DNA of 64,000 nucleotides, from the NCBI RefSeq assembly GCF_009674675.1, contig NZ_WKJC01000001.1:1061031-1125030 (forward strand). Direction: 5' to 3'. This DNA comes from Kangiella sp. HZ709. GTDB lineage: Bacteria; Pseudomonadota; Gammaproteobacteria; Enterobacterales; Kangiellaceae. Below are positions 1 through 64,000 of the stretch, piece by piece (position 1 is the first letter of the stretch; each line of letters starts with the position of its first letter). Position numbers and translations under genes: made by a program. The notes beneath the pieces were generated by a model. The model ran no database searches. It was not told where the DNA came from and was given only the letters and a program-made list of their open reading frames with translations.

Positions 1-1005
1 ACTGAAGTCAAAATCATACTCTAGCGATTTCATTTCTTCAGTTAACATATCAAGTGCGTTGGCCAGATCGCCGATCACTTCTATCTGAGGATTGTAATGC
101 TCATCAATTTCTGCAGGCAAAAAATCAATATGAATAATATTTTTATCCGCATTCTCATTCCATAAATGGGGATGATATTCCACCATGTCATAACCTAGCA
201 TGATAATCAGATCGGAGGCATCAAGGGCACAAGCTGTTAAATCTTTTGCGCCCAAACCAATAGTATAAAGGCAATGCTCTGAATCCATATCCACGGCACC
301 TTTACCCATAAAGGTACTGATAACGCCGATCCCCGTTAACTCACATAACTCACGCAAACTGGCGCTTGCTCTTTCTCTGATACAACCATTACCAGCGACA
401 ATGATCGGCCTTTTAGCTTGTGCAATGCGTTGGGCAACTTGCTGCACGATATTTTTCTCAGGCACCGAGCGGCGAAAACGTACTGGCTTTATTGGCGTTT
501 TCTCAGTCTGCATAGCAGCAATATTTTCTGGTAGCTCAATCAGAACCGCTCCGGGCTTTTCTGTGCGAGCTAAACGCACCGCTTTGCGAGTAATTTCTGG
601 AATATTGTCTTGATGAGAAATGCTCACCGCCCATTTAGTCACGGGTTTGAACATATCTACAACATTCATCGCTTGATGAGACTCTTTATGTAAACGTGTA
701 GTAGCGCCTTGGCCAGTCAAAACCAACATAGGCGCTCGATCCATATTGGAATCCGCCACACCAGTGATCAAGTTAGTAGCTCCGGGACCTAAAGTACCCA
801 AGCAGCCGGCGGGATTACCCGTAAGGCGACCATAAGCTTCAGCCATAAAAGCAGCACCTTGTTCATGACGAGTCAGAATAAATTGAATACTGTCAGAGTT
901 TTCCAAAGACATCATAAAGTCAGCATTTTCTTCACCAGGAACACCGAAAATGTACTCTATTCCTTCTTCTTCTAAACACTTTACTAATAAATCAGATGCT
1001 TGCAC
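1..1005 (-). CDS. Acetolactate synthase-like thiamine diphosphate enzyme (C-terminus beyond window)
   Basis: The first 335 codons are visible and the gene runs off the left edge. The N-terminal TPP-binding domain opens with FGVPGEENADF, and RHEQGAAFMAEAYGR carries the cofactor-activating glutamate at about residue 48. The central domain contains IIMLGYDMVEYHPHLWN and IIHIDF, which resemble the catabolic AlsS-type acetolactate synthases (two pyruvate to acetolactate plus CO2) more than the IlvB/IlvI biosynthetic type. The start is a GTG at 1003-1005; no ATG lies upstream in frame before a stop, and GAGGG sits about 9 nt before the GTG. No regulatory subunit or acetolactate decarboxylase is visible, so the pathway cannot be assigned. 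Another decarboxylase of the family (glyoxylate carboligase, for example) is not excluded without the C-terminal domain. The family is fairly sure, the exact substrate is not. Confidence 0.8.
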   Translation of the reverse strand, partial: MQASDLLVKCLEEEGIEYIFGVPGEENADFMMSLENSDSIQFILTRHEQGAAFMAEAYGRLTGNPAGCLGTLGPGATNLITGVADSNMDRAPMLVLTGQGATTRLHKESHQAMNVVDMFKPVTKWAVSISHQDNIPEITRKAVRLARTEKPGAVLIELPENIAAMQTEKTPIKPVRFRRSVPEKNIVQQVAQRIAQAKRPIIVAGNGCIRERASASLRELCELTGIGVISTFMGKGAVDMDSEHCLYTIGLGAKDLTACALDASDLIIMLGYDMVEYHPHLWNENADKNIIHIDFLPAEIDEHYNPQIEVIGDLANALDMLTEEMKSLEYDFDFS

Positions 1006-1148
1006 TTGGCTTCCCTCTTCATTTTGAATTCATTATGGCCATTGTAGACAGGAATATTCATTAATTGCCATTGAATTTATCTATAATTGTGATTTAAAAA
1101 ACCCACTTAGTATCAAGTGGCACTAAAACCTTATTGTGATAATTGTTT

Positions 1149-1173
1149 ACACATTTTTAATGAAAATATGTGT
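1149..1173. promoter_or_regulatory. AT-rich inverted repeat upstream of zapG
   Basis: ACACAT at 1149-1154 is mirrored by ATGTGT at 1168-1173, with TTTT/AAAA continuing the symmetry around an AATG centre. It lies about 70 nt before the zapG start in the 240-nt gap between the ALS-like gene and zapG. It could be an operator or part of the promoter. A loose -35 TTGTTT (1144-1149) and a poor -10 TATGTG (1167-1172) overlap it. The rest of the gap shows nothing recognisable. Confidence 0.25.
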
Positions 1174-1245
1174 ATCATTATCTCAAAGGACATTAGACTT
1201 ATATTACTCTTAAATATTACTGCGTCGTATAAAAACGAGGAAAAA

Positions 1246-1791
1246 ATGACAACCGCTTTAGTTACCCTTGGAATATTTCTAGCTTTGATTGCAGGATTTT
1301 TTGCCGGTCGTTGGCATGGTATGTCCGAGCGCTCAAAGCAGCTTTCGGAAGAATTAGAAAAAAAAGATGAAGAACTTGAGTCTCTAAAATCAGGTGTTGA
1401 TGAGCACTTTGCAGAAACAGCTCGCCGCTTTACTAATCTGACAGAAGAATACAAAGAGCTCTATAAACACCTAGCTAAAGGCGCTACCGAACTTAGTAAT
1501 CAAAGTTTTAAAATAGCGTTGTCGGCGCCAAGTGAGCAACTCATCGATCATGAAAAAGTTGCTGATGCTGAAGAAGATTCAAAAGGTGAAGAAGATACTG
1601 ACAAACAAGCTCAACAGCCTGTCGATTATGTTAAAGATGATGCCGTTGAAGACGAGGATTCTGAGTCAGTGAGTTCTATAAAAGAGCCCTCTGAGCAAGA
1701 AAGTTCAGCAGTCAACGAAGCAGAGCAAGAAAAGGTAGAGATAGCAGGTTCTGAAAATGAAGTGAGCACTGAACCAAACCCAAAATCATAA
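1246..1791 (+). CDS. zapG: Cell-division/envelope protein ZapG (YhcB, DUF1043)
   Basis: A 181-residue inner-membrane protein of the YhcB/ZapG family, which in E. coli links the Z-ring to envelope growth. An N-terminal membrane helix (about residues 3-20) is followed by a charged coiled coil (about 27-75) and the family core HFAETARRF...EYKELYKHLAKGATEL (about 54-83). The tail from about residue 95 is long, acidic and low-complexity, longer than in E. coli (132 aa). I chose the ATG at 1246 because GAGG lies at 1237-1240 and the membrane helix starts right after it; the frame is open upstream to 1117, but that extension has no family match. The following gene is DegS-like, the same order as yhcB-deg in E. 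coli. Confidence 0.85.
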   Translation: MTTALVTLGIFLALIAGFFAGRWHGMSERSKQLSEELEKKDEELESLKSGVDEHFAETARRFTNLTEEYKELYKHLAKGATELSNQSFKIALSAPSEQLIDHEKVADAEEDSKGEEDTDKQAQQPVDYVKDDAVEDEDSESVSSIKEPSEQESSAVNEAEQEKVEIAGSENEVSTEPNPKS

Positions 1792-1818
1792 GTCTGACTG
1801 AAAACAAAAAATATTATC

Positions 1819-2988
1819 ATGATGAAATTTTTAACCAGTTTAACTTTTATTGCTAAATACATTCTTATCGGTTTAGGCTTTGCTGCATTGTTGATATTAC
1901 TAATGCCGAATCGATTTGGCTTTTCATTTAATCAACAACAGACTGTGATACCCATTAAGCCCGACAATACCTCTGAAATGCTAGCAACTGCCAAAGCTGC
2001 TGTGGTTACTTTGCAAGTTCAATCTAAAGCCTACCCGATTAATTCGCGTCAGTGTTTTGAAAGTGTTCAGAGTTTTAACAACCAGCAGAATGCTTGCCGT
2101 TTCTTTAACAATGGCTCTGGTGTTATTATTGATGAACATGGCCACTTAGTGACTAGTGCCCATGTGGTGACTTTCTCTTCTCGCGGACAAGTATTTGATC
2201 AGGCTGAAACTTTATTAGTGGAATTTTCTAATGGTCTGAAAACCACCGCTGAAATCGTTGGGCTGGATTTAGAGTCCGATATCGCTTTACTCAAAGTCGC
2301 ATCTGATAAAACACCATTTTTACCTTTAAGCTCAAAGGATTTGCAGGTAGGCGATCCAATTTACGCCATAGGCACTCCTTATATGGGCTTTCATCAAACC
2401 ATTACCAGCGGTATCGTAAGCGCAAAATTCTTTGCAAAGGTATCCAACTATCTGCAAATAGATGCGCCATTAAGAACAGGTAATTCGGGTGGCGCTTTAA
2501 TCAATGCTAAAGGCGAATTGGTTGGGATTACTCAACTTAGCACTCAAGAAGGCTCTGAAGAAAAACTATTGCAAAGCTTTGCGATTGCTTCTTCTGACGT
2601 AGCAGTGATCGTGGCTCAGCTCCAAACTAATGGTGAAGTGGCTCGAGGCTGGTTGGGGCTCAATGGCGAAATGAGTTTGAATCTAGAATCGATTGTCCAA
2701 GAAAATCAGCTGAGCAACGAACAAACTAATAAGTTAAAAGATGAAATATCGAAATTGCCTTTCAGCCAAGGTATCGTAGTGACTGGAATCAACCGAGGTG
2801 GACCTGCCGATGAAGCTGGTTTGCAAGTTTTAGATATCGTTACAGAAGTGAATGGTAAACCTTTATATAGCACCAGCGATTTACTGGGCGCAATTTGGAA
2901 TAAAAAGCCCGATGATAAAGTCAAAGTTACTTATTGGCGAGATGGAAATAAGTTGCAATCAGAAGTGGTTTTGGGCATTAAAAACTAA
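1819..2988 (+). CDS. degS: Membrane-anchored serine protease DegS (HtrA family)
   Basis: A 389-residue S1C protease with one N-terminal membrane anchor (about 8-29), a trypsin-like domain and a single C-terminal PDZ domain (about 275-385), the architecture of DegS rather than two-PDZ DegP/DegQ. The triad is visible: His115 in TSAHVV, Asp154 in ESDIALL, Ser223 in GNSGGAL. In E. coli, DegS senses misfolded porins in the periplasm and cuts RseA to free sigma-E. Two cysteines (79 and 93) bracket an insertion before the first catalytic strand. The gene follows zapG by 27 nt. Its stop overlaps the stop of the opposing secreted-protein gene by 4 bp. No DegQ-like second copy is adjacent. Confidence 0.88.
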   Translation: MMKFLTSLTFIAKYILIGLGFAALLILLMPNRFGFSFNQQQTVIPIKPDNTSEMLATAKAAVVTLQVQSKAYPINSRQCFESVQSFNNQQNACRFFNNGSGVIIDEHGHLVTSAHVVTFSSRGQVFDQAETLLVEFSNGLKTTAEIVGLDLESDIALLKVASDKTPFLPLSSKDLQVGDPIYAIGTPYMGFHQTITSGIVSAKFFAKVSNYLQIDAPLRTGNSGGALINAKGELVGITQLSTQEGSEEKLLQSFAIASSDVAVIVAQLQTNGEVARGWLGLNGEMSLNLESIVQENQLSNEQTNKLKDEISKLPFSQGIVVTGINRGGPADEAGLQVLDIVTEVNGKPLYSTSDLLGAIWNKKPDDKVKVTYWRDGNKLQSEVVLGIKN

Positions 2989-3470
2989 TTTTGTGTAGGA
3001 AAGTGATAACGATGTTCAAATTTAAAAATAACCTTATTATCAACCTTGCACTCAGTTTTTGACCTAAGTATCTGTTCCTCACTATCTGCTAAAGAAAAGA
3101 TAAAGTATTGTGGGTTATAAAAGCTTCCTTCCTTCTTCTCTAAAGTAAATGAGTAGCTTCCTTTATCATCGTAACCAAGAACTTCATTTGGATTTCCGTG
3201 ATTTATTCTGGTCGAAGTAACATAGTCACAAAATATTTCTTCACCTTTATTGCTCTTATAATCAAATTGAAAACCATGCCAAGTACATGGTTTCTCTTTG
3301 CCATCATATACACACTTACTCTGACCAGTTATGTAAATATCTTTTGTTTCGTGACAAATCCATCCAAAAGTTTCATTATCTGTACAAGCGTAGCCAGACT
3401 TAAAATTAGATATTTCTAGCGCCTCACTGTTAGGTGTTAATAACAAAAATAGTAGTAGTAACTTTTTCAT
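2985..3470 (-). CDS. Small secreted cysteine-containing protein of unknown function
   Basis: I do not recognise this 161-residue protein. It begins with a classical signal peptide (MKKLLLLFLLLTPNSEA, cleavage probably near residue 17) and the mature part has six cysteines, four of them within its first 60 residues, suggesting disulfides in the periplasm or outside the cell. The middle has several aromatic and charged residues but no known motif. The ATG at 3468-3470 is 4 nt after the murA stop, so it is probably the last gene of the ibaG-murA transcript. The frame is open further upstream inside murA, but the signal peptide fixes the start. It is convergent with degS, sharing 4 bp at the stops. 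A link to cell-wall biology is only positional. Confidence 0.65.
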   Translation of the reverse strand: MKKLLLLFLLLTPNSEALEISNFKSGYACTDNETFGWICHETKDIYITGQSKCVYDGKEKPCTWHGFQFDYKSNKGEEIFCDYVTSTRINHGNPNEVLGYDDKGSYSFTLEKKEGSFYNPQYFIFSLADSEEQILRSKTECKVDNKVIFKFEHRYHFPTQN

Positions 3471-3474
3471 CCAC

Positions 3475-4746
<1,272 letters not shown>

Positions 4747-4769
4747 TCAAATACTTTTTGGCAGGTGGT

Positions 4770-5015
4770 TTATTGAAAGTGCTTTACTTTTTGCCATTCT
4801 TCATCGGTGTAAGCTTTAATTGTTAAAGCATGAATGGCTCCACTCGCAATATGCTCATTAACCGTAGCGTAAACCATTTGTTGGCGTTTTACAGAGCGTA
4901 AGCCAACAAAAGCTTCACTCACTAAAGTTACTGCAAAATGACTACCATCACCTTCAACTTTCATGTGTTCACAATCAATCGCATCAGAGATTAATTGTTC
5001 AATTGTTTCTATCAT
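4770..5015 (-). CDS. ibaG: BolA-family protein IbaG
   Basis: An 81-residue BolA-like protein. The family binds [2Fe-2S] clusters together with monothiol glutaredoxins and affects acid resistance and envelope traits. The conserved core GDGSHFAVTLVSEAF and the C-terminal GAIHALTIKAYTDEEW with its histidine are visible. The position directly upstream of murA matches ibaG (yrbA) in E. coli and argues against bolA itself. The mlaFEDCB genes that usually precede ibaG are not here; the divergent gene is yrbG. Confidence 0.92.
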   Translation of the reverse strand: MIETIEQLISDAIDCEHMKVEGDGSHFAVTLVSEAFVGLRSVKRQQMVYATVNEHIASGAIHALTIKAYTDEEWQKVKHFQ

Positions 5016-5170
5016 AATTCACCTTTGATTGGATTAACGCCAGAATATCCTTTAAAAATATCACTATTCTTAGAGAAAATGACCAATCTATTATCAAGTC
5101 TGTCAAAATCTGGCGAGATTTTACCTTAATTTACTCCTAGAAACAGCTATATTCTCGAAACACAGATAAG

Positions 5171-5200
5171 ATGACAGGCTTTATAAGAATCAGTTACAAT
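5171..5200 (+). promoter_or_regulatory. Possible sigma-70 promoter for the yrbG-kds-lpt operon
   Basis: ATGACA (5171-5176) and TACAAT (5195-5200) are separated by 18 bp in the 365-nt gap between ibaG and yrbG, pointing toward yrbG with a leader of about 170 nt. The leader contains a short perfect hairpin, ATGGAC-CGAA-GTCCAT, at 5298-5313. No other gene or RNA was recognised in this gap. Confidence 0.4.
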
Positions 5201-5380
5201 AGGCGGCTTGGCTAAATGCAGTAAAGGCAATGCTTTGAAACAAATTTGAGCTTGCTTTAATTTCCTGCCTGTTATGTCATTAAGATAGAGCTTAACCATG
5301 GACCGAAGTCCATAACAAGAATATTGGCCGTTAATATCAATAACATTAAAACCGCAGTCAGAAATTAAACTAGGAATTCC

Positions 5381-6364
5381 ATGTTAGAGTATCTAGCTTA
5401 CCTATTGGTAGGTATTAGCTTATTAGTTTGGAGCGCAGACCGTTTTACCGACGGTGCAGCTGCCATCGCACAAAACTTTGGCGTATCTCGCTTAATTGTA
5501 GGCTTAACCATTGTCGCCATTGGTTCATCTTCTCCCGAGATTTTCGTTTCATTAATGGACTCTATTAAATCTTGTGAGCCAGGCGAATTAAACTGTGGCC
5601 CTAAATTAGCCATTGGTAATGCTATTGGCTCGAACATTGCTAATGTTGCCATGGTTTTAGGTATTACCGCTATTGTCCGACCACTATTAGTCGACTCAAG
5701 CACTCTTCGCCGTGAAATTCCGATACTCTTTGGTGTCACCATAATGGCATTAGTATTCCTTTGGAATTTAAAACTAAGCCATTTAGAAGGTGCCATTTTA
5801 TTAACGTCTTTACTCATATACTTTATATGGCTGGTTCGTTTGGGGCTTAAGTCTCGAGTAAAAGATGATCCCATGTTAGAAGAAATTGTTGAAGAACTAC
5901 CCGATCGCATGGGCAACGGCAAGGCTATATTTTATCTAGTAATTGGTCTTGTTTTGTTAGTTTTCAGCTCAAATATCTTGATTAAAGGTGCTTCAGGTAT
6001 TGCGTTACATTTTGGCGTATCGGAAACTGTGATTGGTTTAACCATCGTAGCATTAGGCACTAGTTTACCAGAGCTTGCAGCTTCTATCGCAGGCGTCTTA
6101 AAAGAAGAGTACGAAATTGCTATCGGCAATGTTATCGGCTCCAATATTTTCAACCTTCTAGCAGTGCTCGGGATTCCGGCCTTAATCGCTGCACCAAGCA
6201 TTGAAGAAAAGATTATCACCTTTGATTACCCGGTAATGTTTTGCTTAACAGTTGCCATGGCAGTCATGGCCTATGGCTTCAAAGGCCCCGGTAAAATCAC
6301 TAGGCTTGAAGGAATCATTTTATTAGGCGTCTTTATCGGTTATTATGCGGTAAGATTCTTTTAA
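5381..6364 (+). CDS. yrbG: Calcium/sodium antiporter of the CaCA family (YrbG)
   Basis: A 327-residue inner-membrane cation exchanger of about ten helices with the two inverted alpha repeats of the family: VGLTIVAIGSSSPE with AIGNAIGSNIANVAMVLG in the first half, and IGLTIVALGTSLPE with AIGNVIGSNIFNLLAVLG in the second. The glutamates in the SSSPE and TSLPE motifs are the expected ion ligands. A loop insertion with two cysteines (around SCEPGELNCGP, about residue 65-75) lies in the first repeat. It opens the yrbG-kdsD-kdsC-lptCAB cluster, the standard order. The ion specificity cannot be read from sequence. Confidence 0.92.
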   Translation: MLEYLAYLLVGISLLVWSADRFTDGAAAIAQNFGVSRLIVGLTIVAIGSSSPEIFVSLMDSIKSCEPGELNCGPKLAIGNAIGSNIANVAMVLGITAIVRPLLVDSSTLRREIPILFGVTIMALVFLWNLKLSHLEGAILLTSLLIYFIWLVRLGLKSRVKDDPMLEEIVEELPDRMGNGKAIFYLVIGLVLLVFSSNILIKGASGIALHFGVSETVIGLTIVALGTSLPELAASIAGVLKEEYEIAIGNVIGSNIFNLLAVLGIPALIAAPSIEEKIITFDYPVMFCLTVAMAVMAYGFKGPGKITRLEGIILLGVFIGYYAVRFF

Positions 6365-6430
6365 AATCAGATAATTAAGTCTCTGCTAAACTGTAACTAT
6401 TGACAGTAATTAGTGGTGATAATTAAACAT

Positions 6431-7408
6431 ATGAACCCTACTAAGCATTCATTTATAGAAAGCGCGAAAACTGTTTTTGCTATTGAGCAAAATGCGATTC
6501 AAGAGTTAGCAGACACTCTTGGGGATGACTTTATTCGCGCATGTCAGAGTATTTTGGGTTGCCATGGCAAGGTTGTGGTCATTGGTATGGGCAAATCAGG
6601 CCATATTGGTAATAAGATGGCCGCCACACTAGCTAGTACAGGTACTCCAGCATTTTTTGTCCACCCTGCCGAAGCTAGTCATGGCGATTTAGGCATGATC
6701 AGTGAGCAAGATATTGTAATTGCCCTATCCAATTCTGGCGAAACTCATGAAGTGACCAGTTTATTACCAGTGATTAAGCGTCGCAGTATTCCTCTGATAT
6801 CAATTACTGGCAACCCTAATTCACAATTAGCCAAAGCAAGCCAGGTTCACCTTACCGTAGCGGTAAAACAAGAAGCTTGTCCACATAATTTAGCTCCTAC
6901 CGCCTCAACTACGTCGGTATTAGTATTGGCCGATGCTATCGCTGTCAGTCTGCTAGAAGCGCGTGGTTTTACCGCTGATGATTTCGCACTTTCTCACCCT
7001 GGCGGCAGCTTAGGCAAAAAGCTGTTATTAGCCGTTGACGATTTAATGCATGCTGGCGATGATTTTCCATCGGTTTCAGAAGCAGTTTCTGTAAAAGAAG
7101 CTTTACTTGAGATGACTAACAAGCGCTTGGGAATGACCGCCATTGTCAATGCTGACAAGCAGCTCTTAGGTATTTTTACAGATGGCGATTTGCGTCGAGC
7201 TTTAGAAAGCGAAACCAATATTTTAGCTAAGTCCATTGGTGAATTAATGACTAAAAACTGCAAGACTGTCACCACCGGAGCTCTGGCTTCTGAGGCAGTT
7301 CAAATAATGCAATCGAACAGCATTAATGCTTTGGTCATTTTAAATGAACAAAATGAACCTATTGGCGCTCTAAACATGCATGACCTGCTAAAAGCTGGTG
7401 TTGTCTAA
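6431..7408 (+). CDS. kdsD: Arabinose-5-phosphate isomerase KdsD
   Basis: Interconverts ribulose-5-phosphate and arabinose-5-phosphate for Kdo synthesis. The 325-residue protein has an N-terminal SIS domain (GMGKSGHIGNKMAATLAST at about 52-70, SNSGETHE, and SHPGGSLG) and two C-terminal CBS repeats (about 205-325) ending MHDLLKAGVV as in E. coli KdsD (328 aa). The ATG at 6431 is preferred: a GTG at 6413 is in frame but has no ribosome site, and GGTGA precedes 6431. It overlaps the kdsC region closely. Confidence 0.95.
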   Translation: MNPTKHSFIESAKTVFAIEQNAIQELADTLGDDFIRACQSILGCHGKVVVIGMGKSGHIGNKMAATLASTGTPAFFVHPAEASHGDLGMISEQDIVIALSNSGETHEVTSLLPVIKRRSIPLISITGNPNSQLAKASQVHLTVAVKQEACPHNLAPTASTTSVLVLADAIAVSLLEARGFTADDFALSHPGGSLGKKLLLAVDDLMHAGDDFPSVSEAVSVKEALLEMTNKRLGMTAIVNADKQLLGIFTDGDLRRALESETNILAKSIGELMTKNCKTVTTGALASEAVQIMQSNSINALVILNEQNEPIGALNMHDLLKAGVV

Positions 7409-7418
7409 CAAAACCATT

Positions 7419-7991
7419 ATGACAAAATTAAATCCTCAACTAGATAACTTATCAGAAGACTTACTCGAGAAGGCGAGCAAAATTCGTTTGCTCATTTGTG
7501 ATGTCGATGGCGTTTTAAGTAATGGTCAAGTGATCATTGGTAACTCTGGTGAAGAACTTAAGACCTTCAATATCAAAGATGGCTTTGGGATTAAAGCCTT
7601 ACAAAAAGTTGGTATTGCGACAGCAATTATCACCGGCCGTAATTCAAAAATTGTAGAAAAGCGTTGCCAAGAGCTTTCCATTCAAGACTATTATCAAGGA
7701 CATTTAGATAAAACATCTGCTTTTGCAGAGCTTTGTAAAAAATACCAAATAACTGAACAGCAAGTTTGTCATGTTGGTGATGATTTACCGGATCTCCCTT
7801 TAATCCAAACAGCAGGTTTGGGCATTGCCGTTTCAGATGCCCATTGGTTTGTCCAGAAACATGCGGATTGGATAACTTCGCAAAAGGGAGGATTTGGTGC
7901 CGTAAGAGAGGTTTCAGATTTAATTTTGCATAGCCAACATTTATTAGAAGGTCATTTGGCTAGTTATTTACAGGCTGATTTAAAAGGTTAA
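7419..7991 (+). CDS. kdsC: 3-deoxy-manno-octulosonate-8-phosphatase KdsC
   Basis: A HAD-superfamily phosphatase that releases Kdo from Kdo-8-phosphate. The nucleophile motif ICDVDGVLSNG puts the two catalytic aspartates at residues 28 and 30; AIITGRNSKIVEKRC and the late acidic motif VGDDLPDLPL follow. The length (190 aa) matches E. coli KdsC (188). The start is uncertain: ATG 7419 is 10 nt after the kdsD stop, while a GTG at 7398 inside kdsD is also in frame; neither has a strong ribosome site. The C-terminal GGFGAVREVSDLIL is the family's conserved end. Confidence 0.94.
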   Translation: MTKLNPQLDNLSEDLLEKASKIRLLICDVDGVLSNGQVIIGNSGEELKTFNIKDGFGIKALQKVGIATAIITGRNSKIVEKRCQELSIQDYYQGHLDKTSAFAELCKKYQITEQQVCHVGDDLPDLPLIQTAGLGIAVSDAHWFVQKHADWITSQKGGFGAVREVSDLILHSQHLLEGHLASYLQADLKG

Positions 7992-7993
7992 AT

Positions 7994-8548
7994 ATGAACT
8001 TTTTAAAAGGCCGCGCCATTTTATGGCTACTCATTCCAATAACGGTTATCGTTGCTTTTTTATGGGATAAAACCGAAGTTGCCGCGCCCAATTTTATACA
8101 AGAAAAGACTAACCCTGATTACTTCCTTATCAATACCGAGTCTTATGATTTTAATGGTGAAGGGTTACCAGAAAGACGGTTTACTAGCGCTAAAACTTTG
8201 CATTATATATTTAAGCAAGAAACGGCAATGGAAAATCCAGTTTTAACCATCATCAATAGCAACAATGAACAATGGAAAGTAACCGCAAATAGAGCAACCA
8301 ATAAAGAACTAAGCGAAGAGCTGCTACTAACCAATGGCGTAAGTATTCTGATTAATGATGCCGGTGGTGCTAGCGCTGAGCTAACGACAGACAATTTATT
8401 GATAGATCTAGCATCCGAAAATGCTTCCACAGAAAGTGCTATTTTATTAAAAAGTAATTTATATCAGCTAACAGCCATAGGTATGGATGCAGACCTAAAA
8501 GAGAATGTTATTCACTTTAAATCTAAGGTAGTATCAGAAGAACTATGA
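7994..8548 (+). CDS. lptC: LPS export protein LptC
   Basis: A 184-residue bitopic protein: one N-terminal helix (about 7-24) and a periplasmic beta-jellyroll domain. LptC takes LPS from the LptB2FG extractor and passes it to LptA across the periplasm. Sequence conservation is low in this family, so the call rests on topology, length and position between kdsC and lptA. The stop overlaps the lptA start by 4 bp (ATGA), which implies translational coupling. Confidence 0.88.
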   Translation: MNFLKGRAILWLLIPITVIVAFLWDKTEVAAPNFIQEKTNPDYFLINTESYDFNGEGLPERRFTSAKTLHYIFKQETAMENPVLTIINSNNEQWKVTANRATNKELSEELLLTNGVSILINDAGGASAELTTDNLLIDLASENASTESAILLKSNLYQLTAIGMDADLKENVIHFKSKVVSEEL

Positions 8549-9294
8549 GACACTCTATAATTTCAATTTTAGCTTTTACTGCTGTAGCCTTATCTTCTTC
8601 TGGATTTGTAAATGCTGCTGAATTAGAAAAAGCAAAAATTAAAGCCAAGCAATCTTTTATCGATAGGAATGAATTTATCTATCAAGGTAATGTTAGTTAT
8701 CAGCATGGCCAACTAACCATCTCTGCAGATAAACTGATTAGAGTTAATAATAATAGGAAAAAAGTCAGCGTCATTGGTAATCCGGTTACGGTAACTTTTA
8801 TTGATGTTCGCGGAGAAACCACAAATATCCAATCTCCTGAAATATTGTACTGGGAAGACTCGGGAGAGATCATCGCTTCAGGTTCTGCTAATGATGCCAT
8901 TAAGATTGTGCAGACTTCAAAACAAGATACGCTCACATTAACGGGAAATAAACTCAAAGCAAACCGAAAAACATCCGGTGGTTTTAGCTTCACGCTTACG
9001 GGTAGTCCAACATTTTTCAAATTACAACGCCCTCAACAACCTTTAATTGAAGCCCGCGCTGCCAGCTTAAGTTCTAACGGTAAAGTACGCCAAACTGAAC
9101 TCAGAGGTAACGTTCAATTACGCCAAGGAGACTCACTAATGGCGGCAGCTTCGATGACTTATGATGGGGAGACCGAATTGATTTCTGCTCAACAAAGTGA
9201 AGACGGCAGTCAAAGAGTAGAGACGGAGTTCTTTTGGCAAAAAGATACTGAAAATCAAGACTCAGATAACAAAGATAAAAAAGAGCAACCGTAA
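8545..9294 (+). CDS. lptA: Periplasmic LPS bridge protein LptA
   Basis: A 249-residue periplasmic protein with a signal peptide cleaved near residue 24 (NAA/ELE). The OstA/LptA fold is shown by [28 protein letters not shown] and the repeated short beta strands through about residue 215. LptA subunits stack head to tail to carry LPS to LptD. The protein is longer than E. coli LptA (185 aa), ending in a charged hydrophilic tail from about residue 225 that is probably disordered. The start overlaps lptC and lptB begins 1 nt after the stop. Confidence 0.9.
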
Positions 9295-9295
9295 T

Positions 9296-10021
9296 ATGAG
9301 TATTTTGTACGCCAAATCGCTAGCCAAAAGTTATAAAAGCCGCAAAGTGGTTGAGAGTGTTAGCTTACAAGTTGAACAAGGTTCCGTAGTTGGATTACTA
9401 GGTCCCAATGGAGCAGGGAAAACTACCTCATTCTATATGATTGTAGGACTAGTCCCCTCTGATGATGGAAAAATATTGTTGGATGACACCGATTTAACTT
9501 CGGTAGCCATGCACAATAGAGCAAAAATGGGTATCGGATATTTGCCGCAAGAAGCTTCTATTTTCAGAAAACTGACGGTGCAAGATAACATTATGGCAAT
9601 TCTGCAGCTACGCAAAGAGCTTTCAGCTCAAGAGCGTGAAGAAAAGCTTGAACAACTCCTTAAGGAATTTCATATTGAACATATTCGTCGCAGCCTTGGC
9701 ATGAGCTTATCCGGAGGAGAAAGGCGCCGCGTTGAAATTGCTAGAGCGCTTGCAAACGACCCTAAGTTTATTTTGCTAGACGAACCTTTTGCTGGTGTTG
9801 ATCCGATATCAGTAATTGACATTAAAGGCATCATCGAGCAACTTAAAGAGCGTGGTCTTGGAGTCTTAATCACCGACCATAATGTTCGTGAAACTCTTGA
9901 TGTTTGTGAACATGCCTACATTGTGGATTCAGGGAATATTATCGCCGAAGGAACGCCTGATGAAATCCTGAATAATAAATTGGTTAGGAAACGTTATTTA
10001 GGCGAACACTTCACCATGTAG
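9296..10021 (+). CDS. lptB: LPS export ABC transporter ATPase LptB
   Basis: The 241-residue cytoplasmic ATPase of the LptB2FG complex that extracts LPS from the inner membrane. Walker A GPNGAGKT is at 36-43, the Q-loop at YLPQEASIF, the signature LSGGE at 138-142, Walker B FILLDEP at 158-164 and the switch histidine in ITDHN. The FAGVDP after Walker B is characteristic of LptB. It is the last gene of the lpt block; rpoN follows after a 153-nt gap, so rpoN may have its own promoter as well. Confidence 0.97.
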
Positions 10022-10174
10022 TTCGATCTTTCCCTGATTCTATTTTCTTTAGACAAGTTGTTGAATTTACAAATTTTAACCCCATCACTTTAATAAGCAC
10101 TTGCAAGCTATTATTCTTAGGAGTAACTTGTAAGTTAACGGATGTAAAACGGATCAAAGAATCATAAGATATTA

Positions 10175-11569
10175 ATGAACCAAGCGTTAGAGTTACAACT
10201 CAAACAGCAGATTAAACTCAATCCTCAGTTGCAGCAATCAATTAAACTGCTCCAGCTATCTCAGCTAGAATTGGCTCAAGAAATTCAATATCAACTTGAT
10301 AATAACCCACTACTTATTTGCGAAGACTCGCAAAACAACCCTGAAACGGATGAGTTCAACAGCAAACAGCTGACTGCTAATAATCTAATTTCAGCTAGCA
10401 ATCTAACCAACACGAACTCTCACACTCAGGAAAACTATTGGGAAGCTATTCCAGATCAGGTAGACTTTAAAGAGTCTTTAGAATCTCAGCTACAGCTCCA
10501 CCATCTGTCTAGAAAGGATCTTGAGATTGGCTACTATATTATAGAAAACCTCAACGAATCAGGCTTTTTGACCTTAAGTGAAAGAGAAATAGCCAATCAG
10601 ATTCGACGGGATACACAACTAGAAACTGACGAAGATGAAGTGCTGGCCATAAAACATCTGATTCAAACTTTTGAACCGAGTGGTTGTGCTTGTTTGGATT
10701 TACAAGAATTTTTGTCTTTCCAAATTACCCATAACCGTAACTTAGCCATTTCGCAACAACGAATGTCGCAATTAAAAATATTATTCAATCACCACTTTCA
10801 GTTATTAGTGGCTCACCAATATGAAAAAATTGAAAATAAATTAGGCATAAGTAAAGATAAATTAAAAACACTACTAAGTATCGTTCAAACACTTCGGCAA
10901 AGACCCAATGACTATCGCGCTGATGACAGCGTCGACTATATCAAGCCGGATATCAATTTCTCGCAGAGTAACCACCAGTGGCAAGCAAAAGTTAACACTA
11001 GAGAGTTACCAAGGTTACAAATAAATCCTGACTATCTGGAGTTGGCCAAACAAACGGTTAAGACCGATGAAAAAAAATATATTAAAGATAAGGCTCAACT
11101 AGCACAGCAGTTTCTAAATTCATTAGCAGCTCGAAAGTCTACTTTGCAAAGAATTGCAGACTATTTAATAGTCCACCAAAAAGATTTTTTTGAAAAAGGC
11201 GATATTGCGCTAAAACCATTAAACCTAATCACTATTGCAACTGCTTTAGATTTACATGAGTCAACAATCTCCAGAGCTACCAGTAATAAGTATTGCCAAA
11301 CTCCCAGCGGAGTTATCCCTTTAAAATCATTGTTTTCAAATGCTATTAATCCTGAAAAAGGAGGTGAATGGTCACAAACTGCGGTGAAACATCAGGTCCA
11401 AGAAATCATTAAATCTGAACCTTCCCAAAAACCCCTTAGCGATAGCTCAATAGTCAGTTTATTAGCTGAATTAGGAATCACAGTCGCCAGAAGAACCGTG
11501 GCAAAATATCGTGATGCTCTTAATATTCCTAGCGCAACTAAGCGCAAACAGTTATCGACTATCCTTTAA
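10175..11569 (+). CDS. rpoN: RNA polymerase sigma-54 factor RpoN
   Basis: The 464-residue alternative sigma factor that needs AAA+ enhancer-binding activators and recognises GG-N10-GC (-24/-12) promoters. Region I is glutamine- and leucine-rich (residues 3-45), the middle carries the core-binding domain, and the C-terminal RpoN box ARRTVAKYRD is at 438-447. The length and order rpoN-hpf-ptsN-rapZ match other gammaproteobacteria. A sigma-54-type promoter occurs elsewhere in this window at 44198. Confidence 0.97.
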   Translation: MNQALELQLKQQIKLNPQLQQSIKLLQLSQLELAQEIQYQLDNNPLLICEDSQNNPETDEFNSKQLTANNLISASNLTNTNSHTQENYWEAIPDQVDFKESLESQLQLHHLSRKDLEIGYYIIENLNESGFLTLSEREIANQIRRDTQLETDEDEVLAIKHLIQTFEPSGCACLDLQEFLSFQITHNRNLAISQQRMSQLKILFNHHFQLLVAHQYEKIENKLGISKDKLKTLLSIVQTLRQRPNDYRADDSVDYIKPDINFSQSNHQWQAKVNTRELPRLQINPDYLELAKQTVKTDEKKYIKDKAQLAQQFLNSLAARKSTLQRIADYLIVHQKDFFEKGDIALKPLNLITIATALDLHESTISRATSNKYCQTPSGVIPLKSLFSNAINPEKGGEWSQTAVKHQVQEIIKSEPSQKPLSDSSIVSLLAELGITVARRTVAKYRDALNIPSATKRKQLSTIL

Positions 11570-11596
11570 TTTAATACCAACAAAAGGAATCATACT

Positions 11597-11884
11597 ATGC
11601 AAATCAATTTAACTGGCCGTCATATGGAAGTCACTGATGCTTTAAAATCTTTCGTTAATGATAAATTTGAAAGATTGGAACGCCATTTCGATCACATCAA
11701 TAATGTTTACGTTATTCTCAGCGTTGAAAAAGTACGTCAAATAGCTGAAGCTACCCTTAATGTAAATGGCGGTGAGATTTTTGCCAACAGTGAAGCAGAA
11801 GATATGTACGCTGCAATTGATTTATTAGTTGATAAACTAGACCGTCAAGTGATAAAACATAAAGAGAAACTTACCAGACACTAA
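11597..11884 (+). CDS. hpf: Ribosome hibernation promoting factor (short HPF)
   Basis: A 95-residue protein of the HPF/YfiA family that binds the 30S decoding region and promotes 100S dimers in stationary phase. The opening MQINLTGRHMEVTDALKSFV, the KFERLERHFD helix and EAEDMYAAIDLLVDKLDRQ are conserved. It lacks the long C-terminal dimerisation domain, so it is the short form typical next to rpoN. AAAGGA lies 8-12 nt before the start. Confidence 0.95.
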   Translation: MQINLTGRHMEVTDALKSFVNDKFERLERHFDHINNVYVILSVEKVRQIAEATLNVNGGEIFANSEAEDMYAAIDLLVDKLDRQVIKHKEKLTRH

Positions 11885-11901
11885 TGTCCCTCGATTATTA
11901 A

Positions 11902-12414
11902 ATGCAAATTTCTGAAATTTTGTTCCCTGAGCTTTGTTTGCTTGGGGAGCAAGCTACTAGTCGTAAAAAAGCCTTACAAATTCTCGCTCAGTCATTACAA
12001 CAGCATGATAATGCTTTAGACGACTTTGAAGTTTTAAAAGCGCTAATTACTCGTGAGCAATTAGGCTCGACCGCTATTGGTAATGGCGTTGCGTTGCCTC
12101 ATGCGAGAACGGCTGACTGCCAAAAACCCGTTGGCGCCCTTCTAAGTTTAGAAGAAGGTGTCGATTTTTCTGCACCTGATCAAGAAGTTGTTGATCTCAT
12201 GTTTTGTTTATTAGTCCCAGAAAATTATGACTTCCAAAAATTAGGTGGCCTCAACCAAATAGTTGAACTATTTCAAGATAAAGTATTGCGTGCGCAAATA
12301 AGAAATGCACATAATGGACAAGCGCTTTATGATATTATGCTTGGCGCGCTAGAAATGTGTGACTCAGTAGAACTCAAGGAAAATGCACCCAACAATGAAA
12401 CTAATCATTCTTAG
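11902..12414 (+). CDS. ptsN: Nitrogen PTS EIIA protein PtsN (EIIA-Ntr)
   Basis: A 170-residue EIIA domain of the nitrogen phosphotransferase system, a regulatory rather than sugar-transporting branch. The phosphorylated histidine is residue 67 in GNGVALPHART. In E. coli it receives phosphate from PtsP via NPr and controls potassium transport and other targets. It overlaps rapZ by about 20 nt. The NPr gene (ptsO/npr) normally following rapZ is not present here. Confidence 0.94.
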   Translation: MQISEILFPELCLLGEQATSRKKALQILAQSLQQHDNALDDFEVLKALITREQLGSTAIGNGVALPHARTADCQKPVGALLSLEEGVDFSAPDQEVVDLMFCLLVPENYDFQKLGGLNQIVELFQDKVLRAQIRNAHNGQALYDIMLGALEMCDSVELKENAPNNETNHS

Positions 12415-13249
12415 TGGCCGCTCGGGCTCTGGCAAATCGGTAGCACTTAATGCACTTGAGGATGCAGGTTATTATTGCATTGATAATTTACCGTTAGAGC
12501 TAACCCTTGAAGTTCGTAACCGTCATTTTAAGCATACCGATGCATTAGCTATCAGTGTCGATGCCAGAAATCCTGGAGATTTAGAACGCTTCACCCAGGA
12601 AATTGAACGAATCAAAATAGTACACCCTGATCTAAAAGTTATTTTTATTGATGCAAACGAAACGGTACTGCTAAAACGTTTTAGTGAAACTCGAAGACGT
12701 CACCCACTAACTCATAGCGGTATTTCATTACGAGACGCGATGCAACAAGAAGAACAACTGATAAGTCCGATTCGTGCAATTGCAGATCTGGTGATTAATA
12801 CTAGCACCTTAACACCGCACGATTTAAGAGAACAAATTCGTAGCCGAGTTACTCAAAGTACTCAATCCAATATGGATATTTTGTTCACTTCATTTGGTTT
12901 CAAACATGGCGCACCACAAGATGCCGACTTTATTTTCGATGCTCGCTGCTTACCCAATCCTCATTGGGTGCCAGATTTAAGACCTTTTACCGGTAAAGAT
13001 GAACCTATTCAAAATTACCTAGGCGCGGATGATCAGGTAATGGAGTATCTTTGGCAAGTCAGGGTTTTTCTTGATACCTGGTTGCCTGCCTTTGCAAAAC
13101 AAGATCGTAGCTACTTTACTTTCGCTGTTGGCTGCACCGGAGGTAAGCACCGCTCAGTCTATATCGTAGAAAAACTCGGGGAATACTTCCTGACCCAATA
13201 TCCCAATCTACAAATACGCCATCAACAACTTGAGAATATTGGCAAATAA
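12395..13249 (+). CDS. rapZ: RNase adapter protein RapZ
   Basis: A 284-residue nucleotide-binding protein, the same length as E. coli RapZ, which binds small RNAs such as GlmZ and guides RNase E to them, controlling glucosamine-6-phosphate synthesis. Walker A GRSGSGKS lies at residues 8-15 from the chosen start; the C-terminal domain has SFGFKHG, DARCLPNPHW and GCTGGKHRSVY, the conserved RNA and ligand-binding region. I chose ATG 12395 because homologues begin just before the Walker A at this point; ATG 12383 is 4 codons upstream with AAGGA very close to it. The gene overlaps ptsN. Confidence 0.95.
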   Translation: MKLIILSGRSGSGKSVALNALEDAGYYCIDNLPLELTLEVRNRHFKHTDALAISVDARNPGDLERFTQEIERIKIVHPDLKVIFIDANETVLLKRFSETRRRHPLTHSGISLRDAMQQEEQLISPIRAIADLVINTSTLTPHDLREQIRSRVTQSTQSNMDILFTSFGFKHGAPQDADFIFDARCLPNPHWVPDLRPFTGKDEPIQNYLGADDQVMEYLWQVRVFLDTWLPAFAKQDRSYFTFAVGCTGGKHRSVYIVEKLGEYFLTQYPNLQIRHQQLENIGK

Positions 13250-13253
13250 ACAT

Positions 13254-13276
13254 AGCTAGCCAGCTCTAGCTGTTTT
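13254..13276 (+). terminator. Weak hairpin after rapZ
   Basis: AGCTAG (13254-13259) and CTAGCT (13266-13271) can pair over a 6-nt loop, followed by GTTTTA. The stem is short and the T-run is poor, so termination is possible but weak. It lies between rapZ and mgtE in a 67-nt gap. Confidence 0.25.
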
Positions 13277-13316
13277 ATGTAAAATTTGAATCAAATCAAA
13301 AGCTAAGAACGGCTTT

Positions 13317-14693
13317 ATGACCGATAATCAAACAAATCAAAGTAAAGAACAACTGCTTCAGCTGAATAAAGCTTTAGAAGGCGGTCAGCTTATTACTTTT
13401 GAAAATTTATTATCCGAGTTGTTTGCCCCTGATATTGCATTATTCCTTGAATCATCGCCACCCAAAGTTCGTAAAACTGCTTGGGAGCTGATTGATATTG
13501 ATCACCAGGGTGAAGTGCTGCAATATTTATCCGATGAAGTACGCCAAGACTTCATCGATAAGATGCAACCGCAAGAATTGGCTGATGTTGTTTCCGAAAT
13601 GGATACCGATGACGCGGTTGATATCATCGAGGATCTTTCTGAAAAATTAAGCTCGCAAGTATTAAGACGATTAGACGAACAGAATCGTTCGCAGATCGAA
13701 CAGGCCTTATCTTATCCTGAAGATACCGCTGGCGGCTTGATGAATATTGATACCATCATGATCCGCCCTAGAGTATCTGTGGAAGTGGTATTGCGTTATC
13801 TTAGAATAAGAGGAAGCCTGCCAGATAATACGGATCAGCTGTATGTTGTTGACTCGAATGATCATTTAATTGGTTCTGTACCCATCAGTTCGATTTTAAC
13901 CCACCCTCCTGAAACACCAATTTTAGATTTGGTGGTAGATAATCATTTTCCAATTTTGGCAGATACCGATGATGCTGAAGTGGCACAGCTATTCCAGCGT
14001 CATGATTTGGTAACAGCGCCAGTGGTTGATAGTAATAACAAATTACTCGGCAGAATTACCATTGATGATGTTGTTGACGTTATTGTTGAAGAAGCTGACC
14101 ACTCCTTATTATCCATGGCGCGATTAGATGAGTACGAAGATACTTTTGGCTCTATCAGTAAAACTGCTAAAAGGCGCGCTATTTGGCTCGGGATAAATCT
14201 AATCACCGTTATTTTAGCGGCCTTAGTGATAGGTCTGTTTGAAAGCACCATTGCGAAGGTGACTTTATTAGCCGTATTACTCCCCATCGTTCCTAGCATG
14301 GGCGGTATTGCGGGAACTCAAACTTTAACTCTAGTGATACGTGGTATGTCGCTAGGACATATCAGCGAAGGCAATCGTGCTTATTTAATGAAAAAAGAGC
14401 TAGCTGTAAGCATTATTAACGGTATTCTATGGGCATTCGTGATCGCTAGCCTAGTCTACTTCTTTGCACTCTACAAGGCGGTTGAGTTCAACCATTTGCA
14501 TCTTGCCATAACTATTGGCGGCGCCATGTTGTTTAATTTAGTGACTGGAGTTTTAGTCGGTGCTACTCTGCCAATGATATTAAAGAAAATGAACATTGAC
14601 CCAGCAATTGCAGGTGGCGTCGTGCTTACCACCGTTACTGACGTAGCAGGTTTTTTTGCGCTACTAGGTTTGGCAACTTTCTTCTTTGCCTAA
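13317..14693 (+). CDS. mgtE: Magnesium channel/transporter MgtE
   Basis: A 458-residue MgtE: N-terminal helical superhelix domain (about 1-130, with DEVRQDFIDKMQPQELADVVSEMDTDDA-type acidic repeats), two CBS domains (about 135-255), a plug helix and five membrane helices (about 285-456). The acidic ion-path motif around PAIAGGVVLTTVTDVAGFFALL is present. MgtE imports Mg2+ and closes when the cytoplasmic domain binds Mg2+. The leader is only 67 nt after rapZ, too short for an M-box riboswitch. mgtE next to rapZ is a common order in marine gammaproteobacteria, usually with npr in between. Confidence 0.93.
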   Translation: MTDNQTNQSKEQLLQLNKALEGGQLITFENLLSELFAPDIALFLESSPPKVRKTAWELIDIDHQGEVLQYLSDEVRQDFIDKMQPQELADVVSEMDTDDAVDIIEDLSEKLSSQVLRRLDEQNRSQIEQALSYPEDTAGGLMNIDTIMIRPRVSVEVVLRYLRIRGSLPDNTDQLYVVDSNDHLIGSVPISSILTHPPETPILDLVVDNHFPILADTDDAEVAQLFQRHDLVTAPVVDSNNKLLGRITIDDVVDVIVEEADHSLLSMARLDEYEDTFGSISKTAKRRAIWLGINLITVILAALVIGLFESTIAKVTLLAVLLPIVPSMGGIAGTQTLTLVIRGMSLGHISEGNRAYLMKKELAVSIINGILWAFVIASLVYFFALYKAVEFNHLHLAITIGGAMLFNLVTGVLVGATLPMILKKMNIDPAIAGGVVLTTVTDVAGFFALLGLATFFFA

Positions 14694-14742
14694 AATTATT
14701 TTTTGTTAACCGTTTTTTCTATCAAGTGTTACTCAAGTAAAC

Positions 14743-16113
14743 TTATTGAGAAGCAACAATTAAATGATCAATAGCCATAGAGCCCGTTAAGATACTTGAA
14801 CGGTGATCGATATCATTTGCTAGGCCGATAATATTCAACAACATATCATTTAAGTTGCCGGCAATAGTAATTTCTTGCACAAAATGCTTTATCTCACCAT
14901 TTTCTATCCAAAAGCCGCTAGCACCTCTAGAGTAGTTACCAGTAACTATATTGACACCCTGTCCCATCAGTTCAGTAACCAATAAACCTGTGCCCACTTT
15001 TTTTATCAATTCTGTTTGAGAAATTTCATCATGACCAATTAAGATATTATGAATGCCGCCAGCACTTGCAGTAGATTCAAGACCTAACCTTTTTGCAGAA
15101 TAACTACTTAAGAAATAATCCTTCAAAATACCATCTGCCACTATATCTCGTTTATAAGTCGCAACACCCTCGGAATCATAACACCCACTACCAAAACCTT
15201 TTAGGATAAAAGGATCTTCTACGATTTGTACTGTGCTAGGCAAAACTTTTTGATCTTTTTTATTCAACATGAAGGAAGATTTTTGATATAAAGCCCCCCC
15301 TTTTAGAGCACTTAAAAGGTGCCCCCAAATAGTCCTTGCTGTTTCGGGCGTAAAAACTACGGGATATTTACCAGCTTTGATAGTTCCTTGACGCAATCTT
15401 CTTTGTAGGCGATTAGAAACTTCTGTTCCAATTAATTGGGCCGGCTCTAAATCCAAGTAATCACGACCGACACTATAATAAGCTTCTTTCAGCATACCAC
15501 TATCACTATCGGCAATCATAGTAGTCGATAAACTGTACCTGCTGGTAAATTTCTTTGCTATAAAACCATGGCTATTGGCACAGATGCTTGCTGAGCAATG
15601 ACCGTATATATTAGCGCCTTCTGATTGTTTAATTATGAAGTTATCTAAGGCAGTACTTTCAGCCATCTTCGCTTGTTCAATAGATTCCTCAATAGACATA
15701 GAGCTTGGATGGCACAGCTCTAAGTCTTTAATGTCTGTTGCCATTCTATCTTTTGGAGCTAATCCAGCATACTCGTCAGCTTGGGTAAATCGAGCAATAT
15801 CAGAAGCCGCTTTAACGCCTTTCTCAATGCCGCTTCTAGTCACATCATTGATAGAAACTGAACCCTTAGATTGATTGAAGTACAAAGTTAAGCTTAATGA
15901 GCTATCCTGGTTAAACTCTAAGGTTTCAAGCTCTTGGTTTCGAACTTCAATCGAATTACCAACAGTATTATGACACCATATCTCAGCTGCATCAGCACCA
16001 GCTCTTTGTGCCATCAAGAGTCCTTCTTTTACCAGTTCTTGATATTTACTGGCAGTGATAGTTTGTTGCTCTGCAAGTTGAGCTAAAGTCAATTGCTGGC
16101 TTTTCGCATTCAT
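14743..16113 (-). CDS. pmbA: TldE/PmbA subunit of the TldD-TldE metalloprotease
   Basis: A 456-residue PmbA/TldE. It pairs with TldD to form a cytoplasmic metalloprotease that trims unfolded peptides and matures modified peptides such as microcin B17. Family features include GADAAEIWCHNT near the start, SLSLTLYFNQSKGS and the C-terminal NIVTGNYSRGASGFWIENG. As expected for this subunit, no HExxxH zinc motif is seen. It stands beyond darP and tldD on the minus strand, convergent with mgtE. Confidence 0.94.
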   Translation of the reverse strand: MNAKSQQLTLAQLAEQQTITASKYQELVKEGLLMAQRAGADAAEIWCHNTVGNSIEVRNQELETLEFNQDSSLSLTLYFNQSKGSVSINDVTRSGIEKGVKAASDIARFTQADEYAGLAPKDRMATDIKDLELCHPSSMSIEESIEQAKMAESTALDNFIIKQSEGANIYGHCSASICANSHGFIAKKFTSRYSLSTTMIADSDSGMLKEAYYSVGRDYLDLEPAQLIGTEVSNRLQRRLRQGTIKAGKYPVVFTPETARTIWGHLLSALKGGALYQKSSFMLNKKDQKVLPSTVQIVEDPFILKGFGSGCYDSEGVATYKRDIVADGILKDYFLSSYSAKRLGLESTASAGGIHNILIGHDEISQTELIKKVGTGLLVTELMGQGVNIVTGNYSRGASGFWIENGEIKHFVQEITIAGNLNDMLLNIIGLANDIDHRSSILTGSMAIDHLIVASQ

Positions 16114-16295
16114 TAAATAAGGGCCTTAGAAATCGTCTTAAGTTTTACTATCTTAACAAAACTATCCGCAGCGGTTGTAATTATCTTAATGATGACTTTG
16201 TATTAAGCATCATATTTACATAGAATACTAAATATAGATTCTATGTTGATAACACTACTCTGCTGTTGCAGCTTATATTACCGGCGATTTATATT

Positions 16296-16799
16296 ATGTC
16301 TGAGCAAAAAGCAATCGAAAACAACGACGATTACCGTTCTAAATCAGAACAGAAGAGAGATATCCAAAAAATCACCAAATTAGGTAAGCGGCTGTTAGAA
16401 ATCCCTAAAGATAAGTTGATAACTTATCCCTTAAGCGAAACCAGTATAAAAGCCATTCTTGAAGGAAAAAGAATAACGAGCCCTATAGGTCGCAATCGTC
16501 AAATAAAGTACATAGGTAAACTGCTTAGAAGCGAAGATATGGATGCCGTTCAAGAGCAGTTAGATATTCTTGATCAAGAAAAATTATTAGAAAACCGAAA
16601 GTTTCACGACCTTGAAGCGTGGCGAGATAGTTTGATCACCGACGGTAATAGTGCGCTAACCGACTTACTTAACGAATATTATCATTTAGACAGGCAGCAT
16701 CTTCGTCAATTAATCCGAAATGCCATTAATGAAGAAAAACGCAATCAGCCACCCAAATCAAAGCGACTCATTTTTCAGTATCTAAAAGAAAATATTTAG
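16296..16799 (+). CDS. darP: Ribosome biogenesis factor DarP (YjgA, DUF615)
   Basis: A 167-residue charged cytoplasmic protein that acts on late 50S assembly in E. coli. Conserved stretches are SKSEQKRDIQKITKLGKRLL, IGRNRQIKYIGKLLR and FHDLEAWRDSLI, then the C-terminal LDRQHLRQLIRNA. ATG 16296 is preferred over the upstream in-frame start at 16266, since homologues start just before this acidic segment. It lies between pmbA and tldD, divergent from the first and convergent with the second. Confidence 0.93.
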   Translation: MSEQKAIENNDDYRSKSEQKRDIQKITKLGKRLLEIPKDKLITYPLSETSIKAILEGKRITSPIGRNRQIKYIGKLLRSEDMDAVQEQLDILDQEKLLENRKFHDLEAWRDSLITDGNSALTDLLNEYYHLDRQHLRQLIRNAINEEKRNQPPKSKRLIFQYLKENI

Positions 16800-16820
16800 T
16801 TGAAATAGTCCTTAAGACGG

Positions 16821-18266
16821 CTAGCTTTTAGTACCGCCAACCGTTAACTCATCAATTTTCATGGTTGGCTGCCCAACCGAAACAGGTACGCTTTGACCTG
16901 CCTTTCCACAAACACCAATTCCAGGATCAAGGCACGAGTCGTTCGCAACCATACTTACTTTTTGTAAAACCTTAGGGCCGTTGCCAATCAAAGTGGCGCC
17001 TTTTATCGGCGCGGTAATTTTTCCATTCTCAATAAGATATGCCTCGCTGGCACTAAACACAAAGTTACCCGAAGTGATGTCAACCTGACCACCGGCAAAG
17101 TTAGGCGCGTAAATCCCTTTTTTTACGGATTGAATGATCTCCTCTTTTTCAGAGCTGCCAGAAAGCATAAAAGTATTCGTCATGCGCGGCATAGGTAAGT
17201 GCGCGTAAGATTCTCGCCTACCATTTCCGGTTGGCTCTACACCCATTAACCGAGCATTATGTTTATCTTGCATGTACCCTTTTAAAATACCCTTTTCGAT
17301 CAATACATTAGATTGCGCAGGGGTTCCCTCATCATCAACAGTAAGGGAGCCACGCATATTTTTTATACTGCCATCATCAACCACGGTACATAAATCTGAT
17401 GCTACTTTTTGGCCTATTTTATTTGAGTATGCGGAAGAGCCTTTTCTATTAAAATCCCCTTCTAAACCATGGCCTACGGCTTCATGTAATAACACACCTG
17501 ACCAACCATTACCCAAGACTACGGGCATACTGCCCGCGGGCGCTTCTTGCGCATCCAAATTTCTTAATGCTTGTTGCACAGCTTGCTTGGCTAGATCTGA
17601 AAAATCTGCTGCCAATAACTCTGCCCATAAGTATCGCCCGCCGATACCTGCCGAACCTCGCTCTCGCTTACCTTTAGATTCGACTACCACCGTTATATTC
17701 AATCGAATCATAGGTCGAATGTCGGCTGCTTGCACCCCATCCGTGGCTAACACTAAGATTGACTCATCAGCTGCGGATAAACCAATAATAACTTGGCTGA
17801 CTTTTTCATCAAGACCACGAGTTAACTTATCAATGTCTTGCAATAAATTAATCTTCTCTGATTGTCGAACATCAGTCATAGGGGAAGCATGCTGAAATAT
17901 ATTTTCAGATGCAGAGGTCTTAAAGCTTACGTGCTTATTTTGACCAGCCTTACTAATAGAAGCCGCCGCTTTTATTGCATTGGTGAGCTCTTGCTGTTCA
18001 AATGCATTAGCATAAGCAAAACCCGTTTTATCTCCTAAGATTGATCTAACCCCCAATCCTTTTACCAAATTAAAGCTTGAATCTTTAACCAGACCATCTT
18101 CAAGCTGCCAATACTCCATACTTCCTTGTTGTAAATAAATATCAGAATAATCCAGCTGATAACTGTTGAGTCTTTCTATTGATTGGCATAAATAATCTAA
18201 ACTTAAGTCAGACTCTTGAAATAATTGGCTTTCAACTTGGTTAAGTAAATTCATAATCTGACTCAA
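16821..18266 (-). CDS. tldD: Metalloprotease TldD
   Basis: The 481-residue catalytic subunit of the TldD-TldE protease. The zinc motif HEAVGH is at residues 261-266 in GVLLHEAVGHGLEGDFNRKG. The C-terminal half includes VDDEGTPAQSNVLIEKGILKGYMQDKHNARLMG and ends in GICGKAGQSVPVSVGQPTM-type sequence, as in E. coli (481 aa). It follows the nitrilase-family gene on the minus strand by 24 nt, probably in the rng-yhdP-nit-tldD transcript. Confidence 0.96.
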   Translation of the reverse strand: MSQIMNLLNQVESQLFQESDLSLDYLCQSIERLNSYQLDYSDIYLQQGSMEYWQLEDGLVKDSSFNLVKGLGVRSILGDKTGFAYANAFEQQELTNAIKAAASISKAGQNKHVSFKTSASENIFQHASPMTDVRQSEKINLLQDIDKLTRGLDEKVSQVIIGLSAADESILVLATDGVQAADIRPMIRLNITVVVESKGKRERGSAGIGGRYLWAELLAADFSDLAKQAVQQALRNLDAQEAPAGSMPVVLGNGWSGVLLHEAVGHGLEGDFNRKGSSAYSNKIGQKVASDLCTVVDDGSIKNMRGSLTVDDEGTPAQSNVLIEKGILKGYMQDKHNARLMGVEPTGNGRRESYAHLPMPRMTNTFMLSGSSEKEEIIQSVKKGIYAPNFAGGQVDITSGNFVFSASEAYLIENGKITAPIKGATLIGNGPKVLQKVSMVANDSCLDPGIGVCGKAGQSVPVSVGQPTMKIDELTVGGTKS

Positions 18267-18290
18267 TAATTATTGGTATGATGGTTAATA

Positions 18291-19100
18291 TTACAAAAAG
18301 TTAACTGTGTGGGTATGGGCAGGGAATCTTTGTCTTATGGAAGTTATTAGTCCCTTCGATAATTGATGACTAATTACCCCTTCTTCTTCTGTAAGCTGTA
18401 TCAAATCTGCTCCCCAAGGATCAATTATTTTACTATGCCCATAAGTGCGCCTTTCGTTATCATGCACACCAGTTTGATTAGCTGCTAGTAAGTAACATAA
18501 ATTCTCAACCGCACGAGCTTTTAATAACGTGTCCCAATGCGCTTTACCGGTGACATAAGTAAAGGCAGATGGGGCCACAATAAGCTCAACACCTTGCGTT
18601 TGATAGTACCGATACAGCTCTGGAAAGCGCAAATCATAGCAGATGGAAAGACCAACCTTAAATCCTTTAATATCGACTATCACAGGATTAGTGCCGGCCA
18701 TTGTATCAGCGGATTCACAATATGACTCGTTAGCAGCGACCCCAACATCAAATAGATGTATTTTGTCGTAATAAGAAATTAAATGACCTGTATTATCATA
18801 AACTAAGCAGCGAGCATAAGGTCGCTTAGGATCGCTAGATGCAACAGGAAAAGAGCCTGCTATTAAATAAAGTCCAAATTTAGCACTCATCTTTGTCAGC
18901 CATTCATGCACTCGACCTTTTTGATGTGGCTCTTGTATGGCTAATTTTTGGCTTGAAGAGACTGGCATTAAGGCAAAATTTTCTGGTAATAGGCACAAAT
19001 CGACTTTAGTTTGATAACAAGTTTTAAGCATTGACTCTAGCTTTGCTAAGTTAGCATCTAGGTCTGCGCTGGCAGTGTATTGTAATGCTGCCACCTTCAT
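18291..19100 (-). CDS. Nitrilase-superfamily amidase (Nit1/deaminated glutathione amidase-like)
   Basis: A 269-residue carbon-nitrogen hydrolase. The catalytic triad is visible: Glu40 in LCLLPENFAL, Lys113 in YYDKIHLFDV and Cys154 in LSICYDLRFPELYR. The DVGV after the lysine and RFPELYR after the cysteine place it with the Nit1/omega-amidase branch, which repairs deaminated glutathione; the exact substrate is not provable here. Its ATG overlaps the yhdP stop by 4 bp, and tldD follows, a linkage seen across gammaproteobacteria. Confidence 0.9.
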   Translation of the reverse strand: MKVAALQYTASADLDANLAKLESMLKTCYQTKVDLCLLPENFALMPVSSSQKLAIQEPHQKGRVHEWLTKMSAKFGLYLIAGSFPVASSDPKRPYARCLVYDNTGHLISYYDKIHLFDVGVAANESYCESADTMAGTNPVIVDIKGFKVGLSICYDLRFPELYRYYQTQGVELIVAPSAFTYVTGKAHWDTLLKARAVENLCYLLAANQTGVHDNERRTYGHSKIIDPWGADLIQLTEEEGVISHQLSKGLITSIRQRFPAHTHTVNFL

Positions 19101-22100
19101 GGTGTAGGCTCTTTAGCTTTTTCAATTTTCTGATCAGTCTTATTATCTTGAACTGGGTTAGTGATTTCTTGAATATTTTGCAAAGCCTTCTCAGCTTCAA
19201 TCTGCTCATCAGTGATTTCGATTTCTTTAGCTTTTTTCGAGACTTCAAGCACTTCTGGGTCATCGAGTGGTCCCGTAATTTTATATTCGATACTCGATAC
19301 TACATTTAAAGCTGGTTCAAAAATTTTGCTAATCACTAGCATTATCAAGCCAGTGGTTGGCTCGATTGCCCACCCCGCTAATACAGGCAAACTAGAACCA
19401 AGTTTAGGAGTTACCAGAACTTGTTGCTCTACTGATTGTTGATTCAAATCAACTTGCCCATTGACCACTACATCAGCCGCAGTACCATTTATCTCTACCT
19501 TCTCACTTAATAGAACGCCTTTTTCAATTTTAAAATTTCCAATAATATCATCATAGAAGAAACCATCTCTAAATAGATCACTAAAATCTAATGATAGTCG
19601 TCGTGGAATTGATTCGAGCGAAAACAAACTAAAGATGCGCGCTTTTTTATCACTTAGTTCCCGTATGGATCCTTTGCCTGCTTTTAATTTGAAGTAGCCA
19701 TCAGTTTGGCTTAACTCAAAATCATGCAAACGGCCTGGCCAGGATAGAGATAACTCACCAGATGTTTTTGAATCTCTAAGTCCACCACCTAAATTCCAAA
19801 AGTCCATCAAGCCTCTTGGCTTAGGTATATCAAAATTCAAATTAATGTTGGTGCTATTTTGATCGATTGTGCCTTGAATTTGAGATAGCAGTTGATCACT
19901 TACAAAAGCTTTGCCTTCAATAGTAATTTGACTACTGGAAAATTTACTTTTCAGTTCCACTGGTCCAAATTGATAACCATTGATAGTGCATATTTTGCAC
20001 TCCAGTATCCAATCATCATATTCAGCTAGATCTATATCGACTGAATTTTGCTCATTAACTTCATTAGAATCTAATGATAAATTCATATTTAGATTTTCAA
20101 TAACTAATTTTTTTTGACCATTTTCTAAAAAATTAATATTGGCTCTAGCTTGCTCGGAATAAAAATTAAAACGTATCGCATTTTTTTCATCACTTTCCCC
20201 TTTGATATCATTAATTCTGACATTAGTGAAAGCTTGATCAGCAAAGATAAGCTTAGGAGTCGTTAAGTTTATTCGCTGAATCCAATTGGGCCAATTTGAG
20301 TCGCCTTCTGACTTAATGTTAATTGCATCTAACCATTCATTTACATATATAGAGTTAAAATAACCCTCTATAGCAACGCCCTTCGTAGGTATTTCAAGTT
20401 TCTGTGTCGCTAAGTCGCCCAGTTTGATAATACCTGTTGGAAGGTAGTTGCTTGCTTGATTTTGCTCAATTTGAGCCGATAATTGATTGCCATAGGATGC
20501 TCTTACTTGTAAAGTTTCATCTTGCTTAAAAAATGTTGCTAAAAAGTTTGTCACCTTACTCTGGCTTTTCTTTATCCATTCAGGCCCACTAATAGCAGTA
20601 CCGACTAGATTACTTCTAACGATTAACGACTCTTCAAAATTCTCTTGTGTTGCGACCTTGTAGTGCAGCGAAAAGTCACTCTTCCCACTGGTATCTAATA
20701 GCTCATAACCCATAAGTTGTCGACTGACTTTGGCCAAACTAACTTTTCCATTTGCATCGATTTGGATAAAGTCATCATCATCTGTAAAGTTCCCTATCTT
20801 TACATCAATACTCAAGGGGCTATCGAAAAGAGTACCTTTTAGTTTTCTAGTTACAGCTCCATTCTCTGTAAAACGAAGCTGCCCATTTGTGTTATCCAAA
20901 ATTAAGCCATAAGGAATGCCTGAAATACTGGTATCAGAAAAACTAATAAGGCCTTCTATCTTAGATTTTATTTCCGTAGCTAACAAAAAATCCAAATTAA
21001 GATCTGCTGCCAAATAGCCTGAAAATTTTAAATTAAGAAGATCACCCCCTAATTTGTCAAGCATAGGAGATTGCAGATATATTTTCTTATAGCTTGGATA
21101 GTCGGTTTTTACGGATAGTTTTACCGAGAGTTCTTCATCTGGAGCTTTTATATCGGGAATAATAGCTACCCCCTTTAAAATCTTTACACCTTCTAAAGTT
21201 CCATCTGTTGTCGCAAAGGATATTCTTTCATTATCAAATATCGCTTTGGCGTCAATGTCTGTAGCTATCGGCCAATCTGGCTGAAATTTAAAGTCCGTAT
21301 CTGTTACATTAGCTTGAACGTTAAATACTCCATCATTATTCTTAAAAGGAAAGTTCTGCATTGACCCTTGCCATATGAACTTTGCAAAAGGTACTTGTCC
21401 AGACTTAAGACTCTGATCTAAATAAGCTAAAGCTTTTTTTGATAAGCTGCCCTGTCGTGGCCAGTAATTCTCAAGTTTAGCCACATTGATGTCTTCACCT
21501 TCAGCATAAAGTGACATATGTAGATCATCATCAAATGTTACAACTCCTCTTGCTTTGACTTTCGCATCTTGATTTTCAAATGAAAACTGCTCTATAAGAA
21601 AAGTGCTAGACTGCTCTATCTCATAAATACCACTTAGGGTTAGTTCTTTAACAGCAGTTTTTTCCTTGAGCATAGGACGAAAATCAAAAGAGACGTTATT
21701 TGTTTTAGCGTTTACAAACCAAGAGCCTTGCTCTCCTTTTATAATTATATTATCTAACTCTACCCCAGGTATTTTCCTAAATGGATTTATCTTAATGTCA
21801 CTAAAGTCTAATGTCCCACTAAATGGTTGAATAGCGTCTTTTGAATCTATTAGCACTAAATCTACCGAATTGACGATTCCTTTGGGTTGCAAGCCAGTTA
21901 AAACAGTTAATTGCTCGTCGGTTAGTGCAGGCGTTATTATTCTTGTCAAAAATCCAAAAGGTAAAACTCCCGTTTTTAATCGGTAGCCAATCTGATTATC
22001 ACGGTTCGATGCTGTCAGTTCAATATAACTTTGATGCTGCTCATAGCCATCATTTTCTTTTGTTGAAATTAATAACTTGTCACTCTTTATGGTGTAATAC

Positions 22101-22975
22101 TCACCTTGCTTAGAAAGATTAAGAGCGATATCGACCTTAGCTGCTGCCCTTTCAGCATTGTTTATTTCGAGCCGTCCAGTCTCTAACTTTCCATTAGTTT
22201 GAGTGAGCCAGGTTTTTAAGTTGACCTGTTGATAATCGACAATATGTTCTAAGTGAACTAATTTGTTCAGCTTCTCTAATTCTAAAGATTTAATATCCAA
22301 ATAATATTGCAGCTGTTCCTCGCTATCAAAAAAGCTGCCTTGCGACTCTATCACTAGCCGCCCTTTTTTAATAAGGTCACCATAAGTATCTAGTAATAGT
22401 TGGCGCTCATCTTTATCATGCTTATAAATGAGTTGAGATACTCTTTGAGTGAACTGCTCTTGCTCAGCTAATGCAGAAAATTCCAAATCAACAATTGAAA
22501 TATAGTCATGGTTAAAATCATTAATAAAATTTCGTGAAGACTTTTCAAAGTCTTCTAGTGACATCAACTTATTAGAATTTGATATTGTGGAGGAAACAAG
22601 GTTTAGCTTAACAGATGATAATTCGATTTCTTTGGTTACTAAATTTCCACTATAAACTGTGGCCCACAAATCTAGTTTTAGTTTATTATTCTTACTACTA
22701 AATTCAACGCCTCGACTATTATCTAACCACTGTAAGTCAGTAATTTCTACAATCGGATGAAAACCAGACCAGTCAACTTGTAAATTTTTATAATCTAGCT
22801 GTCCACCAACATAGTCGGCCACATACTCTTGAATGATTGTTTTTTTCTGTAAGAAATAAGGTAATGAAACTTTGATTAATGATAGCAGCAACACGAAGAT
22901 GATGAGTAATATGGATACTAACCAAATAGATTTCGATATTAATTTAGATAAAAATTTGCTGAATGCTGAAGCCAT
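19097..22975 (-). CDS. yhdP: AsmA-like envelope lipid transport protein YhdP
   Basis: A 1292-residue protein with one N-terminal membrane helix (about 14-34) followed by a very long periplasmic beta-rich region, typical of the AsmA-like YhdP/TamB/YdbH group that bridges inner and outer membranes and moves phospholipids. The conserved C-terminal AsmA/DUF3971 part includes WPGRLHDFELSQTDGYFKLKAGKG, RIFSLFSLESIPRRLSLDFSDLF and the LPVLAGWAIEPTTGLIML segment. The length is close to E. coli YhdP (1266). It ends in an acidic, low-complexity tail. It lies between rng and the nit gene, as in E. coli relatives. Confidence 0.94.
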   Translation of the reverse strand: MASAFSKFLSKLISKSIWLVSILLIIFVLLLSLIKVSLPYFLQKKTIIQEYVADYVGGQLDYKNLQVDWSGFHPIVEITDLQWLDNSRGVEFSSKNNKLKLDLWATVYSGNLVTKEIELSSVKLNLVSSTISNSNKLMSLEDFEKSSRNFINDFNHDYISIVDLEFSALAEQEQFTQRVSQLIYKHDKDERQLLLDTYGDLIKKGRLVIESQGSFFDSEEQLQYYLDIKSLELEKLNKLVHLEHIVDYQQVNLKTWLTQTNGKLETGRLEINNAERAAAKVDIALNLSKQGEYYTIKSDKLLISTKENDGYEQHQSYIELTASNRDNQIGYRLKTGVLPFGFLTRIITPALTDEQLTVLTGLQPKGIVNSVDLVLIDSKDAIQPFSGTLDFSDIKINPFRKIPGVELDNIIIKGEQGSWFVNAKTNNVSFDFRPMLKEKTAVKELTLSGIYEIEQSSTFLIEQFSFENQDAKVKARGVVTFDDDLHMSLYAEGEDINVAKLENYWPRQGSLSKKALAYLDQSLKSGQVPFAKFIWQGSMQNFPFKNNDGVFNVQANVTDTDFKFQPDWPIATDIDAKAIFDNERISFATTDGTLEGVKILKGVAIIPDIKAPDEELSVKLSVKTDYPSYKKIYLQSPMLDKLGGDLLNLKFSGYLAADLNLDFLLATEIKSKIEGLISFSDTSISGIPYGLILDNTNGQLRFTENGAVTRKLKGTLFDSPLSIDVKIGNFTDDDDFIQIDANGKVSLAKVSRQLMGYELLDTSGKSDFSLHYKVATQENFEESLIVRSNLVGTAISGPEWIKKSQSKVTNFLATFFKQDETLQVRASYGNQLSAQIEQNQASNYLPTGIIKLGDLATQKLEIPTKGVAIEGYFNSIYVNEWLDAINIKSEGDSNWPNWIQRINLTTPKLIFADQAFTNVRINDIKGESDEKNAIRFNFYSEQARANINFLENGQKKLVIENLNMNLSLDSNEVNEQNSVDIDLAEYDDWILECKICTINGYQFGPVELKSKFSSSQITIEGKAFVSDQLLSQIQGTIDQNSTNINLNFDIPKPRGLMDFWNLGGGLRDSKTSGELSLSWPGRLHDFELSQTDGYFKLKAGKGSIRELSDKKARIFSLFSLESIPRRLSLDFSDLFRDGFFYDDIIGNFKIEKGVLLSEKVEINGTAADVVVNGQVDLNQQSVEQQVLVTPKLGSSLPVLAGWAIEPTTGLIMLVISKIFEPALNVVSSIEYKITGPLDDPEVLEVSKKAKEIEITDEQIEAEKALQNIQEITNPVQDNKTDQKIEKAKEPTP

Positions 22976-22978
22976 AAA

Positions 22979-24457
22979 CTAAATCAGCACCACATCGTAT
23001 TGGTCAGTGCCATATAATGGTTCAGCTTGTAAGCGAATCGGCTTGCCTATGGCATCTTCTAGTTCCGCTAAACCGCTCGCTTCTTCATCAAGCATACATT
23101 CAACAACATCTTCACTAGCTAATACTAATAACTTTTGAACATCATAAGCGCGCGACGAACGGCTAATTTCCCTAAATATCTCATAACAAATAGTTACTGC
23201 AGTTTTGATAAAGCCACGACCATTACAATACTGACATGGCTCGCACATCAACTGTTCAAGTGACTCACGAGTTCTTTTGCGCGTCATCTCAACTAAACCT
23301 AAAGAGGAAACTTCCGTGATCTGGGTTTTAACATGATCTCGATCCAAGGCCTTCTCTAATGTTCGTAGTACCTGTCTTTTATGCTCTGCATCTTGCATAT
23401 CAATAAAATCGACAATAATAATTCCACCCAGATTTCTTAATCTTAGTTGTCTAGCCAAAGCATTCGCAGCTTCAAGATTGGTTCTGAATATCGTTTCTTC
23501 TAAGGTTTTGTGTCCTACAAATGCACCAGTATTGACATCAATGGTAGTCATCGCTTCAGTTTGATCGACAACAAGATAGCCACCGGATTTTAATTGCACT
23601 TTTCTTTCCAGTGCCTTGTGAATTTCTTCTTCGATATTATACAAATCAAATATTGGGCGTTCACCATTATAAGCTTCTATTCTTTGTGTCAGAGCTGGTG
23701 TGAATTTTTTTACAAACTTATTAACCTGATTAAAGGTGACTTCGTCATCAATCCTTACACGCTCAATATCTTCAGCTAATAGATCCCGCATAATTCTAAG
23801 TTCTAATGGTAAATCTTCATGCAATAGCCCGGGCGACTTAACTTTCTTTTTTTGCAGTTGAATTTCAGCCCATAACTTTTGTAAAAAAAGACTATCACGA
23901 GTTAACTCTTCCGCTTCTGCTTTTTCTGCTGCAGTTCTGACTATATAGCCATATTCTTCATTAGAACTCTCTTGTAAAATTTTTTTTAATCGCAGTCTCT
24001 CTTCTTCTTCTTCAATTCGCTGAGAAACACCAACATGTTTATGATCTGGCATCAAGACTAAGTAGCGTGATGGAATAGTGATGTGAGTTGTTAATCGCGC
24101 CCCTTTACTACTGATAGGATCTTTGATTACTTGCACTAAAATCTTTTGGCCCGCTCGAATTAAATTAGTAATATCTTGCGGTTCATCAGAGTCATCAGAA
24201 TTTTTTTCGCTTGCGGAGTCAAGATCTTGCTCCATAAAGATATCTGCGGCATGTAAAAAAGCAGCTTTATCTAAACCTATATCCACAAAAGCCGCCTGCA
24301 TGCCAGGCATGACTCTCGTCACAATACCTTTGTATATATTTCCTGCAACACCTCGATTAGCAGTCCTTTCCAAATGCACTTCTTGCAGGACACCATTCTC
24401 TACTACAGAAACTCGCGTTTCTTGTGGCGTTACATTAATTAAAATTTCTTCGCGCAT
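22979..24457 (-). CDS. rng: Ribonuclease G
   Basis: The 492-residue endonuclease that processes the 16S rRNA 5' end and some mRNAs. An S1 RNA-binding domain covers about residues 35-125 (NIYKGIVTRVMPGMQAAFVDIG). The catalytic part has TTIDVNTGAFVG and IIIVDFIDMQDAEHKRQV with the two metal-binding aspartates, and CEPCQYCNGRG provides the zinc-link cysteines. The acidic S1 insertion (DSDEPQD region) is a normal variation. The long C-terminal scaffold of RNase E is missing, so this is RNase G. It follows maf and precedes yhdP. Confidence 0.96.
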   Translation of the reverse strand: MREEILINVTPQETRVSVVENGVLQEVHLERTANRGVAGNIYKGIVTRVMPGMQAAFVDIGLDKAAFLHAADIFMEQDLDSASEKNSDDSDEPQDITNLIRAGQKILVQVIKDPISSKGARLTTHITIPSRYLVLMPDHKHVGVSQRIEEEEERLRLKKILQESSNEEYGYIVRTAAEKAEAEELTRDSLFLQKLWAEIQLQKKKVKSPGLLHEDLPLELRIMRDLLAEDIERVRIDDEVTFNQVNKFVKKFTPALTQRIEAYNGERPIFDLYNIEEEIHKALERKVQLKSGGYLVVDQTEAMTTIDVNTGAFVGHKTLEETIFRTNLEAANALARQLRLRNLGGIIIVDFIDMQDAEHKRQVLRTLEKALDRDHVKTQITEVSSLGLVEMTRKRTRESLEQLMCEPCQYCNGRGFIKTAVTICYEIFREISRSSRAYDVQKLLVLASEDVVECMLDEEASGLAELEDAIGKPIRLQAEPLYGTDQYDVVLI

Positions 24458-24502
24458 AGCAACTTTCTATTTTTGATAAATTTTAGTGTAGCAATTAACC
24501 CG

Positions 24503-25138
24503 TCAATTCAATAGGTATTTGATGTTAAATTCATCAAGCATTTGTCGAGTCTCAAATAAGGGTAACCCCATAACACCTGAGTAACTTCCAACTAATCGTT
24601 TTATAAAACTAGCAGCAACACCCTGAATCGCATATGAACCAGCTTTCCCCATTGGCTCTAAAGTATCGCAATAGGTATTGATTTGAGAAAGATTAATATG
24701 CTCAAAGGTGACTGAACTTTGACTGGTTTTTTGGACTTGTTGCTCTGAATCTACCACTACAACACTCGTTAAAACTTGATGCGTTTTACCAGATAATTTG
24801 CTTAACGTATTAACAGCATCTTGCTTATCTACTGGCTTACCTAGTACTTCATTTTCTAATACTACTATAGTATCCGCTGCTAAAATTGGAACCTTATAGC
24901 TATTCAGCGATTCCATATTCATTGTGAGCACCTGAGTGCTTGTAGCTAAATTTTGTTTTGCCGATAAAGCTTTTCCCATTGCTAATCGCTCCACATACTC
25001 AAGTGGAGTCTCATTGGCCAGTTGAGTTTCATCAAATTCGTTGTTTATATGAGTGAAGGCTACTCCCAACTGAGTGAGCAGCTCTTTTCGACGAGGTGAA
25101 TTAGATGCAAGATAAATGCTCTGATATTGATGAAGCAT
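24503..25138 (-). CDS. maf: Maf-family nucleoside triphosphate pyrophosphatase (YhdE type)
   Basis: A 211-residue Maf protein that hydrolyses dTTP/UTP and modified nucleotides to the monophosphate, a house-cleaning role. The N-terminal ASNSPRRKELLTQLG phosphate-binding motif is at about residues 11-25, and ILAADTIVVLENEVLGKP holds the catalytic aspartate. A short insertion around TSTQVLTMNMESLNSYKVP (about residue 65-83) is unusual, making it slightly longer than E. coli YhdE (197 aa). It sits between mreD and rng, the standard location. Confidence 0.93.
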   Translation of the reverse strand: MLHQYQSIYLASNSPRRKELLTQLGVAFTHINNEFDETQLANETPLEYVERLAMGKALSAKQNLATSTQVLTMNMESLNSYKVPILAADTIVVLENEVLGKPVDKQDAVNTLSKLSGKTHQVLTSVVVVDSEQQVQKTSQSSVTFEHINLSQINTYCDTLEPMGKAGSYAIQGVAASFIKRLVGSYSGVMGLPLFETRQMLDEFNIKYLLN

Positions 25139-25140
25139 TC

Positions 25141-25623
25141 TTATTTGACCTTAAAATAACCAGCTATTTGCTTTAACAAAAGGTAAATCCAAGGCCATAA
25201 GACTCCATTTAAGACAATTCCAATCCATGGCAATGTATCAATAGATTTCCCCGTTAAACGACCTAACCAATAGGTTATGGCTAAATAAACTGCGCTTACA
25301 ATGGCTAGTGATAAACCTTGTTTCCATAAAGGGAAGAGACGAACTCTCTTATACAATAACTGCAGAATAAAAGTCGTGATTGCCAATGCAAAGCCATGCA
25401 AGCCCATACTGGTATTTAAAATCACGTCAAGCATTAGCCCAACTATCAATGCCCAAAACAAACCGACTCTTTCCGGGATATATAAGACCCAAAAGCTCAA
25501 TACCAACATAACCCAAGATGGTCGCCACATTTGCCATGAATCAGGTATCGGAAACAAAGTTAAAACCATGGCTACCATTAAAGACAGCAATATTAACCAG
25601 GTTCCTCTTTTGCTACCGCTCAT
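25141..25623 (-). CDS. mreD: Rod shape-determining protein MreD
   Basis: A 160-residue inner-membrane protein of about five helices belonging to the elongasome. The segments WRPSWVMLVLSFWVLYIPERVGLFWA, LMLDVILNTSMGLHGFAL and the C-terminal WIGIVLNGVLWPWIY are typical of MreD. The start is taken at ATG 25623, beginning just before the first helix; the frame remains open further upstream, but that part lies inside mreC. The start overlaps the mreC stop by 11 nt, and maf follows after 2 nt. Confidence 0.93.
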   Translation of the reverse strand: MSGSKRGTWLILLSLMVAMVLTLFPIPDSWQMWRPSWVMLVLSFWVLYIPERVGLFWALIVGLMLDVILNTSMGLHGFALAITTFILQLLYKRVRLFPLWKQGLSLAIVSAVYLAITYWLGRLTGKSIDTLPWIGIVLNGVLWPWIYLLLKQIAGYFKVK

Positions 25624-26458
25624 TGGTTGCCTCCAACTCTTGAGTTGCTGTTTCCCAAAGTAGCAACACATGATCTGCCGTATTGATATTGGCTGTCGGT
25701 TCTGCAATAACTTCTAAATAAGGTTGATCCGAATTTTTAGTGACTGATACTACTTTAGCGACAGGGTAACCATCAGGGAATTTTTCACCCAAACCCGAAC
25801 TTAACAATAAATCACCTTGTTTAATATCGATAGTACTTGGTAAATGCATCACATTTAAGTTAATCCCATTACCTCTAGCTATCGCCCGAATTCCATTCCG
25901 GTTATTTTTAACTGGAATTGCATGATTGGGATCATTAATCAAAATAATACGACTCCAAAAAAGGGTCACCTCAATTACCTGCCCCATAACACCATCAGAA
26001 TCGACAGCGGACTGACCGACATATAAACCATCACTAGAGCCTTTGTTAACCATTATTTCTTGCGCATAATTATTAGTGTTCACATTAATAATTTCTGCAA
26101 TCAGACGCTTACCTTTTAATTTTCTTGATGAGTTAAGTAGTTTACGTAATTGAGCATTATCTGACTCTAATCCTACCAATCGTTGATTCTGGGCTTTGAG
26201 TATCATGAGCTGATCTTTTAAGTTTTGATTCTCATCAATCAGATCGGCTCGACTCACAATGTTATCATCAGCCCAGACGCTGATTTCACTTGGTAAATTT
26301 GCTAAATAATAAACTGGAGATGCCAATGTGGAAAAAGTACTGCGAACTGAATTCAAATATTGATAGCGGTAATCAAGTACCATCATGCTAGAGCAAGTTA
26401 TAAGCACTAATATTAATTGAATTAATAAAGAAGGACCTTGAGTGAATATTGTCTTAAT
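25613..26458 (-). CDS. mreC: Rod shape-determining protein MreC, probably starting at an AUU codon
   Basis: MreC is a bitopic inner-membrane protein that activates the PBP2-RodA elongation synthase. A membrane helix is followed by a coiled coil (about residues 75-105 from the long start) and a periplasmic beta domain with VNKGSSDGLYVGQSAV and SGLGEKFPDGYPVAKV. The first conventional start is GTG 26407, but that would cut the membrane helix. The frame is open for 17 more codons, and they encode KTIFTQGPSLLIQLILV, which matches the MreC N-terminus. No ATG, GTG or TTG lies in this extension before the in-frame TAG at 26465-26467. An ATT at 26456-26458 stands exactly where homologues begin, with AGGGG 9 nt before it. 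This gives 281 residues. The family is certain; the start is inferred. Confidence 0.9.
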   Translation of the reverse strand: MKTIFTQGPSLLIQLILVLITCSSMMVLDYRYQYLNSVRSTFSTLASPVYYLANLPSEISVWADDNIVSRADLIDENQNLKDQLMILKAQNQRLVGLESDNAQLRKLLNSSRKLKGKRLIAEIINVNTNNYAQEIMVNKGSSDGLYVGQSAVDSDGVMGQVIEVTLFWSRIILINDPNHAIPVKNNRNGIRAIARGNGINLNVMHLPSTIDIKQGDLLLSSGLGEKFPDGYPVAKVVSVTKNSDQPYLEVIAEPTANINTADHVLLLWETATQELEATNER

Positions 26459-26523
26459 AGCTAACTACCCCTAACTATTTAATTACTACTTTTAAATACT
26501 GTATTTTAATAAAACCATCATAT

Positions 26524-26552
26524 AAAAAAATCGGGCTTTAAGCCCGATTTTT
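26524..26552 (-). terminator. Rho-independent terminator after mreB
   Basis: AATCGGGCT and AGCCCGATT pair over a TTA loop with A/T runs on both sides, so the hairpin could work on either strand. On the minus strand it follows mreB by 14 nt and precedes mreC, separating the cytoskeletal gene from mreCD. Confidence 0.88.
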
Positions 26553-26566
26553 ATTGTAAACTTTAA

Positions 26567-27652
<1,086 letters not shown>

Positions 27653-27741
27653 CTAAAAAAGCATTTATTGATGCTTGAAACTGCCCCAAAAGGCTTGTGT
27701 TTATTGATAAAGCGCATTTTTTTACTTATCGCGCTACTCTA

Positions 27742-27769
27742 ACAATAGTCACCCTTTGGGGCAAGTCAA
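27742..27769 (-). promoter_or_regulatory. Probable sigma-70 promoter of mreB
   Basis: Reading the minus strand, TTGACT (27764-27769) and TATTGT (27742-27747) are 16 bp apart, giving an mreB leader of about 125 nt. The stretch TTGCCCCAAAGG in the spacer recurs in inverted orientation as CTGCCCCAAAAGG at 27681-27693, inside the leader. A weak hairpin (AAGCAT/ATGCTT) followed by a T-run lies at about 27652-27677, also on the minus strand. The rest of the 271-nt gap up to prmC shows nothing clear. Confidence 0.5.
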
Positions 27770-27881
27770 AACCAAGCATAAAGGGATTTATTTGAACTAT
27801 TGGTGAGAATAATTTTTTAGATGTAAATTCAATCCAACTAGTAGACAAACATATTGCCAACTAATTCCAATTTTTAGCAAG

Positions 27882-28751
27882 CTAATTGGCTGGTTGTGCG
27901 ATAGTCACTCGATCAAGCCCTGCTAGATCTTGAAAAGTTTCAATTTCAACATACCCTAATTCTTGCAAAATGGACTGAATAGTTTGAGCTTGCTCAAAAC
28001 CGTGCTCAAACATTAAATAGCCTTTGCTAGTTAAAATAGATTTTGCTTGCTCAGCGATGATTCTAATATCAGCGTAGCCATTATCTTGAGAGACCAAAGC
28101 AGAATAGGGTTCAAAGCTTAAATCCTTTAAATGAGGGTCGTCTTCAGCAACATAAGGAGGGTTTGATACAATTAAATCGAGTTTGCCCTTTTGCCAATTT
28201 ACTAACCACGAGTTTTGCAGACATTTAACATTATCAAGACTTAAACTACTGACGTTTTGCTGAGCAACTGCTAATGCCCTCTCACTAAAATCTACTGCAA
28301 AAACAGTTGCTTGAGAACGCTCATAGCCCAACGCACAAGCTATAGCGCCACTGCCTGTGCCTAAATCAGCCACATTAAAGTCGCCTTCCAAAGGAATTTT
28401 ATCAAGGGCTAGCTCAACCAATAATTCAGTTTCAGGTCTTGGGACAAGGGTGTCTTGAGTGACTTTCAGGTTAAAAGTCCAAAAATCTTGCGAACCGATA
28501 ATATAAGCTAACGGCTCGCCAGTTAATCTTCTTTCTATTAATTGACAGAATAACTGATCATCACCATTGGTTAATTGAAATTCAGGCCAAGTTTTTAGCC
28601 AAGTCCGACTTTTGTGCAGACTAAATGCCAATAAAAGCTCTGCCTCTAATTGGGATTCACGCTCATCCGTGACCGCCCGCAATTCTTGAGTCGCGGCTTT
28701 CAGATATTCATTAACAGTGTTTAAAGACTGGAACACTGAAGCTTTACCCAA
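27882..28751 (-). CDS. prmC: Peptide chain release factor glutamine methyltransferase PrmC
   Basis: Methylates the glutamine of the GGQ motif in RF1 and RF2. The 289-residue protein has the N-terminal helical domain, the SAM-binding VADLGTGSGAIACALG (about 127-142) and the catalytic NPPY at 197-200. The call is supported by its position directly after prfA, with 2 nt between. The start is uncertain: TTG 28751 begins the frame near AGGA, and GTG 28736 is an alternative. Confidence 0.95.
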   Translation of the reverse strand: MGKASVFQSLNTVNEYLKAATQELRAVTDERESQLEAELLLAFSLHKSRTWLKTWPEFQLTNGDDQLFCQLIERRLTGEPLAYIIGSQDFWTFNLKVTQDTLVPRPETELLVELALDKIPLEGDFNVADLGTGSGAIACALGYERSQATVFAVDFSERALAVAQQNVSSLSLDNVKCLQNSWLVNWQKGKLDLIVSNPPYVAEDDPHLKDLSFEPYSALVSQDNGYADIRIIAEQAKSILTSKGYLMFEHGFEQAQTIQSILQELGYVEIETFQDLAGLDRVTIAQPAN

Positions 28752-28753
28752 TC

Positions 28754-29848
28754 CTAGTTAGCTGATTCTGCAAGTGCAGCTAATTGGTCAGCTTGATTCT
28801 CAGCCACTAAAGGTTCAACAATCTGATCGATGTCTCCTTCCATAATTTCATCTAACTTGTACAGGGTTAAATTAATGCGATGATCCGTCATGCGGCCTTG
28901 CGGATAGTTATAAGTACGAATGCGATCTGAACGGTCACCTGTTCCTACTAGATTACGACGCATTTCAGTTTGTTCTTGTTGTGCTTTAGCATCTTCCGCC
29001 GCTTGAATTCTAGCTTGCAACATGGCCATGGCTTTGGCTTTATTTTTATGTTGAGAACGTTCATCCTGACATTCAACTACTACCCCAGTTGGTAGGTGAG
29101 TAAGACGAATCGCTGAATCCGTTTTATTCACATGCTGACCACCTGCGCCAGAAGCACGAAAGGTATCGACTCGCAAATCGGCTGGATTAATTTCAATTGC
29201 ATCCACAGCATCGGCTTCAGGCATAATCGCGACGGTACAAGCTGAGGTATGAATACGGCCTTGAGATTCAGTTTCTGGAACTCGCTGTACTCGATGAGCG
29301 CCTGACTCAAACTTTAAACGTGAATAAACCATATCACCACTGATGCGCATAATGATTTCTTTGTAACCACCTTGATCGCTACGGTTTTCATTCATCACTT
29401 CAACCTGCCAGCGCTTCTTTTCTGCGTACTTAGAGTACATACGGAATAAATCACCAACAAAAATTGCTGCTTCGTCACCACCGGTGCCAGCACGAATTTC
29501 TAGGAAAGTATTTTTATCGTCATTCGGATCTTTTGGTAGTAATAACTTTTGTAGCTCATCTTCTAGCTCTACCAATAAGCCTTTATATTCTTTTAATTCT
29601 TCTTGCGCCATTTCACGCATATCAGGATCACTATCACTCAGCATCTCTTCAGCTGTAGCCAAACCGTCAATCGCTTCTTGATATTTTTGGAAACCTGCAA
29701 CCACTTCTTCAAGTGCAGAATATTCTTTAGATAAATCTCTAAACTTATTCTGATCGGTTATCACATCTGGATCGCCCAGTAAGGCACTCAACTCTTCATG
29801 ACGATCAACCAAGCCTTGTAACTTTTCTATAACGGATTCTTGCAACAT
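28754..29848 (-). CDS. prfA: Peptide chain release factor 1
   Basis: RF1 terminates translation at UAA and UAG. The 364-residue protein has the stop-codon-reading PxT tripeptide (PET, residues 191-193) and the catalytic GGQ at 236-238 in [20 protein letters not shown]2 would have SPF instead of PxT. It lies between hemA and prmC, the classical hemA-prfA-prmC order. Confidence 0.97.
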
Positions 29849-29882
29849 GGGTAAATTCTTTTCCTATCGCTATTATTTTTTG

Positions 29883-31184
29883 TTAGTCATCATCAAGTTT
29901 AAAAATCTCACGCAACAAATCATCCTGCTCAATTTCCACTGTCGACTCTGAGTTCGATTCTTGACGCAGCCAAACCAGCGGTTGATGCATAAACTTTTTT
30001 AATAAACGATGCGCTAAAGCTTCAAGTGCATCCTCTGCTTGAGCATCATTTTGCAATTGGGCTTTAGCCCTTTGCAACTCTTGTGTTGCGATTTGTTGGT
30101 ATTTCTTTTGTAAATCACGCACTGTATCATGCTTTTTCTGATTCTCCAGCCAATGCCAATAAGATTCAACAAAAGGCAAGATAATAGCTTCAGCTTGAGT
30201 GGCAGCCTCTTGTCGAGCTTGCATATTGTCTTGAATAACACCTTCCAAATCATCAACCGTGTAAAGATACACATCATCCAAATCAGCTACCGAAGCTTCT
30301 ATATCTCTTGGTACAGCTAAATCCACCATAAAGATACTTTTGCGCCTGCGCTTTTTTAGCGCCTCTTCCACCATACCCTTACCAATGATCGGTAACATAC
30401 TACCGGTGGAAGAAATCACTATATCCGCTTGTGAGAAAAAGTGAGGAATAGCTTCTAAACCAATGGCCTGACCGGAAAACTCTTGCGCTAATTTCTGTGC
30501 ATTAGCCAAAGTTCTATTGGCCATTAACATTTGCCCAACGGTTTGTTGCTGCAAATGCCTTGCCGCCAATTCAATTGTCTCACCTGCGCCGACAAACAAC
30601 ACTGTTAACTCAGAGAAATCTGCAAAGATGTGTTTGGCCAAATTAACTGCCGCAAATGCAACCGAAACTGGGTTGGTACCAATATCAGTATCATGACGAA
30701 CTTTTTTAGCCGCAGAAAACGCTTTTTGGAATAGGCGCTCAATATCCACACCTAATGTGCCCGCTCGTTTAGCTTTTTGGTAGACCGCTTTTAACTGACC
30801 TAAAATTTGTGGCTCACCCAGCACCATAGAATCTAATCCGCTAGCCACTCGCATAATGTGACCTACCGCTGCTAGATTGCTATGAAGATACAAATAAGAA
30901 TCAAGCTTTTCTTCCAGCTGATTATAGTTCTGAAGCCATGATTTGGTTTGCTCCATCACTATTTCAGGCTCACAGCCCGTAGCGTTTATGTAAAATTCAA
31001 CCCTATTACAGGTTGAAATAATCGCAACCTCTGAGGGCTTTTGCAGGCTAATCGATAACTCTTGATTTAACCAAGACTGCAAATCAGCCATGGCTTGAGC
31101 TAATTCATGCTCAGCAAAGGCTGCTTTTTCCCGCACCGATACCGGCGCAGTCTTATGATTAATTCCCAAAGATATCAATGACAT
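29883..31184 (-). CDS. hemA: Glutamyl-tRNA reductase HemA
   Basis: Reduces glutamyl-tRNA to glutamate-1-semialdehyde, the first step of the C5 tetrapyrrole pathway. The 433-residue protein has the N-terminal catalytic domain with the active cysteine at residue 59 in IISTCNRVEFY, the tRNA/substrate part SGLDSMVLGEPQILGQ, an NADPH-binding domain (VLFVGAGETIELAARHL) and the C-terminal dimerisation helix region. It heads the hemA-prfA-prmC operon and is divergent from the TPR lipoprotein gene across 171 nt. Confidence 0.96.
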   Translation of the reverse strand: MSLISLGINHKTAPVSVREKAAFAEHELAQAMADLQSWLNQELSISLQKPSEVAIISTCNRVEFYINATGCEPEIVMEQTKSWLQNYNQLEEKLDSYLYLHSNLAAVGHIMRVASGLDSMVLGEPQILGQLKAVYQKAKRAGTLGVDIERLFQKAFSAAKKVRHDTDIGTNPVSVAFAAVNLAKHIFADFSELTVLFVGAGETIELAARHLQQQTVGQMLMANRTLANAQKLAQEFSGQAIGLEAIPHFFSQADIVISSTGSMLPIIGKGMVEEALKKRRRKSIFMVDLAVPRDIEASVADLDDVYLYTVDDLEGVIQDNMQARQEAATQAEAIILPFVESYWHWLENQKKHDTVRDLQKKYQQIATQELQRAKAQLQNDAQAEDALEALAHRLLKKFMHQPLVWLRQESNSESTVEIEQDDLLREIFKLDDD

Positions 31185-31355
31185 AGAGAGTTAAACTATT
31201 TCCAGAAATGTTCGAAATGCTTTAATGGCGCGAATTATAGCATCGGCAAATATTATCTGCGAGATTAATAGCTCTTCTCACTTAAGTTGATAGTTTTATA
31301 AAAATTCACTGTTTTTCAAAAGCAAAACTGATAATCTAACTTTTTATGAGTTCGA

Positions 31356-33410
31356 GTGGATTTTTCTTTGCGCAATAAATACCTTTTGCTATTGACTATT
31401 AGCACACTGATGCTCGCTGCTTGCGCGTCTTCACCAAAGCTTTTACCCAATGAAACTAATTCCACTAAAGCTTTGGTGCACACTACTACTGATGTTAGTC
31501 ACTTAAGTCCTGACCAACGTAGTCAATTGTACTATTCCATCTTATTGGCAAGGCTGGCAGAAAAAAAACAGTTCTTAGATATCGCTCAAAGCAATTACCA
31601 AGATGCTTTAGGAAAAACTCAAAGTCCTCAAATTGCTGCTCTTAGTACCAAAATAGCATTATTTCAAAAAGACTTTATTGCCGCTGAAAAAGCTCTAGAC
31701 ATATGGCAAACCAGTTCACCTGATTCCAGCGCCCCAAAAAGAATTGCCCTATTAATTGCACTTCATAAATCTCAATACGAAAAAGCTTATAATAATTTAC
31801 TGTCACTTTATCCAGCAGAAATAAACTCAAACGTTGACGCTGATGCAAGCTATCAAGTTTCTGCTAGTGTACTCAAAAATAGCTTCAACGATTTGCTGAC
31901 CTTAGCCTTTTCGAAAACCCTCGATCAGCAAGGGCTGGAGCACCAACAGTTAGGTCTAGCTTCTCTCTTAGAGCGATATAATACGGAAAACCCTCAGTCT
32001 TTTTATGGCGACGCCACGCAAACCGCAGAAGCCTATTTACACCTTAATAGCCGAGGCCCATTAACAAAGTTAGCGCGAATTCACTTACTTCTAGATAGGG
32101 TTATTGAGAAGAATCCAGGTTTCATTGCCGCCATAAATACTAAGGTTAAAGCTTTGAGTCTTATCTCACTAGAAAAGAGCGCAAGTTATTTAAAAAAAAT
32201 CTTGTCCCATCAAGCTCTAAGTAAAGTTCAAGTTTCAGAGTTAGCCAACTTTGCCTATCGACAAAAAGATTATTCCTCAGCGACCATTGGCTTTCAAAGA
32301 ATTGTAGATTCAGAGCCGGATAATTCCGAAGCTCAGTTTCTATTAGCCGGAAGCCACTTTGCCAATAAAAAATATCAACAAGCAACTGATATCTTTTATC
32401 AACTAGCCATTGATGATTACCGTAAAGAAGCTAGTGCTTTTTATTGTGGTGATTCGGCAGAGCGTAATGATGACATCATTAGAAGTTTAAGTTGCTTTGA
32501 AATGGTTCCTGTGAGCCAGTATTTTTTAGAAGCTCGTCAGCGGATGGCAACGATTTATGCCAATAAAGAAATGTATCGTGTTGGAGCAGAAAGCTTACAA
32601 AAAGCGCAAGACTTAGTTGATTTCAATCAAAGACAAATGCTACTGAAATATGAAGTGAATTATTTATTGGAGTATGAGCAGTATCAACTGGCTAAGTCCA
32701 GACTTGAATCAGCCATTCAGTTAGAACCCAATAATGGCACTATTTATTATTTACAGTTATTACTTGCGGACAAAACCTTATCGCAAACCGGTTTTTTAGA
32801 TAAAGTCTATCAACTGCAACAACAAGCCCCTAATGAATATTTACGTAAAGAAGTCACCTTCAGTGCTGTGAATATTTTAACTCAAGAGAAAGCTTATGAA
32901 TTAATTTTTGCCGTGCTTGATAAAGAAGTTAAGGCCTTTCCTGAAGACTTGGACTTATTGTATTCACGAGCTTTATCAAACGAGCCTTTAAAACGATATG
33001 ATCGATTAGAAGCAGATTTACGCTATTTATTAAGCATTGCCCCAGATAATGTTAATGCACAAAATGCATTAGGTTACACCTTAGCCGACACCAATAAAAA
33101 CTTAGATGAAGCTAAAAAGCTCATCGAATCCGCTTACCAAGCTGAACCCGATAATGATGCTATTTTAGACTCAATGGGCTGGATTCAATATCGCTTGGGT
33201 AATTTAGAGCAAGCTTTAAAATACATTCAACTCTCCTACGATAAAGCACCAGTTCCAGAAATAGCTGCTCACCTTGGTGAAGTCTTATGGCAAATGGGGC
33301 AAACAGAAAAAGCGATTGCTGTCTGGAAAAAGGCCTTGCAACAAGAGCCCTCTAACTTATATATTCGCGACACGCTGCTACGCTTCCCGAAAGCCAATTT
33401 ATTGCCTTGA
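31356..33410 (+). CDS. TPR-repeat outer-membrane lipoprotein, upstream of lolB
   Basis: A 684-residue protein with a lipoprotein signal (LLLLTISTLMLAACASS, lipidated cysteine at 23; Ala/Ser at +2/+3 predicts outer-membrane sorting) followed by many tetratricopeptide repeats through the whole length, clearest in the C-terminal half (SEAQFLLAGSHFANKKYQQATDIFY, NAQNALGYTLADTNKNLDEA, DSMGWIQYRLGNLEQALKY). Such TPR lipoproteins often lie just before lolB in gammaproteobacteria, but their role is unclear; an envelope-assembly scaffold is plausible. The start is GTG 31356 or TTG 31368, neither with a strong ribosome site; both keep the lipoprotein signal. lolB follows after 3 nt. Confidence 0.82.
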   Translation: MDFSLRNKYLLLLTISTLMLAACASSPKLLPNETNSTKALVHTTTDVSHLSPDQRSQLYYSILLARLAEKKQFLDIAQSNYQDALGKTQSPQIAALSTKIALFQKDFIAAEKALDIWQTSSPDSSAPKRIALLIALHKSQYEKAYNNLLSLYPAEINSNVDADASYQVSASVLKNSFNDLLTLAFSKTLDQQGLEHQQLGLASLLERYNTENPQSFYGDATQTAEAYLHLNSRGPLTKLARIHLLLDRVIEKNPGFIAAINTKVKALSLISLEKSASYLKKILSHQALSKVQVSELANFAYRQKDYSSATIGFQRIVDSEPDNSEAQFLLAGSHFANKKYQQATDIFYQLAIDDYRKEASAFYCGDSAERNDDIIRSLSCFEMVPVSQYFLEARQRMATIYANKEMYRVGAESLQKAQDLVDFNQRQMLLKYEVNYLLEYEQYQLAKSRLESAIQLEPNNGTIYYLQLLLADKTLSQTGFLDKVYQLQQQAPNEYLRKEVTFSAVNILTQEKAYELIFAVLDKEVKAFPEDLDLLYSRALSNEPLKRYDRLEADLRYLLSIAPDNVNAQNALGYTLADTNKNLDEAKKLIESAYQAEPDNDAILDSMGWIQYRLGNLEQALKYIQLSYDKAPVPEIAAHLGEVLWQMGQTEKAIAVWKKALQQEPSNLYIRDTLLRFPKANLLP

Positions 33411-33413
33411 TTT

Positions 33414-34043
33414 ATGAATACAAAATTTATAACGCTTATCTTTGTTAGTTTTTTGCTGCCAGCCTGTGAGAACAAGAGAGCCCCACAAGCAACGACTGAA
33501 TGGGATGATCCTTTATGGCAAGCAAACTATAAAGCATTAAAGCCGATCCAAACCTTTGCCTTAAAAGGCCGCATTGGCATTAGTAATCCGCAAGATAGCT
33601 TTTCCAGTAATTTCCACTGGCAGCAAAATGGTTATAAAAGCTTTAAATTCAGGATGTATGGCGCTTTTGGTAATACTTATGCCTTGATGAATTCCACTCC
33701 AGATTGGACTACCTTGGAAACTGCTGATGAACGTTTTTTTGAAGGTCCAAATGCCAGCGCCTTAATTGCACAGACATTAGGCTGGAAGTTACCGTTAAAC
33801 TATTTATCAGACTGGATAAAAGGCGTACCCACGGGTGTTGGCAGAGATAAAATCGCTATCAATACCGATGGTACTTTACAATCGCTCACCTATATCGAGC
33901 AAAGCTCTGCACAGCAAAATAAAGTATTTAATGTCAGTTACGAGAAATACCTATCGAGTGATAACAAGCAAATGCCTGCGAAAATTCGTATTATTGAAGG
34001 TGATAATAAATTGATACTCTCGATTCGTAGCTGGGAAATATAG
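33414..34043 (+). CDS. lolB: Outer-membrane lipoprotein receptor LolB
   Basis: A 209-residue lipoprotein (lipobox LLPAC, lipidated cysteine at 18) that receives lipoproteins from LolA and inserts them into the outer membrane. FALKGRIGISNPQDSFSSNFHWQQNG is the conserved start of the LolB fold, and LNYLSDWIKGVPTG is typical of the middle. Position upstream of ispE-prs matches E. coli (hemA-lolB-ispE-prs). Confidence 0.93.
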   Translation: MNTKFITLIFVSFLLPACENKRAPQATTEWDDPLWQANYKALKPIQTFALKGRIGISNPQDSFSSNFHWQQNGYKSFKFRMYGAFGNTYALMNSTPDWTTLETADERFFEGPNASALIAQTLGWKLPLNYLSDWIKGVPTGVGRDKIAINTDGTLQSLTYIEQSSAQQNKVFNVSYEKYLSSDNKQMPAKIRIIEGDNKLILSIRSWEI

Positions 34044-34069
34044 TTGGGAATTATAATTGGGATTTCTAA

Positions 34070-34996
34070 GTGACGCCTTATAACTTGCACTTCACTCATT
34101 CGACGGGCTTGACTGATGAAAACGGTTATAGCTATTGGCCAGCACCAGTAAAACTCAACCTTGAGCTAAGGGTCTTAGGCAACAGAGCCGATGGTTATCA
34201 TAATCTGCAAACCCTATTCCAATTGCTAAATATTGGTGATGAGCTTTGGATTAAACCCAATATGACTGGCCAATTAGAGCTAATCACTGACTACCAAGAA
34301 GTAGCTAATGAAGATAACTTAGTCATACAGGCAGCCCAAGCACTTATAACTAAAGCAGAAAAACATCAGCTTGGCGCAACTATTAAATTAAATAAGCGCA
34401 TGCCTTCAGGGGCTGGCTTAGGCGGTGGCAGTTCTGATGCCGCTAGCACTTTAGTGGCTTTAAATACTTTGTGGGGGCTGAATTTATCCAATTTTGAGTT
34501 ATGCACCATAGGCGAACAATTGGGTGCAGATATACCCGTTTTTGTCCATGGTTATAGCGCCTGGGCAGAAGGAATTGGAGAAATTTTAACGGCAGCCAAG
34601 TTGCCCCAAAAACACTATCTTATTGTTTATCCTGAGTGCTCTATCAACACCGGCAAAATTTTTTCACATCCAGCGTTGACAAGAGACGATAAACCCATTA
34701 AATTACGCGCCTCTCGCTCAGAGGTGGACTTGGAAAGCTTAGGTTATAATGCTTTTCAGCCATTAGTAGCAGAGCTTTATCCTGAAGTGAAAGAGGCTTT
34801 AGAGTTTCTAAATCAATACGGTAAAGCCATGCTCACAGGTACTGGAAGTTGTGTCTTCTTAACCTTTGACAATAAGCGAGAAGCCAGTAAAATATCGGCA
34901 CTGTGCAAGCAGCGCTGGTTAACTCTTGAAGCTCAAGGTATCAATACCTCCCCGCTGATAGAGGAATTTAAAAATAGGGGTATCGCCAAGCGGTAA
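34070..34996 (+). CDS. ispE: 4-diphosphocytidyl-2-C-methyl-D-erythritol kinase IspE, 3' end overlapping tRNA-Gln
   Basis: A GHMP kinase of the MEP isoprenoid pathway. The ATP-binding [16 protein letters not shown] is at about 111-126, [11 protein letters not shown] at 23-33 and the C-terminal [11 protein letters not shown] is present. Relative to E. coli (283 aa), the 308-residue protein carries about 18 extra N-terminal residues; the start is GTG 34070, and this extension may or may not be translated. The last seven codons including the stop (34976-34996) lie within the tRNA-Gln gene, so the two genes share 21 nt. Confidence 0.93.
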
Positions 34997-35050
34997 GGCA
35001 GCGGCTTTTGATGCCGCCATTCGTAGGTTCAAATCCTGCTACCCCTGCCA
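34976..35050 (+). tRNA. tRNA-Gln (anticodon TTG)
   Basis: The full cloverleaf is readable. Acceptor AGGGGTA (34976-34982) pairs with TACCCCT (35040-35046), followed by discriminator G and an encoded CCA (35048-35050). The anticodon stem GCGGC/GCCGC (35001-35005 and 35013-35017) holds the loop TTTTGAT with anticodon TTG at 35008-35010. The TTC arm is GTAGGTTCAAATCCTGC. It overlaps the 3' end of ispE by 21 nt and lies 76 nt before prs. Confidence 0.96.
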
Positions 35051-35126
35051 TTTTCTTCTTATACTATCCAGCTCAACTGCTTGAAACTTAATTTTTCAAT
35101 TTTATTGCTTTTTGGGGCCTTTTTTC

Positions 35127-36074
35127 ATGTCTGACTTGATGCTGTTTAGTGGTAATGCCACACCAGATCTTGCCGCTAGTATTTCTTCATACCTTAATGT
35201 GCCATTAGGCAATATCACTACTAACCGTTTTAGTGATGGCGAGTGCAGTGTAGAAGTTTTAGAAAATGTTCGCGGTAAAGACGTTTTCATTATCCAATCA
35301 ACTTGCGCTCCAACCAATGACAATTTAATGGAATTGATCATTATGGCTGACGCATTAAAGCGTGCCTCAGCAAAGCGTATCACTGCAGTGGTTCCTTACT
35401 ACGGTTATGCACGCCAAGATAGACGTGTTCGTTCAGCGCGCGTACCCATTAGTGCTAAAGTGGTTGCCGATATGATCGGTGGCGTTGGCTTTGACCGTGT
35501 ATTAACCGTTGATTTACATGCGGATCAGATTCAGGGTTTCTTCAATATCCCTGTTGATAATGTTTACGCCACTCCAGTTCTACTGGAACACATTCTACAA
35601 GATGCTAGCAAAAACTTGATGGTCGTTTCTCCAGACGTTGGCGGTGTAGTGCGTGCTCGTGCTATCGCTAAGCGTTTAAACGATGCAGACTTAGCTATTA
35701 TCGATAAACGTCGTCCGCGCGCTAACGAAGTCAGCGTAATGAATATTATTGGTGACGTTTCTGGTCGAGATTGTGTCATCGTCGATGATATGGTCGATAC
35801 TGCCGGTACACTTTGCCAGGCAGCTCAAGCCCTTAAAGACCATGGCGCTAAAAGCGTCTCAGCTTATGCTACTCACCCAGTATTATCAGGCAAAGCCATC
35901 GATAATATTAATGGTTCTGGTTTGGATAAATTGGTTATTACCAACACCATACCTTTATCAGAAGCTGCACAAAGCTGCGATCGCATTGAAAGATTAGATT
36001 TAGCCCCTCTTTTGGGTGAGTCGATCAGAAGGGTCAATACCGAAGAATCTATCTCTACTATGTTTTTAGATTGA
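35127..36074 (+). CDS. prs: Ribose-phosphate pyrophosphokinase Prs
   Basis: Makes PRPP from ribose-5-phosphate and ATP for nucleotide, histidine, tryptophan and NAD synthesis. The 315 residues equal E. coli Prs. Conserved parts are [19 protein letters not shown], the catalytic [21 protein letters not shown] flexible region, [28 protein letters not shown] and the PRPP-binding [15 protein letters not shown] 35127 is the start, with GGGG at 35114-35117; an upstream in-frame TTG (35112) adds five residues not seen in homologues. Confidence 0.97.
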
Positions 36075-36111
36075 TCTTGAACAACTTCTTGATCTGATTA
36101 TAAATTTTGTC

Positions 36112-36144
36112 GTTCCCGCGTTTCATTTAAAGAAATGCGGGAAC
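36112..36144 (+). terminator. 13-bp hairpin after prs
   Basis: GTTCCCGCGTTTC pairs with GAAATGCGGGAAC (one G-T wobble) over an ATTTAAA loop, 38 nt after the prs stop. There is no strong T-run, so it may be a poor terminator, an mRNA-stabilising hairpin or a dispersed intergenic repeat. No second copy was found in this window. The gap continues to rplY (see the promoter at 36287); nothing else was recognised in it. Confidence 0.4.
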
Positions 36145-36286
36145 TCAATAAATATTATTGCAAACTTGTGCTTGGAACTAGCCTCAATTTAAAATTCCCA
36201 GTCTATTCCACACCATTTGGCTCAAATCTTGTTAAAAACCCTAGATTTCCTCGCTGAAACACTAGCTTAAAAACGCTTTATCGGTG

Positions 36287-36292
36287 TATAAT
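36287..36292 (+). promoter_or_regulatory. rplY: Likely -10 box of rplY
   Basis: A perfect TATAAT followed by a GC-rich CGCGCTCC discriminator, the layout of growth-rate- and stringently controlled promoters of translation genes. The -35 is weak (around 36264). The resulting leader is about 90 nt and contains GTCTACCCGTAAGGGTAC, a small hairpin near 36357-36373, just before the GGAGA ribosome site. Confidence 0.5.
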
Positions 36293-36390
36293 CGCGCTCC
36301 AAATTTTTATGGGCTTTTGGCTGGTCGCAAGTCATTGGCTGTTTTTCAAACTCATAGTCTACCCGTAAGGGTACATAATTGGAGACAAAT

Positions 36391-37050
36391 ATGAGCGATT
36401 TTGTATTAAATGCTACTAAGCGTAGCGATATAGGGAAAGGTGCGAGCCGCCGCCTACGTCGTGAAGCGAACATGATTCCTGCTGTTGTTTATGGCGGCAA
36501 GGAAGAAGCGCAATCATTAACCTTAAACCACAACCAAGTAGTTCGTCTTTTAGAAGAAGAAGCTTTCTACTCTTCAATCATCACTTTAGATGTTGAAGGC
36601 GCAACTGAAGAAGTTTTATTAAAAGACTTACAACGTCACCCGTTCAAGCCAAAAGTATTACACATGGACTTGAAGCGCGTTGTACGTGGTCAAGAAATGA
36701 ACGCTAACGCTCCATTACACTTCATAAATGAAGAAGACGCTCCAGGCGTTAAAGAAGGCGGTGTAGTTTCTCACCAAGTAACTTCTGTTGAAATCATCTG
36801 TATGCCTCGTAACTTACCTGAGTACATCGAAGTTGACATGGGTTCAATTGAAATGGGTGGCGTAGTTCACTTATCTGATCTAACTATGCCAGAAGGCGTA
36901 CGTTTAGCTGCTTTCGAGCAAAACCAAGACAATGATGCATCTGTTGCTAATATCGTTCCTCCTACTGTTTCTGCTTCTAGTGATGATGAAGCTACTGAAG
37001 AAGCGGCAGAAGACGAAGCTCCAGCAGCTGAAGAAGGCGGCGAAGAGTAA
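36391..37050 (+). CDS. rplY: 50S ribosomal protein L25, long (Ctc) form
   Basis: A 219-residue 5S rRNA-binding protein. The N-terminal L25 domain (about 1-95: [44 protein letters not shown]) is followed by the Ctc/TL5 C-terminal beta domain (about 100-190) and an acidic tail rich in Glu, Asp and Ala. E. coli has only the short 94-residue form. GGAGA at 36381-36385 precedes ATG 36391. Pth follows, a common pairing. Confidence 0.95.
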
Positions 37051-37102
37051 TTCTTCGCTAGCTTCTAACCAAGCTGTAGTTAGACATAAAGAAAGTCTAA
37101 GC

Positions 37103-37699
37103 ATGTCTAGCATCAAGTTAATTGTGGGCCTGGCCAATCCAGGCTCACAATATCAAGATACACGCCACAACGCTGGCGCCTGGTATGTCGAAGAGCTTGC
37201 ACGCTCTTATCAAATACAACTCAAAACCGAATCTAAATTCCATGGCTTTTTTGGCAAAGGATTCATCGGTGGTTTTGAAGTTAAATTATTAGTCCCCACA
37301 ACTTTCATGAACCTAAGCGGTAAAGCCATTCAAGCAGTTGCGAATTTCTACAAGATACCACCAGAAGAAATTTTAATTGCACATGATGAACTGGATATAG
37401 CCCCTGGCACTTTAAAGTTGAAAAAAGGCGGCGGTCATGGCGGCCATAATGGTTTAAGAGATACCATTAGCAAACTTGCTAACAATAAAGAATTTATCCG
37501 CTTGCGCGTAGGTATTGGCCACCCTGGACATAAGTCAAAAGTCTCAGGATATGTGTTGAATAAACCAAGCGCAGACGAAAAAAACGCTATCGATATCGCG
37601 GTTGATGAAGCGGTACGAGAAACAGAAACCTTATTAAAAGGCGAATGGGATACGGCAGTGCACCGTCTGCATAGCTTAACCTCACCTTTCAGCCAGTAA
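37103..37699 (+). CDS. pth: Peptidyl-tRNA hydrolase
   Basis: Recycles tRNA from prematurely released peptidyl-tRNA. The 198-residue protein has IVGLANPG with the substrate-contacting Asn at residue 12, the catalytic histidine at residue 22 in [18 protein letters not shown], and [28 protein letters not shown] with the catalytic aspartate. The frame extends upstream into rplY but the family N-terminus fixes ATG 37103. It follows rplY by 52 nt and precedes ychF by 15 nt. Confidence 0.96.
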
Positions 37700-37714
37700 C
37701 GAGAGAAGATAACA

Positions 37715-38806
37715 ATGCCATTAAATTGCGGAATCGTAGGTTTACCTAATGTTGGAAAGTCCACTTTATTCAATGCGCTCACAGACGCTGGCATTGATGC
37801 GGCCAACTACCCTTTCTGTACCATTGAACCCAATACAGGTGTGGTGCCAATTCCTGATCCACGTTTAGATGCGCTAGCTGGGATTGTCGATCCTGAAAAA
37901 GTCTTACCTGCGACTATGGAATTTGTGGACATTGCTGGCTTAGTAGCTGGAGCTTCAAAAGGTGAAGGCTTAGGGAATAAGTTCCTTGCGAATATTCGCG
38001 AAACTCATGCTATTGCTCACGTAGTCCGCTGCTTTGATAATGATGATGTAATCCATGTTGCTGGAAAAGTTGATCCTATTGCTGACATTGAAACTATCAA
38101 TACTGAATTAGCATTGGCAGATTTAGAGTCAGTTGAAAAGCGTTTAATTAAAACCGCTAAAATCGCAAAAAGCGGCGACAAAGATGCTAAAGCAGATTTA
38201 GAAGTTTTAGAAAAGTGTAAAGCTTGTCTAGATGAAGGTAATGCATTGCGAGGTTTAGATTGGGATAAAGACGAAAAGAAAGTTTTGTCTCGCTTCCAAC
38301 TCATTACCACTAAACCAACTATGTATATCGCCAATGTCAGCGAAGATGGTTTTGAAGATAACCCACTTCTCGATAAAGTTCGTGCGTTCGCTGCTAGTGA
38401 GAATGCTGAAGTGGTGCCGATTTGCGCCTCCATTGAATCTGAAATTGCAGCATTGGATGACGAAGATAAAATCGATTTCCTGGCGGACATTGGCCAAGAA
38501 GAACCTGGTTTAAACCGAGTGATTCGTGCTGGCTATGATTTGTTGAGCCTGCAAACCTACTTCACTGCTGGCAAGAAAGAAGTTCGAGCTTGGCAAGTAA
38601 GAGTAGGTGCAACTGCACCGCAAGCAGCTGGCGTCATTCATACCGATTTTGAAAAAGGGTTTATCCGTGCCGAAGTCACAGCATACGATGATTATATCGC
38701 CGGTAATGGCGAAGCCGGCGCGAAAGAAGCAGGTAAATGGCGCCTTGAGGGCAAAGATTACATAGTGCAAGATGGCGACGTTATGCACTTCAGATTCAAC
38801 GTATAG
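37715..38806 (+). CDS. ychF: Redox-regulated P-loop ATPase YchF (OLA1 family)
   Basis: A 363-residue Obg-family protein that prefers ATP and binds ribosomes, 363 residues being the E. coli length. Walker [10 protein letters not shown] is near residues 8-16; [22 protein letters not shown] is the switch II region; the C-terminal TGS domain contains [18 protein letters not shown] and [16 protein letters not shown]. It follows pth, as in E. coli. Confidence 0.97.
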
Positions 38807-38844
38807 ATAATACTGTTTTTTGGCGCTATTTAGGCTAAATGGGC

Positions 38845-38873
38845 TTGACAAAAAGCTCTAAAATCACCAAAAT
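38845..38873 (+). promoter_or_regulatory. Sigma-70 promoter for the tRNA-Met/tRNA-Ser pair
   Basis: A consensus TTGACA (38845-38850) and CAAAAT (38868-38873) are 17 bp apart, followed by the GC-rich discriminator ACGCGCC typical of stringently controlled stable-RNA promoters. It lies 19 nt before tRNA-Met. Confidence 0.7.
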
Positions 38874-38891
38874 ACGCGCCACTGAATTTAT

Positions 38892-38968
38892 GGCTATGTA
38901 GCTCAGCTGGTTAGAGCACAGCATTCATAATGCTGGGGTCGGTGGTTCAAGTCCACCCATAGCTACCA
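38892..38968 (+). tRNA. tRNA-Met (elongator, anticodon CAT)
   Basis: Acceptor GGCTATG pairs with CATAGCT (first pair G-T), then A and an encoded CCA at 38966-38968. Anticodon stem CAGCA/TGCTG surrounds TTCATAA with anticodon CAT. The sequence resembles the E. coli elongator rather than the initiator. A lysidine-modified tRNA-Ile2 also has a CAT gene anticodon and is not completely excluded, though the GGGGTC variable loop favours Met. Confidence 0.9.
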
Positions 38969-39033
38969 TATTCTTTCAGTAATAAGAAAGTGATTCCAAA
39001 TAACGATTAGTTGAGGTATCATTTCGCTTCTTC

Positions 39034-39124
39034 GGAGAGGTGACAGAGCGGCCGAATGTACCGGTCTTGAAAACCGGCGTGGGTTAATAGCCCACCGTGG
39101 GTTCAAATCCCACCCTCTCCGCCA
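39034..39124 (+). tRNA. tRNA-Ser (anticodon TGA)
   Basis: A 91-nt class II tRNA. Acceptor GGAGAGG pairs with CCTCTCC, followed by G and CCA (39122-39124). Anticodon loop CTTGAAA lies between CCGGT and ACCGG and gives anticodon TGA. The long variable arm CGTGGGTTAATAGCCCACCG confirms serine. It is 65 nt after tRNA-Met and probably cotranscribed. Confidence 0.96.
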
Positions 39125-39128
39125 TATT

Positions 39129-39157
39129 AAAAAGCCTGCTTAATTGCAGGCTTTTTT
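39129..39157 (+). terminator. Terminator after tRNA-Ser
   Basis: AAAAAGCCTGC and GCAGGCTTTTT pair over TTAATT, with a 6-T run. The flanking A-run means it could also stop the convergent DUF3592 gene, whose stop is at 39161. Confidence 0.9.
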
Positions 39158-39160
39158 GTT

Positions 39161-40900
39161 TTATAACTCAGTAATATTCAATTCGTCTTTTAGCTTGGCG
39201 ATAAACGACTCGATATCACCTTTAATTTTTAAGTTCTTGGCAATGGTGTGCTTTGCTCCATCATTAGTGTGTACCAATATATTGTAATACTTAGTGTTGC
39301 CTGAGCTGGTTTGAGAAATGGTATCGAATTTTTTTATATTTTCTTTGCGAATGCTTTTTGTTTCACTAAAAGTAATATACCCAGTTTGATAATAAAGATT
39401 TGCACCATCGACATATACTCGGCTTTTAAACAACGCCGCCCTCATCCCTAAAACTCCAAAGAGTCCGCCCAACAATCCAAATATGATCGGGAATAATACT
39501 GGTGCTCCATGCATATAGACACCAAAGCCCACCGCGACAAACACCCAGCCAATTAGTGACATTATTGACCATAGCAAAGTGTTCATTCTTGGGAATAAGT
39601 ATTCTACCCCTTGATTAGAATAGGACTGAATAACCCCAATTTTGGTCCAGTCGCCTCTTTCGCTTGCTCGACTGGTAAAGGATTGAGAAGAATCAGTTGT
39701 AAATAAATCCGATTCATCTCTTTCTTTTTCTAACAGCTCTTCTTTGGACAATTTAAATGCAGGCACTTCAAAGTCTAACTTGAGATCCGGACCTTTCTGT
39801 TTAGAATCTATTGATATTCGCCATAGATATTGTGAGCTTGAGTTTGAAGCATCGGTTTCTTTAAGGCTTGAAGGTACATTAAATTCAAATCTAGATTCTG
39901 AAGAAAAAATATCGACTCGTTGAGTGTCCTCCCACAATATCTTTTCTCTGGTGGAACGATCTTCACCCGAACCTGACTCATATCTATGAATCGATTTAAG
40001 GCTGATAATGGCTTCGGAATTATCCAAGCGCAACGTCGATAATTGGAAATGCCCGCGATTAATGTCGCCAATCTTAATCCGCTTATCATCTACATAGAGT
40101 TTAATACCACCGTATCGTTTATGCCTTCGGTAAAGAGCAATAGCCCAGCCAGCCATAAATATGCCTACCATTGGGAATAGCAAAACAAATAAACCTACAT
40201 ACTCACCTTTCTTAATGATATCTGGTAAAGCCAATATCGCTATGGGGAAAGAAATTAAATTCCAGAAAGCTGCAAATATACTAATAGCAATATAGCTACC
40301 TTTCGAGTTGGCTGTAAAGAACTCTTGTTGCCATTCTGTACGCCATAACCAAGGCTTATCTTGATATTCCGTTTGTAGCTTTTCTTCTTCGTTATTCTTT
40401 CGCTGCCCCCAGAATCCAGCAAAAATAATGCCGCCACCTGCGCCACCAAAAACCAATAGAAAGATAGAGCCAAACCCCAACATCCCCCAACGAATACCTT
40501 TATCAATGACGGCTTCTGATGGATTATCTGGGTTCACATAAGCGGTAACAGTCCTATCAATTCTTTGGGCATTTTTTAAGCGTCGGTAAAAGTCTTTTTG
40601 ATAGTCGCCAATATTGTCAGTCCCTGAAGAAAAGTTTAGTTTTGAAGAGGTATAGCTTCTACCTTCATATTGATAACTAAAAGAGCCTTTTACGCCATAA
40701 GTAGTACCGCCTTCATTCGAGTTAGAGTTTGTTTGTTTAACACTAATGATTTTTGCATTAACCGATTGCCAATCATTAGCCTGTAATGAATGATATAATG
40801 GAGCTGCCTGCATTAGGAAAGCTCCAATGCCCGCTAATAAAAATATGCCTCCAAAAATGATTAAACAACCTAAGCCTTTTTTATCAGTTTTTTCCTTCAT
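39161..40900 (-). CDS. DUF3592-domain membrane protein
   Basis: A 579-residue inner-membrane protein of unknown function. Residues about 1-150 form a DUF3592 unit: membrane helix (12-35), an extracytoplasmic beta region (VNAKIISVKQTN, GSFSYQYEGRSYTSS, VTAYVNPDNPSEAVID) and a second helix. Further helix pairs lie around 200-255 and 445-490. A large soluble region (about 265-430) carries ESGSGEDRST-type loops and the C-terminal 60 residues are soluble. It starts 5 nt after the stop of the O-antigen-ligase-like gene and is likely cotranscribed with it. No catalytic motif is seen. Confidence 0.7.
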   Translation of the reverse strand: MKEKTDKKGLGCLIIFGGIFLLAGIGAFLMQAAPLYHSLQANDWQSVNAKIISVKQTNSNSNEGGTTYGVKGSFSYQYEGRSYTSSKLNFSSGTDNIGDYQKDFYRRLKNAQRIDRTVTAYVNPDNPSEAVIDKGIRWGMLGFGSIFLLVFGGAGGGIIFAGFWGQRKNNEEEKLQTEYQDKPWLWRTEWQQEFFTANSKGSYIAISIFAAFWNLISFPIAILALPDIIKKGEYVGLFVLLFPMVGIFMAGWAIALYRRHKRYGGIKLYVDDKRIKIGDINRGHFQLSTLRLDNSEAIISLKSIHRYESGSGEDRSTREKILWEDTQRVDIFSSESRFEFNVPSSLKETDASNSSSQYLWRISIDSKQKGPDLKLDFEVPAFKLSKEELLEKERDESDLFTTDSSQSFTSRASERGDWTKIGVIQSYSNQGVEYLFPRMNTLLWSIMSLIGWVFVAVGFGVYMHGAPVLFPIIFGLLGGLFGVLGMRAALFKSRVYVDGANLYYQTGYITFSETKSIRKENIKKFDTISQTSSGNTKYYNILVHTNDGAKHTIAKNLKIKGDIESFIAKLKDELNITEL

Positions 40901-40905
40901 TGTTA

Positions 40906-42744
40906 TTACTTTTGGTTATATAAAAATCGTTTAATAGTAGAATGCTCTTTTAGGGCCTCATCTAATTCCACGGCCTTTTGATAATAAAGCTTCATATTAA
41001 CTTTATCCCCTGCCCTGCGATAAGCATCGCCTAACCGCTTCACTGTAATGGCGTCATAAGGAAATAAATTCACTAGCCTTTGGTTATATTCGATATCTTT
41101 TTCATGACTCTGGGTTACTTTAGTCAGTTGAGCTGCGGGGAAAAGTAATTCTTGAGCAAATGGATATTTTTTCAATGCTATTTCAAGTTTGTCACTAACC
41201 TCAGCTGTTTTATCCAATTCTATTGCAGAGTTAAATAGGATCACATGAGCATTTTTATGGTAAGGGTTTCTTTCAATAGCTTTGCTCGCAGCTTGATATG
41301 CTCCAGCAAAATTTTTATCTCTTAGCAATACTCTAGAGTCCACATAATCTAATCTAGCCGTATAGGCATTCATCACAAAAAAGCTTGATGCCAGCGCTAA
41401 GCCTGAAATGACCACTAAGACAATATACTTATTGATAGATAGTTCGAAGTTTTTATTATTGGTTAACTGTTTAGTGATAATAACCAAACTAAATACCAAT
41501 AGCATAACCGGCATTGCTAAGTGCATACTAAAACTAAGATTTGCTTGAGTTAGAATCGATAAGGCACTTAATACGACTCCAAGATTGGTGTAGCTGAATG
41601 TATTTTTGAGTAAACTCCAAGCTGTAGTAACTAATGATGCTAGCCCGAAAACCACAAGTACCAATCCCCAAATACCATATTCAGTCATGATTTGAATGTA
41701 AGCATTATGGACTTTTGAAGCTCGAACTTGGTAATTGATATGATCATCAGCGACAACGGTATTCATATAGTCGCCGTAAAATACGCTCCATTGACCAGGG
41801 CCAACGCCGGTAAGCCAATTTTCTTTTGCCATATGCAATGAATTAATAAAGAGTTTATAGCGAGCTTCTCCTTTATTTTCTAGACTTACCGCTTCAGTAA
41901 TTTGATTCGCTTCATCAAATACCGCTTGAAAGAACCAATGCAAACCTTCCGCATTGAAATGTACTAAAACTAAAGTTGCGAGCATGCTTGATAACAAGTA
42001 GCGCTTTTTTAAATGACTCAATGATTGTCGGTAAGTGGAGAAAACCCCAACGGCGATTACAGCAGCTAATAAAATTATTATTAAGGTCAGCCATGCTGCG
42101 CGAGTTTGAGTATAGGCGATATAGGTAAGCATCAAGCAAAAAGCAACGCTATTAAATAACAAAGCTTTATTGTCTTTTGGTTTGCAATGCCAAAAACGGA
42201 CTAATGTTATAGGAAGCATAGCCATCACAAACTGCGTGGCCATATTTCGATTGAAGAAAACAGACGCTGGCTTCGCACCCTGTTTAATTTCAGAAAACTC
42301 AAATAAATGCTGAATAATGCCAATAACCGCAGTAAATGTTGCGCTGATAATAAACACACTCAACCAGCGTTCCACCGATATTTCGTTATAATTCCATTGC
42401 CATAAAAGCATCGCTAAACATAAGGCTGCTAGCCAGTGAAAGTTATTCATGACTAATTCAAAATAGTTATGCGCCCAAAATAAGCCAACAAGCGTGAGCC
42501 CAATTAATCCAAGCATAGGAATGCTTAGCAGCGGTATCTTATTAAGTGTAAATTTCCTTTTGCTGACTAAATAAGCAACCAAACCACCGGCAGCAATTAA
42601 AAGAAAAATTAACTTCATCAACATCTCAGCTGGATAAATCTTTTTTGAAGAGATGATCAGTGCCAGAAAAGGAATGGCTGCCAATGATATAACCAAATAA
42701 TCGAAAAACTTTTCCGCTTGTCTTGTTTTTGAAGTTTTAAGCAT
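40906..42744 (-). CDS. O-antigen ligase-like (Wzy_C) membrane protein with C-terminal TPR
   Basis: A 612-residue protein with about 11-12 membrane helices (to about residue 455) and a Wzy_C region: YTQTRAAWLTLIIILLAAV and GVGPGQWSVFYGDYMN in the large periplasmic loop, the layout of WaaL ligases and PglL/PilO O-oligosaccharyltransferases. The C-terminal part (about 470-605) contains TPR-like helices such as FAGAYQAASKAIERNPYHKNAHV and VKRLGDAYRRAGDKVNMKLYYQKAVEL. It may transfer glycan to lipid A core or to a protein; no glycosyltransferase or target pilin gene is nearby to decide. Confidence 0.75.
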   Translation of the reverse strand: MLKTSKTRQAEKFFDYLVISLAAIPFLALIISSKKIYPAEMLMKLIFLLIAAGGLVAYLVSKRKFTLNKIPLLSIPMLGLIGLTLVGLFWAHNYFELVMNNFHWLAALCLAMLLWQWNYNEISVERWLSVFIISATFTAVIGIIQHLFEFSEIKQGAKPASVFFNRNMATQFVMAMLPITLVRFWHCKPKDNKALLFNSVAFCLMLTYIAYTQTRAAWLTLIIILLAAVIAVGVFSTYRQSLSHLKKRYLLSSMLATLVLVHFNAEGLHWFFQAVFDEANQITEAVSLENKGEARYKLFINSLHMAKENWLTGVGPGQWSVFYGDYMNTVVADDHINYQVRASKVHNAYIQIMTEYGIWGLVLVVFGLASLVTTAWSLLKNTFSYTNLGVVLSALSILTQANLSFSMHLAMPVMLLVFSLVIITKQLTNNKNFELSINKYIVLVVISGLALASSFFVMNAYTARLDYVDSRVLLRDKNFAGAYQAASKAIERNPYHKNAHVILFNSAIELDKTAEVSDKLEIALKKYPFAQELLFPAAQLTKVTQSHEKDIEYNQRLVNLFPYDAITVKRLGDAYRRAGDKVNMKLYYQKAVELDEALKEHSTIKRFLYNQK

Positions 42745-42859
42745 AGTGTTTAAGAGTCTAACGTTTGCTTAATGCTACCAATGGTAGTACCTCTTTGCTA
42801 GAGAAAAGGGTTACAATAGCGCCAATTTTAAAAGTAGTTTCCAGTATTCGGAGAATCTC

Positions 42860-44041
42860 ATGGTAATAAAACCAAAAGTTCGCGGCTTTATTTGTACCGC
42901 CTCTCATCCAAAAGGCTGCATAGCTCATGTTCAAGAGCAAATCAATTATATCAAGCAAGAGATTACCGATGTACCAGCTAATGCTCCAAAAAATGTTTTA
43001 GTCATCGGCTCATCAACAGGCTATGGCTTAGCTTCTCGTCTAGTTTCTGCCTTTGGTTATGGTGCCAAGACTCTAGGCCTATTCTTTGAAAAAGAAGCTT
43101 CTGAACGTAAAACAGGCACCGCAGGCTGGTACAACAATCGTGGCTTTGAGATCGCAGCAGATAAAGCAGGTCTTTGGCATAAAAGCATCAATGGCGATGC
43201 TTTTTCTCATCAAGCCAAAGAAGATGCTATTAAAATCATTCAAGAAGAAATGGGTAAAATTGATCTAGTCGTTTATTCGTTAGCTTCACCTCGTCGCCAA
43301 GATCCTGATACAGGCGATGTCTATAAGTCGGTACTTAAACCGATTGGCGATATGGTTACATGTAAAACATTAAATACTGACAAAGGCGAAGTTCATGATG
43401 TAACTATTGAGCCTGCCAATGATGATGATATCCAAAACACCATCAAGGTTATGGGTGGCGAAGATTGGGAGTTGTGGATGAATGCCTTAGATAAAGCAGG
43501 AGTCCTCGCTGAAGGTGTTGATACCGTCGCTTACACTTACATTGGCAAAAAGCTCACTTGGCCAATCTATGGTCATGCCACTATTGGTAAGGCTAAAGAA
43601 GACTTGGATAGAGCCTCTCATACCATTCATGAAAACCTGCAAAGCAAATACAAAGGCTCTGCAAACGTTGCGGTGTTAAAAGCCGTCGTTACGCAAGCAA
43701 GCTCAGCCATTCCCGTGATGCCTCTTTATATTTCATTGCTATACAAAGTCATGAAAGAAGCTGGGGTACATGAAAACCCAGTAGAGCAAATTAAAGGCCT
43801 TATTCATGATCAAATAGTCAATGGCCAAGCCATCTATGATGATACCCGCCGTTATCGTTTGGACTTAAAAGAGTTGGATGATTCTATCCAAGATAGAGTT
43901 GAATCTCTTTGGGATAAAGCTTCCACGGAAAACATTTCAGAAATCTCTGATTATCATGGCTATAAACATGAATTCTTTAAGTTGTTCGGTTTTGAAGTTG
44001 ATGGCGTTGATTACGAAGAAGATTTAGATCCCAGAATTTGA
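42860..44041 (+). CDS. fabV: Enoyl-ACP (trans-2-enoyl-CoA) reductase FabV
   Basis: Carries out the last reduction of fatty acid elongation with NADH and is triclosan-resistant compared with FabI. The 393-residue protein opens with KPKVRGFICTASHPKGC, has the NADH-binding VLVIGSSTGYGLASR (about 50-64), the FFEKEASERKTGTAGWYNN segment, and the Y-X8-K active site in YTYIGKKLTWPIYGHATIGKAKEDLDR. GGAGA lies 7-11 nt before the ATG, and a TACAAT (42812-42817) is a possible -10. It is a monocistronic gene, closed by its own terminator. Confidence 0.96.
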   Translation: MVIKPKVRGFICTASHPKGCIAHVQEQINYIKQEITDVPANAPKNVLVIGSSTGYGLASRLVSAFGYGAKTLGLFFEKEASERKTGTAGWYNNRGFEIAADKAGLWHKSINGDAFSHQAKEDAIKIIQEEMGKIDLVVYSLASPRRQDPDTGDVYKSVLKPIGDMVTCKTLNTDKGEVHDVTIEPANDDDIQNTIKVMGGEDWELWMNALDKAGVLAEGVDTVAYTYIGKKLTWPIYGHATIGKAKEDLDRASHTIHENLQSKYKGSANVAVLKAVVTQASSAIPVMPLYISLLYKVMKEAGVHENPVEQIKGLIHDQIVNGQAIYDDTRRYRLDLKELDDSIQDRVESLWDKASTENISEISDYHGYKHEFFKLFGFEVDGVDYEEDLDPRI

Positions 44042-44059
44042 TTCCTAATTAAAGTTTTC

Positions 44060-44086
44060 AAAGGGCACATTAAGTGCCCTTTTTTA
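44060..44086 (+). terminator. Terminator after fabV
   Basis: AAGGGCAC and GTGCCCTT pair over ATTAA with a T-run, 19 nt after the fabV stop. It isolates the downstream RNA candidate from fabV read-through. Confidence 0.92.
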
Positions 44087-44197
44087 TTGTTTTGAGTTAT
44101 ATAGACTGTTCAAATTATTTACAGTTTAACTAAGAAATAACTACTTAGAGTCATATAAGAAAAACAAAACAATATAATTCAATAACTTAACTGGATT

Positions 44198-44211
44198 GGC
44201 ACACTTTATGC
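44198..44211 (+). promoter_or_regulatory. Sigma-54 promoter (-24/-12), exact GG-N10-GC
   Basis: TTGGCACACTTTATGCTT contains GG (44198-44199) and GC (44210-44211) exactly 10 bp apart, with TTGGCAC matching the -24 consensus TGGCAC and ATGCTT close to the -12 consensus TTGCWT. The predicted transcription start is near 44223. It points into a 112-nt stretch with its own terminator. The upstream 100 nt are AT-rich, as expected for a DNA-bending region, but no enhancer site was recognised. Confidence 0.7.
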
Positions 44212-44222
44212 TTATATTAATA

Positions 44223-44334
44223 TGTATGCACTCCTAAGTGCAGACTATCCCCGGCTAACTGAAGGCAACTACCCGCTTAAGGTTAGCCAATCAATGCGCA
44301 AGCCATTTGCCCATCAAATGATGGGCATTTTTTT
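44223..44334 (+). ncRNA. Candidate sigma-54-dependent small RNA
   Basis: A roughly 112-nt transcript is bounded by the sigma-54 promoter and a rho-independent terminator (TGCCCATC/GATGGGCA at 44308-44327 with AAAT loop and seven Ts to 44334). This terminator works only on the plus strand, and fabV already has its own at 44060-44086, so something else must be transcribed. Inside are a perfect hairpin TGCACT-CCTA-AGTGCA (44227-44242) and a second stem GGCTAAC/GTTAGCC (44253-44259 and 44282-44288) enclosing a 22-nt loop with ACCCGC. The CTCCTA and CCCC segments are C-rich and could pair with ribosome sites. An open frame of 45 codons from ATG 44222 exists but has no ribosome site and runs through the terminator. 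I found no match to a known RNA family. The rest of the 328-nt gap (44042-44369) is empty. Confidence 0.6.
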
Positions 44335-44369
44335 GACCAGGATAAAACACTTAACTTAGGAAGTTATTA

Positions 44370-44960
44370 TTAACGTATCCAATTCAGCATTTGAAACAAG
44401 ATTGCTTGCCTTAGTTCAATATCGGTTGTTTCAAGAATGGATTGTTTTTGGCGTTCTGAAATTGGCATAAACTCAGTCAAGCGATCCATAACAAAACCTA
44501 GCTGACTCCATTTCTGTTCATCATCAATAATTTCTACTTGAGGATGATCTGACAAATCAGACAATAAATTAACCAACTCAGCCTGCTCGTCTAATACTTG
44601 TTTTTGATCGATAGGCTCTAACCATGAAACGTTAGCGGTCAGCAAATTAGATTCTAAGATTTCTAGGCTGTTAATTTGAAAACTGCGTTGTCCCAAACAA
44701 ATTATTTTTAAAAGACCTGACTCAGTTTGATCAAAATCAACGATTTCGACATAAGTGCCAATGGTAAAGGGTGTTGCAGGGATACCTGCTTCATTACCTC
44801 TTTTAATAAGGCAAACACCAAAGCCTTCTCCTTTCGATAATTGCTCAGAAACCATTTTCAAATAACGCTGTTCAAATATTTGTAATCTCAGCAGGCTATC
44901 AGGGAATACCACTCGTGAAAGTGGAAAAATTGGAATAACGCTATTATTGCTAAAATCCAT
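44370..44960 (-). CDS. LON substrate-binding (N-terminal) domain protein
   Basis: A 196-residue protein made only of the Lon N-terminal domain, without AAA+ or protease parts. VIPIFPLSRVVFPDSLLRLQIFEQRYLKMV is the typical start, and GTYVEIVDFDQTESGLLKIICLGQRSFQI the middle. Such stand-alone proteins are widespread but their role is not established. It begins right after the stop of the ABC permease gene (no gap), so it is probably cotranscribed with the ABC pair. Confidence 0.88.
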   Translation of the reverse strand: MDFSNNSVIPIFPLSRVVFPDSLLRLQIFEQRYLKMVSEQLSKGEGFGVCLIKRGNEAGIPATPFTIGTYVEIVDFDQTESGLLKIICLGQRSFQINSLEILESNLLTANVSWLEPIDQKQVLDEQAELVNLLSDLSDHPQVEIIDDEQKWSQLGFVMDRLTEFMPISERQKQSILETTDIELRQAILFQMLNWIR

Positions 44961-45758
44961 CTAGGATCTTAACCCTTTACCTTTGTGCAATAAATACAAA
45001 CAAATGCTCGCTAGAATCACTATAAAGACCATAATTAAGCCAAATGCTATACCAATTGATATATCTGATTTACCTAAAAAACCATAGCGGAATGCATTAA
45101 CCATATAAATAATTGGGTTAGCTTGCGATACTCCTTGCCAAAATTCCGGCAGTAATTTTATCGAGTAAAAAACACCACCAAGGTAAGTTAATGGAGTTAA
45201 CACAAAGGTAGGAATTATCGATATATCATCAAAAGAACGAGCAAATAAAGCATTTAAAAAACCTGCCATAGCAAATAGAATTGAAGTTAGAATAACTACA
45301 CTTATCAAAACTATAATATTGTGAATTTGAATATTATCGATAAAAAATAATGAAACCAGTGTCACTATGAAACCGGTAAGCAAGCCTCTTAAAACGCCGC
45401 CACCCACAAAGCCGGATAAAATAATCCAATTAGGAACAGGCGAAATCATCATTTCTTCAATTGAGCGTTGATACTTAGCGCTAAAGAAAGAAGACACAAC
45501 GTTAGAATAAGAGTTGGTAATAACCGACATCATGATCAAGCCAGGAACAATAAACTCCATATAAGGAAGTCCATCCATTGTTCCCACACGCGAGCCAATA
45601 AGGTTACCAAAAATCACAAAATACAAACTCATAGTTATGGCAGGTGGCAAAATAGTTTGTACCCAAATACGAGTAAATCGAGTGACCTCTTTTAACAGAA
45701 TAGTCTTAAAAGCTACCCAGTTAGAGCCTTGAATAGGAGTGGTATTAATATTTTGCAT
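44961..45758 (-). CDS. yadH: ABC-2 type transporter permease (YadH-like)
   Basis: A 265-residue inner-membrane permease with six helices and the ABC2 family signature around LTPLTYLGGVFYSIKLLPEFWQ near residue 185-205. RSIEEMMISPVPNWIILSGFVGGG is typical of the YadH branch. It forms an exporter with the ATPase encoded 2 nt upstream. The substrate is unknown. Confidence 0.88.
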   Translation of the reverse strand: MQNINTTPIQGSNWVAFKTILLKEVTRFTRIWVQTILPPAITMSLYFVIFGNLIGSRVGTMDGLPYMEFIVPGLIMMSVITNSYSNVVSSFFSAKYQRSIEEMMISPVPNWIILSGFVGGGVLRGLLTGFIVTLVSLFFIDNIQIHNIIVLISVVILTSILFAMAGFLNALFARSFDDISIIPTFVLTPLTYLGGVFYSIKLLPEFWQGVSQANPIIYMVNAFRYGFLGKSDISIGIAFGLIMVFIVILASICLYLLHKGKGLRS

Positions 45759-45760
45759 TA

Positions 45761-46708
45761 TTATTCTCCCGACACTTTTGTCGAACTAGTTTTATCGCCA
45801 TTTTCTACCATCCGCACAAACAACTCTTCTAAGCGATTTGCTTTATTACGCATACTTAAAACATTAATATTTTCTTGTGATAAGGCTGAAAAAACACCAT
45901 TGATACCAGCCCCTTTTTTTACATCCACTTCCAAAGTTGTCTCATCTCGTTTACGTAACTCGTAACCAGTATTCGATGGAAGCTGTTCAGGTAAACCTTG
46001 CGTATCTAAGACAAACGTTTCCATATCCAATTGTGCTAATAAAGATTTCATGTCCGTATTTTGGACAATTTCTCCCTGACTAATAATGGCAATATTGCGG
46101 CATAAGCTCTCGGCTTCTTCAAGATAATGAGTGGTCAGCACAATTGTCGTACCTTGCTCATTCAAGCGCTGCATAAAGTCCCACATTGAGCGCCTTAGCT
46201 CAATATCAACTCCAGCAGTAGGTTCATCTAAGATTAACAACTTAGGGCTATGGATTAAACCACGCGCAATCATTAAGCGGCGTTTCATACCGCCAGAAAG
46301 TTCACGTGAAGCACTTTTGCGTTTATCCCATAGACCTAATTCTTCTAATAAAGGTTGTGCTCGCTTTTTCGCTTCTTTACGACTGATACCGTAATAACCC
46401 GCTTGCTGTAGAACGATCTGCTCTACACCTTCAAACATATTGAAGTTAAACTCCTGAGGTACTAATCCCAAGTTTTGCTTAGCAGCAGTTAAGTCAGTAT
46501 CGATATCATGTCCAAACACACTGACTTTACCCGCTGATTTATTCACTAAAGAACTGATAATACCGATAGCGGTGGACTTACCGGCACCATTAGGCCCAAG
46601 TAGTGCAAAAAAATCGCCGTTTTCGACTTCTAGATCAATGCCTTTCAGGGCATGGGTGCCACTGGCATAAGTCTTGGATAAATTGGAAATAGATAATGCT
46701 TTGCTCAT
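45761..46708 (-). CDS. yadG: ABC transporter ATPase (YadG-like)
   Basis: A 315-residue ATPase. Walker [10 protein letters not shown] is at about 38-46, the signature [14 protein letters not shown] near 140, and Walker [13 protein letters not shown] near 163. A C-terminal regulatory extension of about 90 residues ([20 protein letters not shown]) is usual for the YadG and DrrA-like group. It precedes the permease. Confidence 0.9.
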
Positions 46709-46768
46709 TGTTATCCTTTTGTACTTTTACTACTTTATAATGGATTGCTAAAAATAAATTACTAAGGC

Positions 46769-47386
46769 TTAATTACCGCTGTAACCCCAACGATGGCCAA
46801 GTTTATGATCGAGATCCAGGTGGTCTAAAATTCTCGCCACGATAAAATCAACTAAATCATTAATCGAACTAGGCTGATTATAAAAGCCTGGCGATGCCGG
46901 TAAAATAGTCACACCAACTTCAGACAGGCGCGTCATGTTTTGTAAATGAATCGTATTATATGGCGTTTCGCGAGGTACCAATAATAATTGACCACGCTCT
47001 TTTAAAACCACATCTGCTGCCCGCTCTATCAGATTATCCGAAGCGCCAGTTGCAATTGCACTTAAAGTGCCTGTAGAACAAGGGCAAATGATCATTTGCT
47101 TGGGTGCACTTGAGCCGCTAGCTACTGGAGACATCCAGTTATCGGTAGAAAAAGCCTTAATAAACCCTTCTGGCAAATTTAATTGCTTGGTTAACTCTTT
47201 TTCTACTACGCTTGGTGCTTTATTGACTTGTATATCGCACTCTGTCGCCAGCACTACGCGCGCAGCGCTGGATAACATTAAATAGCAATGCTGATAATGA
47301 TTAACTAACTGTTGCAGTAGCCTAAGCGCATAGGGTGCTCCAGAAGCCCCGGTTATTGCTAAAGTTATCGCTTTAGTTTGACTCAT
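46769..47386 (-). CDS. ubiX: Flavin prenyltransferase UbiX
   Basis: Makes prenylated FMN, the cofactor of the UbiD decarboxylase in ubiquinone synthesis. The 205-residue flavoprotein begins [17 protein letters not shown] and has the FMN-binding [46 protein letters not shown] and [16 protein letters not shown] motifs. It follows mpl on the minus strand after 76 nt; mpl-ubiX is a common pair. Confidence 0.96.
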
Positions 47387-47462
47387 AAATTCCCCGAAAA
47401 TTATTTAGAGATCTATTGTTTAAGTAGAATTAGTGATAGCTGCTTAAGGGTTACCTAAGAAA

Positions 47463-48815
47463 TTACTTCGCCAAACTATCTAATATTTTTTGATGTATTC
47501 CACCAAAGCCACCATTCGACATCACTAAAATTTTATCCCCTGATTCTACCACGGATTTTACCTCCTTAAGAATTGAAACAACATCCGGCAAAATGGATAA
47601 CTCACTCAGCTTTTCTTTTTCAGACTGTGGGAAATCCCATGCAAAATCGCCCGGCTTATGAATAATAACTCTATCGGCATCAACTAATGAACTTAATAAA
47701 ACATTCTGGTGGATACCAGAGCGCATGGTGGCCGAACGTAAATCCACAATCGCTATAATTTTTGCGCCATCTACTTTAGCTCTGAAACCTTCTAAAGTTG
47801 TCTCAATCGCCGTCGGGTGATGAGCAAAGTCATCATAAACTTCAACTCCACTAGACTCACCTTTAAACTCCATCCGCCTTTTAACGTTTTGGAACTCATT
47901 AAGTGCATCACAGCAATACTTCGATGGAACCCCAGCATGACGCGCAGCTGCTATCGCTGAAAGCGCATTATTGGCATTATGCAATCCAATCAAGTCCCAA
48001 TTAACACTACCTTGCAATTCGCCTTTGAAATACACCTCGAAATGGCTAGCATCGTCAGCTTGCAAAGCATAAGACCAGCCTTGTGAAGATTGAGTTAATT
48101 CTGAAGCAGACCATAGGCCTAGCTCAATCACCTGCTGTAAATTACTTTCAATCTCGGGATAAATTACCAAGCCATTTGCAGGAACAATTCTTATGGCGTG
48201 ATGAAACTGTTTTTGAATCGCAGCTAAGTTTTCAAAAATATCCGCATGATCAAATTCTAAATTGTTCATAATAAAAGTTCGCGGGCGGTAATGGACAAAT
48301 TTAGAACGTTTATCAAAAAATGCCGTATCGTACTCATCCGCTTCTACCACGAAAAAGGGGGATTCGGTCAAGCGTGCCGACAGACCAAAATTCTCAGGAA
48401 TACCGCCGATTAAAAAACCAGGCTGCAAATTCGAATACTCTAGAATCCAAGCGAGCATACTGGCAGTTGTGGTTTTGCCATGAGTTCCAGCGGCAGCTAA
48501 CACCCATTTATCTTTAAGGATATTCTCACACAACCATTGCGGACCTGAGCGATAGTTAAGCCCTTGCTCCAACACATATTCAACCGAAGGATTACCGCGA
48601 GACATGGCGTTACCAATAATCACACAGTCGGTTTCTTCAGGAATGTTTTTAGGATCAAACCCTTGAATCAGTTCAATCCCCTGCTCTTCAAGCTGGGTGC
48701 TCATCGGAGGGTAAACGTTTTGATCACTCCCGCTTACCGAGATGCCTTTTTGCTTGGCCAGCAAGGCGATACCTCCCATAAAGGTGCCACAAATTCCCAA
48801 AATATGAATGTGCAT
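47463..48815 (-). CDS. mpl: UDP-N-acetylmuramate:tripeptide ligase Mpl
   Basis: Recycles cell-wall tripeptide (L-Ala-gamma-D-Glu-meso-DAP) by joining it to UDP-MurNAc. The 450-residue Mur ligase opens MHIHILGICGTFMGGIALLAKQKG, has the ATP loop AAGTHGKTTTASMLAW near residue 108-123 and the C-terminal DDFAHHPTAIETTLEGFRAK. The order of motifs and the Mpl-type start separate it from MurC. It is divergent from pfp across 143 nt. Confidence 0.95.
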   Translation of the reverse strand: MHIHILGICGTFMGGIALLAKQKGISVSGSDQNVYPPMSTQLEEQGIELIQGFDPKNIPEETDCVIIGNAMSRGNPSVEYVLEQGLNYRSGPQWLCENILKDKWVLAAAGTHGKTTTASMLAWILEYSNLQPGFLIGGIPENFGLSARLTESPFFVVEADEYDTAFFDKRSKFVHYRPRTFIMNNLEFDHADIFENLAAIQKQFHHAIRIVPANGLVIYPEIESNLQQVIELGLWSASELTQSSQGWSYALQADDASHFEVYFKGELQGSVNWDLIGLHNANNALSAIAAARHAGVPSKYCCDALNEFQNVKRRMEFKGESSGVEVYDDFAHHPTAIETTLEGFRAKVDGAKIIAIVDLRSATMRSGIHQNVLLSSLVDADRVIIHKPGDFAWDFPQSEKEKLSELSILPDVVSILKEVKSVVESGDKILVMSNGGFGGIHQKILDSLAK

Positions 48816-48958
48816 ACTTATTATTATGAAGTTTTAATGAAATCCTAGCTTAATCATATGCTAAGCCAGTTTTTTCGTCATCTTTTCAAGCGAGAAAAGG
48901 TGAAATAATGTAGAATCGCCTTAATTTCAATACTTAGCTAACTTCTTAGGAATCTGAA

Positions 48959-50224
48959 ATGGCGAAGAAAAAATACAACGCATTTTACGCCCAATCAGGC
49001 GGCGTGACGGCAGTAATCAACGCAACAGCCGCTGGCGTTATCGAAACAGCTCGTAAATCTAAAAATATCAATAAGGTGTATGCCGGTCGTAATGGCATTA
49101 TTGGCGCATTGCGTGAAGAGCTTATCGATACCAGCAAAGAGTCTAAAAAAGATATCGCAGGTTTGACCCATACACCATCTGGCGCCTTTGGTTCTTGTCG
49201 CTATAAACTAAAAAGCATTGAAGAAAATAAAGCCGAATACGAGCGCTTAATTGAAGTCTTTAAAGCTCATGACATTCGCTACTTCTTTTACAATGGCGGC
49301 GGCGACTCACAAGACACGGCACACAAGGTTTCTCAGCTGAGTGAAACTATGGGTTATCCAATCACCTGTATCGGAATTCCAAAAACCGTTGATAATGATT
49401 TACCAATCACCGACAACTGCCCTGGCTTTGGCTCGGTAGCAAAATACGTTGCCGTTTCTATTCGAGAAGCAGCTTTTGACGTAAAGTCGATGGCTGAAAG
49501 CTCGACTAAAGTTTTTGTAATGGAAGTCATGGGACGTCACGCTGGCTGGATTGCTGCGGCAGGTGGCTTAGCTTGTGAAAAAGAAGGCGATGCGCCGCAC
49601 ATTATTTTGTTCCCGGAAATTGCTTTCAACAAAGAAAAATTCCTTAAAAAAGTTAATCGTAGTGTTAAGAAATTTGGTTACTGCGCCATCGTGGTTTCCG
49701 AAGGCACCGCCTATAAAGATGGCACCTTCTTAGCCGATGCTGGAACCGTTGACTCATTTGGCCATAAACAGTTAGGTGGCGTTGCGCCGGTAGTAGCGCA
49801 AATGATTAAAGAAGAGTTGGGTTACAAATACCACTGGGCAGTGTCAGATTATTTGCAACGTGCAGCGCGCCATATCGCCTCAGCTACTGACGTCGAGCAG
49901 GCATACGCTATGGGCCAAGCAGCAGTTGAATTTGCAGATGCAGGGAAAAATGCAGTGATGCCAACCATTGTTCGTAAGAACACTAAAAAGTACTCTTGGA
50001 AAGTTGGTGAAGCCAAGTTAGCTGACGTGGCCAACGTTGAGAAAATGATGCCCCGTAAATATATCTCCCGTGATGGCTATAGCATCACCGAAGAATGTCG
50101 TGAGTATCTACAACCATTGATTCAGGGTGAGTCCTATCCACCTTATAAAAATGGCCTGCCTCAGTACGTTGAGCTTAAAAATGAGCTAGTAAAGAAGAAG
50201 CTCAAAAAGAAATTTAAAATCTAA
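48959..50224 (+). CDS. pfp: Pyrophosphate-dependent 6-phosphofructokinase
   Basis: Reversibly phosphorylates fructose-6-phosphate with PPi instead of ATP. In this 421-residue protein the nucleotide loop reads GGGDS (residues 113-117) where ATP enzymes have GGDGS, placing Asp at the position of E. coli Gly104, and PKTVDND (141-147) has Lys where E. coli has Gly124; both changes are hallmarks of PPi use. MGRHAGWIAAAGGLA and SDYLQRAARHIAS are conserved. AGGA lies 9-12 nt before ATG; TAGAAT (48911-48916) is a possible -10. Terminator at 50229. hppA and ppa lie within 6 kb downstream. Confidence 0.92.
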   Translation: MAKKKYNAFYAQSGGVTAVINATAAGVIETARKSKNINKVYAGRNGIIGALREELIDTSKESKKDIAGLTHTPSGAFGSCRYKLKSIEENKAEYERLIEVFKAHDIRYFFYNGGGDSQDTAHKVSQLSETMGYPITCIGIPKTVDNDLPITDNCPGFGSVAKYVAVSIREAAFDVKSMAESSTKVFVMEVMGRHAGWIAAAGGLACEKEGDAPHIILFPEIAFNKEKFLKKVNRSVKKFGYCAIVVSEGTAYKDGTFLADAGTVDSFGHKQLGGVAPVVAQMIKEELGYKYHWAVSDYLQRAARHIASATDVEQAYAMGQAAVEFADAGKNAVMPTIVRKNTKKYSWKVGEAKLADVANVEKMMPRKYISRDGYSITEECREYLQPLIQGESYPPYKNGLPQYVELKNELVKKKLKKKFKI

Positions 50225-50228
50225 ATAC

Positions 50229-50251
50229 AGCCCTCTCTTGAGGGCTTTTTT
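50229..50251 (+). terminator. Terminator after pfp
   Basis: AGCCCTC and GAGGGCT pair over TCTT and are followed by six Ts, directly after the pfp stop. Confidence 0.93.
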
Positions 50252-50343
50252 AATTCAGCCCAATATCTCATTCATAAAAACTTCTTTCCAGAAGTCAAAG
50301 AATCCGATTTAATTACCGATATATATCTGCCAATAGAGTGATT

Positions 50344-51033
50344 ATGACTTTAATTCTAATGCCTGGCATGGATGGTTCAGGCTTTTTATATCAACCATTA
50401 AGCCGATACCTAACGAGCAAAGGCTTCGACAGCTCTATTGAACCCTTAAACCCGCATAAAGATAAGCGGGCTTATATCGAGCATTTAGAGCAGCAATATT
50501 CTAATGAGCCTGTGGTTTTAATTGCAGAATCTTACTCTGGTCATATAGCAACCGAGCTAGCCTTACGTGGAAATTTAGAGATTGAAAAGCTGGTAATTAT
50601 TGCTAGTTTTTTAGAAAACCCGTCTAAATTTACCTCTCTGGAAAAATACCTTTCGATGGGATTATTAAGAAAGCCTTTGTTGCCGAAAAGCATTTTAGGT
50701 CATGTCTTGTATGGCAGGGATGCAACCGATGAGTTGATTCTCTTGTTCAAACAAGCCATGCAAGATGTTAGCACTGAGCAACTAGCTACCAGAATAGCTG
50801 ATATGAGAAGCTTGGAACTTCCTGCCAATAAAGTTTCAGTTCCTACTGTTTATATTCAAGGCGCGAAAGATTGGTTAGTACCGGCCAAAAACTTAGAATC
50901 TTATCAAAAGGTTTTTACTCAACTAGAAGTCTTGCAGTTAGACTCACCTCATTTAGTAGCTCAAGCTAAGGCTAAAGAATGTGCTGAAATCATAGAGTCT
51001 TTTATAAAAAAAACCAGCAGTTCTGTTAATTAG
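50344..51033 (+). CDS. Alpha/beta hydrolase, unassigned
   Basis: A 229-residue alpha/beta hydrolase fold protein. LILMPGMDGSGFLYQPL begins the core with the oxyanion region, AESYSGHIATELAL carries the nucleophilic serine, GAKDWLVPA the acid and DSPHLVAQA the histidine. No signal peptide. It resembles small esterase- or PGAP1-like hydrolases, but the substrate cannot be told. The start is ATG 50344 with AGAG just upstream, or GTG 50338. The 3' end overlaps a terminator serving the opposite tonB gene. Confidence 0.8.
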   Translation: MTLILMPGMDGSGFLYQPLSRYLTSKGFDSSIEPLNPHKDKRAYIEHLEQQYSNEPVVLIAESYSGHIATELALRGNLEIEKLVIIASFLENPSKFTSLEKYLSMGLLRKPLLPKSILGHVLYGRDATDELILLFKQAMQDVSTEQLATRIADMRSLELPANKVSVPTVYIQGAKDWLVPAKNLESYQKVFTQLEVLQLDSPHLVAQAKAKECAEIIESFIKKTSSSVN

Positions 51034-51046
51034 ACCATAGAACTGC
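51006..51046 (-). terminator. Terminator of the TonB-like gene, inside the hydrolase 3' end
   Basis: On the minus strand GCAGTTCT and AGAACTGC pair across a 14-nt loop and are followed by TGG and eight Ts. It lies 15 nt after the TonB-like stop, and its T-run is within the last codons of the hydrolase gene on the other strand. Confidence 0.75.
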
Positions 51047-51060
51047 CGGGTTGGGTAAGC

Positions 51061-51684
51061 TTAGTTATCAGTTAGGTTGAATTGCATGGTGACCGATTGA
51101 TTATCTAAACCTTTATCAATACCGCCTCGTTTGCCGGGTTTGAACTTCCACTTTTTTAAAGCTTTTTTAGCTTCTCTATCAAAAATTTTCCTGTGACTAG
51201 CAGAAACCACTTTTATGTTTTTTGCAAAGCCTGACGCATCCACATCAAAAGTTAACTTAACCCAGCCTTCAATACCTTGTATTAAAGCATCCGCAGGATA
51301 TGCAGGCGCAGTTTGAATCAATGGTATGGCCTCTTGATCCATCTCCACCAATCCTAAATCAGTAGAGTTCGGAGCATTAATTAGTCCAATAAAATCTGTT
51401 TTTACCGGAGAAAAATCTAAAGTTTCCAGATTCACCATAGCTTGTAATTCAACTTGGATATCCTCATTCGCATCTATTGAAGGCAGTACAGAAATACTAG
51501 GTTTAATTATATTAACTGGCTCTTGTGGCGCTGGATCTTTTTCAGACGGTAGCACTTGCGGGGCAGGTTTTACCGCCTTAATTTTTGCCATAGGGGCTTG
51601 CGGCTGAGCTATTAAGCCAGTCATTAATAACAGCAATGCTAAAGTTACCAAGCAAGCAGTAGCGGCATAGATTAGTTTCTTCAT
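51061..51684 (-). CDS. TonB-family energy transducer-like protein
   Basis: A 207-residue protein with one N-terminal membrane helix (about 3-27), a proline-rich linker with PAPQ and PQEP elements (about 30-75) and a C-terminal TonB domain (about 120-207): APAYPADALIQGIEGWVKLTFDVDASG and KKALKKWKFKPGKRGG. It is shorter than E. coli TonB (239) and has no ExbB/ExbD or receptor gene nearby, so it may serve a dedicated or non-uptake role. ATG 51684 is chosen because AGGAG lies 6-10 nt before it. Earlier in-frame ATG codons lack a ribosome site. Confidence 0.85.
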   Translation of the reverse strand: MKKLIYAATACLVTLALLLLMTGLIAQPQAPMAKIKAVKPAPQVLPSEKDPAPQEPVNIIKPSISVLPSIDANEDIQVELQAMVNLETLDFSPVKTDFIGLINAPNSTDLGLVEMDQEAIPLIQTAPAYPADALIQGIEGWVKLTFDVDASGFAKNIKVVSASHRKIFDREAKKALKKWKFKPGKRGGIDKGLDNQSVTMQFNLTDN

Positions 51685-51764
51685 TTTTATCTCCTTCTGC
51701 ATTAGTCTCATTTCTATAAACGCTGGGTTAAAAATAAAGGGTTAATTTTGTATAGGGCTGTTAT

Positions 51765-51793
51765 AAAAAAAGCGGCCCAAAGGCCGCTTTTTT
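51765..51793. terminator. Bidirectional terminator between hppA and the TonB-like gene
   Basis: AAAAAAGCGGCC and GGCCGCTTTTTT pair over CAAA, a near-perfect palindrome with T-runs in both directions. It follows the hppA stop by 20 nt. Confidence 0.93.
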
Positions 51794-51812
51794 ACAAAGA
51801 CTTCTTAACTAA

Positions 51813-53819
51813 CTATCTCAATAATGGCGCTATCACCAACGATACAATCGCCATGACATTTATTAAGATGTTCATCGATGGACCCGAAGTATCTTTGAAA
51901 GGATCGCCAACCGTATCACCAACTACCGTGGCACTATGAGTGTCTGAGCCTTTGCCACCAAAGTTGCCTTTTTCAACGTACTTTTTCGCGTTGTCCCAAG
52001 CACCACCAGCGTTAGCCATCATCAATGCCATCAAGACACAACCTAATAAAGCACCGGCCAGCATGCCAGCTAAACCAATCGCTCCTAATGGCGACATGCC
52101 CACAATAACTGGTGCTGAAACAGCGATAACACCCGGAAGTAACATACGCTTTAAGGCTGCTGTAGTGGCAATATCCACACACTTAGCGGTATCTGGTTCG
52201 GCTTTACCTTCTAACAATCCTGGAATTTCCTTAAATTGACGACGAATTTCATTAATCATATCAAAAGCTGCATCACCAACTGCAGTCATAGTGATAGACG
52301 CAATCAGGAACGGAATAGTACCGCCAATCAGCATTCCGACTATGACCGTTGGGTTGGATAAATTAATGTCCGCTGGATTAATGCCTGCCGATTTAATAAA
52401 TGCGGCGATAATTGCCAAAGCTGCTAGTGCCGCTGCGCCAATCGCAAAGCCTTTACCAATTGCTGCTGTGGTATTTCCAAGCTCATCAAGTGAGTCGGTA
52501 ATTTCACGAACTTCCTTACCCATACCGCCCATTTCAGCAATACCCCCAGCGTTGTCAGCAACAGGACCATAAGCATCAATCGCCATAGTAATACCAACAG
52601 TAGACAGCATGCCAACAGCAGCAATACCAACACCATAGAGACCGGCTAACTCAGTCGAAGCATAAATAATTCCGCACAAAACAAATATTGGGATCACCAC
52701 AGATTGCATCCCTACGGATAGACCTGTAATCATGACTGTCGCCGAGCCGGTTTCGCCTGATTTAGCGATTTTCTTAACCGGTGTTGAACCTGTGTAGTAC
52801 TCCGTGATTAAACCAATGGCCACACCTCCCACAGCGCCAGCAACTACTGCCCACCAATAATTTGTAGGGATCTCTAGTTGCACTGCTAACCAATAGGCTG
52901 CAGCAATAAATATAACTGGGGCGCCCATGGTCCCAATTCTTAAGGCTGTCGCTGGAGCCGAACTTGAAAATAGTCGTACCACAATAATCATGACGATAGA
53001 AGCAACCATACCCATCGAGGCTAATAACAAGGGGAAAGACATTAAAGCTGCTTGGTAATCTAAACCCGTTAAAGTGGCAGCAATGGCAATTGATGCAATC
53101 ATAGAGCCACAGTAGGATTCAAAAATATCCGAACCCATGCCCGCAACATCACCGACATTATCACCCACGTTATCAGCAATAACACCTGGGTTACGAGGAT
53201 CATCTTCTGGAATGCCAGCTTCAATTTTGCCAACTAAGTCAGCACCAACATCCGCCGACTTGGTGAAAATACCACCACCTACACGGGAAAATAGAGCAAC
53301 ACAGGATGCACCCATACCAAAACCTTCAAGCGCATGTACTGCACTTACATCGGTTGCTGGGTTGAAATACCAGAATAAACCGCCTAAACCAATAAGACCC
53401 AAGGCTGCCACGCACAAGCCCATAATAGAACCACCAAAAAAGGCAACAGATAATGCCGCCGAAGCACCTTCTTTTTGCGCAGCAGTTGCGGTTCTCACAT
53501 TTGCTTTAGTTGCTGCATACATGCCTAACCAGCCAGCGATTGACGATGACAAGGCACCTGCAATCACAGCTATAGCTGTCTTGCTTCCCAGTTGCCACCA
53601 AACCAATGCCACTAAAACCGCGACAAAAGCAGCTAACATCGTGTATTCACGTTTCATGAATACCATCGCACCTAAATGGATCTGATCAGCGATTTTCTTG
53701 ATGGATGACTCCCCTTCAGGATACTTTTTCACCAAGATATAAATCACAAAAGCAAACACTAAACCCACCAAGCCAAGAATTGGCGGCAGCGCAAGATTCT
53801 CTAACATAGATTCTTTCAT
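51813..53819 (-). CDS. hppA: Ion-translocating membrane pyrophosphatase HppA, K+-dependent type
   Basis: A 668-residue integral pyrophosphatase with about 16 helices that couples PPi hydrolysis to H+ or Na+ export. The PPi-binding acidic motif DVGADLVGKIEAGIPEDDPRNPGVIADNVGDNVGD is at about 200-235, with GMGSDIFESYCGS next, and DSLDELGNTTAAIGKG at about 450-465 has Ala where K+-independent enzymes have Lys, so activity should need K+. The end, KDTSGPSMNILINVMAIVSLVIAP, is typical. ATG 53819 has GGGGA a few nt upstream; GTG 53837 in frame lacks one. It is divergent from ppa across about 170 nt. H+ versus Na+ cannot be told from sequence. Confidence 0.95.
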   Translation of the reverse strand: MKESMLENLALPPILGLVGLVFAFVIYILVKKYPEGESSIKKIADQIHLGAMVFMKREYTMLAAFVAVLVALVWWQLGSKTAIAVIAGALSSSIAGWLGMYAATKANVRTATAAQKEGASAALSVAFFGGSIMGLCVAALGLIGLGGLFWYFNPATDVSAVHALEGFGMGASCVALFSRVGGGIFTKSADVGADLVGKIEAGIPEDDPRNPGVIADNVGDNVGDVAGMGSDIFESYCGSMIASIAIAATLTGLDYQAALMSFPLLLASMGMVASIVMIIVVRLFSSSAPATALRIGTMGAPVIFIAAAYWLAVQLEIPTNYWWAVVAGAVGGVAIGLITEYYTGSTPVKKIAKSGETGSATVMITGLSVGMQSVVIPIFVLCGIIYASTELAGLYGVGIAAVGMLSTVGITMAIDAYGPVADNAGGIAEMGGMGKEVREITDSLDELGNTTAAIGKGFAIGAAALAALAIIAAFIKSAGINPADINLSNPTVIVGMLIGGTIPFLIASITMTAVGDAAFDMINEIRRQFKEIPGLLEGKAEPDTAKCVDIATTAALKRMLLPGVIAVSAPVIVGMSPLGAIGLAGMLAGALLGCVLMALMMANAGGAWDNAKKYVEKGNFGGKGSDTHSATVVGDTVGDPFKDTSGPSMNILINVMAIVSLVIAPLLR

Positions 53820-53962
53820 ACTATCCCCATTGCTCACTATCTATTTGATTATTAAATGATTTTTAATTATTGCGAATCCAATCTAACAAACTTATCCAAA
53901 ATGTACAATTTTTATGCAAAAAGTTTAGAGTTTAAGCAGTGTTTTTTCGATTTAAACAGTTG

Positions 53963-53968
53963 TATAAT
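53963..53968 (+). promoter_or_regulatory. ppa: Likely -10 box of ppa
   Basis: A perfect TATAAT followed by GCGCGCC lies 40 nt upstream of the ppa start. The -35 is weak. The GC-rich discriminator is the same type as in the tRNA and rplY promoters of this window. The hppA promoter should lie in the same 170-nt divergent gap but none is clear. Confidence 0.55.
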
Positions 53969-54008
53969 GCGCGCCGTTTCTATACCCCACGAATGAAAAG
54001 GTAACCCC

Positions 54009-54539
54009 ATGAGCTTGGACAATGTATCAGCGGGCAAAAATGCTCCAGAAGAGATTAACGTAATTATTGAGATCCCTGCACACAGCGATCCAATTAAGTA
54101 TGAAGTAGACAAAGAAACTGGTGCCATGTTCGTTGATCGCTTTATGGCAACTTGTATGCATTACCCAACTAACTACGGGTATGTTAATCACACTTTATCG
54201 GCTGACGGCGACCCGGTGGACGTTTTAGTTCCAACGCCATTCCCATTGATAGCCGGCTGCGTTATTCCTTGCCGCCCAATTGGCGTATTGAAGATGACTG
54301 ATGAGTCAGGTGAAGATGCTAAAATCGTTGCCATCCCAACAGGTAAATTAAGCACCATGTATCAGGGGATTCATGAGGTTCAGGAATTACCGGAATTATT
54401 GCTTAATCAAATTCAACATTTCTTTGAGCATTACAAAGATCTTGAGCCAGGCAAATGGGTTAAGATTGCAGGCTGGGAAGGTTCTGAGTCAGCGAAGAAA
54501 GAAATCTTAGATAGCATTGCTGCTTACGAAAAAGATTAA
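54009..54539 (+). CDS. ppa: Soluble inorganic pyrophosphatase (family I)
   Basis: A 176-residue cytoplasmic family I PPase that pulls biosynthesis forward by hydrolysing PPi. [56 protein letters not shown] (with the metal-binding DGDPVDVL signature) and the C-terminal [18 protein letters not shown] are conserved. The length equals E. coli Ppa (176). The AAAAGG ribosome site is close. It is 190 nt from hppA on the other strand. Confidence 0.97.
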
Positions 54540-54564
54540 ATCTTTTTAATATAGTTATTGCATT

Positions 54565-54592
54565 AAAAAGGCAGCCAATGGGCTGCCTTTTT
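54565..54592. terminator. Bidirectional terminator between ppa and the anti-sigma-like gene
   Basis: AAAAAGGCAGCC and GGCTGCCTTTTT pair over AATG, with T-runs in both directions. It serves ppa and the convergent gene ending at 54609. Confidence 0.93.
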
Positions 54593-54608
54593 AATTTTGT
54601 ACAGAATG

Positions 54609-55136
54609 TTAACTCACTAAATTTTTTAGTAGCTCTCTCTCGGTTTGATAAGTTCTAATCAGTTTACGGTAAATAGCCGTGTTGTTTGGATCATCAGTAA
54701 GCTCTAAACGATAACTAGCTTGCGCTTCGCGTAAATCTTTTAAGGTGATTTTTAATCCATTCGGTAAAGCCGTAGCTCTTGCTTCCATCACATTTCCTAA
54801 TGCAGAATAGTACTGATTATTGGCTTGTTGCAGGCTATTCAAAACTTTAACTTGAGCATAGTTCAGTTCAGTTTCTGTTGTATTTTGTGGTAATTGCATA
54901 GCTAAAAAAGCAACCACAAAAACTGAAGCCGCAATAGATACAGGATATAACCATTTACGCTTAGCAGAATTTTTAACCACAGTTTCTTTAGCCTGTATTT
55001 TCGAGTCCATGCTTTGAGAATTCATAGTTTGAGAATTAATGGCTTGCTTAATTTGCGCCCACTGATCTTTTGCCTCAACTGTTTTTGGCAAATCTTGTAA
55101 CTGCTTAATCAATTCTTTTTCATTCATAACATTCAC
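54609..55136 (-). CDS. Putative membrane anti-sigma factor
   Basis: A 175-residue bitopic protein: a cytoplasmic N-terminal part (about 1-60; Gln/Asn/Ser-rich), one membrane helix (about 63-82, WLYPVSIAASVFVVAFLAM) and a periplasmic helical part (about 90-175). It has no clear zinc-binding anti-sigma motif. It starts 34 nt after the stop of an ECF sigma factor, which together with the topology suggests an anti-sigma. The start is at 55136 or 9 nt later, neither with a good ribosome site. Confidence 0.6.
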   Translation of the reverse strand: MNVMNEKELIKQLQDLPKTVEAKDQWAQIKQAINSQTMNSQSMDSKIQAKETVVKNSAKRKWLYPVSIAASVFVVAFLAMQLPQNTTETELNYAQVKVLNSLQQANNQYYSALGNVMEARATALPNGLKITLKDLREAQASYRLELTDDPNNTAIYRKLIRTYQTERELLKNLVS

Positions 55137-55170
55137 TATAACTAAACTATCGTCTCCAACTAGACGTACT

Positions 55171-55740
55171 CTAACTAACTAACTGCTCTCTAACTAAGGT
55201 TCGTGCACGACTTAAATGTGCCTTGCAAGTGCCCACAGCGATATCTAACGAGGTTCCGATTTCCTTATGAGTCATACCCATCAAATCATGCAAGATTAAA
55301 ACGTTCTTTGCCTGCATTGGTAAGTTTCCAATGGCCTTTTCCAGATCCATTTGTTGAGGGTTATGAGAAACTGCAAACTCATCTTCAAAGGCTTGCTGCC
55401 AGTCTTGATCAGCCAAAACTTCATATTGATATTTACGCTGATGGCCTAAAACAACATTTACCGCAATCCGATACAACCAGCTACTAAACTTACTTTTACC
55501 TTGAAAATTTGCCAGCGCCTGCCAAGCTTTGATAAAAGCCTCTTGGCTATGATCTTCCGCTAGCTCTTTACGCCCAGTCATTCGCAAGCAAAGCAAATAG
55601 ATTTGCTTGTAGTACTGACGATAAAGTTCCTCAAAAGCACTCAAATCACCAGCCATAGCCATCTTAACTGACGATGACTCGTCAAAGTCATCGCTATTAA
55701 TGATTCCCTGCTCGCTAGGCTTACTCACTTGTTGATTCAA
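55171..55740 (-). CDS. ECF-type RNA polymerase sigma factor (RpoE family)
   Basis: A 189-residue sigma-70 family protein with only regions 2 and 4. Region 2 contains DLSAFEELYRQYYKQIYLLCLRMTG and AEDHSQEAFIKAWQALANFQGKSKFSSWLYRIAVN (about 32-105); region 4 contains LPMQAKNVLILHDLMGMTHKEIGTSLDIAVGTCKAHLSRAR (about 140-180). Its start is TTG 55740 or GTG 55728. The following gene is a probable anti-sigma. It follows the SGNH protein gene by 52 nt on the same strand. The stimulus is unknown. Confidence 0.9.
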   Translation of the reverse strand: MNQQVSKPSEQGIINSDDFDESSSVKMAMAGDLSAFEELYRQYYKQIYLLCLRMTGRKELAEDHSQEAFIKAWQALANFQGKSKFSSWLYRIAVNVVLGHQRKYQYEVLADQDWQQAFEDEFAVSHNPQQMDLEKAIGNLPMQAKNVLILHDLMGMTHKEIGTSLDIAVGTCKAHLSRARTLVREQLVS

Positions 55741-55792
55741 GGGCTAAAGTAATTAAGTGTTTAGTATTAGATGTTCAATATAACAAAAAGGT

Positions 55793-56980
55793 TTAGTCTC
55801 TTCTTAAAATTGGTTCATAAACTTCAATCAAATGGTTAGTGAAAGGAACATCCCCTAAATATCGCGCTAAATGCGTAGCATCGCTAAACATTGTATAATC
55901 ATACCTGCCACTTCTATCGAAGTTTCTTACCTTAGCTTTTGTTTCGTTTTGAATTTTCTCTACTGCCCTATCAAATCTTGCTATCGCCTCAGGCGGATTT
56001 TTTATCCATTTACGATTTTGCGGAAGAATGACCACTTCTACTTGGTCAGAAAATTGCTGGAAGGTTTTAACCAAATTAATGAAAGAATCCATTAATAAAG
56101 GATCAAAATTTAACTCTTCAATATCTGCTGTGTGAACTCTATTGAGTCGAGCATTATCCATCCGATGATCAGATTGTAGCAACGCATAGTATTCATCAAA
56201 TAGTTTAAGGGTTTCTTCGGAGCGTTCTTCCGGAATAGTGCCACCACCCTGCCAATCCATAGACCATTGCGAATCTACAAAGTTAGGATATTCCTCATCA
56301 AATTTTTTATTTAAAGCTTCTCCAACTTCTTGCAAACGCTTTTGATGCTCTTCGCTGTCTCGCGGCAAATCAGTTCTCGGCCTTGGTTCTGCAAACATTC
56401 TTCCATAAAAGCTAGTAACCATTTCTGCAGAAATGCCATCACGCAAATATTTGATATTCGCCATCCGAATCCCTTTTCGCAAATCTGATTTAGCGATATT
56501 TAATAACTCTTCATCTGTGCCTAATAAGCCTAAAAATGATTCTTCTAATGCTATGGCACCATTTCTACGAGTAGTTGTGGTTTGGAACGGGTTGAACTCA
56601 ATAATGGTTAATTTTAAGCGCTTATTTCCAGCATCAAATTGCTCTTTAATTCTAGTGGCTAAGACGTCTTGAAAATACGGATTTAAACCTCCAAAACCAA
56701 AGTTATATGACTTGACCAAAACACCAGCATTTTTCATTTCACGATCAAACTGCCTTGGAGAAAAACCAGCCCTTACCATTGAAGAACCAAACATCATCAC
56801 TAAATCTTTTTCTTCTTTAATAATTTCAGGTAAAGCATTTCTAGCTTGATCCACCCGCCCCATCAAGGTATCACTTCCAACACCCATGATCTTTGTAAAA
56901 CCGCGAAAGCCCACAACAACCACTAACATACTAAGGCAAATAGCCATTAGGATTTTGAAATATATTTTTCTTTCACTCAT
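55793..56980 (-). CDS. SGNH-like membrane-anchored protein paired with MBOAT
   Basis: A 395-residue protein with one N-terminal membrane helix (about 8-28) and a large extracytoplasmic part. MMFGSSMVRAGFSP (serine at about 67 in a GxS block), FGFGGLNP and DATHLA (residues 367-371, Asp-x-x-His) are arranged as in SGNH hydrolase-like proteins such as AlgX/AlgJ/DltD that hand acyl groups to envelope polymers. I do not recognise the exact family. It follows the MBOAT gene by 12 nt. It probably accepts acyl groups from that protein and acts on an envelope glycan; both are inference. Confidence 0.68.
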   Translation of the reverse strand: MSERKIYFKILMAICLSMLVVVVGFRGFTKIMGVGSDTLMGRVDQARNALPEIIKEEKDLVMMFGSSMVRAGFSPRQFDREMKNAGVLVKSYNFGFGGLNPYFQDVLATRIKEQFDAGNKRLKLTIIEFNPFQTTTTRRNGAIALEESFLGLLGTDEELLNIAKSDLRKGIRMANIKYLRDGISAEMVTSFYGRMFAEPRPRTDLPRDSEEHQKRLQEVGEALNKKFDEEYPNFVDSQWSMDWQGGGTIPEERSEETLKLFDEYYALLQSDHRMDNARLNRVHTADIEELNFDPLLMDSFINLVKTFQQFSDQVEVVILPQNRKWIKNPPEAIARFDRAVEKIQNETKAKVRNFDRSGRYDYTMFSDATHLARYLGDVPFTNHLIEVYEPILRRD

Positions 56981-56992
56981 GATTTTGCCTCC

Positions 56993-58405
56993 TTAAAATT
57001 GAAAATAGATAAATTCAGCACTGGGCTTGCCAATCATATAACACAAGAAATGCCCTATGATTAATAAAGGCCAAAAAAGCCACCACTTGGATTCCAGCTT
57101 CTCAGATTTATGCAGAATGAAATAATCCATTAAATGGATCAGCAACAATGACATACTCACCAAACCAAGCACTAAGAACGCAGAGTTGGCCGCTATGGCG
57201 GTTGATGCGAAGGTATGCATATTAACCAGCATAGTCCAAGCGCCGGTTAAGGTTTCCGCTCTAAACAAGACCCAACCAATTAATATTAAGTAAAAGGTTA
57301 TGGCCCACTGCAGCAGTTTAATGGCTTTCGAGTTTGATTGAGCAAAGCCTGCAAAACGTTCTTGTTCTCGAAAAAAATGAGTCGCGGTAATTATCACGCC
57401 ATGGAAAACTCCCCAAGCAATAAAACCCCAAGCGGCACCATGCCATAAGCCGCCCAATAGCATTGTGATAAAGATATTTCGATAACGATGGCCATTACGA
57501 TTGCCGCCCAAGGAAATATATAAATAATCTTTTAGCCAGCTCGACAAGGAAATATGCCAACGTCGCCAGAAATCCACTGGCGATAAAGCAAAGTAAGGTA
57601 CTCGGAAGTTCAACGGAATTTGAAAACCCAATAATAAAGCAAGACCAATTGCCATATCACTATAACCTGAGAAATCACCATAAATTTGCCCCGCGAATGC
57701 CAATACCCCAGTCCAGAGTTCTAAGGTAGAAACTGCATTGGGGGCATCAAACGCCAGCGCAGCGGGTGCAGCCAATAAGTCAGCAACCGTTTTCTTAATT
57801 AAACCTACCGTGATTAATAAAAAGCCATGCTTGGCATTCAACCAGGTAGGAATCGGTAGCTTGTGAAACTGCGGTAAAATATGTCTAGCCCGTAGAATAG
57901 GACCTGCAACCAACTGCGGGAAAAACGCCAATGCTGCAGTAAATTCTACTAAGCCTTTACGTGGTTTCATATCGCCACGATAAACATCAATGGTATAGCT
58001 TAAGCTTTGGAAGGTGTAAAAAGAGATACCGACAGGCAGAACCCAAGAGAGTGTTTCAAAGGATACTTGATAGCCAAAAACATTAAGTAACTGTGCTACC
58101 GATTCAATTGCAAAATCCGCGTATTTAAAGAGTGCCAAAATACCAAGATTAATAAACAACGATAGCGATACTAACCATTTTTTCCGCGATTGACTCGAGC
58201 TATTGCCTATCGCTTGCGCAATAAAGTAATCCGCTACTGCAGAACCAACCAACAATGGAATGAACTTATAGTTCCAGGCGCCATAGAAAACTAAGCTAGA
58301 GACCAGAATAAAATAGACCTTTGGTTTACGTTGTAAAAATACGAAACCGTAAAACAAAAGAAAAATGACGAAGAAGATAAAAAATATTGGCGTATTAAAC
58401 AGCAT
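56993..58405 (-). CDS. MBOAT-family O-acyltransferase (AlgI-like)
   Basis: A 470-residue membrane protein with about 12 helices. The two MBOAT active-site histidines are visible: His284 in DFWRRWHISLSSWLKDYLY and the catalytic His322 in MLLGGLWHGAAWGF. YGDFSGYSDMAIGLA and FQSLSYTIDVYRG are typical of AlgI/DltB/PatA-type proteins. It should transfer acyl groups across the inner membrane. No alginate synthesis genes are nearby, so the substrate glycan is open. Confidence 0.9.
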   Translation of the reverse strand: MLFNTPIFFIFFVIFLLFYGFVFLQRKPKVYFILVSSLVFYGAWNYKFIPLLVGSAVADYFIAQAIGNSSSQSRKKWLVSLSLFINLGILALFKYADFAIESVAQLLNVFGYQVSFETLSWVLPVGISFYTFQSLSYTIDVYRGDMKPRKGLVEFTAALAFFPQLVAGPILRARHILPQFHKLPIPTWLNAKHGFLLITVGLIKKTVADLLAAPAALAFDAPNAVSTLELWTGVLAFAGQIYGDFSGYSDMAIGLALLLGFQIPLNFRVPYFALSPVDFWRRWHISLSSWLKDYLYISLGGNRNGHRYRNIFITMLLGGLWHGAAWGFIAWGVFHGVIITATHFFREQERFAGFAQSNSKAIKLLQWAITFYLILIGWVLFRAETLTGAWTMLVNMHTFASTAIAANSAFLVLGLVSMSLLLIHLMDYFILHKSEKLESKWWLFWPLLIIGHFLCYMIGKPSAEFIYFQF

Positions 58406-58474
58406 TAATTATTCCCCATTATTATTGTGCTTTAACTTTATTAGATGCAGCAAGGTGCTAAATGGTTTAGCTAT

Positions 58475-58499
58475 AAAAAAGCCCCGTCATACGGGGCTT
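58475..58499 (-). terminator. Terminator after the DUF2333 gene
   Basis: On the minus strand AAGCCCCGT and ACGGGGCTT pair over ATG and run into six Ts. It separates the DUF2333 gene from the MBOAT gene. Confidence 0.93.
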
Positions 58500-58511
58500 G
58501 ATTTTAAATAT

Positions 58512-59504
58512 CTATCCTCTTCTTAATAAATCGACCAAATCGATTATGGCGGCGTTAGCTCTTGAAATATAAGAAGACATGACTAACGAGTGATTAGCAA
58601 CAAATCCAAACTCTCGACCATTAACTACCATTGGGCTCCACATAGGATCTTGCGTGGCTTCTAGTTCTAAAATAATTTGTCGGAAACTGGCTAAAGCGTT
58701 TTTATCTTTGATCACTGAGTCGAAGTCTTGCTCTACCGCTTTCATCATTTGCACAATAGCCCAGGTAGAACCGCGAGCTTCCCAAAAGATATCGTCAATC
58801 TCAAGCCAAGGCGTTTTAACTTCTATCAGCTGCCCTGTATTGGTAGATTGTTGAGCAGATGTATCGCCAGCCAAATCAGTATTAATACGAGTTCGTCCTA
58901 CACTAGCACTCAAACGCTGCGATAAAGAGCCTAACCGTTTACTAACAAAATATAACCAAGAGCGAAGATTATCGGCACGAGCAAAAAACTGAGTATTGGT
59001 TATTTGGCTATCGGTCAGCTCATCACGATATTCGCGCAAATGCTGAATCCCTTCACGATACTGACCTTCTGCTCTTGGAAAGATCCACTTAGTGTGAGCA
59101 ATGTTAAAACGCTCTAACGCGTTTCTTAAGGACAAATTCTCTGTAGATTGGGATTGTGCGCGGCTTATATCATCCCTTAAAACAGTGACCATATCTCGAA
59201 CTTGTACCAAAGCCCCAAACTCGTAGCTTGGCATATTGTCCATAAAAATGCTTGGCGGCAAAATATCGTTACTCAAAAAACCACCACTTTTATCCAACAA
59301 GCTTTCAGCGACTTTTGCCGTTGCTTCAACTGTTAGATAGCCGATGGGCGGCTCTCCAGCAGGATACGATTGTCTAATAGATACCGGATCAATTGGATCT
59401 GGTTCATTGCTCCATATAAAAGCTAAAACAATCATCACCAGCAAGATAACAACAAAGGTAACTAATATGGCGCTAAATTTTCGATTCTTTTTTGTGTTTT
59501 CCAT
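58512..59504 (-). CDS. DUF2333 family protein
   Basis: A 330-residue bitopic protein of unknown function: membrane helix at about 9-30 and a helical periplasmic domain. Conserved stretches include IGYLTVEATAKVAESLLDKSGGFLSND, FMDNMPSYEFGALVQVRDM and NGREFGFVANHSLVMSSYISRANAAIIDL. Occurs widely in gammaproteobacteria. It follows the copper chaperone gene by 23 nt. Confidence 0.88.
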   Translation of the reverse strand: MENTKKNRKFSAILVTFVVILLVMIVLAFIWSNEPDPIDPVSIRQSYPAGEPPIGYLTVEATAKVAESLLDKSGGFLSNDILPPSIFMDNMPSYEFGALVQVRDMVTVLRDDISRAQSQSTENLSLRNALERFNIAHTKWIFPRAEGQYREGIQHLREYRDELTDSQITNTQFFARADNLRSWLYFVSKRLGSLSQRLSASVGRTRINTDLAGDTSAQQSTNTGQLIEVKTPWLEIDDIFWEARGSTWAIVQMMKAVEQDFDSVIKDKNALASFRQIILELEATQDPMWSPMVVNGREFGFVANHSLVMSSYISRANAAIIDLVDLLRRG

Positions 59505-59527
59505 AGTTTTAATAATCTACCGTTCTT

Positions 59528-59998
59528 CTATCTAGGTTCGCCTACTTGGAAGGCTACTGCAAGTGGTTCGCGCCCTGAAAAATGTAAATGAATATTATAG
59601 GTTTGCTTTTCATCAAGCGGTCCATCCATACCCATAACCATGATATGCAGTCCACCTGGAGCAAAATCAACTGTATCACTGATCGTTAATGCATCTTGAT
59701 GAATCATTTTAGCCATTCCATCGACTACTTTAGATTCATGGATCATGCCCATACGAGCCCAGTCAAGCGATACATCCTCTAAAACCAAAGGCTTTCCCGT
59801 TTCATTTTTTATTTGCATAAAACCGGCGGTATTAGAAACCCCCTCAGGCATTTTACGTAACCACGGGTTGATAATTTGAATACCGTCATGTTCGTAGACA
59901 CGTACATCGTTAACACCAGTATTAGGCTCTTCACAAGCCACTATCAAGAAAAGAAATGTTACAGATAAAGATGACTTGAACAATTTATTGAGTATCAT
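59528..59998 (-). CDS. PCu(A)C-type copper chaperone lipoprotein
   Basis: A 156-residue lipoprotein (lipobox LIVAC, cysteine at 22; Glu/Glu after it). The PCu(A)C domain has its metal ligands in the usual H-M-H-M pattern: GMIHESKVVDGMAKM and the GGLHIMVMGM stretch. These proteins deliver copper to cytochrome oxidase or protect against copper. No oxidase or Sco gene is nearby. Divergent from the FAH gene. Confidence 0.9.
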   Translation of the reverse strand: MILNKLFKSSLSVTFLFLIVACEEPNTGVNDVRVYEHDGIQIINPWLRKMPEGVSNTAGFMQIKNETGKPLVLEDVSLDWARMGMIHESKVVDGMAKMIHQDALTISDTVDFAPGGLHIMVMGMDGPLDEKQTYNIHLHFSGREPLAVAFQVGEPR

Positions 59999-60083
59999 AG
60001 TGCTTCTCGTTATGGCTAACTTGTCATTGATATATAAAGCCGATATTGTACTAATAATCCAATCTAAGCACTAGAAAAGTCTA

Positions 60084-60773
60084 ATGAGCTACGCTTTTGA
60101 ACCTCTAATAACTGCAGTTCCGATAATTGATTCGCATGAAACTTTTCCCGTTAGAAGAATATACTGCGTAGGTCGAAACTATGCCGAGCATGCTATTGAG
60201 ATGGGCCACTGTGAACGTGAGGCGCCTTTCTTCTTTACTAAACCTGCTGATGCAGTAGTGGTTAACCCTAAATCTATCCACTACCCAAGCATAACTAATG
60301 AATTGCATTATGAAGTAGAGTTGGTGATTGCTATTGCTAAAACAGGTTTTGAAATTGAATTATCAAGTGCTTGGGAACATGTCTTTGGCTGTGCGTTAGG
60401 AATAGATTTAACTAAACGCGACTTGCAAACTGAGTACAAAAAGAAATCACGGCCTTGGGATTTAGCCAAAGGTTTTGATCAGTCCGCTCCTGTAAGTTCA
60501 ATAATCGCCTTTAAGGAATTTGGGGAATTAAATGAAGTTAAGCTTCAACTCTCGATTGATGATGAAATTAAACAGAGTGGAAATATTAATCAAATGATTT
60601 GGTCCATCCCAGAAATCATTGTCGAACTTTCGAGGCATATTGAATTAAAATCCGGTGATTTGATTTTTTCTGGAACGCCAAGTGGCGTTGGTGAAATAAA
60701 AAAAGGGCAAACCGTTAGTGCTACCATGAATGCAGCTAGGTTTGACCTTAATTTAAACTTTACTGTTTATTAA
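60084..60773 (+). CDS. Fumarylacetoacetate hydrolase family protein (FAHD1-like)
   Basis: A 229-residue member of the FAH superfamily (acylpyruvase or oxaloacetate decarboxylase-like). RRIYCVGRNYAEHAIEMG, PFFFTKPADAVV, HYEVELVIAI (metal-binding glutamates) and DLTKRDLQTEYKKKSRPWDLAKGFDQSAPV are the family motifs, and LKSGDLIFSGTPSGVG the C-terminal one. The substrate cannot be told. It ends overlapping the convergent MBL gene by 4 bp. Confidence 0.9.
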   Translation: MSYAFEPLITAVPIIDSHETFPVRRIYCVGRNYAEHAIEMGHCEREAPFFFTKPADAVVVNPKSIHYPSITNELHYEVELVIAIAKTGFEIELSSAWEHVFGCALGIDLTKRDLQTEYKKKSRPWDLAKGFDQSAPVSSIIAFKEFGELNEVKLQLSIDDEIKQSGNINQMIWSIPEIIVELSRHIELKSGDLIFSGTPSGVGEIKKGQTVSATMNAARFDLNLNFTVY

Positions 60774-61678
60774 AGACTATTATAAATTGCCGTTACAATT
60801 TGCTCAGGTTTGATAAAAGCAACGCCATTTTTTGCATCATACTTAGCACTAGGTTTAGCGGCTATCGTCGCTTCTAATGATTTACCATCTGCCTTTAATT
60901 CGGCTACATTTTGACGAATATCTTTTAGCATTTGGGTATAAGCTGCTAGCTCAGATTTATTGGCCATAGGACCATGGCCTGGGATAATCTTAGTTTTATC
61001 ATTGGATAAAGCTAAGCCCGTTTCTAACGCATTAATATAACCATCAATCGAACCGCCTGAACCTAAATCAATAAAAGGGTAGCCAATTTTGAAATAGCAG
61101 TCGCCCATGTGCAATACATTATCTTGTTCAAAGTAAATTAAAGAATCGCCATCTGTATGGGCATTAGCAACATGCACTATGCGCATCTTGTCATTATTTA
61201 ATTTCAAGCTCATCTCTTTTTGATAAGTCACGCTTGGCTGAGCGACTTTAGGAGCAGCTTCAACCACTCGATTGAAGGCTTTCATTTCTTGACGTGTACT
61301 CATTCTTTTGTGCACGTTTTCATGAGCCACGATCACAGCGCCTTCTTTACCAAAGTTTTCATTACCGCCCGTATGGTCAAAATGCCAGTGAGTATTTACC
61401 ACAAATTTTACAGGCGCCTTAGTGATTTTATCAATTGCAGAGTTAATTTTTTCACTGAGTGGCGCAAATTGATCATCAATGATGTAAGCACCATCTTCTC
61501 CTACGGATAAGCCAATATTACCGCCTCTTCCAAAAAGAACATAAATACCATCCGTCAACTTTTGGCTTTTAATCTCAACTTCAGGTCTTTCTTCAGCATG
61601 AGATTTCACTGCTGGGGCTATTGCTATTGATAATGTTGTTAGAGTTACCGCTAACGCGATGATATTGCTTTTAAACAT
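60770..61678 (-). CDS. Secreted metallo-beta-lactamase-fold hydrolase
   Basis: A 302-residue zinc hydrolase with a signal peptide (cleavage after about residue 27, near SHA/EER). The metal site is seen in THWHFDHTGGN (HxHxDH), AHTDGDS, the GDC of HMGDCYF and the final PGHG. These soluble periplasmic hydrolases include SoxH-like and quinoprotein-cluster proteins; no role is evident. ATG 61678 is chosen, with AGGAG 8 nt upstream and the signal peptide directly after; an earlier ATG is 18 nt upstream. Confidence 0.85.
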   Translation of the reverse strand: MFKSNIIALAVTLTTLSIAIAPAVKSHAEERPEVEIKSQKLTDGIYVLFGRGGNIGLSVGEDGAYIIDDQFAPLSEKINSAIDKITKAPVKFVVNTHWHFDHTGGNENFGKEGAVIVAHENVHKRMSTRQEMKAFNRVVEAAPKVAQPSVTYQKEMSLKLNNDKMRIVHVANAHTDGDSLIYFEQDNVLHMGDCYFKIGYPFIDLGSGGSIDGYINALETGLALSNDKTKIIPGHGPMANKSELAAYTQMLKDIRQNVAELKADGKSLEATIAAKPSAKYDAKNGVAFIKPEQIVTAIYNSL

Positions 61679-61807
61679 AACGACTCCTAAATTCATTGCT
61701 ACTCTATGCTTAGTTTACATAAAACCATCTTTGAGTGTAGAGTATTATTATCTATTATTGTTACAGTTTATCATTAGTCGTTATTTATAGCACATGAGGC
61801 TCTAGTT

Positions 61808-63259
61808 ATGGCTTTAAGTAGTTCGAAATCACAAGTGTTTGTTGATAATAAAAAGTGCACAGAAATTATTCCTAAACTTATTGAACGTCTCCAAATTCCT
61901 GATAAAGGTATAAAGTTGCTTTTTGCTTTTTGTTTAGCTCTCTTGAATCTTAGCTGTAACACCAGTTATAAGCCTGATTTAAAAAGGTTGCACAGCACCT
62001 CTACCGCTTATGAAAATCAACCGCCTATCATTTTTATCCCAGGTATAACAGGTAGCAAGCTAGAAAACAAAAACACTTCTGAAGAGATATGGCCTAAGAG
62101 TTACTGGCAATTACTAACACATAATTATCAAGAATTAACAGTGGATATCAATCCTCAAACACTTGAGGCCGTTACCGAAAAACAAAATCCTTATTCAGTC
62201 ACTGATAGAGTCGCCGGAAGAGATTTTTATCAAAACCTTATAGAGGTTTTAGAAAACTATGCTGGATTTCAAAAAGCCATCGCAGGTAACGCTCAAACCA
62301 ATAGACGTAAATATTATTTATTTGCTTACGATTGGCGACAAGATAACGTCAAAACGGTGCAAAAGTTAGATCAGTTAATTGAACAAATAAAAATAGACTA
62401 CAATGACCCAAATCTTAAAGTTGACATAATCGCTCATAGTATGGGGGGGTTAATTAGCAGATACTATTTACGTTATGGGAAACTCGATGTATTAGATACT
62501 AATGAACTCAAAACAAACTTAACAGGAGCTAAAAATTTACGAAGGGTCATTATGCTGGGGACACCAAATTTTGGTTCCATTGATGCAATTAATACTTTAA
62601 TTGAAGGTTTACCTTTGGTTTTTAGTAAAATTGAACCTGAAACATTGGCAACCATGCCTTCCATGTATCAACTGTTTCCGCACACTTTAAATCACTGGAT
62701 TATTAAGCCTGATGGTACTGCTTTAGCTAGAGATCAATTTGATGTTGAGCTTTGGAAACGCTTTCAATGGTCTATATTTGATCCTATGGTAAAGAAAAAA
62801 ATTATAAGTACTAAGGGCCAAGACTATTATGATTTGCTCGCGGATTTTTTCGAAAAGCACCTAGAAAGAGCTAGAAGATTTGTGTGGGCATTGACAGTTC
62901 CCTACCCAAAAACTGATGTAATCCTGATCGCCTTTGGCGGTGACTGTCATTTAACACCTGCAAGAGTTGTAGTTGAAGAAACCAATAAAGGTTCTGAGCT
63001 GAGAATGAAACCGCAGCAGATAAGTAGGAAAGTAGCAGGAGTCGACTATGATCTGTTAATGTTAGAGCCTGGCGATGGCACAGTTACTAAGGCATCCCTA
63101 TTAGCGAGACATTCACTAGATCCTTCAGTACCACGACATAAGTATAGCTTTTTCCCGCTAGATTATTCCTTCTTTTTATGCGAAAAACATAACCAGTTAA
63201 CATCGAACATTAATTTTCAGGATAATCTTCTACACGTTTTATTAAGCCGAGATTTATAG
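61808..63259 (+). CDS. LCAT-like lipid acyltransferase/lipase, putative lipoprotein
   Basis: A 483-residue alpha/beta hydrolase of the lecithin:cholesterol acyltransferase group. PPIIFIPGITGSKLENKN opens the fold; IIAHSMGGLISRYY has the nucleophilic serine at 201; later DVILIAFGGDCHL and LEPGDGTVTKASLLARH provide acid and histidine regions. A hydrophobic stretch KLLFAFCLALLNLSC (36-50) looks like a lipobox with Cys50, but 35 residues precede it from ATG 61808, which has GAGG upstream. A later TTG start would give a more classical signal. It ends overlapping convergent pldA by 6 bp. It may act on phospholipids. Confidence 0.78.
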   Translation: MALSSSKSQVFVDNKKCTEIIPKLIERLQIPDKGIKLLFAFCLALLNLSCNTSYKPDLKRLHSTSTAYENQPPIIFIPGITGSKLENKNTSEEIWPKSYWQLLTHNYQELTVDINPQTLEAVTEKQNPYSVTDRVAGRDFYQNLIEVLENYAGFQKAIAGNAQTNRRKYYLFAYDWRQDNVKTVQKLDQLIEQIKIDYNDPNLKVDIIAHSMGGLISRYYLRYGKLDVLDTNELKTNLTGAKNLRRVIMLGTPNFGSIDAINTLIEGLPLVFSKIEPETLATMPSMYQLFPHTLNHWIIKPDGTALARDQFDVELWKRFQWSIFDPMVKKKIISTKGQDYYDLLADFFEKHLERARRFVWALTVPYPKTDVILIAFGGDCHLTPARVVVEETNKGSELRMKPQQISRKVAGVDYDLLMLEPGDGTVTKASLLARHSLDPSVPRHKYSFFPLDYSFFLCEKHNQLTSNINFQDNLLHVLLSRDL

Positions 63260-64000
63260 CCAATCAGTTAATACAAAGCCAACGCCCAAACGATTAGTAC
63301 GGCGATTGTAATCAATCAAGCTCTCACCATATCCATTAAAATACTGCACATAACCTCTTAGCTTCCCTTTCTCATCAAGTGGAAAAGTCCAATCCAGCTG
63401 AACGGCACCTCGGTTTTCACTGCGTAAATTATTTCGCAATAAGATTCCAAAATTGTGGTCATCCCATTGGTAGCGAGTTTGCAATTCAAAGTAACCCATA
63501 AAGTCATCAATGTCCGGATTATCATCACCTTTTGGATCAAGCGGGTCTTCTTTTTGCTTTTCAGGAATTCTCCACCAGGGCTTAAACGCCAGCACCCAAC
63601 GATCTTTTTCAAAAGCCCATTCAGTATAAAGGCGATTCCAACTACGAGAGCTTAAACCGCTACGGCCATTGGACTGATGTTCCACACCTACTGAAAAAGT
63701 CGGAATTTGCCAATCTAAAATTTCCCAATCCGTCGACCAGGCGGCAAAAATTTCGGGTTGATGATTAGTTTCCCTAAAAGGACTCGAAACTTCTGAGTTA
63801 TAAGCTTGCCAATAAGATTGTCCGGTGTAGGCAAAAAATAGTGCGCTATTCTTGCCAAAAGGGGCTTCCCAAAAAGGAGTTTTAAAACTGACTTGAAATT
63901 TAATTTCCACATTGTCAATTTCACGCTCATCACCGGCCAGATCAAAACCCTCGTTATTAGGCGAATTGTTAAAGGTCAACGGTAATAGGTAATTGGGCTT
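63254..64000 (-). CDS. pldA: Outer-membrane phospholipase A (OMPLA), N-terminus outside window
   Basis: The visible C-terminal 248 residues form a beta-barrel phospholipase A1. The catalytic region HQSNGRSGLSSRSWNR has the His-x-Ser pair and the downstream Asn of the OMPLA triad, YTGQSYWQAYN precedes it, and GFVLTDWL ends the barrel. OMPLA dimerises with calcium when the outer membrane is damaged and removes surface phospholipids. The acidic loop KEDPLDPKGDDNPDIDD is a periplasmic or external insertion. The start codon lies outside the window. Confidence 0.9.
   Translation of the reverse strand, partial: KPNYLLPLTFNNSPNNEGFDLAGDEREIDNVEIKFQVSFKTPFWEAPFGKNSALFFAYTGQSYWQAYNSEVSSPFRETNHQPEIFAAWSTDWEILDWQIPTFSVGVEHQSNGRSGLSSRSWNRLYTEWAFEKDRWVLAFKPWWRIPEKQKEDPLDPKGDDNPDIDDFMGYFELQTRYQWDDHNFGILLRNNLRSENRGAVQLDWTFPLDEKGKLRGYVQYFNGYGESLIDYNRRTNRLGVGFVLTDWL

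Follow-up and report, generated by a model that had tools for sequence, protein, structure and literature searches.

Downstream of fabV, the stretch of Kangiella sp. HZ709 DNA analysed here (64,000 nt, hereafter the window) holds a second terminator that no gene explains, preceded by hairpins and a GG-N10-GC element. A preliminary description had read this arrangement as a new RpoN-controlled small RNA, which raises the question of whether the locus is a gene in its own right and, if so, which regulator would drive it and what its product could act upon. By direct reading, the two hairpins and the GG and GC dinucleotides lie where that description had placed them (Table 1). A scan of both strands between 43950 and 44450 likewise finds two terminators on the plus strand against 0.3 expected, one after fabV (44060-44082) and one at 44308-44327, with none on the minus strand; the element is therefore plus-strand specific and has a terminator separate from that of fabV. 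The comparison of genomes set out below makes it probable, in our view, that an independent gene lies here, encoding a small regulatory RNA that acts in trans and is controlled by PrsK-PrsR and sigma-54.

Table 1. Features of the RNA locus, and rpoN, in window coordinates.
Feature	Position	Strand	Basis
rpoN (sigma-54), between lptB and hpf	10175-11569	+	TIGR02395; ORF
Motif 1 of Haft et al., TGTTCAAATTATTTACA, predicted enhancer for PrsR	44107-44123	+	GT-N8-TTTACA in 20/20 Kangiella, at fixed distance
Putative IHF-like site ATTCAATAACTTA, with one mismatch to WATCAANNNNTTR	44177-44189	+	
Sigma-54 promoter TGGCACACTTTATGCTT	44197-44213	+	-24 GG 44198-44199, -12 GC 44210-44211; 12/12 genomes with rpoN, 0/8 without
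Small RNA, about 112 nt	44223-44334	+	Covariance model, 20/20 genomes; fold z = -4.8
5' hairpin of RNA	44227-44242	+	10/10 paired; one inner pair changed on both sides
Unpaired, C-rich linker joining the hairpins, GACTATCCCC	44243-44252	+	
Second hairpin	44253-44288	+	Changes on both sides of a basal stem that stays 100% paired
Near-invariant block TCAATGCGCAAGCCATTTGCCCA	44291-44313	+	Almost the same in 20/20 genomes; largely unpaired as far as 44307
Intrinsic terminator	44308-44334	+	Terminator scan; stem covariation

The RNA family and its candidate pairing sites

The predicted product, roughly 110 nt long, would carry two hairpins and then a single-stranded block that is near-invariant, and would end in the terminator, whose stem is followed by T7 at 44328-44334. 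Its probable 5' end was set 11-12 nt beyond the -12 GC, and none of 200 shuffled sequences folds as stably. A covariance-model search of related genomes had been proposed as a check on the initial reading; model R1, built from 10 sequences, recovers all 20 Kangiella copies, as does a DNA search; the model scores range from 96 to 124 bits where rpoN is present (12 genomes) and from 56 to 61 bits where it is missing (8 genomes). In every genome the RNA is flanked by fabV and the LON-domain gene in the order fabV > RNA < LON gene, the stems covary, and the given pairing outscores slid and shuffled controls. The near-invariant block CAATGCGCAAGCCATTNGCCCA is common to the family across the genus, and the linker reads TATCCCC in most sigma-54 genomes (it is changed in G015 and G004) and CTTCCC in the rpoN-less clade. 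By these comparisons the RNA forms a family that extends through the whole genus Kangiella. Twenty genomes from five other Kangiellaceae genera contain no convincing homologue, the best match (E = 0.007) falling in the model's own noise range, and outside Kangiella/Kangiellaceae the exact block CAATGCGCAAGCCATTNGCCC has no match among 84,980 species. The RNA had also been thought unlike known families, and an Rfam scan of the window bears this out, returning tRNAs only; the GlmY/GlmZ, Qrr and CrcZ models stay below their gathering cut-offs, and the best sub-threshold matches belong to other families.

The conserved block contains an invariant ATG, from which the locus might instead encode a short peptide (ATGCGCAAGCCA...). 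This coding explanation is almost certainly wrong: the terminator loop differs in length by non-multiples of three, so that no ORF is conserved, conservation does not follow a codon pattern, and no Shine-Dalgarno sequence precedes the ATG.

Base pairing of this RNA with mRNAs could plausibly involve the C-rich linker or the invariant unpaired block. There is no support for the more specific suggestion of ribosome sites masked by the C-rich loops, in that the complementary ribosome-binding sites found are not conserved, and the target prediction with these loops that had been called for yields no conserved target in the sequences searched. For example, the ribosome-binding site of hppA, a Na+-pumping pyrophosphatase gene (53778-53837 of the window, in genome G000), shares about 10 nt of complementarity with the linker ACUAUCCCC, which relatives do not keep. 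Similarly, that of a TonB-like gene in G018 (GGGAAGACAATGA, L214 5114-5130) is a perfect 13-nt complement of the RNA of the same genome and is not kept in other rpoN-less species. Matches to the complement of the invariant block were, in the loci read, terminators or coding sequence, none of them shared at a start codon.

The sigma-54 box, motif 1 and the distribution of rpoN

The sequence TTGGCACRNTTTATGCTT precedes the RNA in 12 genomes (as CTGGCAC in G015) and is absent from 8, and the 12 are exactly those that score above the cut-off for the rpoN family; in the window, rpoN matches TIGR02395 at 402 bits over cut-off. The 8 genomes that lack the box give no TIGR02395 match, 7 of them being about 99-100% complete, and in G010 a 427 bp gap separates lptB and hpf without an rpoN remnant. 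RpoN identity between G000 and G013 is just 42%. Taken alone, the box is not beyond chance, because TGGCAC-N6-TGC (0.47 expected per window) is present in 39 of 100 shuffled windows. Furthermore, the rpoN-less species form one clade in a tree with one weak node, so the co-occurrence of box and rpoN represents one evolutionary event, not eight. It is the strict retention of the box wherever rpoN exists that speaks for a function. The proposal of a new, terminator-ended RNA under RpoN control thereby receives strong comparative support, together with the genus-wide occurrence of the RNA and the lack of an Rfam match; it does not hold everywhere, as 8 of the 20 species keep the RNA without rpoN.

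The box is one part of a larger upstream module. Haft et al. (2006; PMC1569441) describe proteobacterial PEP-CTERM genes as preceded by a 17-nt motif ending in TTTACA and a sigma-54 box, with a spacer of 62.8 +/- 10.6 nt (range 32-92), and predict PrsR as the binder of this motif 1. The Kangiella spacer is 73-74 nt in 12/12 genomes with rpoN, within the published range and ahead of a -24 GG/-12 GC box; compared by length, TTTACA end and spacing only, the locus appears to fit the PrsR module. The combined pattern TTTACA-N56..86-TGGCAY-N6-TGC occurs once in the window versus 0.03 expected, and the RNA locus is its sole match in the whole genome; over the 20 genomes it finds the RNA locus in 12/12 with rpoN, plus 8 scattered matches. 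A mis-spaced version (N5, i.e. GG-N9-GC), used as a spacing control, misses the RNA locus in all genomes. In the sigma-54 genomes the putative IHF-like site, between enhancer and box, starts 20 nt ahead of TGG, and in 5 of 12 it matches the consensus perfectly. A GlrR-type TGTC-N10-GACA enhancer was also considered and was rejected for its wrong spacing.

The survival of the RNA without rpoN could also mean that a real RNA is transcribed by sigma-70 polymerase in all species and that the sigma-54 box is fortuitous; in fact, a 9-of-12 sigma-70-like match, TTGGCA-16-TAATAT (44196-44223), overlaps the box. Such matches are within chance, however (2 found, 2.6 expected), and the box at its fixed distance from motif 1 is kept in every genome with rpoN and lost in every genome without it, which makes this explanation very unlikely. 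The preferred reading is sigma-54-dependent: in the ancestral form of the circuit (12 of 20 species, that of the window included), phosphorylated PrsR would bind motif 1, some 100 nt upstream, and remodel the sigma-54 polymerase at the -24/-12 box, with IHF possibly bending the DNA in between.

PrsK-PrsR as the candidate control system

The probable activator, PrsR, had not been foreseen in the preliminary description. In the genome of the window, PrsR (687 bits, cut-off 503) adjoins PrsK (358 bits). Across the genus PrsR was found in 19/20 genomes, the exception being G002 (55% complete), and is present in all 12 that have rpoN; its orthologues form one supported clade in the tree, spanning the groups with and without rpoN. 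Genome comparison also shows that no exosortase is over cut-off in any of the 20 Kangiella genomes. The same search gives 216-220 bits in two sister-genus genomes, which indicates that it works. No motif 1+2 lies within 40 kb of the exosortase of one sister genome, G024, a result that is uninformative. The Kangiella module thus resembles the PEP-CTERM promoters of PMC1569441 in its motif, spacer, box and accompanying PrsK/PrsR, but lies upstream of a terminator-ended non-coding RNA, not of a PEP-CTERM gene, in a genus that lacks exosortase. PrsK-PrsR appears to have been redirected from PEP-CTERM surface-protein genes to a small RNA and, if so, PrsR acts here apart from protein sorting. In another system, RpoN dependence of a PEP-CTERM gene has been shown experimentally (PMC9850573). 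Compared with the PEP-CTERM kinase family model, the PrsK of the window's genome (L057 2396-3862) falls short by about 260 positions at its N-terminal end, which correspond to the membrane sensor part.

The genus has another sigma-54 response regulator, bEBP2, which might drive the RNA in place of PrsR, and a sigma-54 box almost the same as that of the RNA (TTGGCACACTTTTTGCTT in G011) precedes the gene adjoining it. We think this unlikely, since the tree places no clear bEBP2 orthologue in G019, G006, G012, G003 or G013, all of which have RNA and box, whereas PrsR accompanies rpoN throughout and motif 1 agrees with the published description of the PrsR site in length, 3' end and spacing. At the bEBP2 locus itself (L058, G000:C3:234000-247000, 4840-8251), the response regulator and a histidine kinase adjoin a gene of 209 aa that has no Pfam or NCBIfam match, with sigma-54-like boxes before this gene and near the kinase gene.

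Small RNAs driven by sigma-54 include GlmY/GlmZ, Qrr and CrcZ, which are activated by GlrR (in Enterobacteriaceae), LuxO and CbrB, respectively. The Kangiella locus resembles GlmY/GlmZ in its sigma-54 promoter and in the IHF-like site that lies between this and the enhancer, and rapZ is present in the window's genome; unlike them, its RNA has no Rfam match and its best activator candidate is PrsR, the NCBIfam GlrR cut-off being reached by neither of the activators tested. With Qrr and CrcZ it shares an intergenic small RNA, a response regulator and sigma-54, and differs in the regulator and, again, in the lack of a sequence match in Rfam. In the open-access literature searched, neither Kangiella nor PrsK/PrsR is connected with a small RNA. 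Sigma-54-dependent small RNAs are already known; new here are the RNA itself, its candidate regulator and the suggested switch of sigma factor described below.

PrsR and the RNA after the loss of rpoN

Comparison of PrsR sequences shows that the GAFTGA motif, the loop through which the activator contacts sigma-54, is kept in the 12 genomes with rpoN and lost in the 7 rpoN-less genomes in which PrsR was found, where ATGFS, ASGFS or AGFNQ-like sequences replace it. These proteins retain the receiver aspartate, the Walker motifs and the C-terminal DNA-binding helix. Sigma54_activat scores alone had given the impression that PrsR is absent from the rpoN-less clade, which is wrong: the tree places it there in a diverged form. 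Motif 1 is kept as well, at 83-84 nt from a TAATCT element in 8/8 rpoN-less genomes, and in several of these a second TACA-ending copy follows it.

That PrsR lacks GAFTGA in the rpoN-less clade while the RNA and motif 1 are kept suggests a sigma switch, and the retention of motif 1 points to continued control of the RNA by PrsR, presumably through sigma-70. Activators without GAFTGA are known at sigma-70 promoters, e.g., NtrC of Rhodobacter capsulatus and of Caulobacter (PMC10274813). PrsR of the rpoN-less clade resembles these in having lost GAFTGA while keeping Walker A/B and the receiver aspartate; it differs in that rpoN itself has been lost and the small RNA promoter appears to have switched. 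We give about even chances to the fuller scenario in which the circuit outlived its own sigma factor: rpoN was lost, PrsR shed its sigma-54 loop, the small RNA promoter was converted to sigma-70 nearly in place, and the PrsR site and RNA were kept, leaving a former PEP-CTERM regulator to serve mainly one small RNA.

Species pairs that differ in having rpoN provide a natural experiment: they can show how a promoter that depends on an enhancer changes together with its activator once sigma-54 is gone, and they allow a direct test, in cultured species, of what becomes of enhancer-binding proteins when rpoN is lost. Elsewhere in the window's genome, which has rpoN, a PilR-like regulator beside a PilS-like kinase (L059, G000:C4:8000-17500, 4066-5442) is likewise without the GAFTGA region.
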